Below are positions 1 to 35,857 of a stretch of DNA of 35,857 bases, piece by piece. How positions within the stretch are numbered: position 1 is the stretch's first letter; each line of letters begins with the position of its first letter. The notes below the pieces were generated by a model. The model did not search any database. It was not told the DNA's origin and saw only the letters and a program-made list of their open reading frames with translations. The DNA is taken from contig CANKVN010000015.1 in the NCBI GenBank assembly GCA_947487055.1, positions 1 through 35,857 of the forward strand, in the 5' to 3' direction. Both the position numbers and the translations under genes were made by a program. The stretch comes from Flavobacteriales bacterium. Its GTDB lineage: Bacteria; Bacteroidota; Bacteroidia; NS11-12g; UBA955.

Positions 1-996
1 TAGTTTACTGCTTTGGGGAAACTGCAATGTATATGACATAAAGCGGCGGCTTTGCGGCGTATAATTCCAGGTAGCAAAACGAAGTGCTCCGCCAGATAAA
101 TCTGTTAGGCGATCATATCGCGGAACAGAAGGGCTTTTGGACAATTGCACATTTAAGGTATGAACAAGCCTGCCGGTTTTTACAGACAACTTGCTGAAGA
201 TATCATCCTGTTTGTAGGCAGTACCCTTTTGTGTGAAAGGATCATTATTCAGCAGCTGCGTATCCCGGTTGTTTATTCTGGCTAAATAATTTTTGCGCAA
301 ACCAAAAGAATCCCAAGCCGAATAATTGCGGCGTTGCCCCATGCGAAGGTCACCAAAATCACTGCTCGTTGTGCTAAGGAGCCAAGCAACCTTTTTACCG
401 GCAAGCGCTAGATTCACATTGGAAACCACCGCATTTGACGCACTCAGGTAGCGAAAGTTTGCATTTCCGGATACAAATCCAAACTTCTCGTTGCGAAATA
501 ATGGATCCCTTGTTTTCAAATAAATAACCCCTCCCAATGCATCGCTGCCATATTGGGTGGAGCCTGAGCCAAAGAAAACCTCGGTTCTGTCGAGCATAAA
601 CTGGTCAACGGTAATAATATCCTGAAGGTGGCCCGCCCTGTAGGTTGCGTTGTTCATCCGAACGCCATCAACCACGAGCAGAACACGGCTTGATTCGAAA
701 CCCCTTAGAACCGGGCTTCCGCCACCCAACTGGCTTTTTTGAACAAATACCTGTCCAGTCTGAGCCAATACATCAGCCATTGTACCCTGCTGCGCCAACT
801 GCATTTGTTTGGCTGTGATTACTTCAATTTGGCGGGAGGTTTTGGCACGTGTAGAACCCAAGCGCTGTGAGGATACAAGTATTTCCTCAATATTTTCTGA
901 TTCTGATGAATCTATTTCATTTTTTGAAGGTTGATCCTGTGCATATAGCGAAGTTAAACCACACAGAAAACCAACCCATAATGTTGATTTTTTCAT
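1..996 (-). CDS. TonB-dependent outer-membrane receptor, N-terminal part (cut by window edge)
   Basis: The frame is open from an ATG at 996 to the window edge, giving 332 codons of N-terminal sequence. It starts with a signal peptide (MKKSTLWVGFLCGLTSLYAQ). A TonB plug domain follows directly, with no carboxypeptidase-like leading domain. Plug hallmarks visible are GGGSPVLRGFESSRVLLVVD, GVRMNNATYRAGHLQ and YGSDALGGVIYL, and the barrel begins after that. The LRGFE/VLLVVDGVRMNN signature is of the kind found in heme- and metalloprotein-type receptors rather than SusC proteins. The substrate is therefore possibly heme or a metal complex, but this is inference. The receptor would import its ligand across the outer membrane using TonB energy. 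The gene upstream on the same strand (start 1592) may be cotranscribed. No -7 element is clear in the 95-base gap. Confidence 0.93.
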   Translation of the reverse strand, partial: MKKSTLWVGFLCGLTSLYAQDQPSKNEIDSSESENIEEILVSSQRLGSTRAKTSRQIEVITAKQMQLAQQGTMADVLAQTGQVFVQKSQLGGGSPVLRGFESSRVLLVVDGVRMNNATYRAGHLQDIITVDQFMLDRTEVFFGSGSTQYGSDALGGVIYLKTRDPLFRNEKFGFVSGNANFRYLSASNAVVSNVNLALAGKKVAWLLSTTSSDFGDLRMGQRRNYSAWDSFGLRKNYLARINNRDTQLLNNDPFTQKGTAYKQDDIFSKLSVKTGRLVHTLNVQLSKSPSVPRYDRLTDLSGGALRFATWNYTPQSRRFMSYTLQFPQSSKL

Positions 997-1026
997 TGTT
1001 TTTTGTTTTGTTTAAAGAAGGAAATC

Positions 1027-1047
1027 GGGAATGAATTTTTCATTCCC
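1027..1047. repeat. Inverted repeat in the leader of the TonB-receptor gene
   Basis: GGGAATGA at 1027-1034 and TCATTCCC at 1040-1047 are perfect 8-base arms around a 5-base AT loop. The repeat lies 31 bases upstream of the receptor start. No T-run follows on the minus strand, so it is not a standard terminator. It could be a leader hairpin or an operator. The function is unknown. Confidence 0.35.
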
Positions 1048-1091
1048 CAAAAAAGGAATTTTCCCTTATTGGCATATCTCGTATTGAGAAA

Positions 1092-1592
1092 CTAACCTCG
1101 GCTAAATTCCGGCGGTGAAAATACCTGATTGAAAATACCTGCTGAAAGTGGAACACAAAACATCGAATCAGCCGTATAGATATATGGCAAAGGTTTAGGA
1201 ATTACTTTACCCGGTGGCTCATAAAAAAGAAAATAAACGCCTGCCAACTGCGCACCGGATTTAGCGCCAAGTTGGTTTTTCATGGATAACTCCAGTTGCT
1301 TTTCTTTGTGATCATTGATAACGGTTAAAATCCAGCGGTTATCCATTTTTTCGGCATGCACCACATCGTACTTGCTTGAATTCCAATAGATTTCGGAACC
1401 GGCATGCAATGATTTTGCTGCAGACAATGGAATAATCAGGGTTTCTGACTCCATTTCTTCCTTTTGATGTTTGATGGATAATTCCATTTGCAGCTTGTGG
1501 GAAATAAGGAAAAGGGGAAGTACCGCAGGTATGACAAAGAGCAGTAGTGCTAACAGCATCGTTAGGGGCAGGACTGCACTGGATCGGCACAT
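1092..1592 (-). CDS. Small membrane-anchored protein of unknown function
   Basis: The frame can be read from 1688, but I prefer the ATG at 1592 (166 residues). It sits 5 bases downstream of a TATATTTG element and opens with a hydrophobic anchor or signal segment (MLLALLLFVIPAVLPLFLIS). The rest is predicted outside the cytoplasm. It has a basic/acidic stretch, then a YDVV-like strand near residues 75-80, and it ends in a proline-containing tail (SPPEFSRG). From memory, short anchored Bacteroidota proteins with a similar YDVV strand and SPP ending occur near metal-uptake and TonB-receptor genes. I cannot verify that here. The TonB receptor lies 95 bases downstream on the same strand, so a shared role in uptake is plausible but not shown. 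Confidence 0.65.
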   Translation of the reverse strand: MCRSSAVLPLTMLLALLLFVIPAVLPLFLISHKLQMELSIKHQKEEMESETLIIPLSAAKSLHAGSEIYWNSSKYDVVHAEKMDNRWILTVINDHKEKQLELSMKNQLGAKSGAQLAGVYFLFYEPPGKVIPKPLPYIYTADSMFCVPLSAGIFNQVFSPPEFSRG

Positions 1593-1597
1593 ATTAG

Positions 1598-1605
1598 CAA
1601 ATATA
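1598..1605 (-). promoter_or_regulatory. Candidate -7 promoter element (TATATTTG)
   Basis: An exact match to the Bacteroidota TAnnTTTG -7 consensus lies 5 bases upstream of the ATG at 1592. No well-spaced -33 box is obvious. If used, the mRNA of the small membrane protein would have almost no 5' leader. Confidence 0.45.
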
Positions 1606-1690
1606 AGAACAGGAATTTGGAAAGAATGCAGGATATTGTCAAAATACTGCGCAAGAAAGGCGGAAAAAACTGAAATTCGCACATTCAATC

Positions 1691-2893
1691 ATGAGTGATG
1701 TTTTTATAATCGATGCCCTGCGCACCCCTGTAGGTAAGTTTGGCGGCAGTTTGTCGTCTATAAGGCCAGACGATCTGGCAGCACATGCAATCAAAGAAAT
1801 CATGGGGCGCAACCCCGGAATTGATTATGCGGAAACCGATGAAGTAATCTTTGGTGCGGCCAATCAGGCCGGCGAAGACAACCGAAATGTAGCCAGGATG
1901 GCTTCGCTGCTTGCAGGCTTGCCTGTTGAAATCCCAGGATATACGGTAAACCGTTTGTGCGCCAGCGGGTTGCAGAGCATCATGAATGGTTACATGGCCA
2001 TTAAAAGTGGCGTAGCAGAACTGATACTTGCCGGAGGCACAGAAAGCATGACCAGGGCTCCGTTTGTGATGGCAAAAGGGGAAACGCCCTTCCAACGCAA
2101 CGTAGAAATCCATGACACCACCATTGGCTGGCGGTTTACCAACAAGAAGCTTGCTTCGCTTTATCACCCATACAGCATGGGCGAAACCGCAGAAAACGTA
2201 GCAGAACGTTATGGTATAAGCCGTGAAGCTCAGGATTTGTTTGCCTATGAATCTCAACGCAAGTGGCAGGAAGCGAACAATGCCGGAAAGTTCAAAGCAG
2301 AGATAGCAGGCATTTCCATACCATCGGGAAAGAAAGGCGAAACAACATTTTTCGACACCGATGAGCATCCGCGCCTGAGCACTGTAGATGTGCTGGCAAC
2401 CTTGAACCCGGCATTTCGCAAAGACGGAAGTGTAACTGCCGGCAACAGCAGCGGAATCAATGATGGTGCAGCCTGTCTGATATTGGCATCGGAAGCGATG
2501 GTTAAACGTTATAACCTAAAACCCATAGCACGGATAGCGGGAATTGGTGCTGCCGGCGTTGATCCAGCGATTATGGGTATTGGCCCGGTTCCTGCCAGCC
2601 AAAAAGCCTTAAAGCATGCGGGTATTGGTGTTCAGGATTTGTCGGTAGCAGAGCTCAACGAAGCTTTTGCCTGTCAGGTGCTGGCCAGTATGCAGGAACT
2701 AAATATAAACCCCAGTATTGTTAATCCTAATGGCGGCAGCATTGCCATAGGACATCCACTGGGCGCAAGCGGTGCAAGAATCAGCACTACATTGCTGCAT
2801 GAAATGGCGCGAAATTCCGGCGCCCGTTTCGGACTTGCCACCATGTGTATTGGCGTGGGCCAAGGCTGTGCGGTGGTGTTTGAAAGAATCTAA
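1691..2893 (+). CDS. Thiolase (acetyl-CoA C-acyltransferase, 3-oxoadipyl-CoA thiolase-like)
   Basis: This 400-residue protein has the usual length of degradative thiolases. The acylated cysteine is Cys90 in NRLCASGLQS. The C-terminal half carries NEAFA, GGSIAIGHPLGASGAR with the catalytic histidine, and MCIGVGQGCAV with the second catalytic cysteine. It cleaves 3-oxoacyl-CoA with CoA in beta-oxidation or aromatic-acid (beta-ketoadipate) degradation. The overall pattern (GETAENVAERYGISREAQD) resembles PcaF/PaaJ-type enzymes, but no other pathway genes are nearby, so substrate assignment is open. A GAAATTCG element lies 11 bases upstream of the ATG. Its stop overlaps the truA start (TAATG), which suggests translational coupling. 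Confidence 0.96.
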   Translation: MSDVFIIDALRTPVGKFGGSLSSIRPDDLAAHAIKEIMGRNPGIDYAETDEVIFGAANQAGEDNRNVARMASLLAGLPVEIPGYTVNRLCASGLQSIMNGYMAIKSGVAELILAGGTESMTRAPFVMAKGETPFQRNVEIHDTTIGWRFTNKKLASLYHPYSMGETAENVAERYGISREAQDLFAYESQRKWQEANNAGKFKAEIAGISIPSGKKGETTFFDTDEHPRLSTVDVLATLNPAFRKDGSVTAGNSSGINDGAACLILASEAMVKRYNLKPIARIAGIGAAGVDPAIMGIGPVPASQKALKHAGIGVQDLSVAELNEAFACQVLASMQELNINPSIVNPNGGSIAIGHPLGASGARISTTLLHEMARNSGARFGLATMCIGVGQGCAVVFERI

Positions 2894-3660
2894 TGCATTA
2901 CTTCCTTGAACTGGCCTACAGGGGAACCCAATACGGGGGCTGGCAGAAGCAAGAGGAGGTTCCCAGCGTTCAGGCAACACTGGATGCGAAAATATCCCTT
3001 ATTTTAAGGGATGTGATTGAAACATATGGCTGTGGCCGAACCGACACCGGGGTGCATGCATCCTACTTTGTAGCGCAGTTCGACTTCCAAAATCCATTGC
3101 CACCAAACTTTGTATATAGGCTAAATGGCATGTTGCCGGATGACATTGTCGTATATGACTGCAGGGAGGTTGATGCCGGATTACACGCCCGTTTTTCTGC
3201 TATTTCCAGAACGTATCAGTATCAAGTTATTCATCAGAAAAATCCATTTCAAGGAATACTGTCCTGGCATTTTCCGCACAAACCCGACATAGACCTCATG
3301 AACAAGGCCGCAGCTTTTTTCTTGAAAACAGAGGAATACCGATGCTTTTGCAAAGGCAAAACCAAAAACGAAAGCTACAGGTGCAGGGTTACAGAGGCCA
3401 ATTGGGCTGCCACTGACCAAGGGTTGGTATTTACGGTAACTGCCAATCGTTTTCTTAGAAGCATGGTTCGCAGTATGGTTGGCACATTGCTAAAGGTGGG
3501 CCTTGGCAAAATGAGCATAGAACAATTCGAAGAAATGCTGCAAAGCGGCAAAAGGGAATCTGCAGGCAAATCCGCACCCGCGGAGGGATTATACCTGGTG
3601 GATGTGAAGTATATCGGATTTACCCGATTCGATGCGGTTACTCCGCCCCCAGTCTCTTAA
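2893..3660 (+). CDS. truA: tRNA pseudouridine(38-40) synthase TruA
   Basis: The protein is 255 residues, normal for TruA. It isomerises uridines 38-40 in the anticodon stem of many tRNAs. The catalytic aspartate is Asp51 in GCGRTDTGVHA, and the N-terminal GTQYGGWQ strand and C-terminal FLRSMVRSMVGTLL helix are typical. It overlaps the thiolase stop by one base and probably shares its transcript. Its 3' end overlaps the 3' end of the convergent giant-protein gene by 23 bases. Confidence 0.97.
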   Translation: MHYFLELAYRGTQYGGWQKQEEVPSVQATLDAKISLILRDVIETYGCGRTDTGVHASYFVAQFDFQNPLPPNFVYRLNGMLPDDIVVYDCREVDAGLHARFSAISRTYQYQVIHQKNPFQGILSWHFPHKPDIDLMNKAAAFFLKTEEYRCFCKGKTKNESYRCRVTEANWAATDQGLVFTVTANRFLRSMVRSMVGTLLKVGLGKMSIEQFEEMLQSGKRESAGKSAPAEGLYLVDVKYIGFTRFDAVTPPPVS

Positions 3661-6600
3661 GGAACCGTTCTACCTGCTTTGGTGTTGCAGGCTTCACGTA
3701 GTAATCCTTGGCCGGTAGTTTCTCGGCAGTATTAACCAATATTTCATTCAGCTTTTGGTCACTGCTGAGAATGTTGGCCACTGTTTTGGTAAGGTTAATG
3801 TAAATCCACTCATTGCCACCGAAATCAAAGTAGATGTACATATTTTCTCCGCCTCGCTTGTGTTCCAGCAACATGGTGGTTTTGATATCCTTGTTTACCG
3901 GCGTACCGGCAAAACTGGCCACGCTCACATTGTCATTGCAGAACATACCACGTAATTTGCTGTCCCAGCGGAAGGTAGCGTCGCTAAGGATGAGTTTGTA
4001 TTCGGCCTCATCTTTGCCATTCACTTCCCCGCTTTTTTCAATGTTTTTGATGATGGTTCTTGCGGTTTTGTCATCGGAAACCATTTCCCCAACAGCATTT
4101 TTAAAGAATTCGGTATTGATGTTTACCGAGGAGCCGCTGCTGGTTTGGAACAATTCCTTTAACCGGGAAACATAATCCTTGTGCAACGGAAAATCGAGCA
4201 TCATTGCCATGTTGAACACAAAACTGCTGTCGCCTTCGCGCAGGTCCGCGGTACCGGCATTTTTGAATTTGATGTTATCGCTTTCCAAACCAAAATCAAG
4301 GGGACCTTCTGCATGTACGGTATGGTTTTTCTCATTCAGCTGAATGAAACTTCCTTTCAATCCGTCGTTCAGCAATTTATCCTTACTTCCTGCAAAGAAG
4401 CTTTGTTTCTCATGGTCGTAGTAGAAAATACCCGTATCGTTGGTAACATCGGGATCGCTGTAGCGGCGTTTCCAGCTAAAGAATAATGGATACACGTGGC
4501 TACTGTCATTGGCTACAAATAAACCCACATATTGCTTTTTGTTGTCTTTATCCCGGGGATCCTGCACATTGATAATTACATTTTTTGGATCCACACGGTC
4601 GCTGTAGCGAAGCCAAGCAGAAGGCAGAATGTTCTTGAAGGTGTGCAAGGGTTTTACGTATCCGGTAAACTGGATATTTTGTTCATTGCTTAGGATTTGG
4701 GCAAAGCCTTTGTACCCAATTTTGGTATCCAGGGTAAAATTCAGCGATTCATCTATTCTACCCCATGCTTCAATGTGTTTTTCCTTATTCACAACAATGC
4801 TGTCCAGGAAGAACTCCTGGCGTTGTGCCAGCTTATTTACATATTGATACAGACCGCTGCCACGCATTTTGTTTTTGCCATAAATTTTCATGCGGCTGCG
4901 GTAAATCTCATGGAATTTATCAATTCTGTTGGCAATGAGTTTGGCACTATCCACAATATCCATATCGCCATTTTCGCGAATGGTAACCTTACCATCCTTG
5001 AGGAATACCCGGCTATCTGCCACATCGATAAACGGAATTTGCTGCACATTGAGCGTATAATCTTTCAGGTTGTAAATGCCTCGAACTCCTGCAAACTTCA
5101 AACTATCCTGGGTAGGATTGGTGCTAATCCAGTAGGGCTGTGTTCCTGCCATGGATGCGCCTGTTCTGGCTTCCAGGGTTTTGCCATTCATATCCCAGCG
5201 ATAATCATTGAGGTTGGTGGCATAACTGTTGAAGGGGAATCTGGTTTGGCTGCCCACCTTGTTGGTGGTGAAGGTTCCAAGGCGCGTATCAAAATCCATT
5301 ACACCGCGTATGTCGTTGGTCTCAAACGCTACCTTACTGCTATCTGCGCCATAAATGGTCAGATTTGCTTTATCTGCAGCGGTTTTGTTGGGTCCAAATA
5401 CCATTTCGTTGCTGGCAAACTTTGCCTCAGGCCACTTTAAAGAACCATTTCCTGTAAGTTTAGAAGGTTTTTGGGTAACGGTTCCCGTAAAATCATAGCC
5501 TGTTTTGAATACTTTAATGGGTGTAGGACCATTGGTGATGTTGAATTTATCGTGGTATGGTGTCCACTCCATTTCAGCATTGGCAGCATATACCTGCGGA
5601 TATATCCCGCTTTGTGGCAAATCATAAGAATCCACATTGCCCTTGGCTGCTTTGGGAAGCAACAGGATACGCTGAAACTTGGTGGTGCTTCCATTGAATG
5701 CAATATCGCCCTGTTCGCCATAGAAACCGCGTTCGCTCAGGTTCATCACCATTTCGCCTTTGCCTTTGCCGCGATACATGGAATAACCGCCGGGAGGGGT
5801 TGGTGTTACAAATCCCAGTGAATAATCAGGTTGGATATATACGTAGTGACGGAATTCCGGGAAAATGCCATCGCTTTTGAATGTACCATCAAACCGCAAA
5901 CCGGCAATGGTGAAATTATCCAAACTGTCTATGGTAAAGGGATCCACTACAAATTTAAATGTTTCGGCTTTGTATTGCCCGCCGTGAATAGAGGGTTTAT
6001 CGTACAGCACTTCCGACCCTTTAAGGGATTTAAAAATGGGATATTCAGGGTAATTGACCAGTCCTGATTTGTTGTTGGGCTTATCGATATAAATGGTTCC
6101 GTAGATATTGCGCAATACGCTTTTGATAGGGATTAACGACCTCCCGGTGCTGTCCGGGAAATATAGCCTAAGGCTATCGATGTTGTCGGATTGAACAAGG
6201 AAATTGCCATAATCAAACTCGAATTTTTTACCAAAAAAATCGAAACGACCTGCCCTAACCATTCCACCAAAGCGGATGCGGCGATTTTTAAGCAGGGTAA
6301 TTTGTTGCTCGTAAGGTACAACCACCACGTTTTGCGAGTCGGAGAAAAAGAATTTCTGAACGCCATCCACATTCATTTCATGGCTCAACAGGTTTAGGCT
6401 CATGTTGCTTCGCTTGGCAATTGTTGAAGACAGGCGTATCACATCATAATCCCTTGTTTTTTCATGGCTTTGTACCCATCTGAAGAGTTTGGTTCTAAAA
6501 ACAGCAGAATCTTGTTCCGGGAAATAGGTAATATAGCCGGCATCGTGCAACTCAATAAATGGCGATTTAAGGTGCTCTGGCTGCATTTTACAGAACTGCG

Positions 6601-8158
6601 CATAATCGGCTACGGAGAATTTCATCCTGCGGTTGGCTTTAAAAAACTCGCGTGTTTCCTTTTTCCGGGCCTGCAGTGCTTTTAACTTTTGTTCTATCAG
6701 CGGTTTATCTTCGGGCTTGTTTTTATAGATCAAGGCCTTTAATTCCTTTTCCATGGCCTGTGTCGCAGGATCATCGGGCTGGCGGTTGTAAAAGGCATAC
6801 AAACTTTCCAGGGGATTAAAGCTTAATGGGCCCTGAACACGCGCATAAATCATTTCTTTGTAGAAATCTGCACTGGACAATTTTGCATCCTGATCGTTGT
6901 TGATATTGTCAAAATCAATAAACGGCTCATCCAGTTTCCAGCGAATTTGTTGCACATCAATATCCACTTTGTGGTAGTCGTCGTAAAATGGCGCCCGCAT
7001 CAGTCCCTCGGTTCCCCTGTTAATGACCAATTTATTGTCTATGAACTGAAAATTTACATTTACTGCAGGATGCGTGATGGTAGCGCTATCCACATATACC
7101 ACCATCGATGCCTTGAGGCTGGCTGCAGCACCCTGGGCAATTTTGAAGGTTTTGCTCTTGAGCGTAATTCGCTTTTTATTCTTGTAAAGGATATTAATTT
7201 CCGTTTCCTCACCGTTGGCTGTTTGTGTATTTATTTCAGCACCATTCACCGTAAAACCTCCTTTGAACGTAGCGTTGGGCCCAACAATGCCTTTGATTTC
7301 AAGGCTATTGGCAAAACTTGAAAACTTTGGCCAAGCAGATTTTTTCACGGTTGCCGTATCCGGCGAAAAACTGATTTTATCCTGAAATTTACCAAGAATG
7401 CTGCTGCCAAAATACTTGCTGTACTGAAGGGTAGCTGTATCAATGGTATAATCTGATTCTTCCAGGTTAACAGAGAATTTACCCCATTTCACCATCACAT
7501 TTTCTCCCGGCATCACCCTATCGAAATTGGTTTGTCCGGAAGTGCCTTTCCAAAGCTTCTTTGCGGGATAAAAAACACCTGCTGTTTTTTCGATAACCAT
7601 TTTATCGGCAGGACCAAAGCAGGTAAGGTTCACCGGAGGGAATTTCACCACAATTTCTCCTTTTTCCAGCAGGATATCAAAATCAGAAGAATCCACCACC
7701 CACTTTTTGTTGTTATCGAACAGTAAGGTTCTGCTGCTAAACAGGTTGGAGGTCATTTTCAAAAAATCCAGGTAATCACCACTTTTCTGGCTCAGCAGGT
7801 TTTGGGTCATTTGTTGCCATTGTTGCAATACCTTTTCCGGCAATTTCATTTCCAGATAAGCCGTAACCGATTGAAGCATGTAATCGAAATGGGGCTGAAC
7901 GGGCATACCTTCTGCCACCATGTCTGAGCAAATGCGCATGATGCTTTTTTGCTGGTTTGGACTAAAGCGCCCCATAATCCAGCTTTCCTTAAACAGGGCG
8001 AATCTGCTGTTCAGGGATTTGTTGCCGGCTGTATTGATGTGGACTTCAAACTCTTTGATGAAAACTGCGGGATCCGGTGAGAAGCTACGCACCTGAGCGG
8101 AAGCTGTTCTTCCCCAAAAAAGCAATAGGGCAATTGATGCAATTCTTAGAAAGCGCAT
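3638..8158 (-). CDS. Giant secreted protein of unknown function (1506 residues)
   Basis: I do not recognise a named domain. I chose the ATG at 8158 because it gives a compact signal peptide (MRFLRIASIALLLFWGRTAS, then AQ); an earlier ATG at 8191 adds 11 residues. After an alpha-helical N-terminal portion of roughly 150 residues, almost the whole chain reads as alternating beta strands. This suggests a very long beta-rich periplasmic or outer-membrane-associated protein. A lysine/glutamate-rich helical insert, perhaps winged-helix-like, lies near residues 470-560. There are no transmembrane helices, no T9SS sorting domain at the C-terminus and no catalytic motif. From memory, similar uncharacterised proteins of about 1500 residues occur widely in Bacteroidota. 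It lies 87 bases downstream of tpiA on the same strand and overlaps truA tail to tail. Confidence 0.9.
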   Translation of the reverse strand: MRFLRIASIALLLFWGRTASAQVRSFSPDPAVFIKEFEVHINTAGNKSLNSRFALFKESWIMGRFSPNQQKSIMRICSDMVAEGMPVQPHFDYMLQSVTAYLEMKLPEKVLQQWQQMTQNLLSQKSGDYLDFLKMTSNLFSSRTLLFDNNKKWVVDSSDFDILLEKGEIVVKFPPVNLTCFGPADKMVIEKTAGVFYPAKKLWKGTSGQTNFDRVMPGENVMVKWGKFSVNLEESDYTIDTATLQYSKYFGSSILGKFQDKISFSPDTATVKKSAWPKFSSFANSLEIKGIVGPNATFKGGFTVNGAEINTQTANGEETEINILYKNKKRITLKSKTFKIAQGAAASLKASMVVYVDSATITHPAVNVNFQFIDNKLVINRGTEGLMRAPFYDDYHKVDIDVQQIRWKLDEPFIDFDNINNDQDAKLSSADFYKEMIYARVQGPLSFNPLESLYAFYNRQPDDPATQAMEKELKALIYKNKPEDKPLIEQKLKALQARKKETREFFKANRRMKFSVADYAQFCKMQPEHLKSPFIELHDAGYITYFPEQDSAVFRTKLFRWVQSHEKTRDYDVIRLSSTIAKRSNMSLNLLSHEMNVDGVQKFFFSDSQNVVVVPYEQQITLLKNRRIRFGGMVRAGRFDFFGKKFEFDYGNFLVQSDNIDSLRLYFPDSTGRSLIPIKSVLRNIYGTIYIDKPNNKSGLVNYPEYPIFKSLKGSEVLYDKPSIHGGQYKAETFKFVVDPFTIDSLDNFTIAGLRFDGTFKSDGIFPEFRHYVYIQPDYSLGFVTPTPPGGYSMYRGKGKGEMVMNLSERGFYGEQGDIAFNGSTTKFQRILLLPKAAKGNVDSYDLPQSGIYPQVYAANAEMEWTPYHDKFNITNGPTPIKVFKTGYDFTGTVTQKPSKLTGNGSLKWPEAKFASNEMVFGPNKTAADKANLTIYGADSSKVAFETNDIRGVMDFDTRLGTFTTNKVGSQTRFPFNSYATNLNDYRWDMNGKTLEARTGASMAGTQPYWISTNPTQDSLKFAGVRGIYNLKDYTLNVQQIPFIDVADSRVFLKDGKVTIRENGDMDIVDSAKLIANRIDKFHEIYRSRMKIYGKNKMRGSGLYQYVNKLAQRQEFFLDSIVVNKEKHIEAWGRIDESLNFTLDTKIGYKGFAQILSNEQNIQFTGYVKPLHTFKNILPSAWLRYSDRVDPKNVIINVQDPRDKDNKKQYVGLFVANDSSHVYPLFFSWKRRYSDPDVTNDTGIFYYDHEKQSFFAGSKDKLLNDGLKGSFIQLNEKNHTVHAEGPLDFGLESDNIKFKNAGTADLREGDSSFVFNMAMMLDFPLHKDYVSRLKELFQTSSGSSVNINTEFFKNAVGEMVSDDKTARTIIKNIEKSGEVNGKDEAEYKLILSDATFRWDSKLRGMFCNDNVSVASFAGTPVNKDIKTTMLLEHKRGGENMYIYFDFGGNEWIYINLTKTVANILSSDQKLNEILVNTAEKLPAKDYYVKPATPKQVERFLKRLGAE

Positions 8159-8245
8159 AAGGAATATGATAAAACGAAAATTTCCGTTCATTGATTATAC
8201 AAAGAACTGGAAAAATCGTGCCGAAAATTGAAAAGTAACTGGGAA

Positions 8246-9007
8246 TTAACCCACAGCCTTGATGATGTCTGCAAAATCGCGCGCTTTGAGGGCTGCGCCG
8301 CCAATTAATCCACCATCAATATCGGGCTTTGACATTAATCCCGCAGCGTTGTCCGGCTTCATACTTCCGCCATACAGGATGGGCGTTTCGTCTGCTATTT
8401 CTTCGGTATAATGCATACCAATAACCTTGCGGATATAGTTGTGCATTTCCTGCGCCTGCTCGGGGGTTGCCGTGAGACCGGTTCCAATGGCCCAAACAGG
8501 CTCATAAGCGAGGATTACGCTGGAAAACTCTTTGCGGTCCAGGTTGAATAACCCTTCCTGTAATTGACTCTCCACCACCTTAAAGAAGATTTTCTCTTCC
8601 CTTTCCTTTAGGGTTTCGCCCACACAGAATATCACCTTCAAGCCATGCCTGATGGCTGCTTTTACCTTTTTGAACAACAATTCTCCGGTTTCGCCAAAAT
8701 ACTGACGGCGTTCGCTGTGACCAATAATTACATATTGTGTACCAACGCTTTTAAGCATTAAGGGACTAATTTCCCCCGTAAAAGCTCCACTGTCTTCGAA
8801 ATGGCAATTTTGTGCACCCAAACCAATACCGGTTCCTTCCAATAAGCGTGAAGCAGAAGCCAGTGAAATAAATGGCGGACATAAAACCACCTGCGCTTTT
8901 CCACGGTGTTCATCCCGCACGATACCACGAATTTCGGTTATCAAAGCCTGGCTTTCTTCCAGGGTTTTATTCATTTTCCAGTTTCCGGCTACTATCTTGA
9001 TTCTCAT
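8246..9007 (-). CDS. tpiA: Triosephosphate isomerase
   Basis: The protein is 253 residues from the ATG at 9007; four extra upstream codons are possible. It interconverts dihydroxyacetone phosphate and glyceraldehyde 3-phosphate in glycolysis. All catalytic residues are visible: Lys11 in AGNWKMN, His97 in IIGHSERR and Glu169 in AYEPVWAIGTG. The phosphate-binding YGGSMKPDNA is also present. GAAATTTG, one base off the -7 consensus, lies 9 bases upstream of the start. It follows cmk on the same strand after a 130-base gap. Confidence 0.98.
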   Translation of the reverse strand: MRIKIVAGNWKMNKTLEESQALITEIRGIVRDEHRGKAQVVLCPPFISLASASRLLEGTGIGLGAQNCHFEDSGAFTGEISPLMLKSVGTQYVIIGHSERRQYFGETGELLFKKVKAAIRHGLKVIFCVGETLKEREEKIFFKVVESQLQEGLFNLDRKEFSSVILAYEPVWAIGTGLTATPEQAQEMHNYIRKVIGMHYTEEIADETPILYGGSMKPDNAAGLMSKPDIDGGLIGGAALKARDFADIIKAVG

Positions 9008-9137
9008 TTTCAACTGCAAATTTCAGCATTTGCTACAATAAATAGCAAGTATAGCGACTGATTTCTTTGCGATAACCGCATGAAAATCAGTTTCCCGAAA
9101 AAAGAAAGGTGGTTGTTTTTTTGTGTTTTGTCTTTTA

Positions 9138-9818
9138 TTACGCACCAATTGCTGTTTCAACCCACTTCATGGCCAAAGCAAATTGTTCATCCTGGGAAAG
9201 ACCTGAATTGTCCAAAACGGTATAGGCTGTTGTTAATGTTAAAGGGCTGTCTTCTCGGCTACTATCGATAAAATCCCTGGATTGTAAGTTTTTAAGCACC
9301 TCAGTATAGGATGTATCAACGCCGCTGCAGTTCAGCTCTTCGAAGCGTCGCTGCGCGCGAATTTCCGGTGTTGCAGTCATGAATATTTTAAGTTCCGCAT
9401 CAGGAAAAACAACTGTACCGATATCCCTGCCGTCCATCACCACCCCTTTGGCAATCCCCATCTGTTTCTGCAATTCTACCAGATAACGGCGCACAGAGGA
9501 CAATTTGGCCACCTGACTCACCGCCTCAGCAACCCGCATGGTCCGGATCTGGGGTTCAATATTCAGTCCATTCACCAGCACATCGCTGCGCCCGCTGGAC
9601 GGATTGATTTCAAAATCTATATCAATTTTTGGTAGAACAACGGCAACCTCACTTTCATCCTCAACGGGAATGTTGTGTTCCAGCAAATACCAGGTAACCG
9701 CCCTGTACATGGCACCGCTATCGATGAATTTGTATCCCAGTTGTTTTGCCAGCTGCTTAGCCAGCGTGCCTTTTCCGCAACTGCTGTAACCATCTATGGC
9801 AATGTTTATCTTTTTCAA
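9138..9818 (-). CDS. cmk: Cytidylate kinase
   Basis: The protein is 226 residues, standard for bacterial CMP kinase. It phosphorylates CMP and dCMP to the diphosphates. It has a P-loop at residues 10-17 (GYSSCGKG), the FIDSGAMYRAV nucleotide-binding segment, DGRDIGTVV at 129-137 and the RRFEEL lid region. It starts 11 bases after the porQ stop and is almost certainly cotranscribed with porQ, an arrangement I recall from other Bacteroidota. Confidence 0.97.
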   Translation of the reverse strand: MKKINIAIDGYSSCGKGTLAKQLAKQLGYKFIDSGAMYRAVTWYLLEHNIPVEDESEVAVVLPKIDIDFEINPSSGRSDVLVNGLNIEPQIRTMRVAEAVSQVAKLSSVRRYLVELQKQMGIAKGVVMDGRDIGTVVFPDAELKIFMTATPEIRAQRRFEELNCSGVDTSYTEVLKNLQSRDFIDSSREDSPLTLTTAYTVLDNSGLSQDEQFALAMKWVETAIGA

Positions 9819-9829
9819 TGGTTTCAGTA

Positions 9830-10873
9830 TTATGGCTTTTTCTTAACCCTAAAATCATTCAGCGAGGTGCTAAACGTAAATAAATTGGCGTTGAAACCCG
9901 GGAAATAAGCCATGCTGGCATAGGTAATCTGGATTTTGCTGATTTTAAAACTCAGGCCCCAGCTATAGCCGGATACTCCGGGCCTTATATCGGGGGCCAT
10001 TTCTTTCCGGCGCTGGTGATTGTAACCCACCAATATGCCGAAATTCTTACCAAGAACCAATTCTGTACCAATGGTAAGGTGACGCATAACCTTATCCCCT
10101 ATTGTTGCTTTTTGGGGTTCAGACAATTGCCCGGTAATGTCAACCGAATTGCTTTTTAGGAATTGTGCATACGTCATATCCGGCTTTTGCAGGTTGTGTG
10201 CAACCAAATTAAACCGAAACGGCATGTGCCGGGGTTTAAAATTAACACCGAGTTCTGCCGAAAACGGCAACGGTTCGCGGCTTCCAGGCACATAGGCCAT
10301 CAGCTGAAGCCCCAAATTGCGAACCATCAGGGCTGCGGTGAGGGTGCTGTCCGGATGCGTCCAAACAGCGCCTGCATCCAGTGCAGCTCCGGTAGAAATA
10401 TAAGGTCCGAGGATGCTGTAAACGAATTTGGCATTTACACCCACGGAAATACGGTTGCCCAGATCTTTTCCAAAACCGGCAGTCACTGCAGTTTCATTTG
10501 CTGGAATTTGCCCTTCCGGATTTCCACCGGCATCATAGGCGTCCATTACGCCATAATCGATAAACGAAACGTGAACTGCGCCGGTCCCATTACCCATATT
10601 CCTTGCATAGGAAGCATTTCCGGTCCAGGCGCCTTTCAATTGAGAATTGAAATTGAGGGCCATCCGGTTGTGCAGGTTTTTATTGAGCAATGCGGGATTG
10701 TGTGCCGCAAGCGAAACATCGCCATGAATATAGGCATTGCAAAATCCGCCCCAGGCAGCTTCACGGGCAGAAACAGGCTGTTTGAGCACCGCATAAACCC
10801 CGCTACCACCTATTTGTGCACCGAGTGGAGCACACCATAAAGTCAGTATAAAAATCCAATGGCCTTTGCGCAT
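9830..10873 (-). CDS. porQ: Type IX secretion system protein PorQ
   Basis: The start at 10873 gives 347 residues with a clear signal peptide (MRKGHWIFILTLWCAPLGAQ). The mature protein begins with IGGSGVYAVLKQPVSAREAA, as in the PorQ family. It continues as a beta-barrel of PorV/FadL type with many glycine- and aromatic-rich strands and ends in an aromatic strand. PorQ is an outer-membrane component of the type IX secretion/gliding apparatus of Bacteroidota. An exact TAAATTTG lies 6 bases upstream of the start. The next gene, cmk, follows after 11 bases. The other T9SS genes are not in the window. Confidence 0.9.
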   Translation of the reverse strand: MRKGHWIFILTLWCAPLGAQIGGSGVYAVLKQPVSAREAAWGGFCNAYIHGDVSLAAHNPALLNKNLHNRMALNFNSQLKGAWTGNASYARNMGNGTGAVHVSFIDYGVMDAYDAGGNPEGQIPANETAVTAGFGKDLGNRISVGVNAKFVYSILGPYISTGAALDAGAVWTHPDSTLTAALMVRNLGLQLMAYVPGSREPLPFSAELGVNFKPRHMPFRFNLVAHNLQKPDMTYAQFLKSNSVDITGQLSEPQKATIGDKVMRHLTIGTELVLGKNFGILVGYNHQRRKEMAPDIRPGVSGYSWGLSFKISKIQITYASMAYFPGFNANLFTFSTSLNDFRVKKKP

Positions 10874-10879
10874 TTGCAG

Positions 10880-10887
10880 CAAATTTA
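10880..10887 (-). promoter_or_regulatory. Candidate -7 element of porQ-cmk (TAAATTTG)
   Basis: An exact TAnnTTTG match lies 6 bases upstream of the porQ ATG. A TTGG lies 21 bases further upstream and could act as the -33 box. The expected transcription start would fall within a few bases of the ATG. Confidence 0.55.
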
Positions 10888-10974
10888 CCAAACAGCAGGT
10901 GGAAAACACCAAGGTTGTTGTGAACAAGATTAAATTTCTTGCATGGATGCAAAGTACGAAATTTGCAATTGAAG

Positions 10975-11907
10975 ATGCGTGTATACCATAGCCTCGACGA
11001 AATCGGCGAGTTGACCAACCTGGTCATCACGCAAGGAACCTTTGATGGCGTGCATCGTGGGCATTGCATGGTATTGGAAAATGTGGTTACGGCAGCCCGG
11101 GAATCCGGAAAGGAAAGTCTGCTGCTTACGTTTTATCCGCATCCACGCCTGGTATTGTATCCTGACAACAATCAACTCCGCCTGCTCAGCAGCCTGGATG
11201 AAAAAATCCGCCTCATAGAAGCCTGCGGCATTGACCACATGCTCATTTTGCCTTTCACATCTGCAATTGCCAACCTCAGCCCACTGGATTTTGTTAGATC
11301 CGTTCTGGTTGATAAGCTCCATGCTTCCACCATAATTGTTGGCTACGACCACCGGTTTGGGAAAAACAGGGAAGGCGGTTTTCATGACCTGGTAGCATTT
11401 GGAGACATGTTTGACTTCAAGGTGACCGAAATTCCTGCGAGCGAAATAGATTCTATCGCCATCAGCAGCACACGCATTCGAAAGGCATTGCTTAGCGGAG
11501 ACCTGCAGCAAGCCAATGATTTACTCGGTCGGCCCTATGAGTTAAGCGGAACTGTGGTTCATGGGCAAAAACTTGGAAGAAAACTAGGCTACCCAACAGC
11601 AAACATTGCTATAGACGACCCCTACAAACTGATACCGGCAACTGGAGTATATGCAGTTCGTTGCCACTTGCCTTCCGGGGTTTATGGCGCTGCCATGAAC
11701 ATTGGTTTCAACCCGACAATACAAGGCAAAGGGTTCAGTATTGAGGCGCATTTATTTGGTTTTTCGGAGGAAATTTACGATATTGCAGTCCGGTTCGAGA
11801 TGCTTGCTTATCTACGGTCGGAGAAAACTTTTGAAAACCTTGAGGCACTCACGCAACAAATCGCACAAGACTGTGAAGCAGCCAAAATGGCAATTGCTGC
11901 TTTTTAG
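10975..11907 (+). CDS. ribF: Bifunctional riboflavin kinase / FAD synthetase
   Basis: The protein is 310 residues, normal for RibF. It phosphorylates riboflavin to FMN and adenylates FMN to FAD. The N-terminal adenylyltransferase domain shows GTFDGVHRGH (21-30), GYDHRFGK (123-130) and SSTRIRKAL (164-172). The C-terminal flavokinase domain shows GRKLGYPTAN (201-210) and MNIGFNPT. I chose the ATG at 10975, preceded at 9 bases by GAAATTTG; a further in-frame start lies 12 codons upstream. It is divergent from porQ. Its last codons overlap the M23 peptidase gene. Confidence 0.96.
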   Translation: MRVYHSLDEIGELTNLVITQGTFDGVHRGHCMVLENVVTAARESGKESLLLTFYPHPRLVLYPDNNQLRLLSSLDEKIRLIEACGIDHMLILPFTSAIANLSPLDFVRSVLVDKLHASTIIVGYDHRFGKNREGGFHDLVAFGDMFDFKVTEIPASEIDSIAISSTRIRKALLSGDLQQANDLLGRPYELSGTVVHGQKLGRKLGYPTANIAIDDPYKLIPATGVYAVRCHLPSGVYGAAMNIGFNPTIQGKGFSIEAHLFGFSEEIYDIAVRFEMLAYLRSEKTFENLEALTQQIAQDCEAAKMAIAAF

Positions 11908-12679
11908 GGCTGTTTTGTTTCTGGGTTTAATTTTCCTCACCACGCACTTAAATGCTGCGGCAGCCAATTTCATTACCTACCACGATTCGGACGGATATTC
12001 ACCTGCCGCGCCCCAGTTAGCAGCTCCTGCTATAATCCCTGGTATCTCCCCCCTTTTTGACCTTTATTCCTACTGGGATACCGCCAATATTGATCCTTAT
12101 AAATTCAATTTTGATTCCATAGCAGGCGCACTGCAGCTTCAGGTTCTTGATGCCGACTGTGGTTTTGCATTGCCCGTTATTGGCACCATGACATCCGGTT
12201 TCGGCTGGCGCTGGGGCCATGTACACGCAGGCATCGACATAAGCTTGCACACCGGAGATACCATTGTTAGTTCTTTTGATGGTGTGGTGCGCATGAGTCG
12301 CTGGTATTATGGTTACGGAAATTGTGTTGTGGTAAGGCATCACAATGGATTGGAAACACTTTATGGTCACCTAAGCGCCAGGATCGTTGCTCCCGGAGAC
12401 ATGGTTAATGCCGGACAGCCCATTGGCCTTGGCGGTAGCACAGGTTACAGCACAGGACCGCACCTTCACTTTGAAACAAGGATTATGGGTAAACCCTTCA
12501 ATCCTGAACTGTTGATTGACTTTAAAAAGGACAGCTTACTGAAGGACACCATGAGTTTTACCGTCAGTAGCTTTGCATTGCCAACATCGCCTGTTTATCG
12601 CTCAAACTACCGCAGGGGTTACCGCGGATATTACAGAAAACCTTCGTACAGAAGGAGTTCAGGTTACCGCAGGCGGTAA
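11873..12679 (+). CDS. M23-family (LytM) peptidoglycan endopeptidase with Arg/Tyr-rich tail
   Basis: No ATG fits. GTG at 11873 gives a basic-hydrophobic signal peptide (MKQPKWQLLLFRAVLFLGLI, then FLTTHLNAAA) and 268 residues. TTG at 11894 is an alternative. The catalytic domain spans about residues 95-215, with zinc ligands H118 and D122 in HAGID and the GPHLHFE motif (H197, H199). Such enzymes cut peptidoglycan cross-links or act as activators of other hydrolases. The last 28 residues contain ten arginines and seven tyrosines. This tail could bind the cell wall, nucleic acid or LPS, but that is inference. The gene overlaps ribF by 35 bases and is probably translationally coupled to it. Confidence 0.9.
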   Translation: MKQPKWQLLLFRAVLFLGLIFLTTHLNAAAANFITYHDSDGYSPAAPQLAAPAIIPGISPLFDLYSYWDTANIDPYKFNFDSIAGALQLQVLDADCGFALPVIGTMTSGFGWRWGHVHAGIDISLHTGDTIVSSFDGVVRMSRWYYGYGNCVVVRHHNGLETLYGHLSARIVAPGDMVNAGQPIGLGGSTGYSTGPHLHFETRIMGKPFNPELLIDFKKDSLLKDTMSFTVSSFALPTSPVYRSNYRRGYRGYYRKPSYRRSSGYRRR

Positions 12680-12685
12680 TTTCAC

Positions 12686-13189
12686 TCAATTGATATTGAC
12701 TGTAGTCAATCCAGCATTCACCTCCACCAAAATCCCACGCACTCCTGCCCCTTCGGCAGCCAGAACGTCACGGTCACGATCCCCAATCATCACACAGTTT
12801 TTGGGATTCAGCGAAAACCGGTGCAGGGCTTTCTCCACCATCAAACTACCCGGCTTACGGCAAAGGCATTTACCCGAAAAATCAGGATGGTGCATACAGT
12901 AATAAAAAGCATCAATGGCAAAACCCGCTTTATTGCAAAGGCCCTGAAGGTATTGGTGCATTGCTGTCACCGCAGATTCATTGTATAAATCCTTATCTAT
13001 ACCGCCCTGGTTTGTTATTATAATTAATCCGTACCCAAGGTCATACCAGTGTTTCATGACCGATATGTTTCCTGGGAGCACATCAAATTCCTGCAATGAG
13101 GTTGTATAATTACCCGGATCGTGGTTGATTACACCATCTCTGTCGAGAAAAACGGCTTTTTCGAAGTGCCGGGAAGAAGTTTGCTGCAT
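12686..13189 (-). CDS. HAD-family phosphatase, GmhB-like (heptose-1,7-bisphosphate 7-phosphatase)
   Basis: The start at 13189 gives 167 residues, the usual GmhB length; the frame stays open upstream but that part overlaps the next gene and shows no family features. HAD motif I is FLDRDGVINHD (DRDG at 16-19), motif II is IITNQGGI and motif IV is GDRDRDVLAA (136 on). The zinc loop (Cys98, His100, Cys108, Cys110, ending in RKP) marks the GmhB/HisB-N group. The product would dephosphorylate a heptose bisphosphate for LPS or glycan precursor synthesis. The exact sugar is not proven, since no other heptose genes are near. It is divergent from the glycosyltransferase at 13223. Confidence 0.9.
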   Translation of the reverse strand: MQQTSSRHFEKAVFLDRDGVINHDPGNYTTSLQEFDVLPGNISVMKHWYDLGYGLIIITNQGGIDKDLYNESAVTAMHQYLQGLCNKAGFAIDAFYYCMHHPDFSGKCLCRKPGSLMVEKALHRFSLNPKNCVMIGDRDRDVLAAEGAGVRGILVEVNAGLTTVNIN

Positions 13190-13206
13190 TTGGCCGCAAA
13201 ATAATG

Positions 13207-13214
13207 TATTTTCG
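13207..13214 (+). promoter_or_regulatory. Candidate -7 element (TATTTTCG)
   Basis: A TAnnTTCG match lies 8 bases upstream of the GTG start at 13223. The same short gap holds a near-consensus TTATTTTG on the other strand, 7 bases before the GmhB-like start. Confidence 0.4.
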
Positions 13215-13222
13215 CGGCAATC

Positions 13223-13948
13223 GTGTTGGATCGCATTGTAATCATACCCACCTACAACGAAATCGAGAATATCGAGGCCATGGTAAATAAGGTGATGGGA
13301 CTGGAACCCGCATTTCATTTGCTGGTAGTAGATGATAACTCGCCGGACGGAACTGCTGCAAAGGTTAGTGCCATGCAGGCTTCTTATGTGGGACGGCTTC
13401 ATATCCTTAACCGCCAGGGCAAACAAGGATTAGGAACTGCCTATATTGCAGGCTTTAAATGGTGCCTGGAAAGGGAATACCAATTCATTTGCGAAATGGA
13501 TTGCGATTTCAGCCACAATCCTGATGACCTTAACCGACTTGTAACAGCATGTGAAACTGGTGCTGATATGGCAATCGGCAGCAGGTATGCAGGAGGTGTA
13601 GTGAACGTGGTAAACTGGCCCATGGGCAGGGTTCTGATGAGTTATTACGCCAGCAAATATGTAAGGATGATTACAGGGTTGCGCGTTGCTGATTCCACTG
13701 CCGGATTTGTTTGTTATTCCCGCAAGGTTTTGGAACAGATTGGCCTGGATCGCATCAAATTCAAAGGATATGCATTCCAGATTGAAATGAAATTCCGTGC
13801 TTGGAAAAAGGGCTTTACCATCAAAGAAGTTCCCATTATTTTTACAGATCGCACGTTGGGTGTAAGCAAAATGAGCACCAAAATTTTCAGAGAAGCGCTG
13901 TTTGGGGTTATTGAACTGCGATTGAAAAGCCTGTTTGGGCGCCTGTAA
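13223..13948 (+). CDS. Polyprenol-monophosphomannose synthase-like glycosyltransferase (GT2)
   Basis: The gene begins with GTG (TTG at 13226 is an alternative); there is no ATG near the conserved N-terminus. The 241-residue soluble GT-A enzyme has IIPTYNEIENI, VVDDNSPDGTA (35-45), the metal-binding MDCDFSHNP (92-100) and GSRYAGG. It ends in a basic helix, without the C-terminal membrane domain of longer relatives. The family (DPM1-like) moves mannose or glucose from a nucleotide sugar to polyprenyl phosphate at the cytoplasmic membrane. The resulting lipid sugar is used in envelope glycosylation, perhaps protein O-glycosylation, which is known in Bacteroidota. Confidence 0.92.
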   Translation: MLDRIVIIPTYNEIENIEAMVNKVMGLEPAFHLLVVDDNSPDGTAAKVSAMQASYVGRLHILNRQGKQGLGTAYIAGFKWCLEREYQFICEMDCDFSHNPDDLNRLVTACETGADMAIGSRYAGGVVNVVNWPMGRVLMSYYASKYVRMITGLRVADSTAGFVCYSRKVLEQIGLDRIKFKGYAFQIEMKFRAWKKGFTIKEVPIIFTDRTLGVSKMSTKIFREALFGVIELRLKSLFGRL

Positions 13949-14004
13949 TCTTTATCATAAGTAAATTTAACACAGCAATTTGGTGCATGCAACCATAAAT
14001 TGCC

Positions 14005-14012
14005 TAATTTCG
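14005..14012 (+). promoter_or_regulatory. Candidate -7 element of corA (TAATTTCG)
   Basis: A TAnnTTCG match lies 44 bases upstream of the corA ATG, with a TTTG about 22 bases further upstream. If used, corA has a leader of about 40 bases, longer than most other genes here. Confidence 0.4.
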
Positions 14013-14056
14013 CGTTTCCTTTCTGTAAATGGACGGAGACGGTAGTCGATATAGCA

Positions 14057-15007
14057 ATGCTGAGGGTATATTACAGACGGCAGAACCGTGTGCACAAGGT
14101 GCAAGCGCTTTCACAACTTGAAAGCCTGGAGGATATCATTTGGATTGACCTTCAGAACCCGAGCCCAACCGAAATATCCGATGTGGAAGCCCACTTCGAG
14201 TTTAAATTCCAAAGCAGACAACAACAGCTAGAGATTGAAAGTTCATCGCGGTATTTTGAAACCGATGATGAAATTATTGCAAACAGCAACTTCCTGAAAT
14301 TTGACAACAGCGGTGAGGCGTTTATCTCTCATGCTGTTTCATTCATTTTGCAGGATGATGTTTTGTTTACTTACCGTGAAGCCGACTTAGGTACATTCTC
14401 TGATTGTGTTAAGAAAATAAAAGCCTCCGGAAGGCTGTTTCACAGCGGCAAGCAGATCATGACTTCCCTTCTGGAAACCGATGTAGACAATGATGCTGAT
14501 TTGCTGGAAAGCCTTGGCCGACAGGTAGGAAAGCTTAGCCGAGAACTTGCCTTTGATAAAAGTCCGGATGAAGATGTGCTGTTAACCATATCGCGTTTAC
14601 AGGAATTGACCATGGTTATTCGCCAAAATGTAATTGACAAACAACGTGTGCTTTCAGCGATTTTGAAAAGCCAGGAATTTGTGGGTGAAGAATATGAAAG
14701 ATTGCGCGTGGTGATCAAAGATATCAATTCGCTGATTGAGCATACCAAGTTCAATTTTGAGCGTCTGGAGTATATGCAAAACACCTTTCTGGGTTTGATT
14801 AACATTGAGCAGAACAAAATCATCAAGATTTTTACCGTTGCCTCGGTTATTTTCATGCCACCCACGCTGATTGCGAGTATTTATGGCATGAATTTCAAGT
14901 TCACCCAGGAATTTGACTGGCGCTATGGTTTTTGGTTCGCCATAGGATTGATGGTTTTGTCTTCCATCAGTACCTTGTTCATATTCAGACGACGCGGCTG
15001 GTTATAA
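14057..15007 (+). CDS. corA: CorA-family magnesium/cobalt transporter
   Basis: The ATG at 14057 gives 316 residues, standard for CorA; a TTG 19 codons upstream is less likely. The long cytoplasmic alpha/beta and coiled domain is followed by two C-terminal transmembrane helices. The family signature YGMNF closes helix 1, the VIFMPPTLIASI segment precedes it, and the protein ends in a basic RRRGWL tail. It forms a pentameric Mg2+ channel in the inner membrane that senses cytoplasmic Mg2+. Co2+ or Ni2+ can also pass in the family. A small unknown gene follows 32 bases downstream. Confidence 0.95.
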   Translation: MLRVYYRRQNRVHKVQALSQLESLEDIIWIDLQNPSPTEISDVEAHFEFKFQSRQQQLEIESSSRYFETDDEIIANSNFLKFDNSGEAFISHAVSFILQDDVLFTYREADLGTFSDCVKKIKASGRLFHSGKQIMTSLLETDVDNDADLLESLGRQVGKLSRELAFDKSPDEDVLLTISRLQELTMVIRQNVIDKQRVLSAILKSQEFVGEEYERLRVVIKDINSLIEHTKFNFERLEYMQNTFLGLINIEQNKIIKIFTVASVIFMPPTLIASIYGMNFKFTQEFDWRYGFWFAIGLMVLSSISTLFIFRRRGWL

Positions 15008-15021
15008 AAACCAATTTTATC

Positions 15022-15029
15022 TAAATTTG
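15022..15029 (+). promoter_or_regulatory. Candidate -7 element (TAAATTTG)
   Basis: An exact TAnnTTTG match lies 10 bases upstream of the ATG at 15040. It could give the small gene its own short-leader transcript, separate from corA. Confidence 0.5.
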
Positions 15030-15039
15030 TTAATTATAC

Positions 15040-15507
15040 ATGCTGTGGATGAGTATGTTGGTTTGGTTGTCAGGAATAGCCGTTGAAATAAACGGTGTCC
15101 GCAGCACCTACAGATTGGCCATCAAACAATCTGACAAGGCCGACGAACTGGTTTCCATTACACGTGAGAATATTTCAAACGCAACATACAGGGCTTATTA
15201 TGCCATGGGCAAGGCATTGCAGGCCAAGCATGGCTGGAATCCCGCTAGCAGGCTATCATTGGCAAAAGAAGCCTCGGTACAACTAAACAAAGCAGTTGAT
15301 GCGGCACCGGGCAATCTGGAGGTGCGATATTTACGGTTTAGTTTTGAATCCAAAGTCCCCGCCCTGTTGGGATTGACCTTGCATACGACACAAGATAAGG
15401 CTTGGATAATGGCGCATTTGGATAAAAAACACCCGATGTGGGATTTGATTCGCGCGTTTCTCAAGGAAAGTGAATTACTAACTGCAGATGAGAAGCTGAA
15501 GCTTTGA
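15040..15507 (+). CDS. Conserved-looking small protein of unknown function
   Basis: I do not recognise this 155-residue protein. It opens with a short hydrophobic stretch (MLWMSMLVWLSGIAVEI) that may be a weak signal peptide or anchor. The rest is helical, with alanine/lysine-rich stretches such as YYAMGKALQAKHGW and AKEASVQLNKAVDAAPGNLE, whose spacing resembles one or two TPR-like helical hairpins. It lies just downstream of corA but has its own candidate -7 element. No catalytic residues are apparent. Confidence 0.75.
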   Translation: MLWMSMLVWLSGIAVEINGVRSTYRLAIKQSDKADELVSITRENISNATYRAYYAMGKALQAKHGWNPASRLSLAKEASVQLNKAVDAAPGNLEVRYLRFSFESKVPALLGLTLHTTQDKAWIMAHLDKKHPMWDLIRAFLKESELLTADEKLKL

Positions 15508-15621
15508 GGGGCTAATTGGTTTAATTCCTTATTCTTTTACTGCGGTAATGTAGGGATGTCCGTTTATAATGCATAACCTTGCATATTAACCGCATTAAAC
15601 AGCTGATTGGCCCTGCAGGAA

Positions 15622-16815
15622 TTATTCCCCAACAATGGCTGCAATCCCTGGCAGGGTTTTGCCTTCGAAATACTCGAGCAGTGCACCGCCACCGGTACTC
15701 ACGTAACTCACTTTGTCTTCGAAGCCGAATTTGTGCACCGCCGCTGCGCTATCACCACCGCCGATGAGGCTAAACGCTCCATTTTGGGTGCTTTCTGCCA
15801 CCGCTTCTGCCACAGTGCGTGTTCCTGTGCTGAACGCCTCCATTTCGAACACCCCCATTGGGCCGTTCCACAAAATGGTTTTGCTGTTTAGCAGCACACT
15901 ATTAAAATCATTGCATGCACTTGCACCAATATCAAGCCCCATCCAGCCGTCCGGTATGGCATCGCTGGCGCAGTTTTGGGTATTGGCATCGGCTGCAAAA
16001 TTATCAGCGATAATTGAATCTGATGGCAAATGAATGCTCACACCTTTGGCTTTTGCCTTCTCCAAAATCTCAATGCAGGTTTGCAGGCGTTCGTCTTCGC
16101 ACAGCGATTTGCCGATGTGGCCACCCTGTGCTTTGAAAAACGTGTAGGCCATGCCTCCACCGATAATGATATGATCCGCCACATTTAAAAGATTCTCGAC
16201 AATCAAAATCTTGTCTGAAACCTTAGCGCCACCAACGATTGCTGTTAATGGTCTTTGGGGGGCTTTCATGACCTTGTCGGCGTTTTCTACCTCGCGTGCC
16301 ATAACATAGCCAAAGGCTTTTTTCCCCGGAAAAAAATCGGCAATAATGGCCGTGCTGGCGTGTGCGCGGTGTGCGGTTCCGAAGGCATCGTTCACGTAAA
16401 ACGTGCCCAATGATGCTAATTTTTGGGCAAAATCGCGGTCTCCTTTTTCTTCTTCTTTATAAAAACGAAGGTTTTCCAGCAAAAGCACCTCTCCTGCTCC
16501 CATACCTGAAGCCATTGCTGCAGCTTCGGCACCAATGCAATCGGGGGCGAAATGCACATTTTTACCCAGTAATTTTCCCAGGTGACCAAGAATATGGCGC
16601 AGGCTGAATTTATCCTCAGGACCCGCTTTTGGTCGGCCCAGGTGGCTCATCAAAATCACAGAACCGCCATCAGCCAAAATTTTATTGAGGGTAGGCAGTG
16701 TTGCGGTAATGCGAGAATCGTCGGTAATTTGAAACCCGGCGTTCAGCGGCACGTTAAAATCCACCCTAACGAGAACTTTTTCTCCTTTGAAATTGAATTG
16801 ATCTATGGTTATCAT
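15622..16815 (-). CDS. pgk: Phosphoglycerate kinase
   Basis: The protein is 397 residues, full length. It transfers phosphate between 1,3-bisphosphoglycerate and ADP in glycolysis. Visible motifs are [11 protein letters not shown] near the N-terminus, [47 protein letters not shown] and the C-terminal [13 protein letters not shown]. It starts 11 bases after the glyS stop and is likely cotranscribed with it. The 114 bases downstream, to 15507, hold no clear terminator. Confidence 0.98.
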
Positions 16816-16826
16816 GGTTAAATAAA

Positions 16827-18365
16827 TCAGGCTAGTTGTTTCAACAATTCAGACATACCGGTTTCTTTGGTCAAGATATCCCGGAGTTCGGTAATTTTCA
16901 CACGGCGTTGTTCCATGGTATCGCGGTAGCGAATGGTGACATCTTCATTGGCCAGGCTTTCATGATCCACGGTAATGCAGAATGGCGTGCCAATGGCATC
17001 CATGCGGCGGTATCGCTTTCCGATGCTGTCTTTGTCTTCTATGTATAATTTAAAATCGAAACGCAGGTCGTTGTATATTTTCTCGGCCATTTCGGGCAAT
17101 CCATCTTTCTTCACCAAGGGCAAAATAGCGGCTTTCACAGGAGCCAGGGCAGGATGCAGTTTCAACACGGTTCGCACTTCGGAATCTACCTGCTCTTCTA
17201 CAAAAGCCGCGCATAGCGTTAGCAGGAACATGCGATCAAGTCCAATGCTGGTTTCTACCACATAGGGAATGTAGCTTTCGTTCGTTTCCGGATCGAAATA
17301 GCGGAGTTTTTTTCCGCTGAATTCCTCGTGTTTGCTAAGGTCAAAATCAGTGCGGCTGTGAATGCCCTCCACCTCTTTGAAACCGAATGGAAAATCAAAT
17401 TCAATATCCACGGCTGCATTGGCATAATGCGCCAGTTTCACATGGTCGTGGTATCGGTAACTGCTGCGGTCGGTTCCCAAAGCCAAATGCCATTTAAGGC
17501 GCTGTTCTTTCCAACGCTGATACCATTCCAGTTCGGTACCCGGTTTGCAAAAAAACTGCATTTCCATTTGTTCGAATTCTTTCATCCGCATGATGAACTG
17601 ACGCGCTACAATTTCATTGCGGAAGGCTTTACCGGTTTGGGCAATACCAAAGGGAATTTTGGCCCTACCGCTTTTTTGCACATTGAGAAAGTTGACGAAA
17701 ATACCCTGGGCAGTTTCCGGCCGCAGGTAGAGGTTGTCTTCGCCACTTTCCACAGCACTCATCTGGGTACTGTACATAAGGTTGAACTGACGTACATCGG
17801 TCCAGTTTTTGGAGCCGCTCACCGGGCACACGATGCCCAGTTCTTCAATCAGGCTCTTAATAAGCGCTAAGTTACCGGATTCCAGTCCTTCTTTGAGCGT
17901 AGCATCAATATGGGCAATGGCCGTTAGGTATTCAACCACGCGTGGGTTTGTGGCTCGGTACATTACCTCGTCGAAACTTTCGCCAAAGCGTGCGCGGGCT
18001 TTCTCTACTTCTTTATCGGCCTTGGCACGTAACTTTTCCTGGTGTTCTTCCAGCAACACATCAGCGCGGTATCTTTTTTTACTGTCTTTGTTGTCGATCA
18101 TGGGATCGCTGAACCCATCGACATGGCCGCTTGCCTTCCATATTTTTGGATGCATGAAGATTGCGGTATCAATTCCCAAAATATTGGTTTGCAGTTGGGT
18201 CATGGCTTTCCACCAGTATTGGCGGAGATTATTGCGCAATTCAACGCCATTTTGGCCATAGTCGTATACAGCAGCCAGTCCGTCATAGATCTCACTGGAA
18301 GGAAAAACAAATCCGTATTCCTTGCAATGGGAAACTACTTTTTTAAACAAATCCTCGTTATTCAT
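16827..18365 (-). CDS. glyS: Glycine--tRNA ligase (single-chain dimeric type)
   Basis: The ATG at 18365 gives 512 residues, the usual size of the alpha2-type GlyRS; an upstream ATG adds 7 residues. It charges tRNA-Gly. Class II features include [13 protein letters not shown] near the N-terminus, [38 protein letters not shown] and SIGLDRM, followed by a C-terminal anticodon-binding domain. Residues 85-155 hold a charged helical insertion typical of the family. TATCTTTG lies 8 bases upstream of the start. It is divergent from the transposase-like gene. Confidence 0.97.
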
Positions 18366-18373
18366 GGAAGCGG

Positions 18374-18381
18374 CAAAGATA
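18374..18381 (-). promoter_or_regulatory. Candidate -7 element of glyS-pgk (TATCTTTG)
   Basis: An exact TAnnTTTG match lies 8 bases upstream of the glyS ATG, which predicts a leader of only a few bases. Confidence 0.5.
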
Positions 18382-18406
18382 GGCAATACAGCAAGGAGGT
18401 AAAAGT

Positions 18407-18418
18407 TACAAATTTGTA
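18407..18418. repeat. Perfect 12-bp palindrome TACAAATTTGTA
   Basis: This twofold symmetric site lies in the divergent gap between glyS and the transposase-like gene, just upstream of the candidate -7 element of the latter. It could be an operator or chance AT-rich sequence. Confidence 0.3.
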
Positions 18419-18419
18419 T

Positions 18420-18427
18420 TATATTTG
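18420..18427 (+). promoter_or_regulatory. Candidate -7 element (TATATTTG)
   Basis: An exact TAnnTTTG match lies 35 bases upstream of the first ATG of the transposase-like gene. The intervening leader is very AT-rich. Confidence 0.4.
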
Positions 18428-18462
18428 CATTTTATCTACTTTTTTAATCTAATTTATTTTTA

Positions 18463-19068
18463 ATGTTATTTATTATGCTATTTTTACCTGACACTGTTTA
18501 TCACATTTACAACCATGCCAACGGGCGTGACAATTTATTTGCTGAAAGCGAGAACTACCGGTATTTTCTTGAATTGTATGGAAAGCACATTGGACCGATA
18601 GCGGAGACGTATGCTTTTTGTTTGATGCCGAATCATTTCCATTTTTTACTTCGAACCCGTGGGTTCGAAGACCTTCCAGGTTTAAAAAACCTGGAAGGTC
18701 TTGGCGCAGAAGGCGCCAAGATAAAAGAACGATTCTTCAGCCAGCAGTTTTCCAACTTCTTCAACGCCTACAGCAAGGCATTCAACAAAAAATATAACCG
18801 CAGAGGCTCGCTTTTTCAAAAGAATGTCAGAAGAAAACCCATCACCACCGAATCATATTTTCTAAGGTTATTCGCATATATCCACCAAAACCCCGTACGA
18901 CACGGATTTACCCCCCACATTGATGAGTGGCCTGCAAGTTCTTACCGAATGTATTTCAACCAGAATCCATTTCCATGGTTAAAAACGGAAACAATGGAAG
19001 ACCAATTGAAAAGTGCTGAAAAATTCCGCATTCTGCACCAGCCTAATCCATTAAGAAAAGCAATTTAA
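18463..19068 (+). CDS. REP-associated tyrosine transposase-like protein (Y1/HUH family)
   Basis: The 201-residue protein opens with LPDTVYHIYNHANGRDNLF and carries the metal-binding HUH motif as PNHFHFLL (His58, His60). NAYSKAFNKKYNRRGSLFQ follows, with the likely catalytic tyrosine (Tyr103 or nearby). It ends with YIHQNPVRHGF. These are features of single-copy RAYT proteins, which nick single-stranded DNA at REP palindromes and are not flanked by IS ends. ATGs at 18463 and 18475 are both possible. Residues 63-87 (RGFEDLPGLKNLEGLGAEGA and neighbours), between the HUH strand and the tyrosine helix, are encoded by three abutting palindromes. The stop overlaps that of convergent dcd by 4 bases, so there is no recent insertion scar. 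Confidence 0.9.
   Translation: MLFIMLFLPDTVYHIYNHANGRDNLFAESENYRYFLELYGKHIGPIAETYAFCLMPNHFHFLLRTRGFEDLPGLKNLEGLGAEGAKIKERFFSQQFSNFFNAYSKAFNKKYNRRGSLFQKNVRRKPITTESYFLRLFAYIHQNPVRHGFTPHIDEWPASSYRMYFNQNPFPWLKTETMEDQLKSAEKFRILHQPNPLRKAI
18649..18721. repeat. Three abutting perfect palindromes inside the transposase-like gene
   Basis: Palindrome 1 is CTTCGAACCC / GGGTTCGAAG (18649-18670, 2-base centre). Palindrome 2 has 16-base arms, AAGACCTTCCAGGTTT (18668-18683) and AAACCTGGAAGGTCTT (18687-18702), around AAA. Palindrome 3 is TCTTGGCGC / GCGCCAAGA (18699-18721, 5-base loop). Neighbouring palindromes share their edge bases, so the block is continuous. It keeps the reading frame. The arms resemble REP-type hairpins in size and arrangement. 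I saw no second copy in this window. Confidence 0.9.
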
Positions 19069-19601
19069 AACTGATTCTTCCACATCATGCTCTCGATAGG
19101 CTTATCGGGCTGACCTGAATATTTGGCGTTTTTCTTTTGGTTGTACTTAACCTCTATTTCACCGTCTACAGGGAAATAAATCAGCTGCCCAATCGGCATT
19201 CCACGATAAATTTTCACCGGTTGTTTAACACTGATTTCGAGGGTCCAGTTACCACAAAACCCAACATCCCCCTTACCTGCAGTGGCATGAATATCAATAC
19301 CCAGACGGCCGGTACTGCTCTTCCCTTCCAGGAAAGGAACATGGGCATGGGTTTCCGTGTATTCTTCTGTTACGCCCAAGTAAAACACATGCGGGTAAAG
19401 TACAAAACCTTCCTCCGGAATTTCGAAATACTCAATTTCATTGTGTTTTTTGGCATCCAAAATATGGTCCTTGTAAGTAGCCAGCCACTTGCCAAGATGA
19501 ACATCATAGCTATTGCTGCCCAAACACTGTCGATCGTAAGGCTCAATTTTAATGGTTCCAAGCTCTATTTCTTCGAGTATGCGCTTATCGGAAAGAATCA
19601 T
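19065..19601 (-). CDS. dcd: dCTP deaminase
   Basis: The protein is 178 residues, typical of Dcd. It deaminates dCTP to dUTP for thymidylate synthesis. Family features are the N-terminal MILSDKRIL, LGSNSYDVHLG, FLEGKSSTGRLGI with the catalytic arginine region, HATAGKGDVGF and WTLEISV with the catalytic glutamate, then PIGQLIYF. TAATTTCG lies only 4 bases upstream of the ATG. The gene is convergent with the transposase-like gene and overlaps it by 4 bases. Confidence 0.96.
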   Translation of the reverse strand: MILSDKRILEEIELGTIKIEPYDRQCLGSNSYDVHLGKWLATYKDHILDAKKHNEIEYFEIPEEGFVLYPHVFYLGVTEEYTETHAHVPFLEGKSSTGRLGIDIHATAGKGDVGFCGNWTLEISVKQPVKIYRGMPIGQLIYFPVDGEIEVKYNQKKNAKYSGQPDKPIESMMWKNQF

Positions 19602-19605
19602 GGAG

Positions 19606-19613
19606 CGAAATTA
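19606..19613 (-). promoter_or_regulatory. Candidate -7 element of dcd (TAATTTCG)
   Basis: A TAnnTTCG match lies 4 bases upstream of the dcd ATG. If this is the promoter, the transcript would start at or next to the start codon. Confidence 0.5.
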
Positions 19614-19684
19614 TAGGAGGAAAGCAATGTAAACACGTGGGTGGGTGTTTTGTGGACAAATACCCGAATGCCAACAATCATGCT

Positions 19685-19692
19685 TAGCTTTG
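19685..19692 (+). promoter_or_regulatory. Candidate -7 element of the cvfB-like gene (TAGCTTTG)
   Basis: An exact TAnnTTTG match lies one base before the ATG at 19694 and four before a GTG at 19697. With usual spacing the transcript would begin at about 19696, which would favour the GTG or a leaderless start. Confidence 0.45.
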
Positions 19693-19693
19693 C

Positions 19694-20533
19694 ATGGTGA
19701 AAGCAATCCCCGGAAAATACAACCACCTAAAGATAAACCGTTTTGTTGACTTTGGGGCTTTTTTGGATGATGGTGACGGCGGAGAAATCCTGATGCCCGG
19801 CAAATACCTGCCAAGAGGTGCTGCCCCAAACGACATGGTAGACGCCTTTGTCTATTATGACTCCGATGACCGAATTGTGGCAACCACCGAAAAGCCACTC
19901 GTTTACCTTGGAGAATGTGCCGCGCTGGAATGCAAATCTGTTACACGCTTTGGCGCCTTTATGGATTGGGGTTTGTTAAAAGATTTGTTTGTTCCAATAC
20001 GTGAACAGAACGTTCCCATGCTGCGCGGACACCACTATGTTGTTTATGTTTACTTTGATAAGGTTTCTGAACGACTTGCAGGAAGCGCCAAGGTCAGTAA
20101 GTTTTTGGATAAATCACCCCTACCATTCGAGGAGGGTGACGCAGTTTCCCTGCTTATTCTTGGCAAAACGCCCCTGGGGTTAAACGCAGTAATCGACAAT
20201 ACACATTCGGGGATCATCTACCACAATGAAATTTTTCAGGCATTAAAAACTGGCGACCGCGTTACGGGATTCATCAAACATATTCGTCCTGATGGCAAAA
20301 CAGACCTTGCGCTGCAGCAGGATGGAATGGTTCATATAGACGAAATGTCGGCAAAGATTCTGCAGATGCTAAAACAAAACGATGGGTTTATCGGTGTAAC
20401 CGACAGCAGCAGTCCTGAAGAAATATACAGCCGTTTTGGCATGAGCAAAAAAGCATGGAAAAAAGCCGTAGGGGTGCTGTACAAAACACGCAAAATCCAG
20501 TTAACACCAAACGGAATTCGTTTGGAAATCTGA
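19694..20533 (+). CDS. CvfB-like S1-domain RNA-binding protein
   Basis: The 279-residue protein has the CvfB/YitL architecture: several S1-like OB folds and a C-terminal winged helix. Visible features are NRFVDFGAFLDDGDGGEILM at 15-34, the repeated TRFGAFMDWGLLKDLFVP, GLNAVIDNTHSGIIYHNE and GYIKH-like GFIKHIRPDGKTDL. The winged helix is YSRFGMSKKAWKKAVGVLYK. In Staphylococcus the family influences virulence gene expression and binds RNA. In Bacteroidota the role is unknown. The start may be the ATG at 19694 or the GTG at 19697, given how close the promoter element is. It is convergent with the WD40 gene, 16 bases apart. Confidence 0.88.
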   Translation: MVKAIPGKYNHLKINRFVDFGAFLDDGDGGEILMPGKYLPRGAAPNDMVDAFVYYDSDDRIVATTEKPLVYLGECAALECKSVTRFGAFMDWGLLKDLFVPIREQNVPMLRGHHYVVYVYFDKVSERLAGSAKVSKFLDKSPLPFEEGDAVSLLILGKTPLGLNAVIDNTHSGIIYHNEIFQALKTGDRVTGFIKHIRPDGKTDLALQQDGMVHIDEMSAKILQMLKQNDGFIGVTDSSSPEEIYSRFGMSKKAWKKAVGVLYKTRKIQLTPNGIRLEI

Positions 20534-20549
20534 GCTTTTTTTCGTATAT

Positions 20550-21440
20550 TTAGGTTATTTCTGTCAGGTAGATGGTGCGATCATCACCAGCACTGACCAA
20601 AAGACGCTCATCCAACCAAAGTAAAGTATTGACAGAAGAACGGTGAAATACCAGTTTTGATGCCTCCAGCACTTTCAACAATTCCAGGCTACTGGCATCC
20701 CATATTTTTACAGTTTTATCCATGCTTCCCGAGGCAATTATTGGACTGTGGGCATTCAACTTTATGCTGTGTATATGAAGATTGTGCGCAGCAATCGTTG
20801 CTTGTGCCGGACCTTCCCCGTTCCAAACGCGAAGTGTTGCATCCCTGCCCCCGCTTATAACCTTCCCGGAATCAACAACAGAAAGGGCAAATACACTTTG
20901 CGTGTGGCCGGAAAGAATGGTTTTCAGGTTAAAATCCGGTTGAAATACTCGAACCTGAAAATCGCTGCTACCAACCCACCATTGTCCTTGCTGATCCCTA
21001 ATAATGGCACGAATTGAGGTTTCGCAAACTTCAATCACGCGCTCAATCCTACCCTCCATGTTCCACTGCAGCAGCTTCCCATCTCCCCCACCTGTGATAA
21101 ATACATCAGATAACAAGTGAATGGTAAATAAGCCTTTTTGGTGCGCTTCAAAACGCCTTACAGACGCTACCTGCGATTGATTAAATGCGATAACAAAAAG
21201 TTCGCCAACACTGCTTCCGGCATACAACAGGTTGTTTTTGGCATCAAATGCCAATGCGTATACGGGGCCGGGTATACTGGCAATGAGCTTGCCATCTGAT
21301 GCCCCATAAGGCCAATGAACCACCATTCCATCTCCTGAAGCAGAAAAAAAGCCTCCGGCTCCATCGGAAACGAGCGCATAAACAGCTCCCGTGTGGCCCG
21401 TTAAGGTTTTCAGGTGTATTGCTTGTAACTTCGCTGCCAT
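20550..21440 (-). CDS. WD40-repeat beta-propeller protein
   Basis: The ATG at 21440 gives 296 residues of WD40 repeats and little else, without a signal peptide. Repeats are visible as LTGHTGAVYAL, SGHTQSVFALS with SGGRDATLRVW, IAAHNLHIHSIKL with ASGSMDKTVKIWD, and SSVNTLLWL with SAGDDRTIYL. About seven blades fit the length. It is probably a cytoplasmic protein-binding scaffold with unknown partners. Its start codon overlaps that of the divergent phosphopantetheinyl transferase in one CATG. A longer version could start at 21500 but would run deep into that gene. Confidence 0.88.
   Translation of the reverse strand: MAAKLQAIHLKTLTGHTGAVYALVSDGAGGFFSASGDGMVVHWPYGASDGKLIASIPGPVYALAFDAKNNLLYAGSSVGELFVIAFNQSQVASVRRFEAHQKGLFTIHLLSDVFITGGGDGKLLQWNMEGRIERVIEVCETSIRAIIRDQQGQWWVGSSDFQVRVFQPDFNLKTILSGHTQSVFALSVVDSGKVISGGRDATLRVWNGEGPAQATIAAHNLHIHSIKLNAHSPIIASGSMDKTVKIWDASSLELLKVLEASKLVFHRSSVNTLLWLDERLLVSAGDDRTIYLTEIT
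21426..21433 (+). promoter_or_regulatory. Candidate -7 element (TAACTTCG)
   Basis: A TAnnTTCG match lies 5 bases upstream of the phosphopantetheinyl transferase ATG at 21439. It lies inside the first codons of the divergent WD40 gene. It supports the 21439 start over the later ATGs at 21457 and 21478. Confidence 0.45.
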
Positions 21441-22071
21441 GCCTTTGGATAGATTAATGCGTCCTGCGCCGGGTGTAATGATTGCCTTTTGGAAAATCAC
21501 CGAAGCGGAAGAAACGCTGATGCAAATGTATAACCCCGAAGCACAAGAGTTGGCTTTTATACAACAACTTCCTGCGCAGCGAAAAATGCATTACCTCGCA
21601 AGCCGCTTACTTGCAAAAACCTGCTATCCTGAACAAAATATTATCAAAGATGAATTCGGGAAACCCACGTTTGACAACAGCAGTCTTCATTTCAGCTGGA
21701 GCCATAGTGGACAATTTGCTGCTGCCATTTTCAATGAGAAAGAATCTACAGGTATTGATATTGAAACAATTGAACCAAAAATATTGCGGATTGAAGATAA
21801 GTTTTGCAACAATACCGATAAATCGCACCTTCACCGCAGCCGCCACCAGGAAAGCCTGCTGATAATCTGGGGAGCCAAGGAAAGCATGTATAAATGGTAC
21901 GGCAAAAAAGAGGTTGATTTTAAAAAACACATGACGGTTGGCCCCTTTGAAATGGGCGAATCCGGCCGGTTCTCCGCCAGTTTTCACAAGCCAGATTTAC
22001 AACAGGATTTCATCATGGAATATGCCATATTTGAAGAGCATGTAGCGGTTTGGATCAACAATTCTTTGTAA
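21439..22071 (+). CDS. 4'-phosphopantetheinyl transferase
   Basis: The ATG at 21439 gives 210 residues beginning MPLDRLMRPAPGVMIAFWKI, like other Bacteroidota members of this family. The signature motifs are STGIDIETIEPKI and WGAKESMYKWYGKKEVDF, which hold the Mg2+ and CoA ligands. HFSWSHSGQFAA is the middle motif. It transfers phosphopantetheine from CoA to carrier proteins such as acyl carrier protein. The subfamily is Sfp/EntD-like rather than AcpS-like. It is divergent from the WD40 gene, sharing CATG, and stops one base before the convergent flippase stop. Confidence 0.92.
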   Translation: MPLDRLMRPAPGVMIAFWKITEAEETLMQMYNPEAQELAFIQQLPAQRKMHYLASRLLAKTCYPEQNIIKDEFGKPTFDNSSLHFSWSHSGQFAAAIFNEKESTGIDIETIEPKILRIEDKFCNNTDKSHLHRSRHQESLLIIWGAKESMYKWYGKKEVDFKKHMTVGPFEMGESGRFSASFHKPDLQQDFIMEYAIFEEHVAVWINNSL

Positions 22072-22072
22072 C

Positions 22073-23338
22073 TCAGGCCAACTTCACCAGCTGCTTTAAT
22101 ATTTTCAGCATCCCTTTAATCCGCACAACACCGTGCAGTCGGGCATTTGGATTTGACAATTTAAACTGCCGGTAAACAACCAGCAGCACCAGAAAAAACC
22201 CAAAGTCTGCAGCTACGCAAGCACCATAAATACCCCAGCGCGGAATCAAATATACGCCCAGCAAAGTCTGCAGCAATAATCCAGCTACATTGGCCAGAAA
22301 CAGCAATTTAAACCTGTTTACTGCATGCAAATAATGGCTAAACAAACTAGCAGCAGACACCGATACAATAGCTGGTATAAGCAGCAGCGCAGTGTCTTTC
22401 AGCGCTTCGAAACCATGACCGAAAACGGCAACAAAAAGGGTGGAAGGCAAAATTGCCAGAAACAAGCAGGCAAGCGTTGTTCCCACCACCGCAATAAGCG
22501 CATATCTCAAGGTTATATCAGCCTGAAAAACAGCATTCTTACTCCTTAGGATTCGTACATGGGCAATGGTGCCAAAACTATTGGCAAATATCCAAATGGT
22601 ATCTGCAATAAGCAGTGCATTGGCATAAACACCAGCCGCGGCAGCTGTTCCCAGCCAATAGGTGAGGCTGTAAAGGCTAAGTCGGTACCCTAAAAATTGC
22701 GCAAGGTGCCCGATTTGGCTCCAGAAACCATCGGTAAACAAAACCTTGGGCGGCTTTTCTGCTGTGGCCAAGGCACTAAAAAGGGGCTTTCTCAACAGCC
22801 AGGTGCTGACAGCCAGTACCAGCAATAATGCATAAAACAGCGACGCAATGGCTGTTCCAACGCCTAAATCAATACTATCCCATGATGATACAAAACTTAC
22901 TAATAATAAAAGCTTTAACAGTTCCAGCAGCAATTGCAGGCGGTTGCGCTGTTTCACCAAAGCCAGTCCTTGCTGCACATTGTACTGAATGCTTAGCAAA
23001 ACCATAGGTAAGGAAACAAGCCCTACCATCCAGGCCATTTTCGAATCGCCACCAAACAGCATCAGTAATACAAAGCCTGTTAACAGCATAAACGCAGACC
23101 AGGCCAAACTAAATGGGAACAATGCTGAAAGGGAAAAGCGCTGCATGGCATTTGCCAGGTTGCTCCCACCCACAAAATCATTTCCCATCATCAGCAAGCC
23201 CGCCCAGAACAAAACCAATCCAAGTTCGCCCCTCCCCTCAGGACCCAGCCAGCGGGAACATAAAATTACAAATACAGCGGAAAGAACAGCGCGTAGCAAC
23301 TGGCTGATAAACGTATGTATGGGATTGCTGCGGCTCAT
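22073..23338 (-). CDS. Polysaccharide flippase (Wzx/MOP-family membrane protein)
   Basis: The 421-residue protein has about 12 hydrophobic segments. It begins with a short basic N-terminus and RAVLSAVFVILCSRWLGPEG, where the RWLGPEGRGELG motif is typical of lipid-linked oligosaccharide flippases. It would move undecaprenyl-linked glycan repeat units across the inner membrane. Its ATG overlaps the end of the asparagine-synthetase gene by 4 bases, so the two are translationally coupled. Confidence 0.9.
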   Translation of the reverse strand: MSRSNPIHTFISQLLRAVLSAVFVILCSRWLGPEGRGELGLVLFWAGLLMMGNDFVGGSNLANAMQRFSLSALFPFSLAWSAFMLLTGFVLLMLFGGDSKMAWMVGLVSLPMVLLSIQYNVQQGLALVKQRNRLQLLLELLKLLLLVSFVSSWDSIDLGVGTAIASLFYALLLVLAVSTWLLRKPLFSALATAEKPPKVLFTDGFWSQIGHLAQFLGYRLSLYSLTYWLGTAAAAGVYANALLIADTIWIFANSFGTIAHVRILRSKNAVFQADITLRYALIAVVGTTLACLFLAILPSTLFVAVFGHGFEALKDTALLLIPAIVSVSAASLFSHYLHAVNRFKLLFLANVAGLLLQTLLGVYLIPRWGIYGACVAADFGFFLVLLVVYRQFKLSNPNARLHGVVRIKGMLKILKQLVKLA

Positions 23339-25191
23339 GGTTTGGATTGTTGCAGAAATGCTGCCATGGCGGACAGGCGAAAATACCAGCGTAAATCACT
23401 GGTGTTGTGTTCTGACAAGGTTTTCAGCAATCGCTCCCTGGCAGGGCGTGGCGACCAATCGTCCAGCACTTCGCTCATCAGTAAACCACTCCAGTGGTTG
23501 CGGTTTTTCCAGGTGAGGGCATTATCCGGCACTGTAAATCCTTTTTTATCTACCCGCAGCCTCACATTTTCAGGAACAATCCCATGCAAGGCATCGCGCA
23601 GCACACCCTTGGTATAGCCGTGGGTAATTTTCTCACTAAACCTCACATTCAACCAACGGGCAAGTTCCATATTGTCGGCAAATGGATTGCGGCTTTCCAA
23701 ACCATGCGCCATACCGTTCATATCGTCCCAGATCAGCATTTGCCTGAGTTTTTGCGAGAAAAAATCATGCTCCATTTTGTGGTCGGCACTTAGGTGTGCC
23801 AGCTTGGGCAGGTATGGTTCTGTTTTCCAGAGATCGCGGTTCAGCAGACCTTTGGCGTTCCGCTTAAGTCGCATGCTCACCAGTCCGGGGAATATTGCCT
23901 TCATCTGCAGCAACATGCGTTGCTTGAAAGCTTCGCGGTAGGCAACCGGCAAGTGATTCCCTTTTTGCAAAAAAACAGCTTGTAAGGAGAAAAAATCACG
24001 GTACAGGTAATCGGGATATCCGCCAAACAACTCATCGGCCCCCTGCCCGTTAAAGAAAACCGTAACGCCTTTTGATTTTGCCAATTCACAGAGTGCATAA
24101 TGCGCAAGGTTGTTCCAGGCTAAAGGAGGCAAATCTGTTGCGGAAGCCACCTCTGCAAGTGCCTGGTGGCCTATATCTCCAGTATCCAGTTTATGCCAAG
24201 TTGCGCCATTATATTCCGCCACTTGTTGTTGCCAGGAAAATTCATCGGCCTGCGTATTGGGCGAAACCACAGAAAATAGCGCCAAATCGGCATCAGGACC
24301 CAATGCTTGACGGGCATAGCCAATAATGGCGGCACTATCTATACCACCGCTTACCGCAAATCCCAGGGGCACATCCGACATCAATCGCTGCTGAATCCCC
24401 TTTTTCAATAAATCACCAAGCGCATCCTGAGGAATGCCTTCCAAATCAGGATAATACACAGGCGTGCATTCCAAAGTGCGAAGGTTGCAGTCCAATCCCT
24501 CGTGAACTGAGGCAATTTCCTGATAAAATCCGGTTTGCGGCAAAAAAACGCCTTCCACCAAATGATGAAATACCGATTCGCTGTTGATACTAACGCCACC
24601 CAGCCATGTTCGTAAAGGCCTGGTTTCCGAGCAAAAAACAAAGGCATCTTCGGTTTGGGTATAATACAATGGTTTAACGCCGGTCATATCCCGCCGCAAA
24701 TGCAGGGTTTTCTGTTCTTTGTTCCAAAACGCCAGGGCGTAAAATCCATCCAATTGGGTAACCGCGTCTATTCCGGAATGGCTAAGTAAATTAAAGACTG
24801 TTTCGGTATCGGTCCCCCCATGATTGCTAAACCCATAGCGCTCATCCAGCATAGGATAATTAAATGTTTCGCCGTTGTAAACCATACAATTCCGCGCATC
24901 AGGCGAAGAAAACGGCTGATGACCGGCAACACCTGGTTGGATAATACTTAGGCGCCTGTGAATGAGAGCACCCACAAAATATCCTTCAGCGGTTTGAATA
25001 TGCGGCAATTGGTTTTCGGGCAATGAGTCATCACCACCAAAAGCATGGATATTTCCATCAGCATCAAACAAAACAAATCCCTCGTCATTGGGTCCGCGGT
25101 GCGACAAGGAATGGGAAAATTGCATGCAGGTTTCCACCCATTGCCTTGCAGGCAGGGGCTTAAGGTTAAAAACACCGGCAATTCCACACAT
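23335..25191 (-). CDS. asnB: Asparagine synthetase (glutamine-hydrolysing)-type amidotransferase
   Basis: The 618-residue protein has the AsnB layout. An N-terminal glutaminase domain begins MCGIAGVF, with catalytic Cys2, HRRLSII and VYNGETFNY. The C-terminal synthetase domain has the PP-loop SGGIDSAA (281-288) and NGQGADELFGGYPDY. It could make asparagine. Its position between a glycosyltransferase and a flippase suggests the version found in surface-polysaccharide clusters, which amidates a sugar acid or peptide group. That is inference from context. It overlaps the flippase by 4 bases and follows the glycosyltransferase after 3 bases. Confidence 0.93.
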   Translation of the reverse strand: MCGIAGVFNLKPLPARQWVETCMQFSHSLSHRGPNDEGFVLFDADGNIHAFGGDDSLPENQLPHIQTAEGYFVGALIHRRLSIIQPGVAGHQPFSSPDARNCMVYNGETFNYPMLDERYGFSNHGGTDTETVFNLLSHSGIDAVTQLDGFYALAFWNKEQKTLHLRRDMTGVKPLYYTQTEDAFVFCSETRPLRTWLGGVSINSESVFHHLVEGVFLPQTGFYQEIASVHEGLDCNLRTLECTPVYYPDLEGIPQDALGDLLKKGIQQRLMSDVPLGFAVSGGIDSAAIIGYARQALGPDADLALFSVVSPNTQADEFSWQQQVAEYNGATWHKLDTGDIGHQALAEVASATDLPPLAWNNLAHYALCELAKSKGVTVFFNGQGADELFGGYPDYLYRDFFSLQAVFLQKGNHLPVAYREAFKQRMLLQMKAIFPGLVSMRLKRNAKGLLNRDLWKTEPYLPKLAHLSADHKMEHDFFSQKLRQMLIWDDMNGMAHGLESRNPFADNMELARWLNVRFSEKITHGYTKGVLRDALHGIVPENVRLRVDKKGFTVPDNALTWKNRNHWSGLLMSEVLDDWSPRPARERLLKTLSEHNTSDLRWYFRLSAMAAFLQQSKP

Positions 25192-25194
25192 GGT

Positions 25195-26304
25195 TTATTT
25201 GATTTTTCGGTAAATATCGGAATAAGCGTCCAGCACCGCATCACCGGAAAACAAGCTTTTGGCCTTGCCTGCAATTTCTTCATAATTCCAATCGGTTGTT
25301 TCAGCGGCCATTATAAAAGCACGCAACAATGATGCTTCGCTGCGTGCATCGCAGGCAATACCCATGTTTTCTGCAATTAACGCATCCGCACCTTTGCAGT
25401 GGGTATAAATAACAGGCACACCAAGGCAAACAGCCTCGGCAATGGTTAATCCAAAGGTTTCATACAAACTAAAACTAACCAAATAATGGGCACGCTGTAT
25501 CCTGTCTGCCAGTTCCCTCCTGTTAGGGGTTGGTGCCAGCCAATGAATCCTTGTCCAATCATGCTGTGGATTCGCTGCTTTATAGGCATAAAAGGCTTGC
25601 TCCGGCACATTCAGCTCCAGTATAGCTGTGGGCTGTTTGCGGGCAAACTGTGAAAATACGTGTATGATTTTATCCGTCTGCTTCTGCTTGATGTTAAAGT
25701 TGGAAACATGGATAAACACGGGCTTATTTTGAGGTGGGAATACCATCCGGGGTTCATCAGTGAACGTTTTATGAACCGCATTGGGAATAAAGGCTACGGG
25801 CTTATGGATGGCTATGGAAAGTGCATCTGCCAACCGTTGGGAAACCGCCACAACCGATTGAGACCTGAACAAGGCCCAGCGGGATAAGCGGCGCTTCCAT
25901 CGCGGAGATTGACCATCTTCGGGCAGCCAGTCCGTGTTGTGTTCTGTGATAACCACAGGCAAACGGAATTTCCTCCTTAGCCAAATGGCGTCGAATCCGC
26001 TTTTCCAGGTAACCTGAGCATGGATGATTTTCAAATTTTCGAGCGATTTCAGGCATTCAAACAACAGCCGGTAGTAATGAAACTGGTGATAAAAAAAACC
26101 AAACAATCCGTGTTTTCGGGGAATTACGATCTCCCATTCGGTAAAATCCGGTTTTTCGTGCTTAAAAATTGCAGGTTCTGAAACATCCCCTGAGTAGTGA
26201 ATGTAGACCACAGAAACCGTAAATCTTTCCGAAATCAAATGCGCCAAATCCCTACAGAATATACCATTGAGCGGTTTCTCCGGGGTAGGATACCAACTGC
26301 ACAA
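25195..26304 (-). CDS. Glycosyltransferase family 4, GT-B fold; start codon unusual
   Basis: The given start is a TTG; the conserved beginning (LLCSWYPTPEKPLNGIFCRD) has no ATG or GTG between it and the in-frame stop upstream. An ATT at 26337 would add MKQNNPDHIAL in front and lies 5 bases after a near-consensus -7 element. It may be the true start. The 369-residue enzyme shows VVITEHNTDW in the first half. Its second half has the GT4 donor-site motif (YETFGLTIAEAVCLGVPVI) with two glutamates seven residues apart. It would add a sugar from a nucleotide donor to a lipid-linked glycan at the inner membrane. It leads a three-gene unit with asnB and the flippase. Confidence 0.9.
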   Translation of the reverse strand: MCSWYPTPEKPLNGIFCRDLAHLISERFTVSVVYIHYSGDVSEPAIFKHEKPDFTEWEIVIPRKHGLFGFFYHQFHYYRLLFECLKSLENLKIIHAQVTWKSGFDAIWLRRKFRLPVVITEHNTDWLPEDGQSPRWKRRLSRWALFRSQSVVAVSQRLADALSIAIHKPVAFIPNAVHKTFTDEPRMVFPPQNKPVFIHVSNFNIKQKQTDKIIHVFSQFARKQPTAILELNVPEQAFYAYKAANPQHDWTRIHWLAPTPNRRELADRIQRAHYLVSFSLYETFGLTIAEAVCLGVPVIYTHCKGADALIAENMGIACDARSEASLLRAFIMAAETTDWNYEEIAGKAKSLFSGDAVLDAYSDIYRKIK

Positions 26305-26342
26305 CAGAGCAATATGATCAGGATTATTTTGCTTAATACTTG

Positions 26343-26350
26343 CAAAGATG
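26343..26350 (-). promoter_or_regulatory. Candidate -7 element of the polysaccharide unit (CATCTTTG)
   Basis: This is one base away from TAnnTTTG and lies 5 bases upstream of the possible ATT start at 26337. The spacing matches other genes in the window. Confidence 0.3.
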
Positions 26351-26413
26351 AGAAATCATCATCAATTCCTGTTGAGAAAATGATGAATGTTCCTTAAATT
26401 TGCAGCCCTTAAT

Positions 26414-26488
26414 GGCGGATATAGCTCAGTCGGTTAGAGCACCAGTTTGTGGATCTGGGGGTCGCCGGTTCGATCCCGGTTATTCGCC
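26414..26488 (+). tRNA. tRNA-His (anticodon GTG)
   Basis: The cloverleaf is complete. The acceptor stem is GCGGATA (26415-26421) with TATTCGC (26481-26487), including one G-U pair. The D arm has GCTC/GAGC. The anticodon stem-loop CCAGT-TTGTGGA-TCTGG carries GTG. The T arm is GCCGG-TTCGATC-CCGGT. The histidine identity pair G-1 (26414) and C73 (26488) is encoded. The 3' CCA is not fully encoded (CAA follows C73), so it must be added after transcription. Confidence 0.97.
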
Positions 26489-26523
26489 CAACAAAAGGTC
26501 AAGAGCATCTTGTTGTTCTGTTT

Positions 26524-26551
26524 AAAAAGCGGCTTTAGGGCCGCTTTTTTT
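26524..26551 (+). terminator. Rho-independent terminator after tRNA-His
   Basis: A 10-bp stem, AAAAAGCGGC and GCCGCTTTTT, closes a 6-base loop and is followed by T residues. It lies 35 bases after the tRNA. The 160 bases from the tRNA to the next gene otherwise hold only that gene's promoter. Confidence 0.85.
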
Positions 26552-26617
26552 ATCTATCAATCATGATTTTTAATAAAAATCACAATTGCCGCTTAGGGGT
26601 AAGCAACGCACAATCTG

Positions 26618-26625
26618 TATATTTG
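26618..26625 (+). promoter_or_regulatory. Candidate -7 element (TATATTTG)
   Basis: An exact TAnnTTTG match lies 22 bases upstream of the ATG at 26648, just after the tRNA terminator. The gene therefore has its own promoter. Confidence 0.55.
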
Positions 26626-26647
26626 TTGACATAACCAATCAGTAACA

Positions 26648-27310
26648 ATGAAGAAATTAGTTCTTATGGCCATCGGCACGGCAATGGTAACATGCCTTTC
26701 TGCACAGGTTAACAAAGTTGAAACCCAGCTTCCAAAAACAATTTTAAAATTCAGCCCTCAGCACCTCATACGAGGTGGTTTGTGGGTTAGTGGTGAGTTT
26801 TTTAACAGCGACTATAAAAATGCCCACCAGCTTAGCCTTGAGTTTATGTACCGCCAACCAAATTCAGCAGGATATGGAGTTACAAAAGGCACAGGAATAA
26901 CGGGTGAATACGCTTTTAAACACTATTTAAACCGATTGCACATCGAAAAAACACTGGGCGGCAAGGAAACCATCAATGGATATTACGTGGGTATATTTGC
27001 CCAGGGTGGTTATTACGCAGAAACATCAAGATATTATGACTATGGCGGTTCATTTCCAGCCCAAACAACCGAAAAAATCAATGAAGTAACTACCACTGCT
27101 GTTTATCCGGGATTCATCATTGGCAGACAACAATCTTTGGGCGAATCTTTTTTTGTTGATTTTTACGTAGGAGCAGGCATGCGTGTTTCAGAAAGTAAAG
27201 TAAAAACCCCAGATGCAAATTTTGATTACAAGCAAAGTCCTGATGCTTATTTCCTTTATCACAGCGGCCTTCTTCCCAAGATAGGCATGACCATTGGGTT
27301 TGGGTTTTAA
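26648..27310 (+). CDS. Outer-membrane beta-barrel-like protein of unknown function
   Basis: The 220-residue protein has a signal peptide (MKKLVLMAIGTAMVTCLSAQ). It then shows alternating aromatic and small residues typical of a small barrel: GGLWVSGEFF, HQLSLEFMYR, GYYVGIFAQGGYYAE and FFVDFYVGAGMRV. It ends in GMTIGFGF, with the C-terminal aromatic residue expected of an outer-membrane barrel recognised by the BAM machinery. It resembles the DUF3575-like small barrel proteins, but I cannot name a function. It is a single-gene unit between terminators. Confidence 0.82.
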   Translation: MKKLVLMAIGTAMVTCLSAQVNKVETQLPKTILKFSPQHLIRGGLWVSGEFFNSDYKNAHQLSLEFMYRQPNSAGYGVTKGTGITGEYAFKHYLNRLHIEKTLGGKETINGYYVGIFAQGGYYAETSRYYDYGGSFPAQTTEKINEVTTTAVYPGFIIGRQQSLGESFFVDFYVGAGMRVSESKVKTPDANFDYKQSPDAYFLYHSGLLPKIGMTIGFGF

Positions 27311-27330
27311 ATCAGCAACAACATTCCACC

Positions 27331-27357
27331 AAAAAAGGCGCCATGGGCGCCTTTTTT
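27331..27357. terminator. Bidirectional Rho-independent terminator
   Basis: AAAAAAGGCGCC and GGCGCCTTTTTT form a perfect 12-bp stem with a 3-base ATG loop. A-run and T-run flanks on both sides let it serve the barrel-protein gene on the plus strand and folE on the minus strand. Confidence 0.88.
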
Positions 27358-27383
27358 GTTTTTACATGAATTCCTTAAAAAGG

Positions 27384-28064
27384 TTATTCAGAAGCGTTCA
27401 TTTCAATGTATTTCAGAAACTCGTTGCGGGTTTGGGCATCATTGAACTTGCCGTGGTAACTGGCGGTAACGGTTGCACTGGTGATGTCTTTAATACCGCG
27501 GCTGGCAACGCAAAGGTGCTTTGCATCCACTATTACGGCCACATCAGGCGTCTGAAGAACTTCCATCAGTTCATTGGCAATTTGCACAGTCATGCGCTCT
27601 TGCACCTGTGGTCTTTTGGCATAATAATCCACAATCCTGTTTAGCTTGCTTAATCCAATCACCTTGCCGCTGCTGATGTATGCCAAATGGGCTTTCCCCA
27701 TAATGGGCACGAAATGGTGCTCGCAGGTGCTGAAAAAATGAATGTCTTTTTCCACCAGCATTTCTTTGTATTTGAAACCATTTTCAAACAATGTTGGATG
27801 CGGCCTGTTTCGGGGATCCAGGCCTTTAAATTGTTCATTTACAAACATTTTGGCCACGCGCATGGGTGTACCATTCAGGCTTTCATCGTTTAAATCCAAA
27901 CCCAAAATGTGCATTATCTCGGTGAAATGCTTGGAGATGAGTTCAATTTTCAAATCGTTGTCCATCTGAAATGCATCCGGCCTGAGCGGGGTTTCCATAT
28001 TGGTACCTACGTGCTCGTCGCCGAGCGCTTCTTGTTTTTGTTGATGTTTATGATTGTGTTCCAT
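27384..28064 (-). CDS. folE: GTP cyclohydrolase I
   Basis: The 226-residue protein converts GTP to dihydroneopterin triphosphate, the first step of folate and pterin synthesis. Zinc ligands are visible at Cys114 and His117 in STCEHHFVP and at Cys185 in HLCVASRG. GTPMRVAKMF and GLSKLNRIV are also typical. The N-terminal extension is rich in histidine (MEHNHKHQQ) and of unknown use; it may be metal-binding or just linker. It overlaps queD by 17 bases and follows it on the same strand. This suggests the pair feeds a queuosine or pterin pathway. Confidence 0.96.
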   Translation of the reverse strand: MEHNHKHQQKQEALGDEHVGTNMETPLRPDAFQMDNDLKIELISKHFTEIMHILGLDLNDESLNGTPMRVAKMFVNEQFKGLDPRNRPHPTLFENGFKYKEMLVEKDIHFFSTCEHHFVPIMGKAHLAYISSGKVIGLSKLNRIVDYYAKRPQVQERMTVQIANELMEVLQTPDVAVIVDAKHLCVASRGIKDITSATVTASYHGKFNDAQTRNEFLKYIEMNASE

Positions 28065-28470
28065 CGAATTCTACGTAATTGCGGGGCGTTTCATACAATT
28101 TTACCAGTAATTTCATTTCCGGATTGAGCCTTTTACTCAGTTTTTGCCAAATAACAACAGCGATATTCTCAGCAGTTGGATTGAGGTTCCTGAACTCTTC
28201 CGTATCCAGATTGAGGTTTCGGTGATCAAACGCCTTTACCACATCATCTTCAATCCAGTCTTTTACCAATTTCAAGTCTATCATATATCCCGATACTGGA
28301 TCTACAGGCCCGGTAATGGTGACATGAAGTTCATAATTATGGCCATGATAGTTGGCGTTGTTGCACAACCCAAAATAAGCCTTATTCTCCTGCTCGCTCC
28401 ATTCCGGAACGTTCAGTCGATGTGCAGCATTGAATTGTGCAGTGCGGGTAACAGAAACTACATTTGCCAT
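28048..28470 (-). CDS. queD: 6-pyruvoyl/6-carboxy-tetrahydropterin synthase (QueD/PTPS family)
   Basis: The 140-residue protein uses the dihydroneopterin triphosphate made by FolE. Zinc-binding histidines are His17 (AAHRLN) and His42/His44 in YHGHNY. The catalytic cysteine is Cys36 in FGLCNNANYHGHNY. The C..N..HGHNY pattern fits PTPS as well as QueD, so the product may be 6-carboxy-tetrahydropterin for queuosine or a tetrahydrobiopterin precursor. No other queuosine genes are in the window. Its direct overlap with folE supports sequential action. Confidence 0.93.
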   Translation of the reverse strand: MANVVSVTRTAQFNAAHRLNVPEWSEQENKAYFGLCNNANYHGHNYELHVTITGPVDPVSGYMIDLKLVKDWIEDDVVKAFDHRNLNLDTEEFRNLNPTAENIAVVIWQKLSKRLNPEMKLLVKLYETPRNYVEFDGTQS

Positions 28471-28552
28471 GATACTGTGTAATGATTTACTACAAAAAGT
28501 GTACTATAAAAACCAATCGGCTATAAAAAAGTTTTATTCCTGACCAAAATAC

Positions 28553-28996
28553 ATGAAAATCACGCAGAAGACAGAAGTAGACTCTCCATTCGACATGGTG
28601 CGCAAGAACTTCAATCGGCATTTGCTCGAACAACTCAATCCTCCGGGAACTGCGTTAACCATTCACCGCTTTGATGGCATCTTCGCAGGCGCCAGCATGC
28701 ATTTTACCGTAACGGCCATGGGAATCAGCAGCCCCTGGGAGGGCATTATCACACAGGTACACGAAGGCAATTCCTGCTGGGCATTCATCGATCAGGGGAA
28801 GCTTTTGCCTCCAGGATTGCGCAGCTGGCAGCACCTTCATGTTTTATTGCGACAAAATGACAGCACAATTGTATATGATCGGGTGGAATTCTCGGGAAAA
28901 AATCGTTTTTTTACCGCTGTTTGGCGCCTAGGTGTCTGGATGATGCTCCGAATCCGCAAACCGAGGTACAAACATTACTTTACAAAACTTCCATGA
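28553..28996 (+). CDS. SRPBCC-like (START/Bet v1 fold) protein
   Basis: The 147-residue protein has the SRPBCC pattern: an N-terminal strand (MKITQKTEVDSPFDMVRKNF), central strands ending in SPWEGIITQV, and WQHLHVLLRQNDSTIVYDRV before a hydrophobic C-terminal helix with basic residues (MMLRIRKPRY). Members bind small hydrophobic ligands in a deep cavity. The function here is unknown. The last codons overlap the next gene by 4 bases, implying translational coupling with an envelope protein. Confidence 0.78.
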   Translation: MKITQKTEVDSPFDMVRKNFNRHLLEQLNPPGTALTIHRFDGIFAGASMHFTVTAMGISSPWEGIITQVHEGNSCWAFIDQGKLLPPGLRSWQHLHVLLRQNDSTIVYDRVEFSGKNRFFTAVWRLGVWMMLRIRKPRYKHYFTKLP

Positions 28997-29637
28997 ACCT
29001 TAAGTGTATCCTTGTTTGTTTGTTTGGCCTTGGCAATGGTTTGCTGATGGCACAGATGAATACCATTCCTGAAAACATCAGCATTGGCTTGTATGGGCGC
29101 GGGGAAACCAATTTTTACCGCTATTACGGTGGAGAAGAACTGGGAGCATACTTCTCGGACCGTGTAAACAATTCCTATTCTGCGGGGCTTTCGGTTCACA
29201 GCTCCATCAGTTATTTGTTTAATGGCAATATTTCCATGGGCTTCAGCGAGGTCAATTACAAACCGGATATCAGGAGTGGAAACAGTATTTTGTATCAATC
29301 CAGCCTTAGGCTTTGGAATCTTAACGCCGTAGGCGAATTAAAATTCAACGACAGGCCCCGTTTTAATCCGGCTGTTTGGTTTGGTTTTCAAGGATTATTC
29401 AAAGAAAGCAGCAACGAAATTTTCAGCAACGGAATTGTTTCCGAAAGACAGTGGCCCCAAACCCGCTGGATGCCGCAATTTGGACTTTCGTTTCACTACA
29501 AACCCAGAAAAATAAGGCTTCACATAAAAGCAGAAGCCGGCTTGCGCCTCAATTCCACCAACCGCACCGGCTACGACTATGGCTTAAGCCAAGCCTTCGG
29601 GGGATTGCATTTGCTGTATCGGGTGAAAAGTTGGTGA
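28993..29637 (+). CDS. Secreted, probably outer-membrane beta-rich protein of unknown function
   Basis: The ATG at 28993 is the overlapping ATGA of the upstream gene and gives a good signal peptide (MNLKCILVCLFGLGNGLLMA, then Q). The mature 190 or so residues have repeated barrel-like strands such as FYRYYGGEELGAYFSD, NPAVWFGFQGLF, PQFGLSFHYKPRK and KAEAGLRL. It ends in GGLHLLYRVKSW, with the aromatic end typical of outer-membrane barrels. I do not recognise the family. It is coupled to the SRPBCC-like gene. Confidence 0.75.
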   Translation: MNLKCILVCLFGLGNGLLMAQMNTIPENISIGLYGRGETNFYRYYGGEELGAYFSDRVNNSYSAGLSVHSSISYLFNGNISMGFSEVNYKPDIRSGNSILYQSSLRLWNLNAVGELKFNDRPRFNPAVWFGFQGLFKESSNEIFSNGIVSERQWPQTRWMPQFGLSFHYKPRKIRLHIKAEAGLRLNSTNRTGYDYGLSQAFGGLHLLYRVKSW

Positions 29638-29681
29638 TAATTTTTACGGGCTCCGCTTTTCAATTCATCAGGCAGGTGGCT

Positions 29682-29689
29682 TAACTTTG
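29682..29689 (+). promoter_or_regulatory. Candidate -7 element of the aldolase gene (TAACTTTG)
   Basis: An exact TAnnTTTG match lies 7 bases upstream of the ATG at 29697. A TTTT stretch about 21 bases further upstream may be the -33 region. Confidence 0.5.
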
Positions 29690-29696
29690 CATCAAC

Positions 29697-30353
29697 ATGA
29701 AATTCTTCATCGATACGGCCAATCTTGATCAGATTCGCGAAGCCAATGAATTAGGCATTCTTGATGGTGTTACCACCAACCCTTCCCTAATGGCCAAAGA
29801 AGGCATTACCGGACAGGAAAACATCCTGAACCACTACAAAGCCATATGTGCCATCGTGGATGGCGACGTAAGCGCAGAGGTTATTTCCACCGATTTTAAT
29901 GGCATGGTGGAAGAAGGCGAACGTTTGGCCGCCCTCCACACCAATATCGTGGTTAAGGTTCCCATGACGGTAGATGGCGTAAAAGCAATTTCCCATTTCA
30001 CCAAAAAAGGCATCCGCACCAATTGCACGCTGGTTTTCAGCTCCGGGCAGGCCATTTTGGCTGCAAAAGCCGGTGCAACATACCTCTCTCCTTTCATAGG
30101 CAGGATTGATGACAGCAGCTGGGATGGCATAGAATTGATTGAGCAAATCGCTGAAATCTATTCCATTCAGGGCTACGAAACTGAAATTCTGGCTGCCAGC
30201 GTTCGCAATCCCCTGCACATAGTAAGGAGTGCACAAGCAGGAGCTGATGTGGTAACCTGCCCGCTAAGTGCAATTATGGGTTTGTTTAAACACCCATTAA
30301 CCGATATCGGTCTGGCACAATTTTTAGCCGACCACAAAAAGGCAAACAGCTGA
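29697..30353 (+). CDS. Transaldolase / fructose-6-phosphate aldolase (TalC/Fsa type)
   Basis: The 218-residue length is that of the short TalC/Fsa subfamily. Schiff-base Lys87 lies in VVKVPMT. MKFFIDTANLDQI, DGVTTNPSLMAKEG, GATYLSPFIGRIDD and the ADVVTCPLSAI strand are typical. It catalyses transfer or cleavage of the C3 unit of fructose 6-phosphate, in the pentose phosphate pathway or an aldolase side route. The two activities cannot be told apart from these motifs alone. The gene ends at a strong shared terminator. Confidence 0.95.
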   Translation: MKFFIDTANLDQIREANELGILDGVTTNPSLMAKEGITGQENILNHYKAICAIVDGDVSAEVISTDFNGMVEEGERLAALHTNIVVKVPMTVDGVKAISHFTKKGIRTNCTLVFSSGQAILAAKAGATYLSPFIGRIDDSSWDGIELIEQIAEIYSIQGYETEILAASVRNPLHIVRSAQAGADVVTCPLSAIMGLFKHPLTDIGLAQFLADHKKANS

Positions 30354-30380
30354 TAGCCGCTGCCCGATTTCGTCATTCAT

Positions 30381-30409
30381 AAAAAAAGCCGGATTAACCG
30401 GCTTTTTTT
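30381..30409. terminator. Bidirectional Rho-independent terminator
   Basis: AAAAAAAGCCGG and CCGGCTTTTTTT form a perfect 12-bp stem around a 5-base loop. It separates the aldolase gene (plus) from panB (minus), and overlaps the panB stop codon at 30408-30410. Confidence 0.87.
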
Positions 30410-31226
30410 AATATTGTTCCTTTTCGTTGGGAAAACTTCGGTTTTTAACGTCCAGCACATAATGCTCAACAGCACCGGTTATGATACCGTGTAAATCAGC
30501 ATATTTACGTAAAAAACGGGGTTTAAATTCAGTGTTGATACCCAGCATATCATGTAAAACAAGCACCTGCCCATCCACATCGGGTCCTGCTCCTATTCCG
30601 ATGACAGGGATGGTGAGGTTTTCGGCCACCCGCTTTGCCAGCGTGCTGGGGATTTTTTCCAATACCAATGCAAAACAACCGGCGGCTTCCAGTAATTTAC
30701 TGTCCTGAATGAGTTTTTCGGCTTCCTCCTCCTCTGTTGCCCGAACGGCGTAAGTGCCGAATTTATAAATGCTTTGGGGCGTGAGACCCAAATGACCCAT
30801 TACCGGAACACCTGCTGTAAGAATCCGTTTGATGCTTTCCAAAATTTCCTCTCCACCCTCCATTTTAACGGCATGGGCTCCACTTTCTTTCATGATACGA
30901 ATGGTGCTGGCCAACGCTTCCTTGCTGTTTCCCTGGTAGCTTCCAAATGGCAAATCAACCACAACGAGCGCACGATCAACACCCCGCACCACTGACGATG
31001 CGTGATAAATCATTTGATCCAGGGTAATGGGAAGGGTTGTTTCGTGTCCGGCCATCACATTACTGGCGCTGTCGCCCACCAAAATCACATCAATTCCTGC
31101 CTGGTCCACCAGCTTGGCCATCGAATAATCATAAGCCGTAAGCATGGATATCTTCTCCCCTTTCTGCTTCATCTCCAGCAGCACGTGGGTGGTTATTTTT
31201 TTAAATTCTTTCTTGTGTACGCTCAT
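30408..31226 (-). CDS. panB: 3-methyl-2-oxobutanoate hydroxymethyltransferase
   Basis: The 272-residue protein has normal length. It makes ketopantoate from 2-ketoisovalerate and methylene-tetrahydrofolate for pantothenate/CoA synthesis. Motifs include [30 protein letters not shown] with the metal-binding aspartate, [26 protein letters not shown] and [19 protein letters not shown]. It starts 3 bases after the upstream gene stop and is cotranscribed with it. The stop codon lies in the shared terminator hairpin. Confidence 0.97.
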
Positions 31227-31229
31227 GGG

Positions 31230-32534
31230 TTATTTTTCATCAAACAAGGATTCTTCTTTCTTAGCATCTTTTTTGGGTTTAGCGCCCGAAGGTTTATCAG
31301 AACTGGTTTTCATACAATCCTTTAAGGCTTTTTCCAACCCTTGTTGCTTTTGCCGCGCCTGGGTGATAATGCTGTCTTTTTCGGTCAATCGCCTGCGTTG
31401 CAACTGCTCGGTTATCTTGTATTGCTCTATGGCATTCTCCTGCTGGTTCAGTTTTTTTATCCAGTCTGCATCCTGGGATTGCTGTTTAAGCAAACTGGCT
31501 TCCAGTTCTTCAACCGTTTTGCGCGATTTTATCAGTTCCTGCTTTAGTGCCTCATTGATGGTTACCAGATTTTCGGCAATATTGCCACCATCCGAACCGG
31601 CCGCGGCATTTTTATATTGCTGCAACTTCATCAGTTCGCCCTCCAGTTTGAATTTATCAGCGTTCAACCGCTCCAATTCCAGCTCTAATTCATCAACACG
31701 GGCTACTGCCTCCTGCGATTGCTTCAGCAACACACTGTCTGCATGGTAAGCTAATAATGATTGATCTTTGAGTTTATTTTCAAGCTCCACAATCTGCTGA
31801 TCTTTTTGTTGTAAGGCCAGCTTAAGCTTGCTCACGGTGCTTCCAAGCGACTTTTTGTCATCCGGCGAACTGGCACGTGAACTGGGCACGGAAGTGGCTT
31901 CATCGTCAATCTTTACGAGCATTTTCTTGTAAACAACCTTGCTTTCCGGGCCAATATACAAGCCCAGCCGGCCTTTGGAATATTCTATTTCGGTAAACGA
32001 ATGAATGTATACCCCATTGATGTAAACATCATAAACCTTGTCGCTTGTTTTTACCGAAAGGGTAATGGCCTCGCCCTTGATTTTCTTAGGTGATTTTTTC
32101 CACCCTCCATTGGGTTCATTGATCTGCACCATTCTGTTGCCCGCGGCACGCCTTATCCTAAACTGTTTTTTCCGGTTAATCTCAACCACCACGGCACCAC
32201 TTCCATCAGGCTGAGCTTGCAACACAAGTCCTGCGCTGTTTTCAGGCTTTCCTTTACCATCAAATAGAAAGGTGATGGATACATCAAAAATCCGGTATTC
32301 CTGAACTTTTTCAGGAAAAATAAAAAACCCTGAACGGTTGTTTTTTCGCCATACCTCGAAACCTTCAGACGAGCCGATAAAAAAATTATCCTGTGTGGAT
32401 TGCTGACTCCATTTGCTTTCCAGTTGCTGAAAATCATCCTCCAAAGACAGTTTCATAAATTCCTTGGTTACCTGTTGCGTATGCCCAGTGTAAAAAAAGG
32501 TACACAACCAAAAAACGACAATAATTTTCCTCAT
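31230..32534 (-). CDS. Secreted LamG-like/coiled-coil protein of unknown function
   Basis: The ATG at 32534 gives 434 residues with a signal peptide (MRKIIVVFWLCTFFYTGHTQ). Residues about 25-200 look like a concanavalin/LamG-type jelly roll (FFIGSSEGFEVW, YRIFDVSITFLFDG, GRLGLYIGPES). A serine-rich linker and a long coiled coil of some 180 residues, rich in Glu/Lys/Gln/Leu, follow. It ends in a lysine-rich tail (KPKKDAKKEESLFDEK). It is probably periplasmic or surface-exposed and may link a glycan-binding domain to a partner. TAACTTTG lies 18 bases upstream of the start. The only clear neighbour link is cotranscription with panB, which may be accidental. Confidence 0.82.
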   Translation of the reverse strand: MRKIIVVFWLCTFFYTGHTQQVTKEFMKLSLEDDFQQLESKWSQQSTQDNFFIGSSEGFEVWRKNNRSGFFIFPEKVQEYRIFDVSITFLFDGKGKPENSAGLVLQAQPDGSGAVVVEINRKKQFRIRRAAGNRMVQINEPNGGWKKSPKKIKGEAITLSVKTSDKVYDVYINGVYIHSFTEIEYSKGRLGLYIGPESKVVYKKMLVKIDDEATSVPSSRASSPDDKKSLGSTVSKLKLALQQKDQQIVELENKLKDQSLLAYHADSVLLKQSQEAVARVDELELELERLNADKFKLEGELMKLQQYKNAAAGSDGGNIAENLVTINEALKQELIKSRKTVEELEASLLKQQSQDADWIKKLNQQENAIEQYKITEQLQRRRLTEKDSIITQARQKQQGLEKALKDCMKTSSDKPSGAKPKKDAKKEESLFDEK

Positions 32535-32552
32535 CTTTGCAGACAGCAAAGG

Positions 32553-32560
32553 CAAAGTTA
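32553..32560 (-). promoter_or_regulatory. Candidate -7 element of the coiled-coil gene and panB (TAACTTTG)
   Basis: An exact TAnnTTTG match lies 18 bases upstream of the ATG at 32534, within the gap divergent to the lipoprotein gene. Confidence 0.5.
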
Positions 32561-32605
32561 GACCAAAAAGCCGACTTCACCATTTTTGTATTAAAACTAA
32601 AAAAC

Positions 32606-33595
32606 ATGACCCGATCATTTATCCCTGCTTTAGCAGCGGTGGTTATATTCTTCTCTTCTTGCAAAAACGATTTGAATATCAATGCAAAATGGAAGGAAAC
32701 CATTGTTTTGTATGGCATGCTGAACGCCAATGACAGCATACAATACATCCGTGTAGCCAAAGCATTTTTGAATGAAAATAGCGGAGCCTTGCAGGTAGCA
32801 AAAATCAGCGATTCACTCTACCTCGATTCTGCACTGGTTACCATCCGTTCCACAGACAATCAATTTAACGACACCCTGAAAAGGGTTTGGAATATTACGA
32901 AAGATTCAGGGCTTTTTGCCAATGACATCAATCCGCTATACACTTTCAAAACCAAGGACACCAAGGCATTGGACCCAAACAAGCGCTATTACATTGAAGT
33001 GGTAAGTCCCAAAACAGGGAACCGTGTTTGGGCAGAAACCAACATTGTAGGGAAAGCCAATATTTCATCACCATTCCGCGATTCCAACAGCAATTTTGCC
33101 ATCACACCAGAATATTTAACCATCAGCATGAAGGCGGGTCTCAACAGTTTTGCCTACGATGTAAAACTGGACATTACCTATGAGGAATTTCCGGTATCGG
33201 ATACATTTAAGAAAACGGTTAAAACTGCGTCCTGGAATGTTTTAACGAATGCTACGGCCAATGGCAGCAGCAACATGCTTTATAAAATTCCCCGCCTGGC
33301 CTTTTTGCAGTTTTTGCGCAGCGCGATTACGGCAGACAACAGCCTCTACCACCGGATTAAATACGCCGGATTGCGCGTTTATGGAGGCAATCAGTTGCTG
33401 TCAGACTACATTTCCGTGAATGAACCTTCCATCGGCATTGTCCAAAAACAGGCCGAATACAGCAATGTGCAGGGAGGAATCGGACTTTTTGCCAGCCGCT
33501 GCATTCAGCAAATAGACAAGGTAAAATTTGATGCCGGATCTGTTCTGTTCCTGAAAAACAATAGCGAAACAAAGCCGTTAAACTTTCTGCCATAA
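32606..33595 (+). CDS. Lipoprotein, DUF4249-like
   Basis: The ATG at 32606 gives 329 residues beginning with a lipoprotein signal (MTRSFIPALAAVVIFFSSCK), with the cysteine in FFSSC as the likely lipidated residue. The mature sequence (WKETIVLYGMLNANDSIQYI, then repeated beta strands) resembles the DUF4249 family of Bacteroidota envelope lipoproteins, whose role is unknown. An earlier in-frame ATG at 32537 is less likely because it buries the signal peptide. It is divergent from the coiled-coil gene. Confidence 0.82.
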   Translation: MTRSFIPALAAVVIFFSSCKNDLNINAKWKETIVLYGMLNANDSIQYIRVAKAFLNENSGALQVAKISDSLYLDSALVTIRSTDNQFNDTLKRVWNITKDSGLFANDINPLYTFKTKDTKALDPNKRYYIEVVSPKTGNRVWAETNIVGKANISSPFRDSNSNFAITPEYLTISMKAGLNSFAYDVKLDITYEEFPVSDTFKKTVKTASWNVLTNATANGSSNMLYKIPRLAFLQFLRSAITADNSLYHRIKYAGLRVYGGNQLLSDYISVNEPSIGIVQKQAEYSNVQGGIGLFASRCIQQIDKVKFDAGSVLFLKNNSETKPLNFLP

Positions 33596-33642
33596 GCAGA
33601 CACCTTCTGCCATTTCGTCATATTTTTCTGCCTGATTTAGGG

Positions 33643-33659
33643 TTGGCACTCTTGTTGTT
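33643..33659 (+). promoter_or_regulatory. Candidate heat-shock/sigma-54-type promoter of dnaK
   Basis: TTGGCACT-CTTG-TTGTT places GG and the -12 dinucleotide 10 bases apart, as in sigma-54 promoters, though the -12 position reads GT rather than GC. TTGGCACTC also equals a CIRCE half-site with one mismatch, but the second half is absent. It lies 22 bases before the dnaK ATG. Confidence 0.4.
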
Positions 33660-33680
33660 TAACCAATAGAAATTGAAATC

Positions 33681-35579
33681 ATGAGTAAGATTATAGGTAT
33701 TGACTTAGGCACAACCAACAGTTGCGTTGCTGTATTGGAAGGCAACGAACCAGTTGTAATTGCAAACAGTGAAGGCAGACGCACCACCCCATCCATTGTT
33801 GCATTTCTTGATGGTGGAAACGGTGAACGTAAGGTAGGCGACCCCGCAAAAAGGCAAGCCATCACCAACCCCAGACACACCATTTCATCCATTAAACGTT
33901 TTATGGGTGAAAAATTCTCCAACGTTCAAACAGAAACCGGAAGGGTTAGTTATGAAGTCATTAAAGGTGACAATGACACCCCCCGCGTAAAAATTGGCGA
34001 CCGCACCTACACACCGCAAGAAATAAGTGCGATGGTGCTGCAAAAAATGAAAAAAACCGCTGAGGATTTCCTCGGCCAGGAAGTAACCCGTGCGGTTATT
34101 ACCGTTCCTGCTTATTTTGACGACGCACAGCGCCAGGCGACCAAAGAAGCCGGTGAAATTGCAGGTCTGAAAGTTGAACGTATCATCAATGAACCTACAG
34201 CAGCTGCACTTGCTTACGGAATGGACAAAAAAGGCCAGGACATTAAAATTGCTGTGTACGATTTGGGTGGCGGTACCTTCGACATCAGCGTTCTTGAACT
34301 TGGTGATGGTGTTTTTGAAGTAAAAAGCACCAATGGTGATACCCATCTCGGTGGCGATGATTTTGATCAGGTTATCATCGACTGGTTGGCCGAAGAGTTC
34401 AAAAGTGAGCAAAACATGGATTTGCGCAAAGACCCTATGGCCCTGCAACGCCTTAAGGAAGCAGCAGAGAAAGCCAAAATCGAGCTTTCAAGCAGCACCG
34501 AAACAGACGTAAATCTTCCATACATCACCGCCATTGACGGCGTTCCTGCTCACTTGGTCCGCAAGCTTACCCGTTCTAAATTTGAACAACTTGCCAGCAG
34601 TTTGATTCAGCGTACCCTTGAGCCCTGCAAAAAGGCCCTCTCCGACGCCGGAATGAAGCCATCCGACATTGATGATGTGATTTTGGTAGGTGGCTCTACC
34701 CGCATACCTGCCATTCAAAAATTGGTAGAAGACTTTTTTGGCAAATCGCCAAGTAAAGGGGTAAACCCAGACGAAGTGGTTGCCATTGGTGCAGCCCTTC
34801 AGGGTGGTGTATTGACTGGTGAAGTTAAAGACATCCTGTTGTTGGACGTAACTCCGCTGAGCCTGGGAATCGAGACCATGGGAAGCGTATTTACCAAAAT
34901 GATTGAGTCCAACACAACCATTCCCACCAAAAAGACAGAAGTATACAGCACGGCTGCCGACAATCAGCCACAGGTGGAAATTCATGTATTGCAGGGAGAA
35001 AGACCAATGGCGCGCGACAACAAAACCATTGGTAAATTTATCCTGGACGGCATTCCCCCCTCACCCCGCGGCGTTCCTCAGATTGAGGTAACCTTCGACA
35101 TTGATGCCAATGGTATCTTGAGCGTTAGCGCCAAAGACAAAGCCACCGGTAAAGAACAAAAGATCCGCATTGAAGCCAGCAGCGGATTGAGCAAGGAGGA
35201 TATCGAGAAAATGAAGCAGGAAGCCCAGGAAAATGCAGAAGCAGATGCCAAGCGCCGTGAGGAGGTAGACAAACTCAATGCCGCAGATGCGCTGATTTTT
35301 AGCTCTGAGAAGCAAATTAAAGAGTATGGCGACAAAATCCCTGCGGAGAAAAAAACAGCTATCGAAAGCGCCCTGGAATCATTGAAAAAAGCACACGAAA
35401 CCAAGGATTTGGATACCATTGAAACCGCCAGCACAGAACTCAACAACGCGTGGCAGGCAGCCAGCCAGGATATGTACAATGCAGCCAATCAGGCCGAGCA
35501 AACTACAGGAACTGAAGGTGCCGGAAAAACCGATACTGACGGCAAGGTAGAAGATGTGGATTTCGAAGAAGTGAAATAA
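33681..35579 (+). CDS. dnaK: Molecular chaperone DnaK (Hsp70)
   Basis: The 632-residue protein is full length. The N-terminal ATPase domain has [28 protein letters not shown] and [13 protein letters not shown]. The substrate-binding domain follows from about residue 390 ([16 protein letters not shown]). It ends with the acidic [10 protein letters not shown] tail that binds co-chaperones. It folds and protects proteins with DnaJ and GrpE, which are not in the window. The start is preceded by no usual -7 element but by a sigma-54-like site. A terminator follows 23 bases after the stop. Confidence 0.98.
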
Positions 35580-35601
35580 TTTCTAGCCTGAATAATTTAA
35601 C

Positions 35602-35630
35602 GGGGCCGGCTGAAAAGCCGGCCTTATTTT
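35602..35630 (+). terminator. Rho-independent terminator after dnaK
   Basis: GGCCGGC (35604-35610) and GCCGGCC (35617-35623) form a GC-rich 7-bp stem around a 6-base loop, followed by TTATTTTT. Confidence 0.85.
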
Positions 35631-35638
35631 TATATTCG
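35631..35638 (+). promoter_or_regulatory. Candidate -7 element (TATATTCG)
   Basis: A TAnnTTCG match lies directly after the dnaK terminator and 37 bases upstream of the lipoprotein ATG at 35676. Confidence 0.4.
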
Positions 35639-35675
35639 CAACAAAACAACCAATCCAAGCGTTTTTAAACCACAC

Positions 35676-35857
35676 ATGAACAAACCATTCCTCATTGGTA
35701 TAATATTGCTTATGCTGGGCTCCTGCCAGGATGGCTGCAATCGCAAAACCGATGCAACTGCCCGCACGAAATCCGACTCACTACTAAGCAAATTGCCTGC
35801 TATACAAGACAATCCCGCGGCCCTGCGCGCTTTGGACAGCATTCCTCAGCCAACATT
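35676..35857 (+). CDS. Lipoprotein, N-terminal part (cut by window edge)
   Basis: The frame is open from the ATG at 35676 to the window edge, 60 codons. It begins with a lipoprotein signal (MNKPFLIGIILLMLGSC), with the cysteine of LGSC as the likely lipidated residue. The following 43 residues are polar, with SDSLLSKLPAIQDNPAALRA, which may be the start of a helical repeat. No function can be read from this stretch. The gene follows dnaK after a terminator. Confidence 0.75.
   Translation, partial: MNKPFLIGIILLMLGSCQDGCNRKTDATARTKSDSLLSKLPAIQDNPAALRALDSIPQPT

Follow-up and report, generated by a model that had tools for sequence, protein, structure and literature searches.

Perfect palindromes, one of them a candidate REPIN-type hairpin, within the coding sequence of a RAYT gene from a Flavobacteriales bacterium

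The locus described here bears on the role of REP-associated tyrosine transposases (RAYTs, or TnpA_REP proteins) in their hosts, and on the way in which they stay linked to their hairpins. The TnpA_REP of E. coli acts on REP DNA and requires a GTAG for activity (PMC8266576). REPINs, as described by Bertels and Rainey (2011, PMC3116915), are RAYT-linked and consist of two short inverted hairpin units that together form one long hairpin. REPs have also been reported within genes of other kinds, as have RAYTs whose flanking inverted repeats lack GTAG (Di Nocera et al. 2013, PMC3733652). The closest precedent for the present locus is a unique feature of TnpA_REP subclass 2.4, in which REPs are inserted in frame within the tnpA_REP genes themselves, generally between HuH and Y; according to Quentin et al. 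(2018, PMC6006769), who described it, the loop that receives them lies at the periphery and their presence there may be of little consequence. An earlier reading of this DNA from its letters (the sequence-only reading) implied that palindromes lying inside rather than beside a RAYT gene were a novelty, which that 2018 study had already anticipated.

We analysed a stretch of 35,857 nucleotides from a Flavobacteriales bacterium (the window), in which a RAYT gene contains three abutting palindromes. The features concerned, each with the evidence for it, are:

16827-18386, minus strand: glycyl-tRNA synthetase-like (glyS-like) gene, a conserved neighbour (named from sequence; synteny)
18463-19068, plus strand: gene for a RAYT / TnpA_REP-like HUH-Y1 protein of 201 aa (NCBIfam NF047646, fold match, profile match)
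18649-18670, no strand: left palindrome, 10-bp arms, loop of 2 (perfect inverted repeat)
18658-18732, plus strand: variable linker from the HUH strand to helix C (RGFEDLPGLKNLEGLGAEGAKIKER), the site of palindromes in homologues (protein alignment, structure model, 98-locus survey)
18668-18702, no strand: central palindrome, 16-bp arms, loop of 3, candidate REP/REPIN-type hairpin (perfect inverted repeat and family consensus)
18699-18721, no strand: right palindrome, 9-bp arms, loop of 5 (perfect inverted repeat)
19065-19601, minus strand: dCTP deaminase-like (dcd) gene, a conserved neighbour (named from sequence; synteny)

The RAYT has the HUH motif NHFH, a single catalytic tyrosine in a Y---NP context (YIHQNP) and an SSY tail, and the first two of these motifs are conserved in the protein alignment. 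It matches NCBIfam NF047646 (REP-associated tyrosine transposase) with an E value of 7.7e-15 at 55 bits, below the cut-off of 80, and its score for Pfam Y1_Tnp is also under the cut-off. The AlphaFold model (pLDDT 89) has the TnpA_REP fold, its best solved match being 4er8, the E. coli TnpA_REP with bound REP hairpin (E 3e-8), which a profile search matched too (E 8e-7). In the model the HUH strand spans residues 58-65 and helix C residues 82-110, and Tyr139 lies in a helix at 130-146. The gene is present once in the window genome, where it stands between the glyS-like and dcd-like genes, an order shared with G003, G004, G005 and G006. Comparison with the G003 orthologue gives dN 0.09 and dS 1.04, a ratio of about 0.09, and the protein is therefore under purifying selection. 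The RAYT of the window genome is a single-copy, vertically inherited and selected gene that keeps one hairpin inside it. A search of plasmids yielded nothing beyond distant RAYT-like proteins.

The coordinates and the open reading frame confirm what the sequence-only reading had described, namely three abutting perfect palindromes, with arms of 10, 16 and 9 bp, that share edge bases and leave the frame of the 201-aa ORF open. The central arms are the longest in the window. When synonymous codons were shuffled 300 times, preserving protein and codon use, the longest arms were of 4-11 bp, against the 16 observed; in sets of 2000, eight shuffles produced arms of at least 9 at the left site and none did so at the right. 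Chance, or a by-product of codon use, is thereby excluded as the origin of the three palindromes. The region has a very stable predicted RNA fold (z = -10), and a search of Rfam gave no match except a tRNA. The central palindrome is made up of two inverted 11-nt mini-hairpins (ACCT-TCC-AGGT and ACCT-GGA-AGGT) with 3-nt loops, set 7 nt apart, and this 11-7-11 layout makes it a small REPIN-like unit. About 24 residues are encoded by the palindromes, within a surface loop between the HUH strand and helix C. Their earlier placement between the HUH strand and the tyrosine helix was right in outline, and can be narrowed to the loop before helix 82-110, upstream of the Tyr139 helix. Likewise, the earlier figure of about 25 added residues holds for what is encoded but overstates the net insertion, because the linker is variable in palindrome-free relatives too, with a median of 22 aa there and of 27.5 aa where palindromes are present.

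We surveyed 98 homologous loci: the window gene, 17 loci in genomes related to its own, and the 80 top-ranking hits of a GTDB scan, these last nearly all from Bacteroidota with a few outliers such as Methylobacter. Among these nearest relatives, whose fractions are no estimate for all RAYTs and whose two sources may share genomes, 28 of 98 have linker palindromes with arms of at least 11, REP-like in 26 (L069 and L096 are not), and most of the 98 have no linker copy. Palindromes of any kind number 30 in 7.6 kb of linker and 3 in the remaining 52 kb of coding sequence; for long palindromes the density is 3.97 per kb of linker against 0.058 per kb elsewhere in the genes, a difference of about 69-fold. 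The linker palindromes often differ in sequence among loci (for example AAACTTTTCCAAAGTTTGGAACTTTGGAAAAGTTT and AAACCTTGGAGGTTTTCAAAACCTCCAAGGTTT), and the alignment of homologues that the sequence-only reading had proposed as a check shows different palindromes at the same linker point. When 106 odd-length family palindromes are aligned on their centres, the consensus is AAACCTTCCAGGTTTTAAAAACCTGGAAGGTTT, with which the central palindrome of the window agrees at 30 of 33 positions (counted by eye); 70 of the 106 contain the half-element hairpin with its 3-nt loop. The left and right palindromes fall outside the REP family and are not accounted for by it.

Where a linker palindrome could be read in more than one open frame, 17 of 21 use the same phase (p about 4e-4 with relatedness ignored), a bias indicative of shared descent or of a preferred peptide. 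Other phases, 0, 3 and 5 included, occur at L084, L102, L081, L089 and L013, and more than one insertion is therefore likely. We rejected a single ancestral insertion, given that the phases differ and that the tree needs 19 label changes, at least seven of them forced by well-supported branches; the 19 changes are not a count of gains, because decayed copies were scored as absent.

Palindromes also flank the gene at 59 of the 98 loci. Over the nine loci compared that have both, linker and flank palindromes of the same locus have a mean score of 13.3, against 6.8 between loci (0 of 20,000 permutations), and the two are clearly alike in eight of the nine, L062 being the exception. The linker copy is identical to the flank copy at L071 and L102, and a 27-nt core is common to both at L017. 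Flank copies accompany 9 of 24 genes with a linker copy and 50 of 72 without one, a difference with a raw p of 0.008 that is not significant on independent pairs, and we do not regard linker and flank copies as alternatives. In the G071 genome there are 19 sites at up to three mismatches, one inside the RAYT gene and two close beside it, and in the G060 genome there are four. Of the dispersed copies, those inspected (in G071, G074 and G060) are intergenic and lie mostly just after stop codons. Single copies confined to the linker are also found in G026, G014 and, murF coincidences aside, G004 and G006.

Two observations on individual loci may be added. A Methylobacter MAG (L071), gammaproteobacterial, has a RAYT of this lineage with two linker palindromes and the same palindrome upstream, which suggests horizontal transfer or a misbinned contig. 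At L043, L044, L048, L050, L051, L052 and L054, dispersed REP-like palindromes lie some 14-50 bases past stop codons, in terminator position, and might act as terminators.

Set against the described subclasses, the window lineage is most like TnpA_REP subclass 2.4 (Bertels group 4) in architecture: in-frame REP palindromes separate HuH from Y, in a variable insertion that follows strand 3 and precedes helix C, relatives have flanking REPs, Bacteroidetes are among the hosts, and NHFH conforms to the HuH motif NH[IFV]H. The remaining features of 2.4 depart from ours. Its WQ motif is LFQ in the window, with F in all 87 homologues in which the motif was found (of 98); its YIxNNP is YIHQNP in the window, YIHNNP occurring in 23 of 98 relatives; a serine tail motif, absent from 2.4, is present in 69 of 98 of the lineage; GT[AG]G feet, single or double, are lacking (GT[AG]G in 8 of 290 windows at the feet; background 154 of 4900); and the window genome is without dispersed copies. 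Judged by the features tabulated by Quentin et al. rather than by tree position, the two motif features and the REP foot set the lineage apart from subclass 2.4. Subclass 2.6 (Bertels group 5) is alike in being Bacteroidetes-centred, in its Y motif YIH[QN]NP and serine tail, and in flanking structures without GT[AG]G that have copies elsewhere in the genome. It differs in its NH[LIV]H and WQ, where the window lineage has NHFH and FQ, and its insertion lies between helix C and strand 4 with weak structures, whereas ours lies before helix C with perfect 16-bp arms; we rejected membership of 2.6 on motifs and insertion place.

The central palindrome recalls a REPIN in that two short inverted hairpin units form one long, RAYT-linked hairpin, but it is much smaller (about 33 nt, with a 7-nt spacer), has no GTAG, is of low copy number and has a copy inside the RAYT gene; the dispersed genomic population expected of REPINs is seen in G071 but not in the window genome, which has one copy. 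Rickettsia palindromic elements and REPs in coding genes (Di Nocera et al. 2013, PMC3733652) share with it the property of being palindromic repeats translated in frame, although Rickettsia-type elements occur across many unrelated genes, whereas the present intragenic copy belongs to the RAYT gene itself, the inspected dispersed copies of relatives being extragenic. The arrangement is a variant of a known one, in a branch and with a hairpin type that the 2018 description does not cover, and the comparison suggests that RAYTs other than those of the GT[AG]G type can also have in-gene REPs.

Within the window genome, a draft of 132 contigs at 95% completeness, no second copy of the left, central or right palindrome was found, half sites not being counted as copies; because repeats can be lost from a draft, copies at contig ends could be missing. 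Across 296 genomes of the phylum the exact central palindrome occurs in the window's own genome alone, the family varying in sequence; the left palindrome has no further copy across the eight genomes searched, and the right has none in the genus genomes searched. With no second full central copy and with unique side palindromes, a dispersed selfish repeat was rejected for the window genome. The sequence-only reading is partly supported. Its suggestion that the gene might carry its own DNA target has indirect support in the same palindrome in the linkers and flanks of relatives and, dispersed, in some of their genomes, and selfish repeats that tolerate translation are compatible with those copies too. 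The want of further genomic copies, which was to tell against that reading, holds for the window genome and not for relatives such as G071. Apparent second copies at three mismatches in G001, G002, G004 and G006 proved to be murF codons (LEGFKDLEG) and not repeats. The DNA for this conserved MurF peptide (L035, L036, L039, L040) resembles two direct half-repeats of the palindrome, a coincidence that sets a trap for pattern searches.

Among the genus relatives the hairpin occupies an orthologous position. In G003 the left palindrome is kept at 8 bp by a two-sided change, from TTCGAACC/GGTTCGAA to TTCGCACC/GGTGCGAA, and the central palindromes of G006 and G004 show two-sided changes relative to that of the window, their arms being 17 and 20 respectively. 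Such changes fill eight cells, a number that none of 500 shuffles reached; drawn from five related sequences, they are suggestive only. G003 also has mismatches in its central and right palindromes (one in the right), in a linker that is still similar and a gene that is intact and constrained. The case that was to tell against the sequence-only reading, a homologue with the same linker but no palindromic DNA, was encountered solely in this form, by decay. Of the 25 palindrome codons, 2 differ at the third position between the window and G003, compared with 65 of the 172 codons elsewhere (dS 0.11 and 1.53 respectively; Fisher p 0.003). Similarity along the locus peaks at 18680-18740 (97%), and the conserved block reaches about 18500-18785, past the palindromes, which makes recombination a possible alternative. 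The G005 orthologue (L014 / L148) is a RAYT pseudogene interrupted by four in-frame stops, and its palindromes have decayed, the right one with two mismatches. In G002 an unrelated gene, pirin-like by sequence, replaces the RAYT between the glyS-like and dcd-like genes (L144, about 650-1430).

We consider it probable that the central palindrome represents the REP/REPIN-type hairpin cognate to this RAYT, present as an in-frame copy in a permissive surface loop of the enzyme's own gene, on the strength of the palindromes in homologous linkers, the linker-flank match, the dispersal in G071 and the agreement with the family consensus. The wider picture that these comparisons would support is of a Bacteroidota-centred RAYT lineage in which each enzyme may be linked to its own hairpin of about 33 nt, which lies next to the gene, within the linker or at both sites, and in some genomes is dispersed between genes as well. 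By analogy with the E. coli TnpA_REP, the enzyme may recognise the hairpin as single-stranded DNA, for instance on the lagging strand, and may cut and rejoin it, its own GTAG-less one included. We infer that such nicking and rejoining would seed copies and could have brought about the arrival of the linker copy, which it could also replace or refresh, with upkeep of the perfect arms. Against a cognate copy stand its singleness in the window genome, the lack of a GT[AG]G foot and the side palindromes outside the REP family.

The in-gene copy could be an insert that is tolerated, a relic whose arms template switching has perfected, or a maintained cis-acting site; we give most weight to the cognate copy in a permissive loop, and to a maintained function a clearly smaller share. 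Under the last of these the RAYT would bind or nick its own gene or mRNA and so limit its expression, or the site would keep enzyme and substrate linked. The low dS of the palindrome codons relative to G003, the two-sided changes among orthologues, the one phase of 17 of 21 linker palindromes though other frames are open, and the scarcity of flank copies beside linker copies would all suit it; yet G003 has central and right mismatches despite its intact and constrained gene, the linker copy is missing from most homologues, the conserved block is larger than the palindromes, and the negative association of linker and flank is not significant on independent pairs. A maintained site is, in our estimation, possible but doubtful. 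We are inclined to doubt as well that the hairpin is a long-lived functional part of the lineage, a substrate or autoregulatory site held in one phase, with arms that change together and in step with flanking and dispersed REPs. The two-sided changes in the left and central palindromes can also be read as the work of replication template switching (quasi-palindrome correction), which would perfect the arms of an otherwise old neutral relic with no selection; abutting palindromes unrelated in sequence, and arms extended to 20 in G004 against the 17 of G006, agree with this. It leaves the linker-flank match within loci unaccounted for, and we entertain it tentatively, noting that it could act jointly with the presence of a cognate hairpin.

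Selection on the protein might instead have favoured the loop peptide (xLPGLKNLEGL-like), with the palindrome a by-product of codon choice. The peptide pattern does recur in one phase, and MurF of the genus has the similar stretch LEGFKDLEG, whose DNA resembles the repeat too; but synonymous shuffles never exceeded arms of 11, phases 0, 3 and 5 exist (L084, L102, L081, L089), and the same DNA is found outside genes, all of which leaves this explanation very improbable. The hairpins could also be intragenic mRNA structures, an attenuator or stability element unrelated to any RAYT substrate, as the very stable predicted fold would allow. We think this unlikely, since Rfam returned no match for such a structure and the same palindromes recur as dispersed repeats, both next to RAYT genes and elsewhere.

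A RAYT with a substrate-like hairpin in its own coding sequence, in a genome where no second copy was found, amounts to a minimal system. Recoding with synonymous codons would remove the hairpin and leave the protein unchanged, and hence cis function, self-nicking and autoregulation are cleanly testable in it. Elsewhere in the window, perfect palindromes with 13-bp arms and terminal T runs lie between genes at 30380-30410 and 27330-27358, and are probably intrinsic terminators.
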